Positions 1-64,000 of a stretch of 64,000 nt of DNA are shown here, piece by piece; positions within the stretch are counted from its first letter, which is position 1, and the number at the start of each line of letters is the position of its first letter. Source of the DNA: Paraescarpia echinospica (taxonomy: Eukaryota; Annelida; Polychaeta; Sabellida; Siboglinidae); assembly GCA_020002185.1 (NCBI GenBank), contig CM034531.1, positions 75,930,445-75,994,444 of the forward strand, written 5' to 3'. A program made the position numbers and the translations under genes. Below the pieces are notes generated by a model that did no database searches, had not been told where the DNA came from, and saw only the letters and a program-made list of their open reading frames with translations.

Positions 1-1215
1 TGAACGCCTGTTAAAGTGGTACGGCATATCTGGCACAGCTCTAAGCTGGTGTTCTTCGTATCTAACTGATAGATACCAAACTATAAAGATTGGGAACTGC
101 TTTTCAGCTGCACTGCCGGCTTTATTTGGTGTTCCCCAGGGTTCTGTTCTTGGGCCTTTGTTTTTTACTCTTTACACCACGCCACTAAGCTCTGTTATAC
201 AAAGACATAACTTAGATCATCATCTTTATGCTGATGATACTCAGATCTACATTTCGTTGGCTACCCCGGATACAAATCGCTCCCTTAACCAACTTAGTGA
301 TTGCCTTCAAGATATCTTCCACTGGATGACTGACAGCAAGTTGAATTTAAATGCAAATAATACTGAATTGATCATTATTGGTACTCCAATGCAGCGTTGT
401 AAACTGGATGGTTTTTTTCCTACACGTATTTTGAATCAGTATATCACGCCAGCAACCTCGGTGCGGAATCTAGGAGTGATCTTTGATAGTAACTTCAATT
501 TCCGACAACACATATCTCAAACATGTCGCTGCTGTTTTTATCATATTCGTGATCTTCGCCGTATTCGTCGGTATATGTCATTTTCTGTTGCTAAGACTAT
601 TGCAACAGCGCTTGTTAGCAGCAGACTTGACTATTAAAATTACCTCCTTTATAATATCGCTAGCAACGATATCACAAAACTTCAGCGTGTCCAAAATTGT
701 CTAGCAAGAGTAGTTACAAGATCTCCTTTTTTTCTCGCTCTGTACCACTTTTGAAGTCTTTGCATTGGCATCCTGTACGATATCGTATAATATTTAAGAT
801 CTGTACCATTACATACCAGGCACTGTCCAATAAGCAACCCTCTTATTTGCATTTATTGCTTACTCCTGTAAGAAAACCTATCCAGCTTCGATCATCTAGT
901 TCTGACCTACTTTTGTTCCTAGAGTCAACACTAACTTTGGAACTAGGGCTTTTTCTGTTGCTGCACCAACTCTTTGGAACATGCTTCCTCTTAGTGTTAG
1001 ATCAGTTGAAAATATTAAAAAATTCCGTCGTCATTTAAAAACGTATCTTTACAACCTTGCTTACCCACCGTAGCTCCCTAGCGCCTTGATCCACCTGTTG
1101 ACAACTGGAAAACTACTTATGGATTTTGAGATTGACCAACCCTTTTGTTTTGATGCGCCTCTGAGCTTGGTTTCCAAGGATTTAGGCGCAATATAAGTTA
1201 TCTTATTATTATTAT
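1..1215 (+). mobile_element. L2/CR1-type LINE, 3' part of a degraded copy (copy A)
   Basis: This is the reverse-transcriptase C-terminal half and 3' end of a non-LTR retrotransposon that enters the window from the left. The clearest stretch is the ORF at 158-637, with the catalytic box YADDTQIY followed by an L2-type thumb region ending SRLDY. Homology continues in other frames to about 1060 (LKSLHWHPV, then KTYLYNLAYP), so several frameshifts and stops interrupt it. The copy ends in a short ATT-repeat tail near 1204-1217, as L2/CR1 elements do. A second copy of the same family lies at 50.0-51.0 kb on the other strand. The clade assignment rests on motif style only; an inactive remnant is certain. 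Confidence 0.8.
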
Positions 1216-1217
1216 TA

Positions 1218-2035
1218 AAGCAGTCCTTTTTAACCATATTCCCACCCAGAGCATAACCCCAGCTGGCTAGTGGACACTAGCCAACTAGTCTGTCCCACGT
1301 TGTTCATGTATTAATTAATATAAGACTACACTAACTTTGTTGAAGGTATACTGCCCGCCATATTGTGTTTAGCAAGCCCGTAACAACGGTCACAATTTGA
1401 AGGCAGGACCGCGGGTGCTCGTTCAAATAATACACAAAACATCCAGTTTAAAAACAAGCTTTTTTAGCAATACGGCCGAGTCGGGCTGAGTTAATTGGTA
1501 TACCCTTTGGTGTTCAACGATGCTCACTTTCCCACTGTCAATACAGCAGACTTCCAGTTAGAAATTACTATTCCCGCTAATTCTGGGTAGACGAATAGAC
1601 CAGGTCCCTTTAAAGAACATATAAAAAGAGGAAGGCCACGGAAGAGATGGAGTGACTAAGTTACAAAAGAACACTGGATTCCCGCTTTTAACAGCAGAGC
1701 GGTGTGCTGTAGGCAGGACGAAATGGAGGTGGGTGACATCCAGGAGGAAAGTGAAAGTGGCCTAAACATGTAATTCAAGTAAGTAAACTGTATTGATTTA
1801 TAATTCACAGGTGGAATAAAGGTATGTATAAATAATAATACGCAATAACACCAACAACCTGGGAAAGACCGCTGCGTTAAGAAAAGCAAAAATCCACCAG
1901 CCTGTCTGTTTTTTAATGCAGTCATTCGGCTATTTATAACCCGATCGTGTTACGTCTCAAACGATATCAAATAGGACTCAATCACGTGTTTTTCAAAATG
2001 GACGCAGAAAAGTTGAAGTTAGTATGCCTTCATTT
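1218..2035. other. intergenic, no gene seen
   Basis: No convincing coding sequence. Positions about 1232-1290 (cattcccacccagagc-type block) recur at about 21,808-21,865 just downstream of a SINE, so this is a small dispersed repeat fragment. The rest shows nothing I can name. Confidence 0.5.
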
Positions 2036-2058
2036 TGTGTGTGTGTGTGTGTGTGTGT

Positions 2059-2093
<35 letters not shown>

Positions 2094-2192
2094 ACATGCA
2101 CACACACATAAACACATACATACACACACACCACACACACACCCACACACTCACACACTCATACACTCACACACTCACACACACACACACAG
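2036..2192. repeat. GT/CA dinucleotide microsatellite, strand-switching
   Basis: An imperfect (GT)n tract (about 2036-2095) flips into an imperfect (CA)n tract (about 2099-2190), so the two halves are roughly inverted repeats and could fold back. ORFs across it are artefacts of the repeat. Confidence 0.9.
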
Positions 2193-2194
2193 TC

Positions 2195-2815
2195 CCCGCC
2201 GAGGAGATAAACAATTTCCTCAGTAAAATGGACTAAATTACTGCCTGTAATCATGTCAACGGTAGGGTGAATTATGTTCACGCTATACGCAAATATTTTA
2301 CACATACACATATTATCGTGGCCATGGTATTCTACTTCCAACTTACCAGACGTCTCATCATGCAGTATTATAAGATACACTTAGTAATGTTCGTTTGTTT
2401 TTTTCGATGATAATGTTCACAAAACAAACCTTACTCAGTATGACACATGCTTATGTCAATGTATGAATGATCATGTAATATCATGTTTTGATAGCAGATA
2501 TTGTAGCCCAGGTATTGAGACGTCTCATTGTGCATAAATGCTCTTAAAAAATATTTTTAGATAATATATTACAATTCGTAGCTGTGCCGCTGTCATTGAT
2601 ATTTATTATGATTATATGGTTTAAAGGACATGAAGTCCAGGCAGAGGTGATAAACATCTTTCTCAGCAGAATAGGTTAATTGTACTGCTGTAACGTAATC
2701 ATACCGCCAGTGGCTTGAACTATGTTTACTGCATGTCTTACGTGTACATGCATGCAGTACAAGTTTTACTGTCGCTTCAGAAATTAACATACATATACGC
2801 TTACACAATGCTCAA
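2195..2815. repeat. diverged tandem repeat of about 430 bp flanking the Gypsy insertion
   Basis: The block at about 2203-2310 (gataaac, cagtaaaatgg, aatcatgtcaacgg) reappears, diverged, at about 2647-2750. Pieces similar to 2440-2530 also occur to the right of the Gypsy element at about 6565-6690. This looks like an old tandem repeat into which the LTR element landed. It is judged by eye only. Confidence 0.4.
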
Positions 2816-2820
2816 TATTA

Positions 2821-2963
2821 TGTTCTGTGACAGTCTCTGACAAGTACTTACAGACATGAGCGTATAACAAAACAGCTTATTATGACCGACCGGCAATACC
2901 CACCGACCTGGTCGCCAGATGGTAGCACCAATCACAGCCTACACCAATAGACAACTCCTGACA
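2821..2963 (-). repeat. 3' LTR of the Gypsy element
   Basis: Read on the minus strand it runs TGTCAGG...CAGAACA. It is about 90% identical by eye to 6399-6551, with a 5-bp indel at the gacatgagcg segment. The divergence implies an old insertion. Confidence 0.85.
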
Positions 2964-2973
2964 TCTCTCCCCT
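2964..2973 (-). promoter_or_regulatory. polypurine tract (plus-strand primer site)
   Basis: On the minus strand an AGGGGAGAGA purine run directly abuts the TG of the 3' LTR, which is the expected position and fixes that LTR boundary. Confidence 0.7.
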
Positions 2974-3094
2974 ATTAGGTTTAAAAATGAACTTAACCTG
3001 CATGCCACATATGTATCATCAAGACACTACTTAAACAAACATGTGGCGTCATAATAATTGAAATAATTAATGATACAGTGTCATTCTTCTCTAA

Positions 3095-3248
3095 CACAGC
3101 AGTGTCACAAAAATGTCACTCCTTTTAACACAAGAATGCCATTCTCCTTTAACACAAAAAAGTCACTCTTCCTTCAACACAAGATGTCACTTTTCTTTTA
3201 ACACAAGAATGTCACTCTTCTTTAACACCACACTGTGGCAACAATGTC
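3095..3248. repeat. short minisatellite inside the Gypsy 3' region
   Basis: About five imperfect units of roughly 30 bp, each containing a gtcactc(t) core followed by ttaacaca. It lies between the end of pol and the 3' LTR of the Gypsy element. Confidence 0.7.
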
Positions 3249-4766
3249 ACTCTTCAATAAGTCGCACAGGTCTGATTATAGACCTATTTGATCGACGCAG
3301 CACAGGACTGGTGGACGCTGGAAACTGCTCCAATGGCGCCTCGCCAGTATGACTCTCGGCCGGGCTCGAAGATACAACCGTCGGTAGAGGCTGAACTACC
3401 CTTGTCACAGGAACACTAGGCTGTTCTCCTGGTCCCTGCGGCACAACTCGCAAATTACGTCTATTTCGACGATACACGCCATATTCGGTGTGGACTGTGT
3501 GTGACCGTGGCATGTCGACTCCATCGGCTATGTCACCTTTATTTGTCCAACTCTTCTCAATGTCCGTCCTGACCTTTACTGTATCCCCTGGGGACAGTGG
3601 CGGTAGTGGACGTACCCCATGGTGTCGGTTATAGTTGCGCCGATATGACAGTTTAGCGTCAAAATCCTTCTGACGCACCACTGGGCTGGGCCATCTTGTC
3701 CTGAGTGCAGATGGTAGGGTTGACAGGGTCGTACGAATATGACGGCCTATCATCAGTTGTGCGGGACTGCATCCTGTGGCGGCGATTACTGTGTACCCGT
3801 AGACCATCAGGCCCAGCCAAGGATCACCCTGTTTGAGAATCCTTTTGGCCGTTTGCACAGCTCACTCGGCTTCTCCATTGGCGTTTGGCAGGTACAGGCT
3901 CGACGTCACATATGTAAACCCATACTGTTCTGCAAATGACTTGAACTCTGAATACGAAAACCCGGGCACGTATTCAGACACCAGCTCAGTTGGGATGTCA
4001 AATCGGGCGAAGATGTCCTTCAACTTCACAATGCACGATGCAGATGTCGTGCTACTTAGGTGCAGTATCTCTATCCACCTAGAGTAATAGCCTATTCCTA
4101 CCACGAAGTTTTTTCCTTGAGACAAACATAAGTCTACAGCTATTCTCTGCCATGGTCCTGTGGGCAGAGGGATTGGCTCCCTCTGTTGACTCGGTTTGTG
4201 GACTTGGCAGTGGTCGCAGGCACCCACTATATGCTTGATGTATCGCGTTATCCCTGGTGGCCACCACGCGGACACCCTGGCTCGTTCCAGGCACTTTGTT
4301 ATTCCCTGATGGCCTATGTGAATCTTGTCCAGTATATCTGGCCTCAAGGCTGTAGGGATAACGATTCGGTCGGTATATGTCAGAAGACCATTGCTGACAG
4401 AAAGGGACTTCGGACGTTGAAGAGCTCCCTCAGACTTTCTGGTACGTTCTTTTCATACTTTGGCCATCCAGTCAACGTGCGGATAATAGCTGACTGAAGA
4501 GTAGCATCGTCCCTCGTTGAGGATCGCAACTCGGCTATCATCTGGGGTGACATTGGTAAGTTTGACTCCACCATATCCACGTGGAGTTCGACTTCTTCTG
4601 TGGCTGATGATGATGGAGTTATCTTTGTTGGGCTTCTCGACAGAGCATCAGCAACAACAAGGTCCTTTCCTGGGGCATATTCCACTTTGGCCTTGTATCG
4701 CATCATCCGCTTTAGTAGTCGATGACGTGATACCGAATGGCAGCCGACGGGAGCAGTAGCGGCCAA
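3247..4766 (-). pseudogene. Gypsy pol, 3' half: RNase H remnant and integrase
   Basis: Read right to left. 4766-4380 gives the end of RNase H (AKVEYAPGKDLVVADALSR) and a linker. 4347-3862 gives the integrase zinc-binding segment (HxGxxK and CDHCQVHK) and the start of the catalytic core. In the core the first acidic residue is in AVDLC, while the second box, usually D-x-G-x-x-F, reads SEYVPGF. 3858-3247 gives the integrase C-terminal region and a long tail. The ORF is split between frames at about 3860 and 4350, so no functional protein can be made. The domain order identifies Gypsy rather than Copia. Confidence 0.85.
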
Positions 4767-5797
4767 ATGGTGTGATGAATGTTGTCAGCTCTTGACTATC
4801 TTCGTGTAGACGTATTTGATAGAAACCACTGGCGGCGTCAATAGAGGTGAATAGTGTCGCACCGGTCAGCTTTGAATTGACGTCATCTATTGTCGGCAGA
4901 ATAAAGATTTTTCGCCTCATCTCTTGATTGAGCTTCTTTAAATCAACGCAGATGCGGACTTTTCCTGATTTCTTCATGACTGGGACCATCGGTACACACC
5001 ACGACGTTGGCTTTGTGATGGGCACAATAACCCCTGCTGCTTGCAGACGGTCCAGCTCCTTCACCTTCGGTTGGAGTGGTATCGGTACGCGCCTGGCTAC
5101 GCTCAGCATATGGCTCAGCTCCATCCCGCAGCACGATTCTTACTAGTTCAGTCTTGAGACACCCTATGTCGCCGAATGCCTCCTCAAACTTGTCCACTTT
5201 GAGAATGAGGCCCATGCGGCTGGCAACGCTGCGACTCAGAAGGTTGTTTGCCTTTGCATTGACAACGACAATACGGAAGTGGACCGATTGTCCTTTAACT
5301 TCCGTTTGCGCTACAAATTGTCCCTTCCTCGCAAGAGGTCCGCCTACTCCAAGCAGTGTTGTCGTGATTGATTTCAACTTCGGTCTCGGCCTCATGGAAT
5401 TGTAAGTTTCTTCCGACATGATTGACGTATCTGCGCCTGAGTCAGTTTTGAAATCGATCTTCTTGCCCAAGATTGCAAGTGTCACCCTCCAAGCTGGGTC
5501 AGAGTCTTCACACTGTACATACCCTAGGAAGAAGTGCTCAGATGATGAGTCTCGTGCACATGATGGGATTGCTTTGACTTCCCGGACACGTTTTGTTCGA
5601 CACACTGACGCAAAATGTCCCTTCTTTACACATTTCCTGCATTCTGCTCCAATTGCAGGACACGCATCGTCTATGTTTGTATCCACAATGTCTGCACTTG
5701 TTGTCGGAGTTGACTGTTTGTTTTCTTTGGTTGTGGCTCTAAGGCGGCTTGTCGAGACGCTGGAGCTGTTTCTGTTTTCTACCTCATCCAGCTGCAT
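4648..5797 (-). pseudogene. Gypsy pol, 5' half: zinc knuckle, protease, truncated RT
   Basis: 5797-4943 carries a CCHC-like nucleic-acid-binding knuckle (CRKCVKKGHFASVC) and a retropepsin active site (TDSGADTSIM). After a frame change, 5124-4648 shows RT motifs: the template-entry region (SWCVPMVPVMKK), VRICVDLKKLN, and the first catalytic box FTSIDAASGFYQI. Homology stops at RRLPFGITS and jumps to RNase H sequence. The second RT box (YxDD), the thumb and most of RNase H are therefore deleted. Confidence 0.85.
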
Positions 5798-6313
5798 CCA
5801 CCGCTGATGCAGCTGCCTTCTCCAGCGTCAAATCGTCTTGCTCTACCTGCAATTGTTGTGATAGTTCTTTGTCTGACATCCCAGCAGTAAGTCTGTCCCT
5901 TATGTTTTCACATTCGTTCTCGCCAAAATTGCAATGTCTTGCCATGTCACGCAGAGTGCGAATATATAGCTCGACAGATTCTCCCGGCAACTGACTACGC
6001 TGGCTGAACTTCGTCCTCTCATGTATTACGTTTTTCTTTGGTACAAAATAGCTGTCGAACTTTGTCATTACTGCATCATAGTCATTTCGGCGATTTACTC
6101 CGTCAACTTCTTGTCCGAATACAAATGATTTGTAAATGTTATGTGCTTCTCGGCCCATCGCATATACGAGCGAACTAACCTGAACGATTCCTTCCCCCGT
6201 TTTGTCGCAATTCGGTATAGACCAAATCTGTCTTTCCATTCCGGCCATTTTGTTGGGCTGGAAAAATCGAAATTTTCGGGTGGGCTGAATCTTGGCATGT
6301 CTGTAGATGACAA
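5784..6313 (-). pseudogene. Gypsy gag, frameshifted
   Basis: The N-terminal part (6313-6095, FSPPENFDFSSPTKWPEW) and the main part (6248-5784) are in different frames. The second contains a retrotransposon capsid signature (ERTKFSQRSQLPGESVELYIRTL is read across 6030-5960). This is the structural polyprotein of the element. It ends just before the zinc-knuckle/protease frame, as usual for Gypsy gag-pol. Confidence 0.8.
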
Positions 6314-6380
6314 GACAACGTGGTCGAATGAGCGATAGTATGCGATGTTGACGTTTTCTTGGCGTTTTTTTGGCGTTAAA

Positions 6381-6398
6381 ATTCCACCGCTGTTACCA
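6381..6398 (-). promoter_or_regulatory. primer-binding site
   Basis: Directly downstream of the 5' LTR on the minus strand the sequence begins TGGTAACAGCGG. A TGG start with zero spacing is the usual complement to a tRNA 3' CCA end. I cannot name the tRNA. Confidence 0.6.
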
Positions 6399-6551
6399 TG
6401 TTCTGTTCTGTGACAGTATCTGACAAGTACTTACAGACATGTCATGAGCGTATAACAAAACACTTTATTATGACCGACCGGCAATACCCACCGCCCTGGT
6501 CGCCAGGTGGTAGCACCACTCACAGACTACACCAATAGACAACGCATGACA
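6399..6551 (-). repeat. 5' LTR of the Gypsy element
   Basis: Matches 2821-2963 along its length, with TG...CA ends on the minus strand. It is followed by the primer-binding site. Confidence 0.85.
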
Positions 6552-7026
6552 CTCATAAAACAAGTCATACACATACGCATACTTATGGTTGATCTCACAG
6601 TATGACTCATCATGATTTATTATATACTTGGTGGCTAATATTGTGGCCCCTGGTATCACACTATGAAGTCAGAAGTCTCAATATGTATGGTTATTAAATG
6701 CATTTAGTGAATATTTTCGCGGATAGTATACTACATTATGTGATGCACATATACAATTTGACACACTCGGCATTTTCTTTGGCAAAGTAAAGATGTTCTC
6801 GTGGATACAAATTACAATTATGCGTAGTTCGTCCAAATTTCCATAATTTAGCCGTTGTATACATTTGATACATTTGATACGTCACTAAAACACTATAAGT
6901 AACACCTATGATGTTCACTTTTGCCATTTTTTTATTTGATGTTTTTTATTTTATGTCATGGAGGCCTAATTATATATCTACATGAACGTTATCAATATAA
7001 CATAAGGAATCTATACGAGTCATCCG
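6552..7026. other. intergenic, no gene seen
   Basis: AT-rich. It contains weak echoes of the 2440-2810 repeat (atatt-gtggcc-ccagg-type blocks) and otherwise nothing recognisable. Confidence 0.5.
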
Positions 7027-9345
7027 ATGTTTGGGAAGGGCTTTTTATTGATATTTATGGAGCAAATAAAAAAAAAACATATCACACTAGGTAATATTTA
7101 CAGACCACCGAAATTAAATAACACATACATAGTAATATCCACTTTTATTGGTGAGTTGGCACCAATTCTGTCAAAATTAGGAACGGAAAGCTCAGAAACA
7201 ATAATTGTAGGAGTTTTCAACCTTGATTTGCGGAAAGTGAACGATAGACAACAAATTGGGGATTATTTTGATTTATTTTGTACCAATGGCTTTTATCCGA
7301 AGATCACTCTACCGACCCATTTTTATCTTAATAGCTGTACATCCGTCGATCAGATATATTGTAAGATCTCAAATGCCACTAGAGTTTGTACAGCAGGTAT
7401 ACTAATGAGTAATATATCAGATCATCTACCATATTTTATAAGCATTAACAAATTACAAACTAAACAAAGTACCCCGAAATATGTGAAAATTTGGAAAATC
7501 ATTCAAAAATCTATTTTAAATTACTTTGAATCTGTAAGTCAATTAAGTATTATGGAGAAACTAAATCAAGATCTTTCTGCGGACCCAAACATTAATTATG
7601 AAATACTTGAAAGCAAACATACTCAGCTATACGAAATACATTTTCCAATTAAAACTGGATAACAGCGTGAATTATTAAGTCCATAAAATATAAAGATAAT
7701 CTGTATCGGAAACTAAAACACAAAATGACACTTCTTACAATGCCATGTCGGTCAATTTTCGTTTATATTTTATACACGAATTCGATGAGTTTTTTTAATA
7801 TTGGAACTAAACTGGCACAATCAATTCCTCACAAAAACCCTCAAAACATTTTAATAGTTATTTACAACGTTTAATTTCAAACTAGTAACCGAGGATACTG
7901 TAATAAAAATCATCAAGGAATTTGACCCAAACAGAAGTGCAGGTCATGATTCGATTTCAACAGTTTTACTAAAAATTGCCAGTTATTCCTTTGTATAAAA
8001 AAAATGCTAACACCTTGCTCAACAATTACAGACCAATTTCACTACTCCCCTCAATTTCCAAAGTTTTTGATAACATTGTATACGATCAAATATTTTTCTA
8101 TCTAACTATAAACGAATTATTATACAAAATTCAGTACCGGTTTAGGAAATTACATTCATCGGAAATGGCTACTCTCGAACTAACTGACACTATTTTTCAA
8201 AACTTAGATAACGGAAAAATTCCCATTGCAATTTTGTTGGATTTGTCAAAAGGTTTCGATACTAAAGACCACAATATTTTATTTAAAAAGCTTGAACCCT
8301 ACGTCATAAAGGGTACATCCCTAACTTGGCCAATGAGTTATCTTGCCAAAAAGACGCCAATTTGTCCAATTCGATGACGTAACATCTGACACATTATCCA
8401 TTTCAACTGGCGTCCCGCAAGGGTTAATATTAGGACCCCTACTATTTACTCTATATATAAATGATATTCATCTTGCTAGCAATAAATTCAATGCCATACT
8501 ATACGCTGATGATACCATCCTCATTGGACCACTCTGTTCTTTCAAGTGCAATTCAAATATACAAAACTCTAATGTCAGTGATAACATAAACGATGAACTA
8601 AAACATATTAGTGGATGGTTATCTGTAAACAAGCTCTCTCTCTCTAAATACAAGCAAAACTAAATATGCTGTTTCATTTTCCACAACGTGATAGCTCCGG
8701 TGTAAAAGTATCGTTACAAATAGATGTTAAACCCATAGAGTGTGTACACACATTCAACTTTCTAGTCACTACTATTCAAGAAACGTTAGAATGGAATCCA
8801 CACGTTGACAAAATATTTAATAAAATATCAAGAACCCTGGGAATTATGAGTAAATTAACACTCTCTACCTGGATATACATTAAAGATCATGTATAATTCA
8901 TTAATTGTGCCACACCTTAACTGCAGCATTTTGTCATGGGGTTTTGATAAAGATAGACTTCATAAATTGCAGAAAAAGGCCATCCGAATAATTACCCTCA
9001 GTAAATACAACTCACACACCGAACCTACAATAAAATCCCTAAATCTATTAAAACTGGAAGATATCTTCACTCATCAATGTTTGACGTTCTTCATAAATTT
9101 GTACGTAAACGCGTTCCTAATTTTTTTCAAACGCTAATTTTACAAAACGCTGCATATCATGATTATCCCACAAGGCAAAGTCAGCAAATTATCATCCCAT
9201 ATAGTCGTATACCGAGAGCCAGAAAATTTATTAGATATTATCTACCAACTTTACTTAGAAAAATGCCACCCTGCATTTCCGATAGAATATACACACGTAG
9301 CCTCTATGGTTTTTTTCTGCATACACCAACAAATACTTATTAGCA
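7027..9345 (+). mobile_element. decayed LINE: endonuclease plus reverse transcriptase
   Basis: 7027-7662 matches the C-terminal half of an apurinic-type endonuclease (LGNIYRPPK; SDHLPYFI). 7976-8377 carries RT motifs (NYRPISLLPSISKVFD, then AILLDLSKGFDT). 8343-8663 carries GVPQGLILGPLLFTLYIND and the catalytic YADDTIL. 8889-9343 is the thumb and C-terminal region. The frame changes at least four times and stops occur, so it is a pseudogene copy. Motif style fits the Jockey/CR1 group, but I would not insist on a clade. The 5' end is truncated and no clear tail is seen. Confidence 0.85.
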
Positions 9346-10080
9346 CTTTACAAAGATACTTGCACGGACACAAACTGCTACATATGCACTTAGCCTACCA
9401 ACAAACATTTCGTACTGTCTTTCGATCTTTAAGCACTTGCCTATTATGTTCTGTATACCACGTTGGGAGTTGTAGGAATGTTTTAGTTACACTTACAAGT
9501 TGGCGGGTGGTTCTCACGTCAGAGGCATATTTATAATGCCTTAGTGAGAGTCTCCTGACAGAAATGTCTTCTTTTTGACATTGTCGTTACATGCTTTGTA
9601 TCTGCTCATTTACTGTCTGTCGAACAAAGATGTTCCAGTTCCAGTTACAACGTCATTATAATAGTCAAACTTCTCGAAATGCTGTCTGGAGATAATGTCG
9701 ATAATGCTCCAAACACATAATGCTGGCAATAGGTGTTTCCGGATCTTTGATTCTTCTAAAAAAATAATTTGAGTGAGATACGGCGGGATTTGTTTCCATT
9801 GCTACTTTTGAGGTTAGACTACTGTTTGCCCCATATTGTTTGATAAGTGATTACAAATACTATAATGAACAAAATAGTATTTACAAACCTAATATTACGT
9901 ACGCATATATGTGTAGGTATTATAGCATACAAAACGAATACATGATTTTTGTAATAAACAATTGTTTTGTTTCGACTCCTTTATGAGCCACATTTTTCAG
10001 ATAATCGAAACGAACAACTTTGTTTTCGAATAATCACCATACATTGCAGACATGCCAACATCAATGTTTTTGTATAAACG
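9346..10080. other. no gene seen
   Basis: AT-rich unique-looking sequence. The ORFs here are short and carry no recognisable motif. Confidence 0.5.
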
Positions 10081-10084
10081 TCAG

Positions 10085-10355
10085 GCCACCGCATCTGTGC
10101 GGCGGTGTTGAACCTTGGGCAAGTTCGTTTACTCTACAATGTTTCAGTTCACTCAGCTGTATGAATGAGTACCTGGCTATAGACAGTGGTGGTTATTTGT
10201 GTACAAGTAGTCTTCGCGCATTAATTGCAGCGTGGCTGAATGCTTCCCAGAGAAGTCAAGATGGTGTTCGATTGAACATGTCTGCCAGGGAGTAAAGTGT
10301 AAAGCGCTTTGAACAGTCCTGAGGACTGGATACTGCGCTATATGAGAACTTACCT
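10085..10355 (+). mobile_element. tRNA-type SINE, copy 1
   Basis: From about 10,125 to 10,350 this aligns almost base for base with 21,538-21,775. Shared blocks include the ttcactcagctgt core, the gtggctgaatgcttcccag block, and a 3' tail reading aaagcgctttgaacagtcctg then cgctatat. The tRNA-like head seen in the 21.5-kb copy is degraded here. The ORF across it is incidental. Confidence 0.75.
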
Positions 10356-10391
10356 TTTTATTTGTTAAAGTTCACTCTACGGCCCCTCTAT

Positions 10392-10560
10392 TCACTCAGC
10401 TGTATGCATAGCTATACACAGTGGTTGATATTTGTGGGCAAATGGTCTTCGCGCTGTAACTCCAGCGTGGCTGAAAGCTTTCGATATAAGTTGAAAAAGT
10501 CTGCCAAGGAGTAAAGTGTAAAGTGCTTTATCTATGAACTGACCTGAGTCTAGAAACAAC
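10392..10560 (+). mobile_element. tRNA-type SINE, truncated copy 2 in tandem
   Basis: Starts at the ttcactcagctgtatg core and repeats the rest of the SINE with more divergence (gcgtggctgaaagctt, gagtaaagtgtaaagtgcttt). It follows copy 1 within 40 bp, in the same orientation. Confidence 0.65.
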
Positions 10561-10982
10561 GCTGCAGGCGAACGACTCCCGTTTAATTGAAACGTTACTC
10601 GGCTGACGCCATTGGGAAGCAGGATAAATAAACACTGCATACGCTTCCTACACTGATAAAAATAGCTGTCAATATACATATATCTACAAATTGCTTATTT
10701 ACAATGCCGTTGCTTGAATCAACTCACTTCGGAATCTGACATGTTGACTGTGTGGGTGAAGTCAACGGTTATATTATACTCGGGCTGCATAATTAATCAT
10801 CCACGTGGCAGCAAGCTCAAAATGATTCGCGTAAACACAATTGTTTATCAGCAGATAACACCCAAATGATGCATACATATGCAAGACATAAGTAGCAGAG
10901 AAAGTACTTATGGGAAATTATCACGTTTCGATACAGTATATTTCAACTGTATATTAGCTTACACAGAATCGCTTTAACAATT

Positions 10983-11078
10983 TTATAAGACATACACTTT
11001 GGTTTAAAAAACTTCAAGCCACACAGAAAAAAATGATTTCTTTTATATTAACCACTACCTTAATGATTCCGCTTCTTC
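10983..11078 (-). repeat. left arm of a long inverted-repeat pair
   Basis: The reverse complement of this 95-bp block matches 13,350-13,447 at roughly 80-85% by eye. It contains cattaaggtagtggttaatat, gtgtgg(c/t)ttgaagtt and tttaaaccaaagtgtat. The two arms bracket about 2.3 kb. Confidence 0.7.
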
Positions 11079-11079
11079 G

Positions 11080-12780
11080 TCTAAAGAATGCATGCGTATG
11101 TAGCCATGACTCACTTCTATATTAATTTATTTTATAACATTCTCACATGCGGTGAAACGATGACAACTGTGTTTCCAGGGGTGTATCACGTTTTGGGTGA
11201 CATGTGGGGCCCTGTGCGTGTAAATTTGCCTTGTTTGATCTTTAATCAGCGAGTAATTTCGCACTATCGTAATCATCATAAAGCTGAGCCGTGGAAATAC
11301 TAGCGCTAACCAGCAACATCGAGAAACAATATTAAATTGAACGCAGCAGGTATTTATTAATGCCATGATATTTTAACAAAAATAGCATGGTTTGACGCAA
11401 CAAAATCCATGACCAATGGAACTAACAGTAAATGTCACAGTGTGGAGAAAACAGGAATAGGCGGTAATAAAGCATTGTGATTCCTCCTAATGTTTTACCT
11501 GCGTTTTAATGTGGCACGCGCACACATAAGATATAATTCATTTTTAATTAATTCTTCTACGTAAGTAGCACCCACACAAGTCCAACCTACCGACCCGGCC
11601 ATCCTCGTTGCGGCACTTGGGACATTGCGGGTTGGTCGCCCACCAGATGTTCAAACTGTACTTACATCCACTGTGCGACTGGCAGCAACATATATATTTA
11701 TTTAAATAGTACTGGAAGCTACTAAGGTTGTCTTTACCTTGAACACAAATAAGACTGATGGGTGTGAAAAACCAAAGTTTTTATATAGTCGCCAATTAAT
11801 TTGTGACTTTAGGCTGTCCTGTGCAAGTGTATCACACTTAAAATAATAGCTACGCAATCCTTAATTGTTTAGAATCAAACATTTATTTTTAGTCCTGCTA
11901 CAAACCCATTTGTATACTTTTTGGAACAATGGCCCTCAAGTTGGCCAATATGTTTCACGCATAACGTTAAAACATTTTCAAAAGGATTGATCTGATCCCT
12001 GAAGCTATATATTTACAATAAACATGAAGGTAAACTGTTCTGATCAAAGCTAAGTACCTATATTTTAGTTCTGTAAAGAGTTATGCCTATTGTATGAGCC
12101 TTACAGTGCGTAAAATTACTGGTGCCAAAAAGGTGGTGTTCTGAATTAGGCCTACCCAAGTACTAAAAACAGTCATATAATTTATTTTCCCCTTTAAAAT
12201 TGCGTACGATGGGAGCTGTTACCTGGTGTCGTAAGTGTGTAGCTAAGGTCAAAAACCCGACAGGTTTGTGAGGCCTCATATGGCGTAAGCAGGTATGTAT
12301 ATTAATTTATTTCCAGTACCAAACGCTACACATGATGACTCTAGTTAACATCTTAACAGGGTTCTTATAGCCACACTTTGCAGCATCACCGACGTGGACC
12401 ATCATTCTTGTGTCCACCTCTTCGTGTGGTACAATGTGTAGTGCATAAAATTAATCTCGCGGTTTATTTCGTTGCTTACATTTGAACCGTAAACACCTAC
12501 ATCATAAACACTATCGACTATTCTACCGGCTGCCAACAAGCCCACACCATCACCATTCCAGTGCCCAGATTGCAAGAAAAATGTCTCACGTCGGGACAAC
12601 TGGAAACGGCCCGCAGTCACGGTGGAAGATCGACAAACACCACGTCACTGAATTCATTTGTCCCGGCGCCTTCGTCTCTGGCCTCAGCAACAAACTCAAT
12701 TTTGCTGTCTCTGCCTCGGATAACCATGAGCATACAAAGAAAATGGCGCTGGTCGATCCCCGTATGTTGAAAAGCATTCA
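11080..12780. other. spacer inside the inverted-repeat pair, no gene seen
   Basis: AT-rich, with no transposase or other domain visible. ORFs at 11,088-11,303 and 12,482-12,853 have no recognisable motif. Around 12,190-12,290 there is a weak match to the satellite-like unit described at 12.8 kb. Confidence 0.5.
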
Positions 12781-12784
12781 ACCG

Positions 12785-13130
12785 CAACGTCCTACTACCA
12801 ATCCTATCGAAACTGTCAATATTCGACCTTTTGCAATTCTGCGAACGTCATAAAGTTACAATGACTGTGCACCTACTTTATTTCTATGTAGCTGTCATAC
12901 ATTGCGAGGAAGAACTTATTCCGGTCATCATGAGATGCGACATGGAGTTGTCAGGTGAAGCAGTATGTGTGGAGCGACGTTTAAACAGAGTCACCGGCAA
13001 CTGATATATATTCGAAGTTGCGCCATCCCACAAACGTTATGCAATATCAACGGTTGCCTATCTACAGTAATTAGCTACCCATGGCCATGTCATATACCAT
13101 TGGAAGGCCTACTGTCTCACCGTTAAAATG
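12785..13130 (+). repeat. satellite-like dispersed unit, about two tandem copies
   Basis: Two successive units contain the motifs gcgaacgtcataaagttacaatgac / caaacgttatgcaatatcaac, gtggagcgac(g) and cagagtcaccg(g). The same unit series recurs at 19,670-20,150, more than 6 kb away. Confidence 0.65.
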
Positions 13131-13349
13131 AGATATAAATGAAACTGCAATGCGTTCCAAAATATATATAAAGTGGCCTAATGAAATAAAGTAGATACGC
13201 AACCATTGTAATATAAATAAGTTTTAAAGCGGTCCGTTAGATGGTGCCTACCGCTCGCCTAGTAATACGTCAGCCTGTCTCTGTCAAACACGATGGTATA
13301 ACGTGCCGATTGTTACTTCGGTTGTGAGTGATATTGTCTTTATTTGTAG

Positions 13350-13447
13350 AAGCTGAACCATTAAGGTAGTGGTTAATATGAAACAAATCAAAGTTTGTTT
13401 GTGTGGTTTGAAGTTTCTCTTTAAACCAAAGTGTATTTCTTAGAACA
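13350..13447 (+). repeat. right arm of a long inverted-repeat pair
   Basis: Partner of 10,983-11,078 (see there). Both arms have a similar outer end running into acactttggtttaaa when read inward, as terminal inverted repeats of a DNA transposon would. Confidence 0.7.
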
Positions 13448-13449
13448 GT

Positions 13450-14752
13450 TTAAATTTTAGTTAATGTATTTCCCTTAGCTGTACCTTTTTGTTACACTAA
13501 TATAGCATTTGTTCCACGCATAGCAGCCATGGAATCGCTATATTTCATGTCTCATATGACGAGAAAACGTCAAGTTTTATTGCCATGAAGCAAGCTATAC
13601 TTTTGCGTTGTTTCCAATCGCTAAGTGGTTTATGCACGCAGCATACACTTCGCTGGAAGGGTAGGAGTGCCATAGTTGACCCACGAAAGCTAAGAACTGG
13701 TGGAGTCCAAGGGTTACTTTGTCATAGCGGCCAGTCGAAATGCCCTGCGGCGAGGCTATTTCAGTACAGCGGCGCGCCCGGTCTCCCGGTGGCTAGGGAT
13801 TACGCATAATGTGTCAGTGTGGCGATACGTCTACAGCGCATGCGTAATAACTCGACATTTCCGTTTTTTTTTATTGTGGTGTGCAAAACAGACATAGGAA
13901 AACGGTTTATTTTCCGTTTTGTCGTTTACCTATTTTCATTTTGCGGCGGTAAATGTTGGTGGCTTCGGCGGGACAATTTGATCGCACTGGCAGCGTTTTA
14001 AAAACAAATTCGCTGAAATTGCATGGTCACGGAAGTGGTATCGTTGTCGACGCAAAAAGTACGGTCGAATATTGGTCGTTTCGATGCCGTTGTTTTATGA
14101 AACGTTTCGACTACTAAATTAATTATACTCAAATTTCCGTAGTAAACTACTTTATTGATTACTATGTGGAGCAGAAATACATAATACAAAACTAGTATTT
14201 CAGATTATACTATTATGTGAAAGTGCTTGAAAATCTAAATTATAGTAAAACATATTTGAATGCAAAGATTAGTATTTTGGAAAACATACTCGAATTAAAC
14301 GTTGCATCTTGAGATCGCCCATATGTTAAATAAAATAAAACTGTTTAATGAATCACCATGCCCCATATAATATCATACAGTATATATCACTTTCCTCAAC
14401 TCCATATAGCCTTGATCACATGCAATTTTAAGATAAAACGGCGTCAAAGAATAACAAGTACGTGGCCACCGGTAATTTTTAGCAAAAACACAATTTATGA
14501 AATAACATATCAAATGGCAACTGATGCATATGGCAGCAAATAGCTCATTCTACAATGCAACTTTAAATTCACAAAATCTCACTCTTGTGCAAGATGTAGT
14601 CAGTACTTCATTTCTAGTTGGATAGTATTATTATAAACAATCATGTACAATTTTGCAAGAAATTGGTTACCCCAAATTATTAACGTTTTCTGTACAAATA
14701 TCAGTTTCTTTTTACAAACAAATCACTCCACTAACATCCAACTATAATCCCG
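13450..14752. other. no gene seen
   Basis: AT-rich intergenic sequence. The short ORFs have no domain signature. Confidence 0.5.

Positions 14753-14753
<1 letters not shown>

Positions 14754-14844
<91 letters not shown>
14754..14844. repeat. pure GT microsatellite
   Basis: About 45 uninterrupted GT units. A smaller CA/CG-rich imperfect tract lies at about 15,052-15,095. Confidence 0.95.
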
Positions 14845-14845
<1 letters not shown>

Positions 14846-15686
14846 CCTTATCTAACTTCCACACCATCAAAACTTAGATGTAATGGTTTGGTATATGTTT
14901 ATTTACGTTTTATTTATGTATCATTCCACATTATTGTAACCCCACCAGCTAGGTGACCATGTACTATTCCATCCGAGTAGTCAAATAAGACATAAAATCA
15001 ATTTCGTTGTAACATTTTATAATACACTGTACACACAAATAAAAATCACATACACGCGCGCGCACACGCACGCACGTACCACACACACACACAAACACAT
15101 AGTGAATATATTTTTCGAAAGCAAAAACTGATATGTGTAGAGAATATTATGTTAATTAATAAATTTAACAGCCAATTATATTGTAGTTTTTCCAATATTT
15201 TAGAGAAAATAAATACTTTTGAAAATAGCCACTAGTTAGAAAACAGAGAGGCAGTACCTTTGCTATGTTTAGGATACGAATATGAACGGGTAGGACAACA
15301 ACAAAAAACGTTAACAAGTTAGGAGTAACCTATTACTTGCGAAACGGTAGATGATTTTTTTAAATAATACTACCGAACTAGAAATGGGCAACTGATTAGA
15401 TATTACGTGTCACTTCACTGCCGGTCAGATCTGAAAATTTAAAGTTGCATTGTGAGTTTTAGTACGATACTTATTGTTAACTATTTTTTAATGAAAGTGA
15501 ACGAACGACATCAACTCTATTTACTTATTTGATCATACTTGCTAACGTAAGTGTCGTTTTGGAATTTGATATATTATTCGATAAATTATGTGTTTTTGCC
15601 AAAATAACTGGTCGTATGTCCATCGGAATATGGCACGCGTATAAAAAATTTACTTGTTCATCTTTGGCGCCTTTTTATGTCAAAAT

Positions 15687-15756
15687 ATAATTTTACGTGA
15701 AAAAGGTTATATATCACTTTCCTCATCTCAGTGTAACCTTTTTTACGTAAAATTAT
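15687..15756. repeat. hairpin: 23-bp arms, 24-nt loop
   Basis: 15,687-15,709 and 15,734-15,756 are reverse complements with one mismatch (ataattttacgt...ggtta). A foldback element or extrudable cruciform is possible. The surrounding 14,850-16,300 holds nothing else I can name. Confidence 0.8.
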
Positions 15757-16304
15757 ATAATATATATATATATAGTGTATGAGGCATGTAACTTCACTGG
15801 AAATGTTTATTTGATCTCAGAATGCAACGTCAAGTACGAGTACATTTGTCAAAACACTAATAAATGCATTCAAGTACACTTTACTAATTTTTAGATTTTC
15901 AAATACTTTCACATAATAATACAATCTCAAATACTAGTTTTATACATAGAAACAAGACGATGATACGCAGTGTTCTATCTTGCCGATTTAGGCATCGAAC
16001 AAAATAGGTGTTTCTGTTTATCTTATAATTGAGTAGGTTTCTGTCACTATTAATGCATACTTAGATTATATATATTGAAATATATAACATACAACAGCTC
16101 CGTTTCAATTTCCCATTAACTTGAAATATGTCATTGTCGAATTTGAAATGTAATTATCGTCGTAACTGATATGTACATGCAGACCCTTATACGTTTATGA
16201 CTGGTATCATAAAGTAGGCATTTTTGCTCCTATTCTTGTTAATCAGTAGCGTATACATGCTTTTATGAGAGGCATCACAGCGTAGGTGGTATTCTTGTTG
16301 TTAC

Positions 16305-16378
16305 CTTTATATATATATATACGTATATATATATATATATCGTTCTATATATATATATATATCATCACCATCATCATT
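16305..16378. repeat. AT microsatellite followed by ATC tail
   Basis: (AT)n runs at about 16,308-16,362 end in atcatcaccatcatcat at 16,361-16,378. The ATC run is the 3' tail of the adjoining minus-strand RTE copy. Confidence 0.8.
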
Positions 16379-17157
16379 GTGCAGCCGTATTTTCCCGTGG
16401 TAGGGCAATGGCCTCAGCATGTCGTTTCCAAATCTGCCTGTCTTGCGCTATCCTCTGCCAGTCTAGTTCGTCTTTCCACCGTCTCGCCGGTCTTTCTCTA
16501 GATCGATACCCTTCGTAAGGTCTTCAGGTTGTGATACGTGATGTCCATCGGTTATCTCGTAGTCTGCTGATGTGCCCTGCCCATGTCCACTTCTGTCTTC
16601 TGATTTCTTCTATCACATATATGACATTTGTCTTCTCTCTTACCCATATATTTATTTCTCTCTCCCGATATGTGATGTTTAACATACTTCCTTCCATCTT
16701 TGTTTGTGTGGCTGCTAGATTGTTCTTTGCCTGGATGGTGAGTGCACATGCTCATCGCTGGAAGGACGCATGATTTGTAGACCTGTCTCTTCAAGCAGGT
16801 TCCAAAGTTACCCTTGAAGATGTCGCTGTGTTTAGCGAATGCTGTCCAGCCGGCGGTGATTCTTCTTTGAATCTCCTTGTCTTGTTTTTTTTTCTGATAC
16901 TGTATCGCTGTCCCAGATAGACGTTGCTGCTAACGTTCTTTATCGTCGTGGTGTTTATATATATATTGCAGTGTAATTTTGTACCATCACTTTTGTCTTC
17001 CAAATGTTCATCTTCAGACCTTGTTTTTCTCTTTCATCAGCTATCTCAGGCAGCATTTTTTGTATAGTTCTTGTGGTGTAGTAGCGCATATGAGTAGACG
17101 TTGGCGAAGCGAAGATGACTGAGATATTCTCCGTATATCCTCAAGCCTCTGGTAGCG

Positions 17158-17160
<3 letters not shown>
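16361..17160 (-). mobile_element. RTE-type LINE fragment, copy 1
   Basis: On the minus strand 16,794-16,552 reads as the RTE C-terminal region (LKRQVYKSCVLPAM-like, then KTEVDMGRAHQQ). The element ends in an (ATG)n-type tail. It is nearly the same sequence as 25,534-26,160, but each copy carries different indels. RT homology at its 5' side (matching the FADD region of copy 2) is cut by a CA microsatellite at 17,161. Non-functional. Confidence 0.8.
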
Positions 17161-17247
<87 letters not shown>

Positions 17248-17268
17248 TGCACACACACACACACACTT
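17161..17268. repeat. CA microsatellite
   Basis: About 40 CA units, one CGCATG interruption, then more CA. It abuts the truncated RTE fragment. Confidence 0.95.
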
Positions 17269-17545
17269 ATGAATCAACAGGTACAATTAAGAATGCAAGA
17301 GGCAACGGCGGAAATACGCATTTAAAACCGTTTCAATACGCATATGAAAGCGGAAATTAGCGGTTCAGTTACAAACCGCTATCATACCTATTCATTATTT
17401 TAGAGGCAAACGTGCGCTCACAAGTAACAAGGAAGAATACGCAGACTGCTCTCTCTTTGATGGAGCACTTTCATCTGGAAACCAATTCGCGCGAAAGCGT
17501 CCTTAACGGTAAAAGTTAAATCCGCTTTTGGACATACGTTATTTT

Positions 17546-18790
17546 TCATTGAGCCCGATCAGTTTTTTCGATCAATAATGTGTTCTGCCCTAGTTGGCGT
17601 ACCTTCACGCAAAGCGCCTGAATACTTAGCTTGAACTCGTCTCGATACCGTTTATTGCACAATACGTACAAAAAGAAGGTGACGGAATAATTCAGGTGTT
17701 CGAAAAGCAACGTGATATCGATCGCCGGTTCGATCGACTCAAACATGTGCTGTCGCCGGAAAAACAACACCAGGTGCGCGATGGAGACGGGCGTGACAAG
17801 CAAGACGAAGGCAGCGTTCGTCGCCAGTAACATGGCCGTCATCCGCGCGGTGTTGGACGCCATCTTGCCAGTGGAACTCTGGGAATAACTCTGCGCGTGC
17901 ACCTTTCGCCTGCTCCTCCATATTGAAGTGACGATGAAGGAATTCAGGACGATCATTATGACGGCGGGAAGAAGAGCGTATGCGATGATGCTCAAGAGAA
18001 GAATACATTCGACGGCGACTGTGTAGCCCTTCCGGTGTGTGGAGTTGGAGACGCAGGTTCCCTTGACTATCGTCGTGTCCAGCCATGACCGGAAGGCATT
18101 GAAGACCCCGGAGATCAGCAGTGTGACGGCGGTGCTGACGTACGCGATGCGCTTCGTGCAGAACGTCTTCATTCGTAGCGGCAAACAGACGGCGATAAAA
18201 CGTTCGACGCAGACGTAGACGACCATCCACGAGCTAAACATCTTGGCCGTACGATACGCCCAGAAGTACGTCCAGCAGCCGGTCTCGTAGAAGGAACGAA
18301 CGTCGACTTTAATTAGGCTGCGAAAAAAATGTTTACTGAGGGTCGACACAACGATGACCGACGTGCCAGACAAGGCGAGGGCAATGAGAAAAACGCTGAC
18401 GCACGTGGACCGGAAGTGCTTCGCCAGCATCACACGGATGGTGAAAATGTTGCCGGAAATGCCCGTTGTGACCAGGATGGGCAGAACAACATAAGCAATG
18501 TACTTCACTTGTGATACGTCACCATTCGCTGTTTCGTTGTCGTAGTACGACAGACGATGGCGTGTGTCCGACTCTGTCGTTAACTGTATCCGGTGGTCTA
18601 CGGCCGTCGGGTTGGTACTGTGAGCATTTCTTAGGAAACCAGTTGATGTTTTACTGTCGTTGATGCCGCTGGATCTTGAGATTTGACCACTGGTCGCATT
18701 AAGCCAGTTTATACGTGACGTGACATCAGTCGAAGGATTGCTACATTCCGTTAGCAGAACACACGCTAGCAAAATCACGACTTCACCCAT
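17546..18790 (-). CDS. rhodopsin-class G-protein-coupled receptor, orphan neuropeptide type
   Basis: A single-exon seven-transmembrane receptor at the plasma membrane, coupling an extracellular ligand (probably a peptide) to G proteins. An upstream in-frame Met at 18,844 would give 432 aa. I prefer the Met at 18,790 (414 aa) because it starts a signal peptide (MGEVVILLACVLL). A Ser/Thr/Asn-rich ectodomain with N-glycosylation sites (NAT, NDS) follows. TM1 begins near VKYIAYVVLPIL. TM3 ends in ERF, replacing the DRY motif, followed by IAVCLPL. A Cys in TM3's outer end and one in ECL2 (GTCVSN) can form the usual disulfide. TM7 reads NYSVTFFLYVLCNKRYRDEF, a variant of NPxxY. Sequence style fits the FMRFamide/TRH-receptor-like lineage expansions of lophotrochozoans. 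The ligand is unknown. The ORF is intact and has no introns. Confidence 0.88.
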   Translation of the reverse strand: MGEVVILLACVLLTECSNPSTDVTSRINWLNATSGQISRSSGINDSKTSTGFLRNAHSTNPTAVDHRIQLTTESDTRHRLSYYDNETANGDVSQVKYIAYVVLPILVTTGISGNIFTIRVMLAKHFRSTCVSVFLIALALSGTSVIVVSTLSKHFFRSLIKVDVRSFYETGCWTYFWAYRTAKMFSSWMVVYVCVERFIAVCLPLRMKTFCTKRIAYVSTAVTLLISGVFNAFRSWLDTTIVKGTCVSNSTHRKGYTVAVECILLLSIIAYALLPAVIMIVLNSFIVTSIWRSRRKVHAQSYSQSSTGKMASNTARMTAMLLATNAAFVLLVTPVSIAHLVLFFRRQHMFESIEPAIDITLLFEHLNYSVTFFLYVLCNKRYRDEFKLSIQALCVKVRQLGQNTLLIEKTDRAQ

Positions 18791-18844
18791 TGCAAGCACG
18801 CGATACAATGACGCTCTCGGCGCAGGTGTTGCAGCTACGCACAC

Positions 18845-19229
18845 CTTGATATACTTTGCCTGGTTGGTACTGGCTACCCAAGTTAATCGGTGCTACATTA
18901 ATGAACGACATAATAATCCAACCAAACAGGATTATCAACATTAATTAATCACGTTCTATGGCGTTGAAAAGAAACGTATTGTATTTCGACTAATTCTTGT
19001 TGATTCCGTGTATTTCGTCGCTAATATTTACTGCAGAAGAAGGCAACGTCGTTGGAGCATAACAAATATAACCGATGTAGCGCCACATGTGGATTCTTCC
19101 AAACAATCATCCTTGGATTCTTATAGCTATCACATATTAAATCACAGTATTGATTCGTATCCAGATAAATTAGTGTCGACTTTTTGGCAGCATTCTTTAA
19201 TATTATATTGCCTGTTCAACAGGTAATCG
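18845..19229. other. upstream region of the receptor gene, no gene seen
   Basis: The likely 5' flank of the minus-strand GPCR. I see no convincing TATA box or other element. Confidence 0.4.
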
Positions 19230-19560
19230 TTACCTTTTGAGATATAATCGGTCGTCTTGCCAACGCACATTGAAATACCACGTATGCCGTGCGTAATTTT
19301 TGTCGGACATAACGCAATATTCTTCATTCCTACTGGAGAAGGTGCCGCAGTTTTGTTCAGCACGGTCGGAGAGGACGCAATCTCTGTCAGTCTTGGTGGG
19401 GATTCCGCAGTTTTGATCAATTTCGTCGGATATACTGCATACTGCGTATTGTTGAGTTTTCTGGAGTTGACGCAGTATTGGGCAGTCTTGGTAGAAATGG
19501 CTCAATTTTGTTCAGTCCTGTCGAAAATACCTCAGTTTAGTTCAGCTCTTTTGGAGTAAT
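19230..19560. repeat. degenerate short repeat array
   Basis: Loose repetition about every 30-45 bp of a pattern like gtcgga...cgcagttttg(t/a)tca. It resembles a decayed relative of the 35-bp minisatellite downstream (both contain gtcttggt). Confidence 0.5.
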
Positions 19561-19669
19561 GTAATGGGTTTAATAGGCGAACAGCAAATCCAAAAAAAAA
19601 AATTCGAAATAGTGCGCTTCCACAATTGTTTTAATATTTCAATAGTCGCATATCTATTTTACTTAGGTA

Positions 19670-20150
19670 CAAATTGGCCAAGAAATATTTTTGGAAAGCT
19701 CATTATCTCCCCATCAAAATGAGGTACGATATGGAGGTGTTACCTGATATGGTACGAGTGGAGCGATGGGCAAAAAGGTCACCGTGAAATGATAGATATT
19801 CGATTTTTTGCAATACCGCGAAAGTCATAAAGTTACAATGACCCTGCAACTGCTTCATTTGCATAACATCCACTGTGTGAAAGAACCATTTCTCCCCGTT
19901 AAAATTAGAAATGTAGCTGTAATTTGCGGAGTAGGTGTGGAGCGACGATCAAACAGAGTCACCGTCAAGTGATAAATGTTCGAAATTGTGTCATCCTGCA
20001 AACGTCATAGAATATAAATGGTTGCGTATATGTACGTTACCTATCTATTCATGGCAGTATAGTTTACAGTTGGAAAGCCAGCCAACTGTCTCCCCGTAAA
20101 TATGGCATAAGACTGGGAGCTATAAATTGGTGCAGTAGGTGTAGAGTGAA
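19670..20150 (+). repeat. satellite-like dispersed unit, second locus
   Basis: Two to three tandem units share the gtggagcgac(g/a)-(cag)agtcacc core and the (g/c)aaagtcataaagttacaatgac block with 12,785-13,130. The matching order of motifs shows a tandem family, not chance. Confidence 0.65.
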
Positions 20151-20194
20151 TGTTATACAGTCTCGGTGGAAATGCCTCAATTTTGTCGAAAAAA

Positions 20195-20912
20195 CCTCAG
20201 TTTAGTTCAAGTCTGTCGGTGTAATGTAATGGTGCGTCTTGGTGGATCTGTTGGAGTAATATAATGGTGAGTCTTGGTGGATCTGTTGGAGTAATGTAAT
20301 GTAATGGTGAGTCTTGGTGGATCTGTTGGAGTAATGTAATGGTGAGTCTTGGTGGATCTGTTGGTGTAATGTAATGGTGAGTCTTGGTGGATATGTTGGT
20401 GTAATGTAATGGTGCGTGTTGGTGGATATGTTGGAGTAATGTAACGGTGCGTCTTGGTGGATCTGTTGGAGTATGTAATGGTGAGTCTTGGTGGATCTGT
20501 TGGAGTAATGTAATGGTGAGTCTTGGTGTATCTGTTGGAGTAATGTAATGGTGAGTCTTGGTGGATCTGTTGGAGTAATATAATGGTGAGTCTTGGTGGA
20601 TCTGTTGGAGTAATGTAATGGTGAGTCTTGGTGGATCTGTTGGAGTAATGTAATGGTAAGTCTTGGTGGATCTGTTGGAGTAATGTAATGGTGAGTCTTG
20701 GTGGATCTGCTAGAGTAATGTAATGGTGAGTCTTTGTGGATCTGTTGGAGTAATGTAATGGTGAGTCTTTGTGGATCTGTTGGAGTAATGTAATGGTGAG
20801 TCTTGGTGGATCTGTTGGAGTAATGTAATGGTGAGTCTTGGTGGATCTGCTGAAGTAATGTAATGGTGAGTCTTGGTGGATCTGCTGAAGTAATGTAATG
20901 GTGAGTTTTGGT
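20195..20912. repeat. 35-bp minisatellite, about 20 units
   Basis: Highly uniform 35-bp units, each with gtaatgtaatggtgagtct and then tggtggatctgttg (a few have 34 or 40 bp). Because 35 is not a multiple of three, the long minus-strand ORF across it is a 35-residue super-repeat and not a real protein. Confidence 0.95.
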
Positions 20913-20929
20913 GGACATGCTGTGGTTAG

Positions 20930-21468
20930 ATTGTGAGCGTTTCTTGGGAAACCTGTTACTCTTCCTCCGTCATTGTTACCGCTGGGCTATGCGAGTACAC
21001 GACTTAGTTTTACTAAAGAGAAAAAGTAAGCAAAGGTCAACGTAACAATGATTGTTTTGAATGACAAAATTGTCGGGGTGTTTACGAACTTTGGTGACGC
21101 AAACATGGATTAATGGAAATATTACGTTGTTTTATTGCAACATTTTGCAACATTGCTATCATCAGTACACATTTCAAACGAATGTCATAAACGCTAGAGA
21201 CTTCTGTGGACAACAAGGCATCATACATTGAGGAAAATCATAATTGACGAAAATAACAAACTGAACCGAACAAGTTGTGTATTAAATACATTGCACCAAT
21301 ATACTATTACATGTTCAAGGCGAACGTTCATCTCACGACTGTTGTCACGAATCTTAGCCTCGTCAGTCTAACTGTACGATATGGAAGAAGCAACAACGTC
21401 ACATCCTTTACAAGGAATATATTGTCTTTGGTACTATACAGTTGTCAAACAGGCGGATCTACCGTCAG
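20930..21468. other. no gene seen
   Basis: Unique AT-rich sequence between the minisatellite and a SINE. Confidence 0.5.
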
Positions 21469-21469
21469 C

Positions 21470-21785
21470 GTATGGAGCGCAGTGGCGGAGTGTATAGAGC
21501 GTCGGACTATCAATCGAGAGAACCCTGTGCTGCCGTGGGCAAGATCGTTTACTCTACGTTGCTCCAGTTCACTCAGCTGTGTGAGTGAGTGCCTAGCTGT
21601 AGACAGTGGTGGATATTTGTATACGAGCAGTCTTCGCGCATTAATTGCACAGTGGCTGAATGCTTCCCAGAGAAGTCTAGAAAATATTCTATTGAACAGG
21701 TCTGTCAGGAAATAAAGTGTAAAACACCTGGAACAGTCCTGGGACCGGATACTACGCTATATAGGAGCTTACCTTTATTTTACCT
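21470..21785 (+). mobile_element. tRNA-type SINE, most complete copy
   Basis: The 5' head is tRNA-like: gtggcggagtg fits a Pol III box A, and gagcgtcggact follows at the expected distance; box B is degraded. The body and 3' tail match the copies at 10.1 and 10.4 kb. Just past its end, 21,808-21,865 matches the block at 1232-1290. Confidence 0.75.
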
Positions 21786-22104
21786 CTAAGCATAATCAAT
21801 CAGATTCAACCATATTCCCACCCAGAGCACAACCCCAGCTGGCAAGTGGACAAGGAAGCTGTTGTCATTAATATCGAGAGTACAACATTTTGTGCTATAA
21901 GAGATGCGCCCCTCTGAGGTATTTGCGATTTAATTTTTACGCATATATTGCTATAATCAGTATGTAGTATGTTCCATTTAATGTTTGTCTAATGTGAGAA
22001 TGTGTACTTTCTTATTTTAAATCTACTCTGTTCCTTCACCAGTATTACTTCGTGTTCTCTAGTTCTTCGATATTTCTTTGGTCATGGATATTATCAGTCC
22101 GTCA

Positions 22105-22243
22105 TTACGCTTTCTTTGTCATCATCTTGAGGTACAGCAGTGCATTGTGGACTGCATGTGCGTGAGCCTCATCTGTGGTTTCGCCGACGCCGTGACAACC
22201 AGCCACTGCAGAGTAGATAACTGCACCAGGCACTGATATTGAC
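22105..22243 (-). CDS. TARBP2-like: TARBP2/PRKRA-like dsRNA-binding protein, last exon (dsRBM3, second half)
   Basis: Follows a good acceptor (gatatttcag). The first codons read GQYQCLVQLST, the beta-strand that opens the second half of the third dsRBM. After a one-frame jump the exon continues VAGCHGVGETTDEA...NALLYLKMMTKK then stop, the C-terminal helix of that motif. This match to the end of vertebrate PRKRA/TARBP2 is close. The two parts are out of frame by what looks like a 1-base deletion at about 22,208 (in the CTGCAGTGGCT stretch). It is either a real lesion or a sequencing error. The third dsRBM of this family mediates protein contact (Dicer or dimer partner) rather than RNA binding. 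Confidence 0.75.
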
Positions 22244-23693
22244 CTGAAATATCCAATGACAATAATAATTACCACACTGTCTAGCGATTCCATCTAGCCT
22301 CAAACGCCACACTGCATCAACTACCAGAACTCCATAAATTTACCCATCCATGCTAATCAATTTGACTGTCATTCGTGTGCATGATTAGGGAGTAAACTTA
22401 ATTCAAAGGGACATTTGCAATTGGTGGCCAAATGGGAAAATGAGCATAGAAAGTGACTGTTGTAGGACACCACCCACAGCAAAGATTTTACCGGCTTGAC
22501 GGGCTTGATTTGCTTCCCGGGCCAGGTGGATGTCATTTATGAAAATGTGCGTTTTGGTTTGGCGGCCATCTTGAAAAATAGCCACTAAATCCAATGTCAT
22601 CATATCGTAATAACTATGTCACCTACAATCATACTTTTGGTGTCGATTTATAAGTTTGTGGGGTCAGCGATTTCAGATAGTTTAACTTTGAATTTCTGGG
22701 ACTTTCACATCCGCTATTTTTAAAGATGGCGGTCGTCATGCAAATGTCACCAGATCTGAGCAAATACGTCACTTATACCAGTGATGTGTACATCTGTGTA
22801 TAGCTTTGTGGGCTGCGATTCAACGACCTGTTAATGATTTTGTTCCCCGGAATAGCCACTGTGATGACGGGCGACCTGTTCGTTGTCATCAAACTAAAGA
22901 TCTAATGTAGCTGTAGAGAACATATTAACCTGTCTCACTTATCCAACGGAAACTTGATCGAACATAATTAACACTCGAGAAGCAAACCTCATTTCCTCTT
23001 TGTGATAGTAATAGCGGATGGATTATCACTGTAATCTGTGACCAGCAGTTAATTAATTCGGTCTCATTTCGATCAGTTACACCAGTCGTAGTTGTCCGTG
23101 ACTTAACAGATTTCCTTATGGTTGTCGTCTGCTTCTTAGTGGCAGGTTTTTAATTTACCTGTATGTGTGTTGTGTGTTATCTTTTTCTTCCTCTGGTATA
23201 GCTACCAGATATAGAGAACCAACGTTTTAACATTTCTACCGTAGAACAGTGAAGTTGGGAGAATAAAATTGCCCAAGTTTCGAAAAGGAATCAAACGCGT
23301 GTGTATTTAATATTTTTTACCTACATTTTAAGGCGGATGTATGTATCTTAACATGATTTTTACTTTTCAATATCTGTATGTTTTATTACTTACATTACCT
23401 CTATAAATTATTAACTTGTAATTAGTACTGTGCATATTAACGTAGTTTATTACGTTTAGAGCATGTCTTTCTATATTGTTATATTGTATTATAATATATG
23501 ACATGTATATCTGATAATGACTACATGTATCTTATGTAAGTACACCTGTGTATGAGTTTTTAATTAAATGTTGTAATTATTTATATATTTAGTAATTGTT
23601 TTATTACAAACCACCGTCTTCGCGATCGACAAACAGGTGAGCTCTAACTACTCGTCCTCCGCGCCCCATGCACGTGACAACGCACATCCTCAC
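22244..23693 (-). other. intron of the dsRBM gene, phase 1
   Basis: Bounded by GTGAGG at 23,693 and TTTCAG at 22,244 on the minus strand. It contains AT-rich sequence with no other gene visible. Confidence 0.6.
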
Positions 23694-23904
23694 CTGACGG
23701 CATTTTCTCCTGGACATCGACGTATGTCACCTGAAATGTCTGTTCCTCTGCGATCTCATGGAGAGCCTCGATGCAGTCGGTATCAGTTGAGCTGATGGAG
23801 AGGGATTGCAAGGCAGAAATCATCTCTCCTGAGTCAGTCTTGAGATACTTGTAGAAATAACTGATTTGACGACTGGCATCTGGATTCAGTCGATCTACGC
23901 CATC
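23694..23904 (-). CDS. TARBP2-like: TARBP2/PRKRA-like dsRNA-binding protein, linker exon and dsRBM3 first half
   Basis: A 211-nt exon with acceptor caacag and donor CAG|GTGAGG, phase 0 to phase 1. It encodes an acidic/serine linker (about residues 1-45 of the exon: FYKYLKTDSG, LQSLSISSTDTD). The first helix and strand of the third dsRBM follow (CIEALHEIAEEQTFQVTYVD). The phase-1 donor joins cleanly to the final exon, giving ...PSGQYQC. The split position inside the dsRBM is the same style as in vertebrate PRKRA/TARBP2. Confidence 0.75.
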
Positions 23905-23935
23905 CTGTTGATGTGATACAACAATAACACAATAT

Positions 23936-23977
23936 TACTACTACTAATACTACTACTAGTAATACTACTACTAGTAA

Positions 23978-24022
<45 letters not shown>

Positions 24023-24026
24023 CACT
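23936..24026. repeat. ACT/TAG trinucleotide microsatellite
   Basis: About 30 units of ACT with TAG interruptions, located in the short intron between two dsRBM-gene exons. Confidence 0.9.
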
Positions 24027-24110
24027 ACAACTATTGTTATTATAAGTTCTTGGATGCGCAATCTTTAGCTTCAGCAGTTTATCATTAACAAGTAATTACG
24101 TAACATAAAC

Positions 24111-24260
24111 TCTCGCCTTGTTCTTGTCATCCATGTCCTGCGACACTGTATCCTTGTCATTGATGACGTCTCCCTTGTCCTGCGACACAGTGCCGCCATT
24201 CTGCAACTGTTGCAGCATGTGTGATGCTGCGTCGTGCTTACATTGCTTCTTTGTCCACGC
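24111..24260 (-). CDS. TARBP2-like: TARBP2/PRKRA-like dsRNA-binding protein, exon with dsRBM2 second half
   Basis: 150 nt, phase 0 on both sides, acceptor tttcag. It begins AWTKKQCKHDAASHMLQQLQ. This is the conserved basic KKxxK-AA helix of a dsRBM that contacts the RNA phosphates. It then continues into a hydrophilic Asp/Lys-rich linker. The donor is weak (AGA|GTTTAT), so the exact 3' edge is a guess that keeps the frame with the next exon. Confidence 0.7.
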
Positions 24261-24562
24261 CTGAAACAAACACAAGAACAAGTAAGTTGATTGCAGAAAT
24301 GAAACACCTTATTATGAAAACGCATAGATACACTTGGCTTAGCAACATGAGAGGTATCCTTTGTCATTCACGGAATGTCGACGAGGCAGAGGAGGCCTAC
24401 GGCCTACGACAACGTCTTCTGGACACACGAACGCATAATTTCTCATAAAAACGATATCTGAATGCGACACATTATCTACTGACAATTACTAACTGTATCG
24501 TTCGCCATGCGTTCGATCGTTAATTCATTCATTTCTTACGGCGGCACAACTTACTCTCTTAC

Positions 24563-24752
24563 CGCAGTTTCCCAAATGTGACGACACAGACAGACGTTTG
24601 TCATGGGCGGTACTCGTTCATCCACAAACTCATACACCGGTAGAAACAACCCTTCCTTCTGCGCTATCTCCTGCAGTTGTCCCACTGGATTGCTCACGTT
24701 TATTGTAGTTGCACTCTTGATAATTGTGTCAGCATTTGACATGGGCAGCAGC
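24563..24752 (-). CDS. TARBP2-like: TARBP2/PRKRA-like dsRNA-binding protein, exon with dsRBM2 first half
   Basis: 190 nt, acceptor ctccag, donor GCG|GTAAGA. After about 20 linker residues it encodes NPVGQLQEIAQKEG, the first helix of a canonical dsRBM. LPVYEFVDE and VCLCRHI follow as the first strands. Joined by phase to the next exon it completes dsRBM2. It starts with a phase-2 junction, so at least one more exon lies further right, expected to encode dsRBM1. I could not find it before the RTE insertion at 25.5 kb. In animals this family partners Dicer in small-RNA processing. Confidence 0.75.
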
Positions 24753-25530
24753 CTGGAGACACGACACTAATGTTCCAGTAATCAGAGATACCCAATCACA
24801 ATGCTAAAAATCGCAGTCATTATTGTATGATGAAAAGACACAAATACTTGGCCTTGTTCTAAAACTATGAATCTGCTAGGTCTTCCTAAAAATCGTTCAG
24901 CACTGAATGGAAAGAGTGATCAAATGCCAGTTGCTTGTTGAACAAACTGATTTATTACAGAGATAAGCACGAGTGTCCAGAATGTCAAATTCACATGAAT
25001 AGGATAAATCATAAGTAAAAGTAAAAAAGCAGGTACATTCACATTTCATAGATAATGTTGTTTTTCCATTGCAGATAGAAAACATGATGTGAAAAATCAA
25101 CAACTCAACGTAAGTGTGAACAACAACAATAACACTGGCCAATTCGTGAATACCAAAAGACCGAAGTCATGACTAATGTGAAGATGAACGAGTTCAAACT
25201 AAGACATGATGATTTAGTGAAGATAGTGGATAGCGTCAAAGGAAATAAATCAAAAATGTCGACCTATTGTGCTGGAGAAGGACACTACGAATTCCTTGGA
25301 AGGCGAGGAGAACAAACAAGCACATCGCCGTAGATGTTAAACACGTCCTCGGTACAAGCACTGCTTGAAGACTACACTTTCGAAAAGGTTATAAAATCGG
25401 AATGAATCAACACACATCTGCCGTCATATGTCTACGCATTAGGAAGTGATTTGGTGATTTTACAATCCCCTAACGTGGCGTATTTATCAGTTGTCTACAT
25501 TGTCTTGAAGCTTGCAGCGTCATCAGCATC
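24753..25530. other. upstream intron of the dsRBM gene, no exon recognised
   Basis: AT-rich. I looked for a dsRBM1 exon on the minus strand and did not see one. Confidence 0.45.
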
Positions 25531-25533
25531 TTA

Positions 25534-27030
25534 GTCATCATCATCATAATTGTGCAGCCGTAGTGTCCCCTGGTTGGGCAAAGGCCTCAGCATGTGGTTT
25601 CCAAATATGTCTGTCTTGCGCATCCTCTGTCAGATGGTGCCCTTCCGGTACTCGTTTAGTTCGTCTCTCCACCGTCTCGCCGGTCTTCCTCTAGTTCGTT
25701 TCCCTTCGTAAGGCATCCAGGTTGTGATACGCGATGTCTATCGGTTATCTCGTAATCTGCTGATGTGCCCTGCCCAGGTCCACTTCTATCTTCTGATATG
25801 TTCTATCACGTCTATGACCTTTTCTTCTCTCTTGCCCAGATGTTTGTTTTTTCTCACGATATGTGGTGTTTGACATACTTCTTTTCATCTTTGTTTGTGT
25901 GGCTGCTAGCTTGCTCTTTGCCTGGATGGTGAGTGCCCATGTTTCCGCGCCGTATGTCATCGATGGAACTAGGCATGAGTTGTAGACTTGCCTCTTCAAG
26001 CAGGATTCAAAGTTACCCTTGTTTTTCACTTTCATCAGCTAGCACAGGTAGCAGTTTGTGTAATTCTTGCGGTGTAGTAGCGCATATGGGTATGTCGTCG
26101 GCGAAGCGAAGATGACTGAGATATTCTCGGTCTATCCTCAAGCCTCTGGTTTCCCAGGTCAGTCTTCGGAATGTGCTTTCGAGTATTGCCGTAAACAGCT
26201 TGTTGCGAGATGGTGTCACCCTGTCGTACTCCTCTCTTGATGTTGATCTTGTTGCTCTTTTGTGTCGGTGGACTGCACCGATCTGTTGGTGCAGATGTCA
26301 TTCAGGAGTTCGATGTACACGTCTTCTATCCCCTGTTCTTGAAGGGAGGTCAGTAGTGCTTGAGTTTGACCGAGTCGAAAGCCTTCTCGTAGTCGACGAA
26401 AGTGATGCAGAGCGGGACATTATATTCTCGGCACTTGTCTTTCAGTTGGTTTACGACATGTATATGGTCTGTCGTCGAGTACCTGCTTCTGAATCCTGCT
26501 TGCTCTTGGTTGGTTTTAGTATAGTGTCTTCTCTAGCCTATTCGTTGGTATTGTGCGTTATCTGTAGATGTTTGATAACGGACATATCGGTCTGTAGTTC
26601 TTTAAGTCTTTCTTATTTCCCTTCTTGAAGATTATCACCATGTTTTGCGTTCTTCCGAGCGGTGGGTATTCGTCTTTCTGATACGCATTTAGTATACAGT
26701 TTAGCCAGTGTCTTCGAGATTATATATTCTCCTGCTTTTAATGTTACAGTGTCTACATGGCCGTTGCCTGAAGTCTTCCCATTCTTCATATCTCTTAGCG
26801 CTGCTTCCACCTCCCTTGGTGTTATCTCTGGTACTTCTTTCGGGTCAGTGTGAATTATGGTACTCTCTTCACTGTCGTATAACTCGTTTTATAATTCCTC
26901 TATTCGTTCCATGATCATATCTTGGTCTTGTATTTCTCTACCCTGCTTGTCTAGAAGTGTAATCAGTCTGTCTCGATAATAATTTCTCCTATGATCTCTT
27001 GTTTGTACCTCCTGATGTCCTCCTTCGCTT
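25534..27030 (-). mobile_element. RTE-type LINE fragment, copy 2
   Basis: A longer sister of the 16.4-kb copy. Read right to left it carries RTE RT pieces: about 27,100-26,890 (pre-RT linker); 26,810-26,613 (ALRDMKNGKTSGNGHV and the ISKTLAKLY region); 26,301-26,013 (RGVRQGDTIS, then LSHLRFADDI, the catalytic box); and 26,035-25,745 (KRQVYNSCLVPSMTYGAETW). It ends in an (ATG)n-type tail at 25,534-25,548. Multiple frameshifts make it a dead copy. Confidence 0.85.
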
Positions 27031-27034
27031 TCCT

Positions 27035-27340
27035 TGAAATTGTTTCGCCGTCGCGCCGCTATTTGGGGGTGCAGAACCATATGGCTGCCTTCGAATTGCA
27101 TCCCCTCTTCCTCGGTCGCTAAAAACTATCTTAATCCTCTCAGAAAACCTCGATTTGCAACCGCCTTTGACGCTCGCCAAAAACCAAACATTCAGGCTCA
27201 CATTTATTGGGGTGCAGAACCATATGTCTGCTCCCCGCGAAATGCCAGGGGGATAGCTGCCCCCCGTCCCCCGTTCCTGCGCCTATGGTCTCAATGCACC
27301 AGTAGCAATGCTCCAACGATCTGGTCGCAATGCTGTTAGT
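27035..27340. repeat. duplicated fragment with gtgcagaaccatatg motif
   Basis: The block attt(g)ggggtgcagaaccatatg occurs at about 27,062 and again at about 27,207, with related surroundings. Probably part of a dispersed element. No coding function seen. Confidence 0.5.
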
Positions 27341-27344
27341 AGAT

Positions 27345-28060
27345 AATATATATAACAATATTGTTGTTTTATGAAACGCTTGCGTGACTTCAGCTTCATT
27401 CGACATTGTCCACACGTCATTACGTACATTATTATATATTAATATTTTATATTAATAATATATAGGTAATTACATATTACAGTTATGGGGCCGGTTTTAT
27501 GAAGCGGCTTAGAACGTTCTTAACGCTAAGATGGTTGTCTTAGTAAATTATGTGATTTTTTAAATATAAGCGAACATAGGAGTTTATGCAAACACGTGAC
27601 GCTAATTAATTGCGAAATTGTGTCTGAAATTTTGATTATATTTTGGAGAGTACGAACTTAACTACCTGTTTGAAATGTGGACCTTTTAGTCCAATATTCC
27701 TTCGTTTGTATCCGTTGTTAACAATGGATCATATATTATGTTATTATTGGGCATCATGGTTCAGAGATCGTAAAACATTAGTGTGCATTAAGTAATAAAA
27801 GTATGAAACATAGTAGTTATGTGGCATAATATATAAGGATCATTTTCAGAAATTGGTCCATCTTAAATTATACTAATGTACATAAATATTGGTATTTTAA
27901 ACGGTTGACGTAAACTTACCTTTTACAGTAATCAAATTACCTTCCATTTATAAAGACCTCCATGGTGTAATGTTACATCAAAGTACCATGCTACTATGTA
28001 GGTGAAATATTGGTATAGGATTATCACAGGATTTACGATACTCGGAACATGGTGAATATT
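27345..28060. other. no gene seen
   Basis: AT-rich. A self-complementary ttatatattaatattttatattaat run lies near 27,430-27,465. Confidence 0.45.
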
Positions 28061-28064
28061 GGGT

Positions 28065-28270
28065 ATGAGGCACTTCAAAACCCTCGATTTCAATCTTGAG
28101 GCTCGCCCAAAACACACACCTGTGGCTCTCCAAAACCGTCGCTTTGCATTCCCTCTTTAGGTTCACTGAAACATCCACCTTGAGGTTCTCCTAAATTTAC
28201 ATCGCCCCCTGAGGCTCACCAAAAGAAACCACTTTGAGGCTCTTCAAAAACCACAAAATGCATTCCCAAA
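28065..28270. repeat. degenerate array of about 35-bp units
   Basis: Five to six loose copies of a ttgaggctc-ccaaaa-cc pattern. Confidence 0.55.
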
Positions 28271-28379
28271 TCCGCCCTTTTCTTAAATATTGGGGGGGCT
28301 AATCCTATATCCAGCCAATCACCTAAATTATTGGGGGTTGAGCCCCCCAACCCCCTCCCCCAGTTCCGACGTCTATGTT

Positions 28380-29235
28380 AATACATCAAGTATTGAACTA
28401 GTGTTGGTTCAATGTTAAATCTAAGCATCGTGACAGTATTTATATGAAGTCTTAGTGTAGAGCTTTCAAAGGAATTGCGATATTTCAATATACCGAGTAT
28501 TAATATAGTGCTGGTTCGAAATTCAATGTATCAGATTAATAATATCGGAGTAACGTGACACCACGAAGTATCGATATTTCATACGTATTACAATGCTTCG
28601 ATACACAGAGAGTCCAATTTGTTTGCTGTTTAGAAATTTGATGTATGAAAGCATCGCAATGGCACAAATAATCAGTGTTGAACTTTCAAAGATCGGCATA
28701 TCTAGTGTTGATCTATTGCAGGTTTGATATCTGATATATCATCAAGATTTTATGAACTGTGGTATCAAATATTTTAACAAATATCACATAACTTTTGATA
28801 TATTTAGTGTCGATTTAGTGCTGTACACAATACGCAACAAAATTAGAATGAAATTGAACATTTAATTTTACCAAAGCAATGCTGCATTGAACTTTTACAA
28901 GTAACGCGATACATCAATATATCGAGTGTTGATCTAGTAAGGTAATTTACATCCACCATGCTGTATAATGAACTTTCACAAGTATGCTGTACAGCAATAT
29001 ATTGAATGTCACACTACTGGCTCGATACTCGATGTAGTATCACATATTATGTTAATATAATGTATCGGTATCAAACTGTCAAATGTGTCATGACTATTCA
29101 GTAAATATATTAAATGTTGATTTAGTGCTGTAGCTATATTGAATGCATTATATCGAATATCATTGGATACAGCAAATATGAAGTATGTCAATACAATAGT
29201 ATCGAGTGCTGATCTAGTGCTGGCCTGTCAATGCT
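28380..29235. repeat. degenerate satellite with tatcgagtgttgatctagtgctg core
   Basis: The core (tatcgagtgttgatctag and variants such as gagtattaatatagtgctggttcga) recurs roughly every 60-120 bp across about 850 bp, heavily diverged. Homopurine and AT drift obscures the unit length. Confidence 0.6.
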
Positions 29236-29239
29236 GTTG

Positions 29240-30766
29240 ACAGTTGTTATTGTATTATATATATATAATTTTATTATGTCGGAAAAGAGATCATATTACA
29301 TGATGTACTATTTCTTATAGAGAGGTCAGACGCACCGATACCTACATTGCTCAAGACCAACTAAGTCGGTAAGGAGAAGGCATGATCAATAACAATCGTC
29401 TAGCATGTTTCCCGATTCCTTTGTGCATTGTGTAATTCACAATTTAGTGACTTTCAAGAATTATCATTGCATGGTAAGACTAACAAACATGCTACTAATG
29501 TGACAGGGTATCAGAGACGTTCGTGGGCCTGAAACTTCACCTCCTCTAGACACCTAATCTAACAGTGACGTTTTATTAAAGTAAAAGATCAACCTCCCTA
29601 CCGTTTCTGCTAAATTTCCAATAATAGTGATATAAAATTATAAGTGTTAACCGTACCCACTCAACTCGATTAATTAAGACACAACATATATTAATGTGTA
29701 AACCGTGCCAGCTATGCACTTCGCCAGACAACCAGATGTGTTCGGTTAACCTTTGACCTGTGACGTATTAGCGGGACCGAACCGGATTAGATGCGGTCAT
29801 AAAACAATTACTAGGGCTCATTTATTTAACATCCCATAATTCACAAAAAAAACACCAGAACCTATTAAAAAGCGCGTTCGGCATTTGAAGAAATATTTCA
29901 TTCAGGCTTGTGACTGATATCAGAGTTGATAAATAATTGACAGTATCCTTGAACAACGGTACTAATTTATTTGTAACACTTCAAATAAATCAACTATAAC
30001 ATATGAAGAAAAAAGAAACAATGCATTACGATGTACGACGTTGTTGACATGTGAATAGTTCTAGCAAACCCAGTGGGCGCTCGTCATTAGGACTCCGGAC
30101 GTTAGGAGTATCTGCTTAAATGGACATACTCTGAAATCCGCTTCTGGTATGTACTGTTGCATGTAACTGTGGGTGAAAGGAACAGTTTGATCAGCTCCTA
30201 AATGGTGCCTCATAGCGAACATCCATTGTTGTTTGTATAATCATCAACTGTATAATAAATCACATTGAAGTCTTAACACTATCGGGTCACTTTACCATTG
30301 GAATCATATGCATAATCATTACCAACTATAACAGAGTTTTATTATTGGGCTCATAAAACGATTATTACACAAATCATAGTTCAATTTAAACACGCGTGCG
30401 ATTGATCACATATGACGCGGCATGATTAGCTTTGATTCCGTTTAAAAATGCATTATTTTAATACAAATTATTCTAGTTTTGTTTACACTACTCTTCGTTA
30501 TTCTACACTCATAATATAAGATTCCTTCATATAAAACGTGACTGACGGGCGTCTGCCCACTATGTTGTAATGTCACATGTTATAATCTATACATAATCAT
30601 GTTCTACAGCAACAGTAAATGAGCTGGTATTTGGTCATCAAGTAAGGATGTCATCAAGCTTTGCAAAACGACTCTTAAAGGAGGGAGAATTTGAAAGTTG
30701 GTGTTAAAATAATGAAAACGTCACTCCAAATCAACGTCACAGCGGAAAACCCCAACTGAGGCTAAC
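29240..30766. other. no gene seen
   Basis: Likely 3' flank of the transposase gene to the right. I could not identify terminal inverted repeats for that element here. Confidence 0.4.
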
Positions 30767-32035
30767 CTATGCAACAAGGCTACCTGCCCATTTGTCATCG
30801 TTGCTGCGCATTACTTGTGGGCTTACAGCCGAGCTCGGCGCAAGTTGCTCATCCGTGACCATAATCGGACTGTATGGGAATATACCCGTGCGTCTGAAGC
30901 CGGCAATGATGTTTCTTTGAGTCATTGCACGAGTCATTGCATTGGCTGTGAGGCGGCAAAGATTATGGCGTCGTATGATCAGTGATGGATTTTTTCCAAG
31001 AAAATTTCGGCTCTCGGTGCAGTAGGCCATTTTGAAGGGCTCGAAGACACTGCCATCAAAAGGCCTTAGCGGGTGAGTTGTATGGACAGGTAACATGAAC
31101 AGAATGATGTTGCGCTGCAGTGCCCACTTTATCAAAGGGGCAGGCACATGCGAACTGTGGCCATCATAGAGGAGAAGCATAGGCTCGTCTTTGTCTGTCG
31201 GACCATGCTTCAGGAAATGGTCACTCAAGTATGTCTGAAAGATCTTACTGTTTGTAGAGCCGGTTTCTGACACAGTACCTTGCGTGCCGGGGTGTGCATC
31301 AGCTAGTAGATCTTCAGACATTGTCTTCCCTTTGAATATGAGATACGGCGGCAGAACCTGTCCTGTGGCACTCACACAGTTGATTACGGTGGCTGATCTC
31401 TGTGACGGGATGCAATTCTGCAGTGATGCTATTTGTGGTGTGGACAGCGTACACGAAATACATGTTTCGTCCACATTAAAGATGCGGTGCGGTTTCTCCA
31501 AAAGTTCATATTTCTGGAGAACAACGAGCAGTTCTTTATAGTAATTGCTCATAGTTTCTCCCGTGGCAAAGCATGCCCTAACCGTGGGGATATGTGATGG
31601 CTTGGTAACCTTCAGGTCTGGCCACTTCTTTAGGAAAGCAGTCAGCCACTTACTATTTAGTGGGGTATTTGTGTTCCTTCTGCCTAAGAAGAAAGCTGTT
31701 TCCCCAGCGAGCTCTACTATCTCCCTCCTTGTGTATCCATATCCACAGGCAGCAACTTGCTTCACGTGAGCCATAATCGCTTCGTCATCACTACTGTTCA
31801 GGAGTGGGTTAGGTCCAGATTTATATTTGTAAGGATCGCAGCGGCCAAGAGTTCTGCTTCGTAACGTCTGCACAGGAATTCCACACAACTTGGCTGCTTT
31901 GATAACAGACACGCCGTCTTCCTTCCACATGTGATACGCACATTTCATTTGCTCTCGGCCATAGTTCTGTCGATAACTTGCGGGTACTACCCTTTTGCGC
32001 ATTTGTCGTGGTTGTTGCTGAAAAATACGACACAC
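30767..32035 (-). CDS. pogo/Tigger-type (CENP-B/Jerky-like) DDE transposase
   Basis: An uninterrupted 422-aa ORF of a Tc1/mariner-superfamily pogo element. It excises and inserts the element by a DDE/D nuclease in the nucleus. The N-terminus has a helix-turn-helix (about residues 20-75: YGREQMKCAYHMWKEDGVSV, then IPVQTLRSR). A CENP-B-type second domain follows (NTPLNSKWLTAFLKKWPDL). The DDE_1 core has FNVDETCIS (first Asp, about residue 195), LLYDGHSSHVP (second Asp, about 290) and THPLRPFDGSVFEPFK (third Asp, about 330). In the family the last motif usually reads LQPLD-x-x-xF, so it is intact. Length is near the family norm. The ORF starts at the Met at 32,035; no clear host-type splice structure is seen. 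It could be a young element or a domesticated copy. Confidence 0.85.
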   Translation of the reverse strand: MCRIFQQQPRQMRKRVVPASYRQNYGREQMKCAYHMWKEDGVSVIKAAKLCGIPVQTLRSRTLGRCDPYKYKSGPNPLLNSSDDEAIMAHVKQVAACGYGYTRREIVELAGETAFFLGRRNTNTPLNSKWLTAFLKKWPDLKVTKPSHIPTVRACFATGETMSNYYKELLVVLQKYELLEKPHRIFNVDETCISCTLSTPQIASLQNCIPSQRSATVINCVSATGQVLPPYLIFKGKTMSEDLLADAHPGTQGTVSETGSTNSKIFQTYLSDHFLKHGPTDKDEPMLLLYDGHSSHVPAPLIKWALQRNIILFMLPVHTTHPLRPFDGSVFEPFKMAYCTESRNFLGKNPSLIIRRHNLCRLTANAMTRAMTQRNIIAGFRRTGIFPYSPIMVTDEQLAPSSAVSPQVMRSNDDKWAGSLVA

Positions 32036-32049
32036 GTTTTTTATTATTC

Positions 32050-33665
32050 ATTTAACAAAAGACATGTAAACTGTCAGTATGACTTGGGGTTCGCCAAATT
32101 AGTACGAGCAATATCAATTTTTTTTCACCAAGCTTCTTTTCAATGTTTGATAATGGTTTTATTTCACCAAAAAACAATTATAATTATTAGTTTGCAATAA
32201 ATCGATGAAATATTTTTAATGGTGTAGAATATTGGCTACTTGTGCAGCATGTTCTTGAGGTTGTTATAAAAATGCCATATTTTAATACATTAAGACAAGT
32301 TGGAGTAGTGTGGGGTTAGAGTGTACTGTGTACCCCTTTGGTAACAAAAACGATTTGGTCTACTTATTTTCCGGAAAAGAAAAAACATTCACATTGACCC
32401 TTATCTGGGCTAAATAATATTAGAATCACCATACTAACTACATAACAAACCAATAATACCATTTTAGTTATAGTCCTACACTTGTGTGCATGTTGGGCAA
32501 AGTGCACCCATAGTGTACATTGGCCCCTTTATTGCATATATACACAGTATGTTAGTTTTAAAACATATTTCTAAATATTGTTTACATGTCTACATCTGAA
32601 CATTGAGCCTATCGATGTCCATCATCAACATAGATTAGTTACAGGTATTGTATAAATATGACAAAATAATTACAAATGCAATGTTCAAAGAGGTGCATTT
32701 TGCCTTCATAGTGGGTGCGCTTTGCCCTACATTGAAAGTGACAGAAATTAATAAAATTATGTAAGTCACATTATTGCTCACATTATCTAATGCCGCTTGT
32801 CACAGCAAACGATATGTGACAAGTGGGTGGCTATTTCTGTTTCGTTTATTTAAAGTACTTTTGTTGTGGAATCATTTCAAACAGTAGCATGTATTATAAT
32901 AATATTTATATAGGTAATACATTGAAATTGGTAAATTCTTTCGAAAAACGAGTGACCAAATAAAAGTAACACTTGTCGAGATATGTGAGGCGCGTTGCCC
33001 ACACTACTCCAAGCATAGCAAATTTGCTTCCAACGAAAACAGTACAGGACCTACTGGTTCGGTCAAAAATTGCTATGCTTAATAAAATGCCTTCCAACTA
33101 CACCAATGTGTCGCACTGTGACTTGAACGATGTACGAAAATAGTTTCATCGATCGAGTACAAACAAATTGTTAGCAAAGTAGCTTTAGTGAAATACTTAC
33201 GATTATTGAACAACAAACTCATTTCGCGCAACAAAGTCGAGACGCGGCCAGATTCTGCCTAGCCATTTTTAAAGCCTCATTGAACTACTGTACGGCATGA
33301 TAAAACACATTTAATGTACAAACGATATGAAGTCGCTAAATAACTTTCCTGTTACTATGATTACGAATATATTCATACATCTTATTCCGAAAAAGTGAAA
33401 TATTGCGTTTGTGTCCGCAAAATAGTGCTGCCACCTTGAGACAAATACTACATTAAAAATATTTTACAAACCTGTTCGCATTTTTCCTTCAAAAAATAAC
33501 TTAGTTGCACGTTTGTATTCCCTGTGATCAATACAAATGAGTAATGACATATTTAACGCGATATTCAATGAACTCTCAAAAGTCCAAAAAGGAAGCAGAA
33601 TCTCCCGAATCTCGAGCTGAGCAGAAACTATTCCAGTAACTCACTGACTGTACTGTGTATAGTCA
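32050..33665. other. no gene seen; one inverted-repeat motif
   Basis: gggcaaagtgcacccatagtg at about 32,493 reappears inverted as gtgggtgcgctttgccc at about 32,718. No coding sequence is visible. Confidence 0.5.
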
Positions 33666-33668
33666 CCT

Positions 33669-34028
33669 ACTCGGTTTCTGCCCTATCTTGAGTTTCTACC
33701 TCATTACGATTATATAGCTGGATCTCATATTAAATAAATACATCCTTAGTCAGATATATCGGACACAATGAGCAAAGTACGTCTACAAACTTGCAACAAA
33801 GGTTTTTGACAGATATTTTGATAGCGAACGCAGACCACGTGACTACAGTGCACCATATCGGTGGCGGTGATGTAAACGATCGTAATATTTAAATATATCA
33901 GGCGAAATTGTAAGCAACTATTCACCCTAATCACCACAGGAACGTTAACGAACAGCCCGTGGAGTTTATACAGTGAATGCATTTGTCGTAGTGATGATTT
34001 TGAACATGATGAGGCAGAAACCGAGTAC
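33669..34028. repeat. inverted-repeat-bounded segment of about 360 bp
   Basis: tactcggtttctgcc (about 33,669-33,683) and ggcagaaaccgagta (about 34,014-34,028) are exact 15-bp reverse complements. A MITE-like insertion is possible. Confidence 0.5.
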
Positions 34029-34029
34029 T

Positions 34030-35110
34030 TCCGTTTGGCGCGTGAAGCACAGAAGGGATTATCGTCTTACGAATATTGTATTTCACTAAAATCAACTTAT
34101 TTGACGATTCGTTTGCATGCCATTGATGAAATACGTGGTTCTGATTAATAATATTGATACGTTGCTGAACGATTTCAAATTTTTTTGGTGAAAACATTAT
34201 GTTTACGTAAGGCAGTAACCGTGTGGTCCAGTATACATTGCAGTATAGTGTACTCCAAAAGTCCAAGACTGTGGTCCTGTGGACAGTCACAGTGTGGTGT
34301 AATTTGTAAAAGTACGTAAATATGAGTGTAAGAAATATCATTTGAGCCGAAATGCGCCCATGATACAGTATCAGCTATCAAGGCTAAGACTAGCAGTAAG
34401 CCCAAATATATGTTTCACAAACCTTTTTACGTGTCATTTAATTGTCGTTATTAAAACGTATTATTCCCGCTCCTGGGCCGATTCTCGCTCTCCTTCGTGA
34501 ACTCAGTGAGATTAGAGTATGTGACCGTCAGATGGCATCACTGAGCATAATTGAGCCGTTGTCGCACTTACATTTATCCGGTAGTTAAATGTTATCCGGG
34601 TGATGTTTATATGCATATGTAAGGCATAATGTTTGGCACAAGTAGATCACGTAGTGATAAATAATATCCATTAGTTAAATATGTTTCGTTTGTTGTAATA
34701 CGAGCGTTCTAGTTAAAGTACATAATTATAATTTGCTGTTTCAGATTTTTGCCAAATATAAGAGTAAGTCACGTGACGTGTGCGTGGAGAGGAAACTGAT
34801 TTACGACAGAAATTGTTTATGTCTGTGGGAAGCAATCATTTTATAATTTATGTATATATATAGATATATGTTATTTCGATAATAATGCTGCATTTGAAAT
34901 TTCGAGAGGTCACTTGAGACGCGACTCGGACCCGATAGTGAAATAACTCGAGACTCGACACGACTCGAGAGCTTGCGACTTGCCAAGAAGTATGTAGATA
35001 AGCATAGCATAAGGTTTCCTAACTTAAGACTAAGTACACATGCTTTGGATGGCAATCTTGCTAAATCCTGTTAAACATTAACACGCCACATATGTATAAT
35101 CCTTTTAATG
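34030..35110. other. no gene seen
   Basis: AT-rich flank preceding the LINE insertion. Confidence 0.45.
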
Positions 35111-35111
35111 A

Positions 35112-37181
35112 TATGCCATAACTGAGAGAGCCAGAAAATACCCAGTTCCACTGGAGTTGAAAATCCGAACCAAAATCAAAAGAAAAAACAGGTTGTGGAA
35201 AAAATATCTTCTCTCCAAAGATGCCCAAACTTATCAGGAATTTTGTCGACTCCGAAATCAGGTCAGGAGACTGACAAGAAAGGCACAGAAACTATATGAA
35301 AAAGATATCATAAATCAAATAAAACAGAATCCCAAGAAGTTTTGGCAATATGCACAGGCGAAAATGAACACAAGAATGGGAATACCGAACTTAATAAAAA
35401 GCAAAGACAAGGATGATCTGACAAAGACAGATTTGGAAAAAGCACAGGTATTGGCAAATCACTTCTCTTCCGTATTTACGAGAGAGCCAGAAGGAGACAT
35501 TCCGGAGGAGCCAATAAGATGTCATAACAAAGTTGAATCTTGCACTATCACTCCATCGATAGTGGCTTTAAAGCTAAAGAAACTAAAAATATTCAAATCA
35601 CCAGGACCTGACGGCCTACATCCTCGAGTACTAAAGGAATTGGCAGAGAGTATTAGCACTCCACTATCTACAATTTTTAACACGTCGCTTAAAACAGGCA
35701 TACTACCCAAAGACTGGAAAATAGCAAACATATCTGCAATTCACAAGAAAGGAAACAAAAATCAAGCACATAACTACCGGCCAGTCAGCCTAACGAGCAT
35801 AGTAGGAAAAATAATGGAAGGCATAGTCAGAGATACCATCACTAAACACTTGAAAGATAATGACCTGTTGAGTGACAAACAATTTGGTTTCATCAAAGGG
35901 CGGTCTACAGTTCTCCAATTACTTAAAGTACTCGATTTATGGACTGAGACACTAGATAACGGTGGATGTATTGATGTAGTATATTGTGATTTTATGAAAG
36001 CATTTGACAAAGTTCCACATCTACGACTTATAGAGAAACTCCAGAGCTATGGAATTCAAGGAAATATTCTAAGCTGGGTTGCAGCTCTGTTGGCCCACAG
36101 AAGACAACGTGTAAGGGTCAATAATTCTTTTTCAGACTGGCATGATGTCATCAGCGGCATACCACAAGGATCGGTGATTGGCCCCCTACTTTTTATTATA
36201 TTTATTAATGACTTACCGGATGTTATAAAGAACTCCGAAGTATTCCTGTTTGCGGATGATATGAAACTTTTCCGTCCAATTTACACCAATGAAGATTGCA
36301 CAAAGCTTCAACAAGATCTTACCCATGCAGAACATTGGACATACGAATCACTCTTAAAGTTCCACCCAGACAAATGCAGCCATATGAGAGTAGGATCATC
36401 AACCATAAGAAATGACAGCTACACACTGGGACCTAATGATCATATAACGCTGGCAAGTACGGATAAGGTGAAGGATATTGGCGTCACTTTTGACTCATCA
36501 CTAAACTTTGAGGCACATATGTCGGAAAAAATTAATAAAGCCAATTCAATGATGGGGATAATTCGTCGCACTTTTGATTACATGGATGAACAGTGTTTTT
36601 CTACTGTTTTTAAATCTCTCGTCCGCCCACATATTGAATATGCAAATCAAGTATGGGCTCCCTACTTAATGAAACACAATACAGCTCTTGAAAATGTTCA
36701 GCGTAGAGCAACCAAATTAATTCCAGGTTTTAAAGATCTTGAATATAATGAACGTCTACAAAGACTAAAATTACCAACTCTGTCATATCGTCGCCTCAGA
36801 GGAGACATGATTGAATTATATAAGATTTTAACAGACAAATATGATACAGCTGTGACATCAAACTTTATAACTTTGAGGGATACTGAATCATGTACGCGAG
36901 GACATCACCTAAAAATATTCAAAGGACGTTGTCGGTTAAACATAAAAAAAAATTCATTTATACACCGATGCACGGACGTATGGAACAGCCTCCCACAGTC
37001 TGTGGTAGAGGCTCCATCAGTCCAGTCCTTTGAGGGGAAATTAGACAAATTATGGAAAAACCACCCAATTAAACTCGATTACACAGCCCCACCCCTATTA
37101 TGGAACAACTCGTCAGATGCATGCGCACCATATAGTTTGACGACAAACATCAGAGCTGGCATAAGAGGCATCACAGCCTAG
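35112..37181 (+). CDS. LINE reverse transcriptase, 5'-truncated but open ORF
   Basis: About 690 codons stay open from 35,112 (just after an in-frame TGA) to the stop at 37,181. There is no certain start Met, so the copy is 5'-truncated and lacks its endonuclease. RT motifs appear in order: FKSPGPDGLHPRVLKEL; NYRPVSLTSIVGKIME; VVYCDFMKAFDKVPH (first catalytic Asp); GIPQGSVIGPLLFIIFIND; FLFADDMKLF (catalytic FADD); then the thumb and a C-terminal region with DVWNSLPQSVVEAPS. It makes cDNA by target-primed reverse transcription when full length. The CR1/Jockey group is likely. The absence of any stop over 2 kb suggests a recent insertion. It lies 200 bp left of the CACTA-like element. Confidence 0.88.
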   Translation, partial: YAITERARKYPVPLELKIRTKIKRKNRLWKKYLLSKDAQTYQEFCRLRNQVRRLTRKAQKLYEKDIINQIKQNPKKFWQYAQAKMNTRMGIPNLIKSKDKDDLTKTDLEKAQVLANHFSSVFTREPEGDIPEEPIRCHNKVESCTITPSIVALKLKKLKIFKSPGPDGLHPRVLKELAESISTPLSTIFNTSLKTGILPKDWKIANISAIHKKGNKNQAHNYRPVSLTSIVGKIMEGIVRDTITKHLKDNDLLSDKQFGFIKGRSTVLQLLKVLDLWTETLDNGGCIDVVYCDFMKAFDKVPHLRLIEKLQSYGIQGNILSWVAALLAHRRQRVRVNNSFSDWHDVISGIPQGSVIGPLLFIIFINDLPDVIKNSEVFLFADDMKLFRPIYTNEDCTKLQQDLTHAEHWTYESLLKFHPDKCSHMRVGSSTIRNDSYTLGPNDHITLASTDKVKDIGVTFDSSLNFEAHMSEKINKANSMMGIIRRTFDYMDEQCFSTVFKSLVRPHIEYANQVWAPYLMKHNTALENVQRRATKLIPGFKDLEYNERLQRLKLPTLSYRRLRGDMIELYKILTDKYDTAVTSNFITLRDTESCTRGHHLKIFKGRCRLNIKKNSFIHRCTDVWNSLPQSVVEAPSVQSFEGKLDKLWKNHPIKLDYTAPPLLWNNSSDACAPYSLTTNIRAGIRGITA

Positions 37182-37380
37182 AAGCCAGAAGAGGACCTGT
37201 AAGAACCTGTAAGTTACTATAACGTATTCACCAGTGTAAGATTAGTGGCCACCCACATAGCACATCACGCTAAATTTTAACTGTTTTGAGATCCCACCTA
37301 TTGACATTGTAGCACTTCGCAACGATGGTCTGTACACCCCCATAAAAGTACTCTCGTATTGAGAACAACTTCAGCTATAT

Positions 37381-37520
37381 CCCAGCAAACATGGCAGTAT
37401 TGGGCCAATGCTGGCATGGTAGTGGCGAGTACCGTTTGTACTGTCAACGGTACAGCCGGTACATTGGACAGTCCATGGTGAAAGTGAATGTAATGGCCCG
37501 GCACTGGCCCAATACAGGCA
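37381..37520 (+). repeat. left terminus and subterminal repeats of the CACTA-like element
   Basis: Terminal repeat 37,381-37,411. Subterminal motifs ttgggccaatgctggca and cactggcccaatacagg follow within 130 bp in both orientations. They are likely binding sites for the element-encoded accessory protein. Confidence 0.7.
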
Positions 37521-38096
37521 AGTTTTCAACATTGTTCCATAAGATGGCGCACGTGTAGCTTTTTGTAGAGCCACCTATGGAATGCAATTTTACCGCCAAA
37601 TTTAGAGTGAATCCGCAGAGGATTACTGGATTAAGCTAGTTTGATGTGTTTGAATCTTTTTGATGTGCGATGTTGACTTGTCTGTGGAAGATTTGAAATT
37701 GGAATTTTGTCAGGTAAGTTGTACTGATTAGTAAAAGTGAATAGCATACATTATGATATGATACTTGTGAATACACAGAATTGTATAATTGTACCTAAAT
37801 TAATGTTTTAATTGAGAAATAACATTTAAACTGACATAGGCTATAGCTAGCCTGGGTGATAATTGATTTTATTGAAGCAGTCTGCATAACTAGCAAACGA
37901 TAGACCCTGCATCAAACTGGTCTGGCTACATTATTATTATTAATTATTAGCCTAATAGATAACTAGCCTTTTAATTGAAATATTGTTTGGCATACAAAAT
38001 ACATGATTTAATTCAGTCATTCTTGAACAGAAGTGGTATTTCAATTATTTTTCTTTCAGGTTTATTGGATATATAAGTTGGCAGTCCAATTAAAGC

Positions 38097-40173
38097 ATGT
38101 CGTATTGGACAAAACGTCGACAAATTCTAGCAGGAGTTGAGAAACATATGCAAAATATTGCAAACAATGATGAGAATAATGAAATGACAGGCATTGCACA
38201 GCGTGACGTGGGATGTAGTCAAGGATCAGAAGTAGGACACAGGGTGGTAGATGTAGAAGGAGATAGTCATCATATTCATAGTGATGTGGATGGGGGCCAT
38301 CCTCAAGACAATGATGTTTCAGTCGGTGAAAGTGAAGAAGAATTTATGGAGAATGACAATGTCTACTCCGATGATCCAAACTCTTCACCATCTTCATCTG
38401 ATGGTGAAAATGATGATGAACATGATCAAAATGGTCTTTATTCTTTGTTGGCTAGATGGGCAATAACAAATGGGATTACCCACATTGCTCTAGGAGAATT
38501 GTTGGGTGTTCTTATACGTTTCCATTCTGATCTACCTAAAGACCCCAGAACACTTTTGTCAACAACAAAAGTTGATGGCATTAAACCAATAGCTGGTGGT
38601 TTGTACTACCATTTTGGAATTGCAGTGGCAATCAAGTATGCACTTGCTCTTGATCCCAAGCTGAAAAACTGTGACACTATACAGCTGCAGTTAAATATTG
38701 ATGGGCTTCCATTGTTCAAGAGCAGCAATGTACAATTTTTGCCAATATTGGGGCGATTGGCACAGTCAAGCAACACAGAACCATTTGCAGTAGGATTGTT
38801 CTCTGGGAAGTCGGAGCCGTGTCATCCGGATGAGTTTTTACAGGATTTTGTGGAAGAAATGGCTGATCTTCAAACAAACGGTTTGAATTTCAATGGTCAA
38901 CTGTTCAACGTAGCCATTTCCAATTTTGTGTGTGATGCTCCAGCACGTGCTTACATCAAATCTGTCAAGTCCCATTCTGGTTATTCAGGTTGCGATAAAT
39001 GTACACAGGCTGGAGAGTACAAGGGAAAGATGTCTTTTCCAGAAACTAATGCCCCATTGCGCACAGACATTGCATTTGATGAAATGGTCAATGAGGATCA
39101 CCATGTACGGCAATGTGCACTGAGACAGCTATCACCACCACTGGGCATGGTTTCACAGTTCACAATAGATTACATGCATTTAGTCTGCCTTGGTGTGATG
39201 AAGCTTCTCCTCTTACTGTGGATGAAGGGTCCTCTCCATTGTCGTTTAGGGGGTCAGGCAAAACAATTCATTTCAGAATGTCTTTTGTCTATGCGTAACC
39301 ACATTCCAAAGGACTTTGCTAGAAAGCCCAGGGCTCTTGCTGAAACTGATAGATGGAAGGCTACTGAATTTAGGCTTTTTCTGCTATATACCGGCCCAAT
39401 TGCTTTGAAAGACAAAATAGCTAAAGAATTGTATGATAACTTTCTGTTACTATCAGTTGCCATCCACCTGCTAGCAAATCCTGCTTCAGCATGTAGTGTG
39501 ACTTTATGTGACTATGCTCATAGTCTGTTAGTTCTTTTCAATGAACACTTTTCGCAGCTTTATGGACCAGACAAAGTGACATACAATGTTCATGACTTAG
39601 TTCATTTAGCAGAAGACGTAAAAGTTCATGGTAATCTTGACCAGTTTTCTGCATTTCCATTTGAAAATTTTCTTGAACAGCTAAAAAAAATGGTCAGAAA
39701 GCCAAACTTTGTGCTCCAGCAGGTGATTATGAGAATAGCGGAGACGTCCAAATTACCTGCTGTTTTTTATGATCACCCAGGCTTATTTGTTCCCAGTTTG
39801 AAAAAAAACCACACGTGGCCCACTCCCAACAGGAAATATGTATTTTCCATGTTCCCAATATGGGAAAACACAATTAAAGGATTTTACTATTGCAGCTGAA
39901 GTACCTAACCATTATGTTAAAATTGGTTCAAAGGTTGCTCTTGTACAGAATATTCTCCAGTGTGACACAGGGATTTATGTTGTCTACAAACTGTTCCTCT
40001 CACACAAAGCCTTCTTCACTTATCCTTTAGATTCAGAAAAGCTGGACATTCATATTGTAGAAAATGTGAGTGAAGTACTCTATGTCATTAATGTTGAATT
40101 TATCAAGGGAAAATATATGTTACTACCATTTGGAAGAGTGCACATTGCAATGCCTGTCATTCATACTGTTTGA
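38097..40173 (+). CDS. Tnp2-like transposase of the CACTA-like element
   Basis: A 600-aa ORF runs 38,097-39,899. It has a Lys/Arg N-terminus, an acidic Asp/Glu/Ser stretch (about residues 70-110), and then the transposase core. The core shows LNIDGLPLFKSSN with QFLPILGRL (first catalytic region), SGYSGCDKC (a Cys pair), and FTIDYMHLVCLGVMKLLLLLW, the D-x-MH-x-x-x-LG motif typical of Transposase_21-type proteins. The expected C-terminal segment (IAAEVPNHYVKIGSK, YMLLPFGRVHIAMP) is in another frame at 39,838-40,173, so one frameshift lies at about 39,840-39,890. Only the 38,097-39,899 part is strictly open. It is followed within 90 bp by the second gene. Confidence 0.75.
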
Positions 40174-40258
40174 TTTCTCATAACTGTGATTTTTCTGAAT
40201 TGCCTTACTAATTTATCCAATGTAAATTCATTAAAAAATATTTTTGTTGGTCTCCAGC

Positions 40259-43200
40259 ATGTATGTTGTGGTGGTCTTTGATGAGCACAATGAAGTTGAC
40301 GTTGTGTCATCAAACTGGCTTATTAACAAAACTAAGACGTACTGGCCTCCATTCAAATCATCACAAGCGATCAACAAAGCCGTGCGAAAAAGAGTCACCC
40401 CGGATCCTGAACAATGGAAAGTCTTTGAGATGCGAGTGCTCTGTGCTTGTTGTAAGGAAACATTATTTCCCCCAACATTTTGTATACATGGGTGTATTTA
40501 ATTAGTTGTGTACATTATATTTCAGATAATCTCCTTCTACACTGCATTGATAACATGGCTGAAATATACAATAAATGTATTTAATAGACAGTGTATTAAA
40601 TTATAGAAACAAATAATAAATTGATTGCATAATATGGTTTTAATTGCATCTAATTACATCGTGACTCGCATTACGGCTGCATGGGGCACCTGATTATTGA
40701 TGTTGGATGGGTGAATTTTGTGAATTCTACACGTATTGTTTGAATTTTTACATAATGCAGTGTGCAAATATTGAAAAAAAATTCCAAAAAGTTTATGTTA
40801 TGTCCCACCATAAAAAATAATTAGGAAATTCAATAACAATATTTTAAGACCATTTTCCATGTTTTCATGAAATTGCCCTTCCCAATAAGTAAACTAATTG
40901 GCAACAGCATGCCACAAAATCTTGTTAAATTAATGACAGTTTGGCAAAGTTAAATTTGGCTAACTATTTTTCTTATCACTTTCACATTGATAATATAGCT
41001 ATAGAAATATTTGACTGCTTTATTCTATCATATTGACATTATTGTGATAAAATATACATGAAAAATATTTTAACCCAGTTTAGCCCAAAATGGAGGTTTA
41101 GTGTCGGGTGGGAGTCTTACATTCTTAAAAAGGTTAGGGATTATGTTTATATCCTAAACAAATACATCTGATTTCTGATCCTTGCCCATGACTACTCTTG
41201 TGATGTCTTCATATTATATTGTAGTGAGCTATGGTGAGGGGGCGACAAAAGGCACGTAAAGGTGAATTTACATCTGATGTCCAAACAGAAGAAGAAGAAG
41301 ATCAAAGCAAAAGGTCAAAGAGGTGTGTTAATAATTGTTGGATTAACATCAGCTGTAGCAAGTCTAGACTATTAAGTTAGTTATATTAGACAAACGGAGT
41401 AGTTGGTACGCAGTCTGCAGAAATATTTAATAGTGGTTAGTTTGTCCAAAAATAGCTCAGTTGAGCTAATGTTATGCAATTCCACATGTGAATAAAGCTT
41501 CTTGTATCTTGTAGTTAAAACTACCCATGACAGTTACATAATTGCACAGTCATCAACCAGGGTTGGGGTTTAACCCGGGCTAAACTGGTTTTGCCCAGCC
41601 CAGTGGGTTAAACCAGGTTTTTAATAGTTTAACCCGGGTTAAGCCTAGGTTAAATTAGGCTTTACTCTATCGGAGTTCAGTTCAGACCATAATCCTTTTA
41701 TGTATTTAAACCAGCCCAGAAAGTCCAAAATAAAAGGCCTTTTTATTAGTGTGCCATTAATTACTAGCTGAGTCTTCTGAAGATGTGCAGTGATTCCAGT
41801 CAGACAATCTACCTTAGTACAGTGTGGTGTCAGCTTGCAGGTTATGGAACAGGAGGGTATAGAGCCTTGCAGACTGGTAAGTGGTAATCTACCCTTTGTG
41901 TTCACTGCCAATAACTGGATTCATCATCAATCCTCCAAACATACCTGAGCCACCACATATTCATGGTCAAGTTGATTAGCTCAACTCACAGACTAAGACA
42001 ATACACAACACTGAATGACAGTGTCCAGAGTGAGGCCTAAGCAGTGTCTTCCAATTGCTAAATAGATCAATTAACCCTGCCCCCCAGTCCCAAGTGGGTG
42101 ACATTGTGCACAGGTGTTCATTAATCCTTAGTGAATGTACTTTGTGTGCTTTATTCTTTCATATTGTGACAAAATGTGGCTAAAAATAGCTTAACCTGGG
42201 TTTAACCCAGTTTAGCCCAAAATGGAGATTTAGCCCAACCCGAGTTAAACCAGGGTTTAACCCGGGGCACGTTAACTTGCAAACGTTATCATCAACATCT
42301 GTTTCAACAACATTATGCATTAACCCTAAACTCCTATAAATCTTTATGAAGCAACATCATATGTTTGTATAGAAAAAGGTGTCTTGATATGATATGGTAT
42401 TCAACAACAGATTTCTTGTTTGTCCTAGATACACACAGAAGCCAGCTCATCTGCAAGATGACAGTGAAGATGACGATGTTGATGATGAATGCGAATCATT
42501 AGTCAGAAATCGGAAAAAGGTTGAAGTGGAAAGGCATGTCATGCTAGACTGCAATGGGCACCCACGCCACCAACAGTTCCTGGTATTTATCTTCCTGGAA
42601 TGATTACCTTCCTTTCTGTGTGAATGCCTGACCAATATATTATATTGTATCTTGTAATATATTGGTCAATGGTCATACTTCGTAATACTGTGTAATCTTA
42701 GACACACATGTTGCAATGAATTCCATCAGACCAGTTTAATAACATCCATTTATGACACATTTGTGTTATTCAGGTGCTAATCAACGTCTTTATAATTCGA
42801 ATCACCTTGTAAATCACTGGTTTGCCCATGTGATTCTGGTACTATAATATAAAGTGCTGCTATGTGCTTGTTATTAATTGTCAAGTATCCCAGGCTGGTG
42901 TGTTGTTTGTTTGTATCTTTGTAAATACACACTTCATGTTTTCAGATTTGACAGATGAGAGGATTCCAATGTGGTGGACCACACCAAGTACTCCACCAAG
43001 TTGGAGGACACCTTCATCCGCGTTGGGATCAACAGTGTTATCGCCATCATCAACCAGACAGTTTACAGGTAATTATTCCAATCCTGACATATGGCCACAA
43101 TACAAGATATGAACATCTATATCCTTTATCTTTACCATCTTTACAGCTTTAGCCCTGACACAAATATGTAGGTGTATAAAGAGTGCAAAAGCCTTGTTTT

Positions 43201-45227
43201 TGCAAGTTTAAAAACGAAATAAGATTAGATTTATTGCCATGTGTTATCATTGCAGTCAATACAATAAAACATTGGAAAGTGTTACGATGCTGGGTCGGAC
43301 AAGTACATATTCGTGACAATTCTCTCACGCACAAAAATGCATTAAAATATACTAGTAATAAAATGAAAAAATTAATTTTCATGCACAGTAAATGCTATCT
43401 TAAAATAAACTCTTGACTATATTAGCCATCTCAATACATGTTTTCTATTATGTGTACTAGTCAAGGTGCATAGTATTTTTTAAATACTCTACATGTTGTA
43501 TTTATTTTTGGCAGCTTTTGAGAGGGAGATGCTGTCAGGTATGACAGCCATTCAACTGACACAGGATGGCGTGGTGCAAGAGCTGGCCACTCTGCGGAAG
43601 CAGATAAAAACACTGCATAGTGGAGACGTTAAAGAGCTGCCAGAGGACATAGATTTCCCACTGCCAAGTGTAAACAAGGTCGAGGAGCTGGAGGTCAGGC
43701 TGCTCGACAAGAACGTCAAAAACCTGGTGGTGAGTATTTGTATGATCATGTTTGTGGTTTAGTCTTATTTTTGCATCGTTACATAATTCTTTCTAAGGGA
43801 AAATAATGAAAACTTCTAATTGATCTCTTAATATCTTCATCTCAAGTGTTTTAAATGTCGTAATAAAACCTGCAATATATTTGTATTCATTTTATAGTTT
43901 CCTTGTATGTTCTATGTGTAGGCATTACAAATTTTACATTTCCCAAAAGTGAATAACATCCACCATTTTCAGGCCATTTCTAGATCCTCTCGAACATTTT
44001 CCCCCATCATCTTTAACCTTTCTAAACACATTTGTGTTGTCCACAAATTTAAGTGTTTTGCTTGTTAGTGTTATTCCATAAATATTGTGTGGGGTGTGTT
44101 ATTTTTATATGATGTGCAGTGGGGGACTGCTATTATCACTACTCATACAATTAAATTAGAAAAAATTAATATGGATGGTGCTTCCAGCCCCCCGTACATT
44201 TATTTCTGGAATAGCTCTTATGTCATCATCTAAGTCATTGATATATGTAATATTATTAAGAATAGTATATGTATTTGATCCTCCACTCAAAACTGATTTC
44301 CGATTCGAAACTTCCCCTCTGCTACCCAGTACTAACATGTTTCTATCCAGCTGATTATGCAGTCCCTATACCATGGGCTTTCATTAACATTTTGGTGTGT
44401 GCTGTATGTTTGCAGACCCATGACTTGGCCTCTATTGGCGGTGGCAACGTCAGAGAAAATGTGCGGCGTGTGATGTCGCATGTGCTACACCATGCAGTTG
44501 CCATTCAGTACAACCGGGCAGGCAAAATTGGCTGGAAAAGCCAAACAGAAGAAACTAAAAAGGCATTTGGCAGTCTGCTGTTGAGCAGTGTCATTACACG
44601 TGTGTACCAGTATAGCTACTTCATCCTTTTATATCTACTTGCTTACAGTACAAACTAAGGATTAATAATGATTATGGATTAGTTAATATGAGAGACGTCT
44701 TTTCAAATAATAATTTTTTATGGCCCCTAAATCCTCAGGGACTTGAGCTCAAAGAGTGGGGACCACTGAGGATTTACCATAATTTCTTTGGCATATTATA
44801 TACAGAAAATTATGGTAGGATGGGATTGCAATGTAGAAAAAATGTGTTGAGTTATTTACTATTTGCAGAAGGTACCTAGTTTCAGATGGTTTTAAAGTGA
44901 TGGGGAGTCTATTCCTGAGTTTGTGCAAAACTACAGTTAAAGCCTGCCCAGGTTGAGCTTAATTTTGGGAACAAAAAGATGTTATGAGATCAAACTGGAA
45001 AATAAATGATTGTTTAGGAAGTGCACTAATGTTTTAGATAAAACTATATATGTATATATATATGTGTGTGTGTTTCAGGAGCCATTATGAGGAATCCTTT
45101 CATTCAAGGGATCAATGAGTTGACTGTACAGAAAAAGATCATGCTGTGGCTGAGGAACGCAGGAGACTGGCATGGCGGGAGGAAGCGTCGTGCACAGGAC
45201 AGGCATGATCATGCCAATGATGTATAA
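40259..45227 (+). CDS. spliced accessory gene of the CACTA-like element, DUF4806-like
   Basis: Phase-consistent exons: 40,259-about 40,452 (MYVVVVFDEHNEVDVV, YWPPFKSS); 41,229-41,322 (basic and acidic, QKARKGEFTSD); 42,429-42,582 (acidic, QDDSEDDDVDDE); 42,946-43,068; 43,515-43,729 (coiled-coil-like ELATLRKQIKTL, then DFPLPSVNKVEELEVRLLD); 44,416-44,599 (SIGGGNVRENVRRVMSHVLHH); and 45,079-45,227 (LTVQKKIMLWLRNAGDWHGGRKRR, stop). All junctions have AG/GT borders. The last three exons together have the layout of DUF4806: FPL start, two helices with vRRvM, a basic tail. Such proteins often accompany animal Tnp2-type transposases, so a role in binding the element's ends is likely. The acceptor at 41,229 and the reading of exon 42,946 are the least certain points. 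Confidence 0.65.
41563..42268. mobile_element. palindrome-bounded MITE-like insertion in an intron
   Basis: Both ends are dense in ttaacccggg(t/c)taaa / ggtttaacccgg words in opposite orientations (about 41,563-41,655 and 42,180-42,268), bracketing about 500 bp without coding potential. A related ttaacccagtttagcccaaaatgga word also sits at 41,068. It lies in an intron of the DUF4806-like gene. Confidence 0.5.
42628..42668. repeat. perfect 13-bp hairpin
   Basis: gaccaatatatta and taatatattggtc are exact reverse complements around a roughly 14-nt loop, in an intron of the CACTA-like element. Confidence 0.7.
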
Positions 45228-45427
45228 TTATTTTTATATGAATAAAACTGTTCATGTTTTGTTTCATATCCTGGCTTTTGTTGCTATCTCATACAGATAT
45301 TCTACTATACATATCAATGTTAGGCCACAAATATTCCTATATTTGACCAGTCCAGTTTACCAGTATACAATAGTGTACTGGGCCATTAGTGTTCCAATAT
45401 TATGTCAGCATATGATGCTAGTAATGG

Positions 45428-45717
45428 CACATTAACGTGCCAATGTACTGTGCCAGTACCGGGTCAATGCTGGACCAATACTGCTTCAGCATTGGGTCAG
45501 TTCAGCAAGCCAGTACTGGGCCAGTATTATGCCAGTACCGCCTGCCAGTACTGGACCAATGCACTGTAGCAGTACTGGGCCAGTACACCATGCCAGTATT
45601 GGCCCAGTTAACAGCCTCTGTGCAGAGCATATATTGGGCCAGTGCTGGATTAGGTTATCGGCCAGTACCACATCAACCGGCGGTAGGTATTGGCCCAGTA
45701 CTGTTATGTTAGCTGGG
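45428..45717 (+). repeat. right subterminal repeats and terminus of the CACTA-like element
   Basis: More than ten copies of (t/g)gccagta(c/t)(t/c)ggg(c)cagta in mixed orientation, then the terminal repeat 45,687-45,717. The density is the hallmark of CACTA subterminal regions. Confidence 0.75.
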
Positions 45718-45719
45718 AT

Positions 45720-46385
45720 GTTATGTCATAATATATCTCATGTGGAAACACCAACACCAGCTGTCCATGTTTATGTACGTCTACAGTAATTTTTAATAGG
45801 ATTAAAGATTGACGGGGGCGGGTGCACGTGGGCCGTAACTCCGAGGGTAGTCGTAACGGGTAGTCGATCGGGGTTCAAGTCCACCTAGGGTCTTAGGCTT
45901 ATTGCGTCGCAACTCATGAAGAATCTTTCTTAAGAAGTTAGATTGACAAGTATTGTTATCACAAACATGTGAATGATATTACAGTTGATAATGAACCAAG
46001 CGCGTCCTTGACCAGAGGTACTATTATTTGTTATTAGTAACACTTTCAACAATTCATGTTTAACATCTTATGACTGACATAATAATACTCCACTGATTTG
46101 AATTTGGAAAAAATCAGCAAATTCTTAGATTAATCATTATTATACAGTAAATTACAATATAATCAACGTGATTTTCCTGTCTATCATTGTATTCATAGCA
46201 ATTCGCACATACTGGCACGTGCAAACCCATTACTCTATTTATGCGCATGTGGACATACAACACAGCATAATTAGCTTTGAACATTTGTTTGTCGACAATT
46301 CTAACAGCTTTATCTGCAAGGTTTTTCTTTTTTCCACATTCATCAACAATTCCTTCCGACTTAATCAACTATAGTGTATGTCATA
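45720..46385. other. no gene seen
   Basis: Contains a gggttcaagtcc word near 45,872 resembling a tRNA box B, without a credible box A or cloverleaf. Confidence 0.45.
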
Positions 46386-46426
46386 ATTTTGCAAAATGTG
46401 GGCACCCTGCCCACATTTTGCAAAAT
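46386..46426. repeat. perfect hairpin, 18-bp arms, 5-nt loop
   Basis: 46,386-46,403 and 46,409-46,426 are exact reverse complements (attttgcaaaatgtgggc on the left arm). Such a short loop would make a very stable stem in RNA or an extruded cruciform in DNA. Confidence 0.85.
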
Positions 46427-46615
46427 CACATGTCATAAGCAAAATCATGTTTTACAACAAAATTGTTCAAGATCAAATGAAAAATGGAAGTCAAATGTCA
46501 TTCAGCTGTGGATTACAACTCGGAAAAAGAGTGGCATGTTTACAAAGCTGAGGTTAACGCTACTGTGTATCCAATGATAAACCCGTGCAGATTCAAAGGA
46601 ATCGGTTACATTCAT

Positions 46616-46742
46616 AGTTTTGAAAATAAGTTACCTTTCCGAGTCCTATGTTGCTCTGAAAGGAGCTTTTGTGGAGACGTCGAAAGCTCCGTTCAGAGCA
46701 ACATTAGACTCGGAAAGATAACTTGCCATATTTTTAAAACCT
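46616..46742. repeat. long imperfect hairpin, about 41-bp core arms
   Basis: 46,628-46,668 pairs with 46,684-46,724 with about four mismatches and a 15-nt loop. Pairing resumes in the flanking gttttgaaaata / tatttttaaaac after a 4-base bulge. It is MITE-like or precursor-RNA-like. The small ORF across it is incidental. Confidence 0.75.
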
Positions 46743-47189
46743 CTGCAGTTCTTACTCCAGAAGGGGTGACATCACACACTACACGAAGCAGAACTATTAC
46801 TCCATAAAGTTGAAAGTGCTTCTAAACTTACTGGATCCAAGCAACATCAAGAACATGCACATAAATGCAGGTACACATCTTTATCTATACACTTTAGTTG
46901 GGTGTCAAATAGAAAAATAGCAGATGTTAAATACCTCGGTTCCTACAATAACTCTCAACATGACATTCTGTGTAGAAAAGCCCAGGCTTGGGCAGCAATT
47001 CCGGATAATGTATGGCGATCGTCAATTTGCAGACATTCCAAACTAAACAGTTTTAGAACCACTGTTGAACCGATCCGTGTGTGTGTGCGTGTGTGTGTAT
47101 GGCTGTGAGAGTCACGACACCTATCAATATACTGCAAAAATGCCCAAAATTAACATCATTAAAATTTGTCAAGACTTTCCAAAAGATAA

Positions 47190-48350
47190 TTACCAAGCGA
47201 GCACCTGTATGGATACGACAATGTAATATAATATTACTCCAATATTGACAAGCTTATTTGTGCGTTTTATCATGAAAAAATACGCAACCGTCACAAACGC
47301 TCCGATTTCTGAATGCATTTGATAGCCAACAACTACATTCCCCAAGTCAATGAAAGACAGCTTGTTGTCATAAAAAGTGCCAAGATATTTAAAACTGGAC
47401 ACAACTTCAATAGGTTCATTACTAATCTTGGCAGGAGCAAAAACATCAGAGACTTTCCCGTTGTCGATCACATGTTATTTCGTTTTGCCAACGTTAAGGT
47501 GAAGAAAGCTGTCAGCGCACCATTTCTCCAAAACAGAGATTTGTGAAAAATATTCTGCCAGAGAATCTTGTTTTTTCAGGAAACCAACTAAGGCCATGTC
47601 ATCTGCAAATTTCAGTAGCCAATTAAAGGAGGTCTGACAACTCATGTGATCTGTGTATATTGAAAAAAGTGTCGGCGAGAGGACACAGCCCTGGGGTGCG
47701 CCGGAATTTACAATAATCTCATCCGACATACAACCCTGAATACTAACACGCTGTGGACGGTCTTTCAAAAAATCATTCACCCAAAGAACAATATTTGGGC
47801 TTACATAAAGATAAATCAAGCGTTTCAGAAGTACAAGGTTCGATGGTATTAAACGCACTCGAAAAATCTATGAACAATCTGATGTAGGCGTTGGAGTCTT
47901 CAAGATGCTGTGAAATCAGATTAAACAACAAGATAGAAGCATCTTCAACACCCCTATGGGCTTTATAAGCAAACTGAAGAGGATCAAGATGTGCATACAC
48001 ATCAAACACCAAACGACTGAGTACAATCTTCTCCATGCATTTAGTTAAGGTGGGGGTAAGTGCAACTGGACGAAAGTCATTTAACTGGCTGGCACTAGGT
48101 TTCTTTGGTACAGGGATAATCATAGAGGTTTTTCATGCCATGGGTACAGTGTCAGAGTCTAGCAGAGCCAGCAATATGGTAGTGAAAATCCTCCCCAGCT
48201 GAGCCGCACACGTCTTTAAGACTTTGTTTTTCACTCCACCAGGGCCTGGAGTACAACACGTCCATCTTAGATGGGATCATGGCCAGGGGAAGATGTTCAA
48301 GGGCATCATGGAAGACGGTGGAGTCATTCACGAACTCCAAAGGATCTCCT
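47190..48350 (-). mobile_element. LINE reverse-transcriptase fragment
   Basis: On the minus strand 48,123-47,773 carries MIIPVPKK...DFRPVALTPTLTKCMEK and FIDFSSAFNTI (first catalytic Asp). 47,858-47,475 carries SGAPQGCVLSPTLFSIYTD and LLKFADDMALVG (catalytic FADD). 47,471-47,190 carries the SFKYLG region. Frameshifts separate the parts. The style matches the Rex/Babar-CR1 group of animal LINEs. Inactive. Confidence 0.85.
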
Positions 48351-50005
48351 AATTTGCGTGCCGTCTGCTAAAGATATTGCACCTCCTCGCAGGACGGTTT
48401 ACCGGACTGGAAGTACGTTTTGGTCTGATAGTAAGTTCCGGTTCCTTTTTTTGCGTAATACGCATGCGGGTGTACATGCCAAAGGTTAGTGATTACTTTC
48501 GGCCCGCTTAAAGTATACGTGACCTATTTTTATTATAGTTTTGCATATATGGGGCTGACATTTTGTATGCAGTCTAGGAGGCCCATTGGGGTGGTTCCAA
48601 ATTCGTACTGAGTATAGGAATCTTGGGGTCACCATTTCCAAAAAAATTCCCACCCCAATTCCGGGTAACTCGGCTATTTTTTAATAATACATTTATGGAA
48701 ACGAGTCATGCAATCACGAATTACATAAGTGAAATGTATTATCATATCAACGTGTATAATTAGGTGTGACATAACAGTTCAAATAGTATTATTAAATAAA
48801 ATGTAAAATGCAAACAATTTTTTTTATTCATTTACACATATCAAAACCACGTAGCTCTTTGTATAATACTTCAATGTTTACAACAACAAAATTCTACACA
48901 TATGGTCTGTTATAACATTCAATCAGACAAGTGATCAAATCCAATTATTCAGCTATGGTCACGCGCAGATGTACGCTCGGTGTTCAATACCTTAGGGGAG
49001 CATATAGGTCAGTGGAGTAACGGTCGCTACAGCAAACAAAAATGTTTTATTATGTAACTCAGTCGCCGCGCGCGTCGAGCAAGGGATCAAAGTTGATCGG
49101 CCACTTGATGTCACGTTGCTCACAGCTGTGTACTGCGCTTGCGCGAGCATGCACAATGTGCAAAAACGGAACCGAATTTACTTTCAAACTGGAACTTACT
49201 TCCAGACAGGTACAACGGATCTCAGAACAAAGTTGCATCTTTCGCACGCATATCCGGGAAGTTAGTTTTGAATGCCGTTTGGCATTGACGCCTGGTACGT
49301 GAGTTTGCGTAAGTTGCCCTGTAGTTATTACCACAATGTCTTTATCAACTTCACGATGACTGTTTGTATTCTAACGTCAAGACTTAGCCTTTTACTACCA
49401 TTTCTCGACGAATTTTCGAGACTTCTCCTTATAGGCTACTATGTTATAAAAGAGGCACTCGTGCAGATGCCTTGTTAAAAGCAAACTTTCTCTTGATTTT
49501 GCATCTTTGGGTAGTAAAGGTCTAACAAAATTAGGGTGGCAAGTACTCTAAGTAGGATAAGTTTACCAAATTCAAGATGGCCGTCCATCATGTAAATTGC
49601 GCCAATTTTCCATTAAAATGGGATTTTAAATAATTCCTTATATGTTTATAATGGTGTCTGGTGCGCTTACCAATGACAATACCCATTTATATTAATATGT
49701 GTGTCTCTTAGAAACATGTGAGCGCTAGTGGAGGTCGACCATTTTGAATTTCAAAATGACTGTCACAAAAATGGGAATTAGGGGAATTACTTACTGCCGA
49801 CTGTGCTGTCATGTTCTATCAATAGTTTAATTTTACTAATAATAATGTGTGTTCGCAAAATATTTTATCATCGTTAAATAAATTTGAAAAAACCAAGACG
49901 TTTATCAGTCAATGTATTCTTTACATTAAATACGTTATATAGGTTGGACTGATTGTCGTGGTAGCAACATTGATGTATCTGTGAAACAATTAAGCCTAAT
50001 TTAAT
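48351..50005. other. no gene seen
   Basis: AT-rich intergenic sequence without recognisable domains. Confidence 0.5.
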
Positions 50006-50009
50006 TATT

Positions 50010-50975
50010 ATAATAACAATAATACGAAGAATGTAACTTGTATTGCGCCTAAATCCTTGGAAACCAAGCTCAGAGGCGCATCAACATAAAAGAATTGGTC
50101 AATCTCAAAATCCATATGCGGTATTCCAGTTTTAATCAGATGGGTCAATGCGCTAGGGAGCTGTGGTGGATAAGCAAGGTTGTAAAGATAGGTTTTTAAA
50201 TGATGACGGAACTTTGTAATATGTTCAACTGATCTAACACTGAGAAGGTGCATATTCCAAAGAGTTGGTGCAGCAACAGAAAAAGCCAATGTTAGAGTTG
50301 ACTGTAGGAACAAAAAAGTAGGTCAGAACTAGATGATCGAAGCTGGATAGGTTTTCTTACAGGAGTAAGCAGTGGATGCAAATAAGATGATTACTTAGTG
50401 GACAGTGCATGGTATATAATGGTACAGATCTTAAATATTATACGATATCGTAAAGGAACCCAATGCAAAAACTTCAAATGTGGTACAGAGCGAAAAAAAA
50501 CCGAGGAGATCTTGTAACTACCCTTGCCAGACAATTCTGGACACGTTGACGTTTTGTAATATCCTTGCTAGCGAGAGTATAGAGGATGGAATTGCAATAG
50601 TCAAGACTGCTGCTAACAAGCGCTGTTGCAATAGTTTTAGCAACAGAAAATAACATACCGGCGAATACGGCGAAGATCACGAATTTGATAAAAAAAACAG
50701 CAGCGACACGTTTGAGATATGTGTTGTCGGAAATTGAAGTTACTATCAAAGATCACTCAAAGATTCCGCACTGAGGTTGCTGACGTGATATGCTGATTGA
50801 AAATACGCGTAAATAAAAAACCATCACGTTTACGACGTTGCATTGGAGTACCAATAATAATCAATTCAGTTTTATTTGCATTTAATTTCAACTTGCTGTC
50901 AGTCATCCATTGGACGATATCTTGAAGGCAATCACAGACGTGATTCACCAATCTTATGTTGACAATATACCACAA
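50010..50975 (-). mobile_element. L2/CR1-type LINE, copy B
   Basis: Minus-strand copy of the family at the window's left end. It shares blocks such as DCLQDIxxWMTDSKLxLNAN, GTPMQRxKxDGF, SLVSKDLGAI and the final ttaggcgcaata(t/c)aagtt. It is 5'-truncated inside the RT domain at about 50,975 and frameshifted. Confidence 0.85.
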
Positions 50976-51024
50976 ACATATTGTAACTTAACTGTAGCAT
51001 ATCAAATCCGTCTTATTCCAAACG

Positions 51025-52455
51025 TAGAACTCAGTAAATTTCACTCTTTTGACAGTAGAACTCAACAAATTTCACTCTTTTGACAGTAGAACTCAGCACA
51101 TTTCACTCTTTCCACAGTAGAACTCAGTAAATTTCACTCTTTTGACAGTAGAACTCAACAAATTTCACTCTTCTGACAGTAGAACTCAGTAAATGTAACT
51201 CTTTTGACAGTAGAACTCAACACATTTCACTCTTTTGACTGTAGAACTCAACAAATTTCACTCTTTTGACAGTGGAACACAGTAAATTTCATTCATTCGG
51301 CATAACATTCCGCCAGGTGGAACTATTTCCACAAGGAGGTCGGTCCCGTGACAGGCTAATTCCCCCTCAGCAGCAGACACTAGCTCCTTCACTTTCCGCC
51401 AGGTGGCTCCACTACTTATACTTCTTTCCTCCAGGGGGTAGGTCACGTGGAGACGGGCGCCATCTTAGAATTTCCCCATGGGTGCCCCCGCCCAGAGTGA
51501 TGTATATCGGCAGACTCAGGTGACAAGGATGGGTGTAAGCGTGAGAACGTGTGGACGGAGGGGGGTGTGGCTACGTGTGACCAATGACTATACACGGTTG
51601 TATGTGAATGACATGTCAGCCGAGTCAGATAGACTTGTGACCTTAGAAAAATATACAGTGCATGCATGCATGCGCATGTGTCTAAGGTACCTGAACAAAT
51701 TTCACTTTTTTGACAGAACTCACAAAATTTCACTCTTTCCACAGTAGAACTCAGCAAATTTAACTCTTTTGACAATAGAACTCAGCAACGTTCACTCTTT
51801 TAACAGTAGAACTAAACGAATTTCACTCTTTTGACCGTAAAACTCAGCATATGTCACTCTTTCCACAGTAGAACTCAGTAAATGTCACTCTTTTGACAGC
51901 AGAACTCAACAAATTTCACTCTTCTGACAGTAGACCTAAGTAAATTTCACTCTTTTGATAGTAGAACTCAAGAAATTTCACTCTTTGACAGTCAACTCAC
52001 CAAATTTCACTCTTTTGACCGTAGAACACAGTAACTTTCACTCTTTTGACATAACATTCCGCCAGGTGGCATTACTTCCACAAGGAAGTCGGTCACGTGA
52101 CAGTCTAATTCCCCCTCAGCAGCAGACACTAGCTCCTCCAGTTTCCCCCAGGTGGCTCCACTACTTACACTTCTTTCCTCCAGGGGGTAGATCACGTGGA
52201 GACGGGCGCCATCTTAGAATTTCCCCATGGGTGTCCCCCGCCCATAGTGATATATATCAGCAGACTCAGGTAAAAGGGATGGGTGTAAGCGTGAGAACGT
52301 GTGGACGGAGGGGGGTGTGGCTACGTGTGACCAATGACTATACACGGTTGTATGTGAGTGACATGTCAGCAGACTCAGGTAGACGTGTGACCTTAGAGAC
52401 ATATACAGTGCATGCATACATGCATGCGCATGTGTCTAAGGTACCTGAACAAATT
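51025..52455. repeat. compound repeat: 31-bp array and a duplicated 390-bp unit
   Basis: Nine 31-bp units (gtagaactca(g/a)...tttcactcttttgaca) at 51,025-51,303 are followed by a 390-bp unique unit at 51,304-51,690. About twelve more 31-bp units follow to 52,060, then a second copy of the 390-bp unit at 52,060-52,450, over 90% identical by eye. It lies at the left edge of the Polinton-like region and may be part of its end. ORFs in the unit are short and repeat in both copies. Confidence 0.85.
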
Positions 52456-52879
52456 TCACTCTTTCCGTGGCGGCGAGGGCAGGGGCGGGGGCGGGGGCAG
52501 CGACGGCGGCTCCCGCAGAGTTTCTTAGCGGGTGCGTCCATGTGTGTGTAAGGGTAGGACGTGTTGGTGGACGGCTAATGAACTTCTCTTATCGGATATA
52601 TCATCGTTTGTGCGTGCGTGTGCATATAAAAAACGAACAAAACACGCTAATATACGAGTGTACACATATTTTATTAACCAAAGACACTAGCGGTGACATT
52701 ATAACAGATGGGACTTGTGGGTGTTTACCACCATGATGATGTCACGTGTACTACTACAGCACATAGACAACACACCGCACTACACTAAATAGACAACACA
52801 CCTCTCTACAGCACATACACATTACACCCCTCTAAAGCACATATGCAACACACATCACTACAAAGTAGAGAATATACAT

Positions 52880-52952
52880 ATATATATAGACATACATACA
52901 TACATACATACACACACTTGCATGCATACATACACACATGCATGCATGCACG

Positions 52953-53020
<68 letters not shown>

Positions 53021-53022
53021 TA
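52880..53022. repeat. CATA/CA microsatellite
   Basis: Mixed (CATA)n and (CA)n tracts with CATG interruptions. Confidence 0.9.
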
Positions 53023-53069
53023 AGTAGTGATACCGGTTCTTCCAACACCGGTCATGACCCCAGATCAAA

Positions 53070-53640
53070 GGCTTTTGCGTTTTTTATAAGTAGAATTCCT
53101 ACGTTTTTTAGCACTAGAGATGAGAGTAAACGTCAAAAGTGATTGATGGGTATCCTTAGAAAGAGAGTGGCGCCCTCTAGTAACTGATAAGGGAAATAAA
53201 TGGCTTTTGCGTTTTTTATAAGTAGAATTCATACGTTTTTTAGCGGGTGATTGTCGACCTCTAGTGACTAATCAGGTACTAATTAGGTAAAAAGTAGGGT
53301 AATTAATTAATCCTACGTTTTTTAGCACTAGAGATGAGATTTAGCACTAGGGAGGAGAGTAAACGTCAAAGTGATTGATGGGTTTCCTTAGAAAGAGGGT
53401 GGCGCTTGCGTTTTTTATAAGTAGAATTTCTAAGGTTTTTAGCACTAGAGATGAGAGTAAACGTCAAAAGTGATTGATGGGTTTCCTTAGAAAGAGGGTG
53501 GCGCCCTCTAGTAACTAATGAGGCACTAATAAGGGAAATAAATAGGGTGATTGTCGACCTCTAGTGACTAATCAGGTACTAATTAGGTAAAAAGTAGGGT
53601 AATTAATTAAGTACTAATTAGTAACAAATGAGTAGCGCAA
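53070..53640. repeat. interleaved tandem repeats of about 125 bp
   Basis: Three to four partial copies of a unit containing ttttataagtagaatt, gcactagagatgagagtaaacgtc and ggcgccctctagtaac. They alternate with a second unit ending in gggtaattaattaa (two copies, about 53,250 and 53,560). Likely noncoding end structure of the adjoining element. Confidence 0.75.
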
Positions 53641-53649
53641 TTATTGGAG

Positions 53650-54310
53650 GAGAACGGTAGCAATAACTAAAAATAGTAAATATCGACTAAAAGTATTAAT
53701 TAGGTGTACGGGGGAGGTGGGAAAGATTTTAGAGTGAAGTTGCGTCCCTGGGGATCAGCGAGGTTAATATCATGACGCGCGGGAAGGTTCTAGAACCTTC
53801 TAGCCTGGTGCGGTGGCGGGGGCTGGGGATCATCGAGGTTAATCGGCCGGCTTAGATTACGCCCGGCGCGCTGGAGATCAGGAGGGCAATCGAGTGGCCT
53901 GGTTTTCACGACTCACTGGTGAATGGGGGTTTCGTATGTCAGGCTGTTTGAGTTTATGTGCGTTGTTTGTCGGAAGGCGGGTTAAATGTTTTATTTCGTG
54001 TCGCATAGGCGCGCATGTATTAAGGTTGTGGCGCTGCTGTGGGTATTGGCTGTCAGTGCTGGCTGCGGTACAGCTGATGTTTGGTAACAGCTGATACGCG
54101 TGCATCGGCGGTGCAATATCGTTATAGCAGCTGGAGGCCGGAGCTGTCAGATTGGCCTGTGCGCGTGTATTAAGCTTGTGGCTTTTGGCGACCGCTGGTG
54201 TTTGGTGTTGCAACGACGAATAGGTGGAAATATAGGCATTATTCGTGTGTGAGTTGGAATGCTGGTGGAATACGAAACGAAACACAGAAACAGCAATAAA
54301 CGGTGAGAAA
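53650..54310. other. GC-rich flank, no gene recognised
   Basis: A 135-aa minus-strand ORF (53,878-54,285) is open but has no motif I recognise. It lies downstream of the poly(A) signals of the spliced gene to its right. Confidence 0.4.
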
Positions 54311-54315
54311 TAAAT

Positions 54316-54341
54316 TTTATTGGTATACAGATGAATTTATT
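54316..54341 (-). terminator. two poly(A) signals for the minus-strand spliced gene
   Basis: AATAAA on the minus strand at 54,336-54,341 and 54,316-54,321, about 27 and 47 nt past the stop at 54,368. They support a real transcript ending here. Confidence 0.6.
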
Positions 54342-54367
54342 ATGAAGACGGAGGCGACGGAAAGGGG

Positions 54368-54854
54368 TCATGGGGGTCGGGTGGGGGTGGGCCAAAGCCG
54401 TGCCGTCCGGGTGGCTGTGGAGGATAGCCTAAATGAACGGAGATGGGCTGGGATGGGTGGCGAAAATGAGGGGAGGAGAATTTGAGGACGTGGAAAGATG
54501 TCAGCAAATGAGAAGGGTTGTGTGAAAGTCTCTTCTGGTTGGGGGGTGTCTGCAGCTAGAAATTGTAAATCGGGGGTGCCACTGTAGCCGTCGTCGAAGT
54601 TTTCTTCTGTGTCGTGTTGTTGTTCGCTGTAATCGGGGGTGCCACTGTAGCCGTCGTCGAAGTTTTCTTCTGTGTCGTGTTGTTGTTGTTGTTGTTGTCG
54701 TCGCGGCTCGACGGCTAAGAGGGGGCGGTGGTGGCGTGGTGACGATGCGAAGCTGATTGGGTGAGGGGCAGGTCCGACGAAGTGTATCACGACGCCCCGT
54801 CCGATGGCGTATCGTCGATGGGTTAGGCCAGGGGCGATCACGAAGAGGTGTCTG
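54368..54854 (-). CDS. alternative terminal exon E of the unrecognised Polinton gene
   Basis: Acceptor cttttcctccccacag, then 162 codons to the stop at 54,368, phase-matched to constant exon 2. Near its start: HLFVIAPGLTH, then AIGRGVVIHFVGP. The H-x5-G-x-G-x-VIH-(F/L) spacing resembles the N-terminal H-box of LRAT/HRASLS-type (NlpC/P60) acyltransferases. The matching catalytic NCEHF motif is absent, so any enzyme activity is unproven. Further on is a poly-Gln run and a tandem duplication (HDTEENFDDGYSGTPD occurs twice), then a Pro/Arg-rich tail. The first dozen residues resemble those of exon D. Confidence 0.55.
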
Positions 54855-54871
54855 CTGTGGGGAGGAAAAGT

Positions 54872-55010
54872 TCAATTATCGTCGGGGAGGCGACTACTGG
54901 CGCGCGGGGCTCGCCCTGCCGGGTGGCCATTTCGATGAGTGTGGTTGGCAAGGGTTTGTCCCATAAGGAGCCGATTGACTAGTTCGGGCGCCACGATCAA
55001 TAGGCGATAT
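54872..55010 (-). CDS. alternative terminal exon D of the unrecognised Polinton gene
   Basis: Acceptor ctttttccttctccacag at 55,011; open for 46 codons to a TGA at 54,872, in the phase set by exon 2. It encodes YRLLIVAPELVNRLLMG, similar to exon E's HLFVIAPGLTHRRYAIG. GQTLANHTHRNG follows, similar to exon C's GQTLARPSHRNG. It therefore looks like a duplicated, diverged relative of its neighbours. The stop falls 18 nt before the next acceptor. Confidence 0.55.
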
Positions 55011-55030
55011 CTGTGGAGAAGGAAAAAGTG

Positions 55031-55238
55031 TTAAGGGGCGGTAGTGTGACGTGGTCGGCGACGTCCAAGGTACAATGTGGCCCCAGGCCTATCGGCGCGC
55101 GGCCTTCTATCAATCATAATCAGATCGCCTGGGCTCAAATTTATTCTAGATCTATTAATGAAGCCGTTTCGGTGCGAGGGCCTCGCAAGGGTTTGCCCGC
55201 GCCCTATATGCAGTGTATCGAAGCCGGCGATGTTTCGT
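55031..55238 (-). CDS. alternative terminal exon C of the unrecognised Polinton gene
   Basis: Acceptor cttttttcatacttgcag; 69 codons to a TAA at 55,031, correct phase. It contains IGRGQTLARPSHRNG and SPGDLIMIDRRP...ATLYLG. The PGDLI-x-I(D/F)R start resembles the opening of LRAT/HRASLS domains, though the catalytic His expected after it is not present. An Arg-rich C-terminus follows. Function unknown. Confidence 0.55.
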
Positions 55239-55258
55239 CTGCAAGTATGAAAAAAGTA

Positions 55259-55373
55259 TTAAAGTAACGGCGCGTCTCTTTTTAGGTGGGGGCCCTGTAA
55301 AAAAAGCATTAAGTCTGTAGCGGGGCGCACGGAAAAGCAGCTATAGGCTTTATCAAAAGTCCGTAATAGGCGT
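55259..55373 (-). CDS. alternative terminal exon A of the unrecognised Polinton gene
   Basis: Acceptor tttacattcatttgcag; 38 codons to a TAA at 55,259, in phase. RLLRTFDKAYSCFSVRP has no recognised domain. A further acceptor (gctttttttacag, exon start 55,294) lies inside it; it would add only four codons before a stop. Confidence 0.45.
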
Positions 55374-55430
55374 CTGCAAATGAATGTAAATTAAAAAAAA
55401 GTGCTATTTAGTTAGTATCGTTAAACGTAC

Positions 55431-55565
55431 CTTTCGCCGGGGCGGTGTTGGGGTGGGGGTAGACGCATAGGTGGCGGCGGAACAGCACTATTCCCGGCGG
55501 CTTGGGGAGGCGTATTCCCGGCGACATGGGGAGCCCCAATCCCTGCGTTTTGGGGAGGTAGCTCG
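55431..55565 (-). CDS. constant exon 2 of the unrecognised Polinton gene
   Basis: 135 nt with acceptor ctattttttacag and donor AAAG|GTACGT, phase 2 on both sides. Encodes a Pro/Gly/Ala-rich disordered stretch with three imperfect repeats of about 11 residues (PPQ-AG-) ending PPPQHRPGER. It sets the phase for every downstream acceptor. Confidence 0.6.
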
Positions 55566-55659
55566 CTGTAAAAAATAGTTAGTTAGTTAGTAAACGTTAT
55601 AAAAGAAAGCAGTAATGTGAGTGAGGAAAGTCAGTGTTAGTTGAGTTAGCAAAACGTAC

Positions 55660-55796
55660 CTGGTTTGTGGTTGTTGAGAATCGGCCGCATAATTGCGAAC
55701 TTGGTCGGTCGGCTCCATAGTGAGAAATGAATTGCGCAGTTGTTGCGCCGTTGTTTTGCGCGCGGTAACGTGTAGCGGCCTAGACACGTACGCCAT
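55660..55796 (-). CDS. constant exon 1 of the unrecognised Polinton gene
   Basis: ATG at 55,796, 45 codons plus two bases, donor CCAG|GTACGT, identical in its first six intron bases to the exon 2 donor. Basic N-terminus (MAYVSRPLHVTARKTTAQQ), then MEPTDQVRNYAADSQQ. No domain recognised. The start is only about 30 nt from a TATA box. Confidence 0.6.
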
Positions 55797-55813
55797 AGCT
55801 TTACATAAGGGGC

Positions 55814-55832
55814 TGACGTCACTGTTTATATA
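55814..55832 (-). promoter_or_regulatory. TATA box and CRE palindrome for the minus-strand gene
   Basis: TATATAA on the minus strand at 55,826-55,832, 30 nt upstream of the ATG at 55,796. A perfect TGACGTCA (CREB/ATF-type palindrome) sits at 55,814-55,821 between the TATA box and the start codon. Confidence 0.55.
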
Positions 55833-56093
55833 ACGCGCTTATGTAACTGTTTGTAAGTGTTTAAAACGACCGTTAAAGGTGAAATGTGAGCAAACTAAGC
55901 GGCCTATAATAGTCAGTGGGGTCTAGAGAATCTTATGGTAACTTTATATTAGGAAATAAAAGAGGCGTTCTGTTAGTGCACTAGGCTGACCGAGAGATTT
56001 CTTTCAGTTTTAGTAACCTTGTAAGAGTCGGCTGCTTTGCGGCTCGCGTGCGCTCGCTCACGGGGGCCGCGTGCGGGCCGCGTGCAAAGCGCT

Positions 56094-56099
56094 TATATA
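56094..56099 (+). promoter_or_regulatory. TATA box for the RPA-like gene
   Basis: TATATA preceded by GC-rich sequence, about 90 nt upstream of the preferred ATG at 56,188. With the minus-strand TATA at 55.83 kb it forms a divergent promoter region of about 270 bp. Confidence 0.55.
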
Positions 56100-56187
56100 G
56101 GGGGCTGGGTGGAGAACGTCTATGTATCGTCGCTGTGGTGTTGTTTACCGTTGCAGTAACTTTGTGTGTTGCAGAGCGTTGTTGATC

Positions 56188-56838
56188 ATGTCGCCGCCGG
56201 TCGCTCACGGAGAGGCGCCGCCAAAGAAGGGCAGCAAGCTGAGGGAGGTGCCAACGGTGGCGTCTGGTGGCAAAACGAAACCTGCCTCGGAGGCCAGCGC
56301 GAAGGCGCTTCCGACGGCCGACGTGGCGCCTACTTTCGAGGCCGTGGTGAGCGCGTCCGAGGTATCGTTGAAAGAGTTCGTGCTAGCGTGCGATGGCACG
56401 TATAAGATTGTTACGCCCGTAACAATCGTTGGCGTGGCTTGGAAAAGTAAATGCACGTACATCGGCTGTGGCGTTTGCAAGCGCAAAGTGAGAGGTCTTG
56501 AAAGCGGTGGCCGGGTGTGCGCTGTACACGGTATGCAGGCAAAGGCGAAGACGTATTTTTCGGTGCGCGTCTTGGTGGAAGACGAAAAGGACGCCGACAC
56601 TGAGGCCGGCATTTGGATCACCCTGTTCGACGAAGCGATTTCGGCGATCGGCGATTACAATGCCGATCATGTGTCAGGCCTGTTGCCCGACCAGTTGCGC
56701 AGTAGCTTTGTGGCGAGCCTGATTGGCACAGTCTTGGAGCTGACCGTGCACAAGGTCGTGTGGGGTGGCATACTGGACACGTATACGGTCCGTGAGGCGC
56801 GGGTCGTGTCGAAAAAGGCGAGCGAGCCCGGCGTGTAA
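56188..56838 (+). CDS. RPA-like OB-fold/zinc single-stranded-DNA-binding protein
   Basis: 216 aa from the Met at 56,188 (an upstream in-frame Met at 56,122 would add 22 unlikely Cys-rich residues). Residues 1-60 are Lys/Ala/Pro-rich and probably disordered. Residues 70-205 resemble the C-terminal DNA-binding domain of replication protein A 70: KCTYIGCGVCKRKV then RVCAVHG give a C94-x2-C97-x13-C111-x2-H114 zinc site. YFSVRVLVEDE and WITLFDEAISAIGDYNADHV match the RPA strands and helix after it. It probably coats single-stranded DNA during replication of the element. A GTAAGT donor overlaps its stop codon (56,835-56,840). RPA-like genes are known from Helitrons; I do not know of them as standard Polinton genes. 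Confidence 0.65.
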   Translation: MSPPVAHGEAPPKKGSKLREVPTVASGGKTKPASEASAKALPTADVAPTFEAVVSASEVSLKEFVLACDGTYKIVTPVTIVGVAWKSKCTYIGCGVCKRKVRGLESGGRVCAVHGMQAKAKTYFSVRVLVEDEKDADTEAGIWITLFDEAISAIGDYNADHVSGLLPDQLRSSFVASLIGTVLELTVHKVVWGGILDTYTVREARVVSKKASEPGV

Positions 56839-56932
56839 GTTTGAATGACTAACGTTTGGCTAGTGTTCTGTAGGCCGTTGTAATTGCTGCTTTGGTTATT
56901 GTTCTGTAGGACGCTGTAATTGCTGCTGCGTT
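56835..56932 (+). repeat. 36-bp tandem duplication carrying two splice-acceptor-like sites
   Basis: ttctgtagg(c/a)cg(t/c)tgtaattgctgct occurs twice (about 56,866 and 56,902). A GTAAGT at 56,835 and a tgactaac branch-like word at 56,847 precede them, so an intron of 39 or 75 nt is possible. Confidence 0.5.
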
Positions 56933-57056
56933 GCGCGGAATTATCGACGCTGCTGACGAGTGCGCACCCCCTGCCGAGAAGTGCGCTTAGAAGGAAACGA
57001 CGACGCCACGCTTCGCTGGCGCCAACGACCCTCCACCGCTGGCGAGAGAAGAAGGG

Positions 57057-57797
57057 ATGTCGTACTGGCCTGAGGCGGAAGACACGCAGCCCATGCCACC
57101 GCACGGGCCGGTGAGCGACGCCGCGACGCCCACGTACGTTGCATTAACCCCGGTGGTGGTGGTGTCGACAGCCGAAGCAGCAGCAGCCGTGCCATTAACC
57201 CCGGCGGCGACAGCGGAAGCAGCAGCCGTGCCATCGTCGCCACTGCCGCTGGACGTGTTGTCGGTTTCGTCGGAGGACTTCATTCCGTGGGCCCGCAACA
57301 AACGCCCTGTGATCGTGGGCACGATTCAGGCCGACTCGGAATGGAGCGTTCTGCACTTGTACGCCGGTCGGCAGCGCTGTATGATGGCCACGTTTGCCGA
57401 GCTAATCGGCGAGCGCGTGATGGACACCGCGCGCCAAGAATGTGGTGAGTGCCCCCCCGAAGAGGGGTGCCCCTTCGTTCACATGTGCGGCTACAGGGGA
57501 AGGAAGCCGAGCCGGCGGTACAACATTCTGTACGAAAACGTGGCGGCCCTGAATGTGTGCTTTTTTTCAACATCACTCGACAGCTTTCTACAGCAGACGT
57601 TGTTGCTCCACGCTATTCGTATACTCTCGGTACTGGAGGAGCGTTGCGTGCGCGGCGATCGCGCTTCGGAGGGCTCCCTCATGCGCCAGATGGCCGACTG
57701 GCTCATGGGGACGGATTGGACGGCGCCGTTCGACCGTGCGCTGTTGGAGGTCGCCGTGCAGTATTACCTGTTGAAAAGGGCATGCCTCGACGTCTGA
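57057..57797 (+). CDS. unrecognised protein with CCCH-like zinc-finger cluster
   Basis: 246 aa, open from the Met at 57,057. Residues 1-65 are Ala/Pro/Val-rich with a duplicated (L/V)TPA-type segment (57,140-57,230). Residues 125-150 have QECGECPPEEGCPFVHMCGYRGRK. C132-x5-C138-x3-H142, with C129 just ahead, resembles the core of CCCH RNA-binding fingers, although the first spacing is short. Residues 165-246 look helical (FLQQTLLLHAIRILSVLEE). I recognise no family. It lies 220 bp downstream of the RPA-like gene, same strand, and likely shares its poly(A) site at 58,162. Confidence 0.6.
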   Translation: MSYWPEAEDTQPMPPHGPVSDAATPTYVALTPVVVVSTAEAAAAVPLTPAATAEAAAVPSSPLPLDVLSVSSEDFIPWARNKRPVIVGTIQADSEWSVLHLYAGRQRCMMATFAELIGERVMDTARQECGECPPEEGCPFVHMCGYRGRKPSRRYNILYENVAALNVCFFSTSLDSFLQQTLLLHAIRILSVLEERCVRGDRASEGSLMRQMADWLMGTDWTAPFDRALLEVAVQYYLLKRACLDV

Positions 57798-57799
57798 CG

Positions 57800-58160
57800 T
57801 ATTCTCCGCCGAACGCTTAATTTTTGCCTATGAACATTGCATTTCGCTATGGCATAAAGCCTTATTATTAGTAGTAGTAGATACGCCGATGAACATTAGC
57901 AGGAAATTGAATAGTAAAGCCGATGAACTTAATCGGGCGGCCTATAGTCCGCTGTTGCGCCCCTAAAGCGTTATTATTTATTCCGCTGTGGCATAAGCCC
58001 CCGCCGAACACTTAGTAGCGATGAACATTTTCATTTTGCTATAGGCCGTTGTTGGAGGCGCAAAGCCTTATTATTTACTCTGCTGTGGCATAAAGCTTCT
58101 TTACTGTTTACCGTGGCATAAAGCCATACTGTGGTGATGTAGTAGTAGTACGAGACTGCT
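57800..58160 (+). repeat. noncoding segment with degenerate tggcataaagc repeats
   Basis: tggcata(a)agc occurs five times and gatgaacatt three times in 360 bp, alternating with tattatta words. No ORF. Probably 3' UTR of the upstream transcript; structured RNA is possible. Confidence 0.6.
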
Positions 58161-58161
58161 T

Positions 58162-58167
58162 AATAAA
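58162..58167 (+). terminator. poly(A) signal of the RPA-like/CCCH transcription unit
   Basis: AATAAA at 58,162-58,167, after the repeat-rich 3' segment and before the polymerase remnant. Confidence 0.5.
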
Positions 58168-58370
58168 ACGTATGAAAACAAATCAATTCCCGCCTCCTGT
58201 TGTTGCCATCCAAAAAAAAACACGTTGCTGACATTCAATGCCTGTCCAACTGCTGCGCACAACAACAAAAACACTCCGGGAGCAGCTGACACCCGAAATT
58301 TCTACTACAAAACGTAAACAAAAACTTTGCCGCCGTATCCGGGCGCCGCTGACAGGCGAACCGGGAGCAG

Positions 58371-58994
58371 CTGACAGGCGAAATGCGCATGCTGGAGTTT
58401 TATTACGACTTCATCGCCGCCTACATTCCGCGCCCCCTGTTCCAGTACTGCGCGATGGACACGGACTCGGCGTTTTTGAGCCTCGCGGGGCGCCGACTCG
58501 ACGAGCTCGTGGCGGCGGCCAAGCGCGAACACTACTTTCGACACCGCGGCGAGTGGTTCCCGTCGGAACACTGCGACGCGCACGCGGAGGCGTACTTGCG
58601 GTGCCGGCTCGCCGGCCGAGCGTGGGACGCGCCCGACGAGTGTTGCGCGCGTCGGCGCCGGTACGACAAGCGAACGCCGGGCCTCTTCAAAGAGGAATGG
58701 TCCGGCCGCGGAATCGTCGCGCTCTGCAGCAAGACGTACTACTGTTTCGGCGGCGACGACGGCGGCGACAAGTACAGTACGAAGGGGCTGAGCAAGCGTC
58801 AGAACGACGTCGACAAGGAGGCCTTCCTCGACGTGCTGCGCCGCCAACGGAGCGGCGGCGGCCGGAACCGCGGCTTCCAAGTGAAGGAGTCGTCCGTGCT
58901 GACGTACGTTCAGGAGCGCGCGGCGTTGAGCTACTTCTACGCCAAACGGCGCGTGCTCGACGACGGCGTCACCACGGCGCCGATACTCGTATAA
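58371..58994 (+). pseudogene. PolB: protein-primed DNA polymerase B, C-terminal remnant
   Basis: About 204 codons of a polymerase that normally exceeds 1,000. The segment begins LTGEMRMLEFYYDF. It carries the catalytic motif C (AMDTDSAF), CCARRRRYDKRTPG, LCSKTYYCFG, the YSTKGLSKRQN box, and ends in RRVLDDG. All are typical of Polinton PolB C-termini. Upstream the frame is closed by a stop at about 58,350. The preceding 130 bp contain near-direct repeats of gcagctgacaggcgaa. The exonuclease domain, motif A and most of the palm are absent from the window, so it cannot be an active polymerase unless upstream exons lie elsewhere. The open C-terminus suggests recent truncation. Confidence 0.85.
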
Positions 58995-59095
58995 CGAGGG
59001 ACCTCCCTCCCTCCCTACCCCCTAGGGGTAGGGACCTACCTAGGGGTAGGGACCCCTACCTAGGGACCCCTAGGGACCTAGGGGACTATGTATGT
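58995..59095. repeat. CCTAGG-rich palindromic tract
   Basis: Runs of cccctaggggtaggga(c) words, self-complementary in several registers, between the PolB stop and its poly(A) signal. Confidence 0.7.
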
Positions 59096-59114
59096 ATGTA
59101 TGTGTGTATGCGTG

Positions 59115-59155
59115 CGAATAAAAATGCGAACACTCGGTACAGTTTTCATCGTTTA
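59115..59155. terminator. convergent poly(A) signals
   Basis: Plus-strand AATAAA at 59,115-59,120 (PolB unit) and minus-strand AATAAA at 59,150-59,155 (protease/capsid unit), only 30 nt apart and facing each other. Confidence 0.6.
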
Positions 59156-59326
59156 TTTAACTTCGGTAATAGCAAGCGATAGCGGTTTCGCAATAATAAT
59201 ACAACCTCACTACTTCGGTCTTGCCTGCCAAGCGCGGCCAGGAGCCCGCGACCAGCGGGTCCGACAAAGTCGGTTCGGATTCTCGGTCGTCTAATAATAA
59301 CAACAACAAGCGATAATAGGCAGCGT

Positions 59327-59776
59327 TCAATGAGGCTTTAGCCAGTCGAATACGAGACAGTCGTTGGCCACCCTATCGGGGCCGAACAGGCACTGGAAGC
59401 CGCTTAGCGGCTTTCCGCGGCACCGTAAGAGCAGGTAGGTGACGCAATATTGTCCGCACACGTTAGATACGCCGCTCTGCAGTCGCTTGTCGTTGTGCGT
59501 CCACGAGTCGCAGTTGCGGTTCAGGAAGTCGCAGAAGTCGGCGTGCAGCGGCGGACGGCCGTACGAATCGAAGTACTCGCCTCGCCGGTCGGCGCCCACG
59601 TAGACGGCCACCCAGTGCTCTCCCGGTTCGTCGCCGTCGTCGGTGTTGCACACGAACGCCGTCGGGTAGGCGGTGAGCCGCCGCCCCGGCAGCTCGTCTT
59701 TGGGCACGACGCCGAAGACGATGTTTTTAGTGTACGCGTCGATCGCCAGGCGACGCATCAGCTGAAACGTGTCCAT
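59327..59776 (-). CDS. PRO: adenain-like cysteine protease
   Basis: 149 aa. A C5/Ulp1-type maturation protease that cleaves virion precursor proteins. The active site is visible: His54 in GEHWVAVYV, Asp70 in EYFDSYG, Gln100 and Cys107 in SNVCGQYC. The Gln-to-Cys spacing of seven residues is the same as in adenovirus protease. The ORF is intact and near usual length. It starts one base after the PY stop codon, so the two are probably on one transcript ending at the AATAAA at 59,150-59,155. Confidence 0.88.
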   Translation of the reverse strand: MDTFQLMRRLAIDAYTKNIVFGVVPKDELPGRRLTAYPTAFVCNTDDGDEPGEHWVAVYVGADRRGEYFDSYGRPPLHADFCDFLNRNCDSWTHNDKRLQSGVSNVCGQYCVTYLLLRCRGKPLSGFQCLFGPDRVANDCLVFDWLKPH

Positions 59777-59777
59777 C

Positions 59778-61079
59778 TCAGAAGTCGTACACGACGTTCC
59801 GGTTCTTGTCGACTTCGAGCACCGTCTCGAACTCCCCGTACACGACGACGTTCACCGTCCGAGCGAGCGCGAGCGCGAAGTGGATCTCGGCGCGCAGTTT
59901 CCCTGTACGCACGACGTTGAAGTGTTCGCCGTCGCAGCAGTCGGGCGACAGGTCGAAGCCGAATATGGTGTAGCCGCTGCCGAACTCGCCGCGCGTCACA
60001 TCGAACCCCTCGTCCTCGTACGCCTTCCCCGTCGCGGCGAACAGGTTCATATAGCTTCGGATGTAGCGCCGATGCGCGAAGTCCGGCTGCAGCGGCTTTC
60101 TCGGCACCTGGCGTCCGTCGACGTAGAGGGCGAAGAAGTTTATGTCGTTGTGCTTCGCGTTGAACGGGTTTTTATCGTAGGACCCGTTGTAGGCGTCGTT
60201 GTCGATCAGGCACATGAACACGCGTCTCGGGAGCGTGCCCAGATAGACGTTCTCGTGCGTGTGCGACATCGTACCCTGCGGTATCGAGAACACCTTGCAG
60301 TCGACGCGGCGCATCGGATACTTGGCCGTCCCGTGCGTCAGCGCCTTGATATGGCCGGGCTGGACGACCGGGTTCAACTTGACCTTGCGCGCCTGCAGGT
60401 AGGCCTCCAGCAGATCGATCTTGAACCCCGGATCGACGACGTCGCCCATGAGCGTGAAGGCGTCCTTGCTTCGCACCAGTCGCATCTTCAGGTCGACGCC
60501 GTTCACCAGGCACCGGTTTTGCATGAGCACGTCGACGTGCAGGCGTCCTATCATGTCGAACTCGCGGCTATCGTGTACGAAATCGTGCCGATGCGCGAAC
60601 CCGCCGTTGTTGTTGTTGGTCGCCTCCATGCGCCCGGCGGTGTCCTTGCACCACAGGTCGGCCTCGAGCTGCGAGTTTTTGGCGTCGGGCCCGTAACTGA
60701 GCAGTGTCTCGAGGTAGGCCCGAAACGGGTACGTATTCGACGACGGCGTCACGAGCGTGCCGTTCAGCGTCACGTCGACCTGACTGAACATCGAATGCAG
60801 GAAATCGTTGACGGGCGCCACGACGCTGTCGTTCGCGAGCGCGGTACCGTCCCCCTTCACCACCTTGTCGCGCACGTACAGTCTAACGGACGACAGGTCC
60901 AGATAGTCGTCTCCGGAGCCCGGAATGAGAAACTCGATAGGGCCGCCAGCGTCGAGGGCCGTCAGCGGCTGGTGATCGATCCACTGGCCGCTCTCGATGC
61001 TCGTCTGCGTCGTCGGAACGCTGAACAGGTCCAGTTCGGACTTTACGCCCTCGCACGACTGCCGATGCACGAACGCCAT
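59778..61079 (-). CDS. PY: major capsid-type protein (F54H12.2-like)
   Basis: 433 aa, intact. Matches the family annotated in many invertebrate genomes as F54H12.2-like and treated as the Polinton PY / double jelly-roll major capsid protein. Signatures: LDLFSVPTTQTSIESGQW near the N-terminus, IEFLIPGSGDDYLDL, FLHSMFSQVDVTLNG, NTYPFRAYLETLLSYG and DLWCKDTAGRM. Capsid hexamer formation is the inferred role. The start Met at 61,079 follows a 150-bp gap holding a degenerate duplication of the core-protein tail. GC-rich throughout. Confidence 0.85.
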   Translation of the reverse strand: MAFVHRQSCEGVKSELDLFSVPTTQTSIESGQWIDHQPLTALDAGGPIEFLIPGSGDDYLDLSSVRLYVRDKVVKGDGTALANDSVVAPVNDFLHSMFSQVDVTLNGTLVTPSSNTYPFRAYLETLLSYGPDAKNSQLEADLWCKDTAGRMEATNNNNGGFAHRHDFVHDSREFDMIGRLHVDVLMQNRCLVNGVDLKMRLVRSKDAFTLMGDVVDPGFKIDLLEAYLQARKVKLNPVVQPGHIKALTHGTAKYPMRRVDCKVFSIPQGTMSHTHENVYLGTLPRRVFMCLIDNDAYNGSYDKNPFNAKHNDINFFALYVDGRQVPRKPLQPDFAHRRYIRSYMNLFAATGKAYEDEGFDVTRGEFGSGYTIFGFDLSPDCCDGEHFNVVRTGKLRAEIHFALALARTVNVVVYGEFETVLEVDKNRNVVYDF

Positions 61080-61082
61080 CCT

Positions 61083-61200
61083 ACGTCTGCTTCGTTCGAC
61101 GGCGCCTCCCCTTACTGTCCGGCGCCGCCTTGCCGGTCGGCTTTATGTATCGTCGCTTTTTTTCGTAGGCGCCCCCGACGAGAAGGGCGCCGAGGTAAAG
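61083..61200 (-). repeat. degenerate duplication of the core-protein gene 3' end
   Basis: ttcgacggcgcctc, ccttgccgg and ggctttatg(t/c)(a/g)tcgtcg words match 61,265-61,375 in the same order and strand. It looks like a tandem duplication of about 110 bp that has since decayed. Confidence 0.7.
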
Positions 61201-61233
61201 CTCTTTACGACTACCACCGATGCACTACTACTA

Positions 61234-61641
61234 CTACGCAGGAAATACGTCGTCGCTCGGCCTCTTTCGACGGCGCCTCTTCTTGCTGCCCGTCGCCGGC
61301 TTGCCGGGCGGCGGCTTTATGCGTCGTCGTCGCTTTTTCGGCGGCGGGGGCCTATTCAGCAGCCCGTCGAGAAGGTCGGCGCCCGCCTCCCTCGCGCGCC
61401 TCTTTACCGCCTGTTTCAGATTGCCGCCGGCGACGACGTCCTGCGCCACGCGCACGCCCGTCTTGAGCGCGCGCTTGCCCAGCGCCACGGCCCCTCTCTT
61501 GATAAGCGGCATGGCGCTTCGAAACAGGCTGCCGAAGAAATTACCCAGTCCGTGACCCCGCTGCGATCGGGCGCCTACGAACACCGGCAGGCCACCGCCG
61601 ACCTGCCGCGTGTAGTAGTCCTCGTACACGTTTCGCGTCAT
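61234..61641 (-). CDS. basic core-like virion protein
   Basis: 135 aa from the Met at 61,641, which follows the PX stop by two bases; a longer frame upstream overlaps PX and is not used. The N-terminus reads MTRNVYEDYYTRQVGGG. The segment GARSQRGHGLGNFFGSLF is typical of a conserved small Polinton protein. A short helix follows (AMPLIKRGAVALGKRA). The tail is very Lys/Arg/Pro-rich with KKRRRR clusters, suited to nucleic-acid packaging or nuclear import. The GG sites near residues 15-17 could be cleaved by PRO, by analogy to adenovirus core and pVI-type precursors. That is inference. Confidence 0.75.
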   Translation of the reverse strand: MTRNVYEDYYTRQVGGGLPVFVGARSQRGHGLGNFFGSLFRSAMPLIKRGAVALGKRALKTGVRVAQDVVAGGNLKQAVKRRAREAGADLLDGLLNRPPPPKKRRRRIKPPPGKPATGSKKRRRRKRPSDDVFPA

Positions 61642-61643
61642 CG

Positions 61644-62486
61644 TCAGAACAGTTTCGACTTGCGCCGTCGGACGTGAAGCGTCGTCACGCCTTTTCCGTT
61701 CTCGAATGGTATCGACTGACCGAGGTCGTCTCTTATATCTATCTCGATCGAATCGAATTGGCGCCGCAGGAACGGCGCGTATTGGAAGCGGTCGAAGATG
61801 TTCGATACGATGCTGCCGTTCAAACCGTGGACGGGGACGGCTCGGATGAGGGGGGCAAATACGTCGCCGACGATGCGCGTCTCCACGATGTCCGTGTACA
61901 CGAACAGGGTGTCGACGCCGCTTCTCAGGTCCACCGGGTGGCTCGCCTCGCACTCGAACAGGTACCCCGGGGGCAGGGAGCCGCCGTCCGCGGGCGACCC
62001 TTAACTCGCGATATAGTTCGACTCGAAGCCTAGTATCTGTTTCAGGCGCCCGTCCCGCGGCATGTTAATTTCGACGCCCGGCGATAGAAGCAACGTCATC
62101 CGATTAGTGATGGCGCTGTACACTATTCGCACCTTGACCGTGTCGGTGCTCAGTTTCGTCAACGCCTCGTTGATTTTGCGCATCAGCTTTTTGGCGTTGC
62201 TGTATAAGCCGTGCGGAATGTTGGCCTGCCGGGCAATTTTTCCCCCGTCCTCGGTGGTGAAAAAGCCCACCTCCCCCGTCTCGCACGCCACGAAGAAGTA
62301 GGAGTCCACCGGCCTCACACTGTACCAGCTATGCGTGTACTGTAGCGACACCAGCCCGCATTCCCACTCCCCCGACAGGTCGACGCGCTGCGGCAGATTC
62401 ATCGTGTAGTGCGTCAACGTGTTTTCGGGGTGCGCCTTCATAGACGCGTTGCTCGGCAACGTGACGTAAAAGTCAGACGACGCCAT
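61644..62486 (-). pseudogene. PX: minor capsid (penton-type) protein, interrupted by one stop codon
   Basis: 280 codons that stay in one frame except for a single TAA at 62,001-62,003. The N-terminal part (62,486-62,004) shows SDFYVTLPSNAS, NTLTHYTMNLPQ and GEWECGLVSLQYTHSWY. The C-terminal part (from 62,000 on) shows LFVYTDIVETRIVGD, APLIRAVP and FDSIEIDIRDDLG. Together they match the Polinton PX / single jelly-roll minor capsid family. The lesion makes this copy either dead or dependent on readthrough; the TAA-G context is not a known efficient readthrough site. It overlaps the membrane-protein gene upstream by 14 bp and abuts the core gene downstream. Confidence 0.8.
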
Positions 62487-62793
62487 CGCGTCTCATAGAC
62501 GGACTCGGCAGTAGGTAGCCGAGGCAACTACTCAGCAGCGCCGTCCACAGGTTGGAGTCACCCGTGCCGCGCGTTAGATTGTATATACTGACGACGATCA
62601 CCGTGTACAGGACGACGATCTGGCACAGGAAGACGATCTCGACCTTAGGGCATTCGTTGCCGCAGAGACGCCAAGGAACGCTCGTGACAGAGGAGGCGTC
62701 GACGGCATCGGGCGCACCCACAGAGACGCATGAGACGTCGGCGGGTGTAGCGACAAATGCGCTTGAGTCGACGGCGGTGGGCGGCTTCTGCAT
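62473..62793 (-). CDS. small membrane protein of Polinton structural block
   Basis: 106 aa. Residues 1-45 are Ser/Val/Ala-rich. CPKVEIVFLCQIVVLYTVIVVS is one transmembrane segment, with IYNLTRGTG after it and NLWTALLSSCLGYLLP as a second hydrophobic patch. This arrangement (ECPKVEIV...LLSSCLGYLLP) recurs next to PX and PY in invertebrate Polintons. Its function is unknown, possibly virion membrane association. The stop codon overlaps the PX start by 14 bp. Confidence 0.75.
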   Translation of the reverse strand: MQKPPTAVDSSAFVATPADVSCVSVGAPDAVDASSVTSVPWRLCGNECPKVEIVFLCQIVVLYTVIVVSIYNLTRGTGDSNLWTALLSSCLGYLLPSPSMRRDGVV

Positions 62794-62879
62794 TGGCTGC
62801 TACTGCTGCTGCTGCTGTCGTCTCGTCCGTACACATCGCGCTACTGCCGTCCGACGCTACGGCGTCGTTCCTTTATCCG

Positions 62880-63105
62880 TGCACCATAGAGCGAGTTCGT
62901 CGACGGGCGTGGGGGCGGCGCGGCCCTCTTCTCCTCTGCAGTCTACTAATACAGCACGGTCCCCTTATAAAAAAAAAACGAAAAGCCGTTGCACAGTCCC
63001 GCCTCGTGCAGTCGCCAGCACCCCGCGTGGCGCATCCAACGCGTCGTCATCCCTTATAGGTCGCGCAGATAAATCATAGAGCGAGTTCGCCGACGTTGCG
63101 GGCGA
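62880..63105. repeat. short duplication around tagagcgagttcg(t/c)cgacg
   Basis: The word occurs at about 62,888 and about 63,076 in the same orientation. Each is near a cttata-type TATA word (minus strand TATAAGGG at about 62,963 and about 63,053). A promoter-region duplication is possible. Confidence 0.45.
62965..62972 (-). promoter_or_regulatory. TATA box for the structural-gene transcript
   Basis: TTTATAAG on the minus strand, 170 bp upstream of the membrane-protein ATG, in the gap after the integrase stop codon. No other gap in the membrane-PX-core-PY-PRO run has a comparable site. Confidence 0.45.
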
Positions 63106-64000
63106 CGTCGATAGCATCGGTCGCAGCGACAACGGTAGCGGCGCCGGCCGTCGGAAGAAAGTCTCCAGCGCTCTGCGTATTCCGTCCAACATAGTCCGAT
63201 ATAGTTTGTCCTTCGCAACGATCACTTTTTGTAGCTCCGGCCCGTACAAGGTGCCGTCCAGTATCGTGCCGGCGTCGTCCATCAGTCGGTAAACAGGAGG
63301 GTCGGTCGGGTGCGAATCTACGACGGTGAAGAGCTCTTCGCTCCAGTTAGCCATGTACCCCTTCTTGAAGACGCCCTTCGCCTTGCTGATGCGTACGCGA
63401 TCCCTCGCTCGCAGTTTCGGTTTGCTTTTGTTTTTTTGACACCCTCCGCCGCCGTACAGACGCTGCCACACGCTCTCCTGATTCGACGCGTCGACGCTCG
63501 CCGGCGTCCTACCGATGCTTCGATGGTAGGTGTTGTTGTACGACCGCACGAAGTCCTGCAACGGCTCCAAGAACCTCAGCGTCTGATGCTTCGTGAAGTA
63601 CCTGCACATGCGCGTCTTCAGCGTACGATTGAATCGCTCCACGACGCTCGCCTTCGTCTCCTCGTTGTGCGTCACGAAATGGTGGACGCCGCGCGCCTTC
63701 AAAAGCGTCTGAAGGGGCCTCTTTTCAGAAACTCCGTCCCCTTGTCGGTCTGCAGGACGTGCGGCGACGATGACAGCAGCCCCTCGAAGGCCGCGACGAG
63801 CGCCGGACCGGATTTTCGCTTCAACGCAACGCACCACGCCCTCTTTGAGAAGACGTCGATGACCGTCAATAGGAACGGTATGCCGTCGTTGTGCTTTTTC
63901 AGTTTAGCCACGTCGACGAGATCGGCTTGCCACTGCTGGTTTCGACCGCCCACGATAACGCGACGTCGCTTAAATCGGCGCCTAACCGGCTTGTGAAGCG
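62965..64000 (-). pseudogene. INT: Polinton integrase, partial at window edge and frameshifted
   Basis: Retroviral-type DDE integrase on the minus strand; the frame is open at the window end. From the right: FKRRRVIVGGRNQQWQADLVDV (first catalytic Asp), SKRAWCVALKRKSG, VLQTDKGTEF (second Asp). After one frame change near 63,718-63,728 come THNEETKASVVERFNRTLK (catalytic Glu), FVRSYNNTYHRSIGRTPA, and the C-terminal binding domain (KGYMANWSEELFTVVD, YGPELQKV). The last about 60 residues are unconserved. The break (2-base gain or 1-base loss in the gaaaagagg run) makes this copy non-functional unless it is a sequencing error. It would splice element DNA into the host genome. Confidence 0.88.

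Follow-up and report, generated by a model that had tools for sequence, protein, structure and literature searches.

A Polinton-type element of Paraescarpia echinospica with a predicted unit of one coding leader and three competing 3' splice sites

Introduction

Can one short gene of a virus-like element give several proteins with a common N-terminus and interchangeable C-termini? This question is raised by a minus-strand gene in the 64,000-nucleotide stretch of the Paraescarpia echinospica genome that was analysed here (the window). A first-pass annotation of this DNA had described two constant exons followed by four phase-matched acceptors, and had proposed that the latter open alternative terminal exons, duplicated from one another, inside a Polinton-like element.

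Adenovirus E1A and polyomavirus T-antigen are small viral regulatory genes in which splicing gives a common N-terminus and different C-termini; they are not known to use a tandem array of terminal tails. The leader of the adenovirus L1 unit is untranslated, and its two proteins are not known to have a common N-terminus. Genes of the lola/mod(mdg4) type have alternative 3' exons that end separately, each at a poly(A) site of its own. The accessible part of the literature on Drosophila mod(mdg4) and lola describes common constitutive exons to which a single 3' exon out of many is spliced, with one N-terminus and swappable C-termini as the outcome; in mod(mdg4) the 3' exons are transcribed from independent promoters and attached by trans-splicing, according to the available text of one source (PMC12692577). 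For adenovirus L1 (52,55K and IIIa), in the major late transcription unit, the available text describes one 5' splice site that is joined to either of two 3' sites, which compete and between which the choice switches with time (PMC4346872). Adenoviruses and adintoviruses have been placed in one broader polinton-like consortium, and in the accessible portion of the same source virion protein isoforms with alternate C-terminal domains, made by non-standard translation, are raised as an idea (PMC11071296). Intact vertebrate Mavericks/Polintons are reported to be without introns, as stated in the part of the paper available (PMC8097293). Among the matches listed in a search of the literature on splicing, introns and isoforms in Polintons, Mavericks or adintoviruses, the text available describes no unit of the present kind. 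To our knowledge, the regulatory genes of these vertebrate Polintons are little known.

Here, we report a comparison of the array in the window with its sister copies in the host genome. We consider it probable that the array is a single spliced unit in which one donor chooses among the acceptors of three tails, D, E and F, in an adenovirus-like manner; a fourth segment, C, is treated separately.

Methods

Sister copies were searched for in the host genome (1.08 Gb, 3111 contigs). The DNA search gave 44 matches, 40 candidates were scored and 39 copies besides the window were aligned; 20 further copies from a protein search with tail D were added, which gave a 60-copy alignment with the window included. 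Eight additional copies stand outside the 60-copy counts. Six copies of a third lineage were read. The copies within one genome are related and partly decayed, and counts over them are therefore not independent events. Open frames and stop positions in the window were compared with 5000 dinucleotide shuffles per block.

Results

The right-hand part of the window carries a Polinton-type element, as judged by its capsid ORF. The array gene is the leftmost of the gene block; it is on the minus strand and divergent from a plus-strand ORF that starts at 56122. The annotation's placement of the array in such an element is supported. The ORF at 59778–61079(−) encodes a major capsid protein of the double jelly-roll type, which assigns the element to the Polinton/Maverick (adintovirus-like) class; of 8000 candidates scored against it, 2006 are homologues at E<=0.001, the best of them with 66% identity over 100% coverage. 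Pfam DJR-like_dom scored above its cut-off in one of four scanned capsid homologues, and the Pfam scan of the window's own capsid protein gave no match. The ORF at 62965–63837(−), which by its motifs looks like a retrovirus-like integrase, gave a weak rve_3 match below the curated Pfam cut-off (E = 0.04). From motifs we also assume that the ORF at 59327–59776(−) resembles an adenain-type protease and that at 58383–58994(+) a protein-primed DNA polymerase B; neither gave a match in the Pfam scan. An integrase and a polymerase are likely, though no more than likely, to be present in the element. Presumably the plus-strand polymerase-like ORFs (58238–59182) resemble the C-terminal end of PolB alone and, since only this end was recognized, the element copy appears to be internally deleted. 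A BLAST comparison for terminal inverted repeats, of 50001–64000 against 16 kb rightward with about 5 kb next to the window excluded, gave three short same-strand matches and no inverted ones. Rfam at gathering scores gave no match anywhere in the window. The neighbouring ORF at 56122–56838(+) has a weak match, below the cut-off, to the Pfam family Rep_fac-A_C (E = 0.043), which is of the single-strand DNA-binding type. Beyond the left end of the array gene, several short direct repeats can be seen by eye at 53000–53750, possibly part of the terminal region of the element.

The features of the array gene are collected in Table 1. Its two leader exons are as the annotation had read them: both leave phase 2 and are followed by the same donor sequence. 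Upstream, TATATAA is kept in 57 and TGACGTCA, which matches the CRE/ATF consensus, in 57 of the 59 alignment rows listed from the 60-copy set. The donor GT is intact in 58 of the 60 copies for exon 1 (the window included) and in 57, with three gaps, for exon 2, and the net length differs from that in the window by a multiple of three in 55 of 59 sisters for exon 1 and 58 of 59 for exon 2. Exon 1 holds two in-frame ATG codons, at 55796–55794 and at 55718–55716 (MEPTDQ...). The second is the likelier start codon, to judge from the copies, since the first is ACG in seven of 60 copies (with one gap) and in all six third-lineage copies, and the second is intact in 59 of 60; a pattern search found the second in five of the six third-lineage copies. 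Exon 2 gave no BLAST match in any of the three copies L064–L066 and, because this exon is symmetric, its absence leaves the phase intact.

Table 1. Features of the array gene in the window.
Feature	Position	Strand	Remarks
Core promoter (putative, by sequence)	55814..55832	-	TATATAA 55832-55826, then palindrome TGACGTCA 55821-55814
Leader exon 1	55660..55796	-	Donor GT 55659-55658, phase 2; followed by GTACGT
Leader exon 2	55431..55565	-	135 nt, symmetric phase 2-2, proline-rich; donor GT 55430-55429; followed by GTACGT
Segment C	55257..55373	-	Conserved acceptor, first exon base 55373; second acceptor-like site, first base 55294
Tail D	55031..55238	-	Acceptor first exon base 55238; 68 codons + TAA; Arg-rich basic, pI about 12
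Tail E	54872..55010	-	Acceptor first exon base 55010; 45 codons + TGA; GQTLA...HRNG block in common with D
Tail F	54368..54854	-	Acceptor first exon base 54854; frame open as found in the window; N-terminal part (54853-54695) basic, then a Q-rich run and an acidic/aromatic part
Poly(A) signals	54316..54341	-	AATAAA 54341-54336 and 54321-54316, then T/GT-rich stretch

All four acceptors open in the leader phase, and C, D, E and F read 37, 68, 45 and 161 codons before a stop, or 38, 69, 46 and 162 with the stop counted, exactly the figures of the annotation. The C, D and E stops end 20, 20 and 17 nt short of the base with which the following segment opens, close to the 18–25 nt that had been given. 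By shuffling, a first stop within the last 25 nt has P = 0.051 (C), 0.023 (D) and 0.064 (E), and an open run as long as that of F has P = 0.034; simply multiplied, these values come to about 2.5e-6 for all four segments and 5e-5 for D, E and F. The sister copies are stronger evidence for the array than the shuffles. The spacers are short pyrimidine tracts that end in CAG, and the stop contexts are invariant in the rows listed, with TTAAC in every one of the 56 rows listed for D and TTGAAC in every one of the 45 listed for E, out of 60 in each case; going by the consensus, we assume that both are branch-point-like. From 55430 onward, the exon 2 donor is the only donor-like site that scores >=7 and, as no other reaches this threshold, each tail would be terminal. 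The acceptor of F is a CAGCAG tandem (54854/54851) with both sites in phase, a choice that would add or drop one residue; the third-lineage copies in which the F acceptor was read have a single CAG instead.

The same layout is found in the related copies, as the annotation's reading would have it. The acceptor AG is kept in 60 of 60 copies for D, in 58 for E (mutated in the other two), in 59 for F (one gap) and in 58 for C (55375–55374). Protein searches of the genome gave at least 150 matches for each tail: 91–100% identity and 147 of 150 scored without an internal stop for D, 82–100% and 150 of 150 for E, and 68–100% and 147 of 150 for the first 53 codons of F. Relative to the window, the net length is a multiple of three in 59 of 59 sisters for D and 58 of 59 for E, as against 39 for intron 1, 12 for intron 2, 51 for the D–E spacer, 34 for the E–F spacer and 48 for the 3' flank. 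Among indels found in at least three copies, exons 1 and 2, D and E have eight multiples of three and no others, versus seven and 19 in the introns, C, both spacers and the 3' flank (hypergeometric P about 3.5e-4). When all distinct indels are counted, singletons included, the four exons have 22 multiples of three and eight others (five and three in E alone, two and four in exon 1), and the noncoding segments with C and the upstream stretch have 19 and 51; the eight frame-breaking indels are expected, as the copies are partly decayed. In the third lineage, D has 69 codons with the stop in five of six copies, the sixth being frame-shifted, and E has 46 in all six.

Tail F is less uniform. Its shared indels are 15 multiples of three and six others (44 and 21 with singletons), and its whole net length is a multiple of three in 32 of 59 sisters, because of repeats and frame changes near its end. 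The 162-codon frame of the annotation is open in the window, but towards its end the reading frame differs from that in most of the 39 sisters compared, and varied F ends occur; in most copies that read through to the common end, F has about 145–175 residues.

Conservation alone would not show that the tails are coding, since in the 60-copy set, within which pairwise dN/dS is noisier, the silent sites of D have likewise changed little, and good conservation extends to intron 1 and the upstream stretch. Between lineages, dN/dS in the leader phase was 0.24–0.39 for D, 0.19–0.45 for E and 0.24–0.70 for the first 37 codons of F, over 20 pairs of four third-lineage copies (L073, L074, L076 and L077) with five other copies, which share ancestry and are not independent. 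When eight of the 20 pairs were read in shifted frames, the values were 1.08–3.59 (D), 0.85–4.67 (E) and 0.71–5.64 (F), with five of 48 below 1. Silent and changing variants present in at least three of the 60 copies were also compared with the neutral expectation (P uncorrected, 21 frame tests per threshold): the silent:changing counts were 14:11 for D (P = 0.003), 11:10 for E (P = 0.018), 13:9 for a later part of F, read in the frame of that tail (row 'F2+2'; P = 0.0017), and 23:40 for the first 53 codons of F (P = 0.12, suggestive at most). At a five-copy threshold, the P values for D, E, the first 53 codons of F and later F were 0.003, 0.038, 0.060 and 0.034. The shifted frames of D and E had no deficit of changing variants in the 60 copies. 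As measured by these ratios and counts, purifying selection acts on all three tails in the leader phase, which is one of the two outcomes, purifying or diversifying, that the annotation had envisaged. The leader exons are near-neutral in the 60 copies (N/S 0.87 and 0.82, silent:changing 4:10 and 5:10), and their sequence is thus only weakly constrained, a point against the spliced-unit model.

Segment C departs from the four tails that had been proposed, of which D, E and F stand as coding. Its lengths modulo 3 are spread 17/23/19 over 59 sisters, with the frame of the window in 17 of them, and its end depends on a length-variable T tract, so that peptide and stop vary among copies. It is probably a splice-regulatory stretch or a lineage-specific short tail, as far as the copies indicate. 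Its common variants in the window phase are six silent to one changing in the 60 copies (P = 0.002); this is odd for noncoding sequence, and our three-tail model has no explanation for such variants and a conserved acceptor in a segment that lacks a conserved frame. We allow a modest chance that C is a fourth, lineage-specific tail and not regulatory, a reading that is compatible with the three-tail model. The acceptor, kept in most copies, and the silent bias, which is 3 S:1 N before the T tract, would fit such a tail, as would the window phase of that part in 41 of 60 rows; however, the other 19 rows are shifted there, the in-phase copies at a two-copy threshold have 4 S:3 N, the T tract sets where the peptide ends, and the six third-lineage copies read 30 codons (four copies) or 17 codons (two) of differing sequence.

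In a profile comparison, a block of 15 residues proved common to D and E (hhalign P = 1.9e-4), and the values for E–F (P = 0.039) and D–F (P = 0.095) are weak; of the duplicated cassettes that had been proposed, D and E thus remain, the one pair that clearly shares ancestry. For F, the profile comparison lends no support to an origin shared with D or E. By eye, copies L064 and L066 have an extra copy of the D end and the E acceptor inside E, and a deletion in L065 joins E to the acidic part of F. In L070 and L072 the array is rearranged, and additional F-type pieces lie next to a truncated exon 1. The array is, by the look of these copies, structurally unstable. L070 and L072 adjoin the same kind of tandem repeat and share the junction between truncated exon 1 and F-type sequence, from which a rearranged piece of the element seems to have been amplified together with its flanking repeats. 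Relics are what such rearrangements would lead one to expect, and D and E have only a short block in common, as might be the case if a single acceptor, that of F or of D, were normally used and the other tails were relics or decoys of old duplications. We consider this unlikely: between lineages D, E and F each have dN/dS well below 1 in the same phase, the frames of D and E are kept, and so are the acceptors. The altered E of L064–L066 does count against our preferred reading of one donor and three tails in use, as do the two copies with a mutated E acceptor.

The spacing of the tails separates splicing from continuous translation. In the window D, E and F lie in the same genomic frame (228 nt from D to E, 156 nt from E to F), and the E–D distance modulo 3 is 51/7/1, with one copy not located, so that 51 of the 59 copies located have E and D in one frame; both would suit one continuous frame with leaky stops, passed by read-through or reinitiation. 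This is very improbable, as the distance from the leader donor to D is random modulo 3 (23/16/21 of 60 copies) and that from F to E is 33/17/6 of 56 located (four not located), yet the D and E frames are kept, and the spacers are pyrimidine tracts ending in CAG. The acceptors, donors and frames are conserved, and the frames are held relative to the acceptors and not across the spacers; D and E keep frame with their own acceptors while the genomic spacing drifts, as would be expected of splicing to a fixed phase but not of read-through. A set of separate small genes, with a promoter or start codon for each, is just as hard to credit in spite of internal Met codons in D and E, for no tail has a start codon at its head, the conserved sequence starts right at the acceptor, and the acceptor AG and pyrimidine tracts are conserved.

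Searches with the tails gave no relatives outside the host genome. None of 131 candidates for tail F in the protein collection was at E<=1, and tail D had no candidate there; D, E and F had no match in PHROGs, and F had none in Pfam. The capsid protein and exon F had no confirmed relative among IMG/VR viral contigs, in a scan that reaches close relatives alone. Tail D contains 14 R+K in 68 residues and tail E six in 45, and the later part of F has 17 D+E and 11 aromatic residues in 75. Going by this composition, F could carry an activation-type region that is absent from D and E.

Discussion

We propose the following course of expression, on sequence grounds. The TATA promoter would give a pre-mRNA with a short, proline-rich leader, and the exon 2 donor (or the exon 1 donor, where exon 2 is skipped or missing) would be joined to the D, E or F acceptor. 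The three 3' splice sites would compete within the same final region, ahead of the poly(A) signals after F, which would serve all three tails; the second of these has an AATAAA-like match in 52 of 60 rows. Each choice would add a different C-terminal tail in the same phase: a strongly basic one of 68 residues (D), one of 45 (E), or one that is basic and then acidic/aromatic (F). Each stop codon is followed by the sequences that belong to the next acceptor, a branch-point-like one and a pyrimidine tract. As no donor-like site follows, no downstream splice junction would either, and the D or E stop need not trigger junction-dependent decay. We infer that the D, E and F acceptors may all be used in RNA and that their use may be regulated; the products would be regulators, for example an activator-like form with F and forms without the acidic part with D or E.

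Two checks that the first-pass annotation had suggested, on sister elements and on selection, support its core reading of a constant leader with several phase-matched terminal segments. Its alternative terminal exons need rewording. The terminal coding segments would be mutually exclusive, but they have no separate ends: all three run into the same final region, with the poly(A) signals placed after F, and for this reason they are better described as alternative 3' splice sites than as exons with ends of their own. One donor and several conserved acceptors are present at the sequence level. The array resembles adenovirus L1, as far as the available account of that unit goes, in that several 3' splice sites would compete for one 5' splice site within a compact unit of a dsDNA virus. 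Unlike L1, its leader is coding and common to three tails, and the likeness is one of layout. It resembles E1A and T-antigen in its common N-terminus and different C-termini, and differs from them in the tandem terminal tails. The vertebrate Mavericks/Polintons belong to the same class as the present element, for which the double jelly-roll capsid was identified; the array gene is predicted to be spliced, whereas theirs are intronless in the available part of the report on them.

The predicted spliced unit, with one N-terminus and three C-termini that are under selection, provides comparative evidence for a Polinton that, in the manner of adenoviruses, extends its coding capacity by means of the host spliceosome. 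There are at least 150 matches per tail, and a single genome thus offers a natural mutant library for the evolution of competing 3' splice sites and of stop-to-acceptor packing. More speculatively, and with rather little confidence, we suggest a Polinton family with an adenovirus-style regulatory unit, in which a coding leader is combined with interchangeable tails that evolve by duplicating, rearranging and diverging, D slowly and F fast. If so, the element could change the binding target of its regulator and leave the leader unchanged; should the unit be ancestral, terminal regulatory units would have been alternatively spliced before Polintons and adenoviruses split.

The arrangement also differs from that of mod(mdg4), in so far as the accessible text describes the latter: the array is one short unit in which about 150–230 nt separate the acceptors, and its poly(A) signals come after the last tail. 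A poly(A) site for each tail, as in genes of the lola/mod(mdg4) type, was not found; on reading the sequence, AATAAA occurs after F and once inside D. The latter copy lies within the coding sequence of the tail, at 55140–55145, and if it were used as a poly(A) signal the transcript would be cut without a stop codon.
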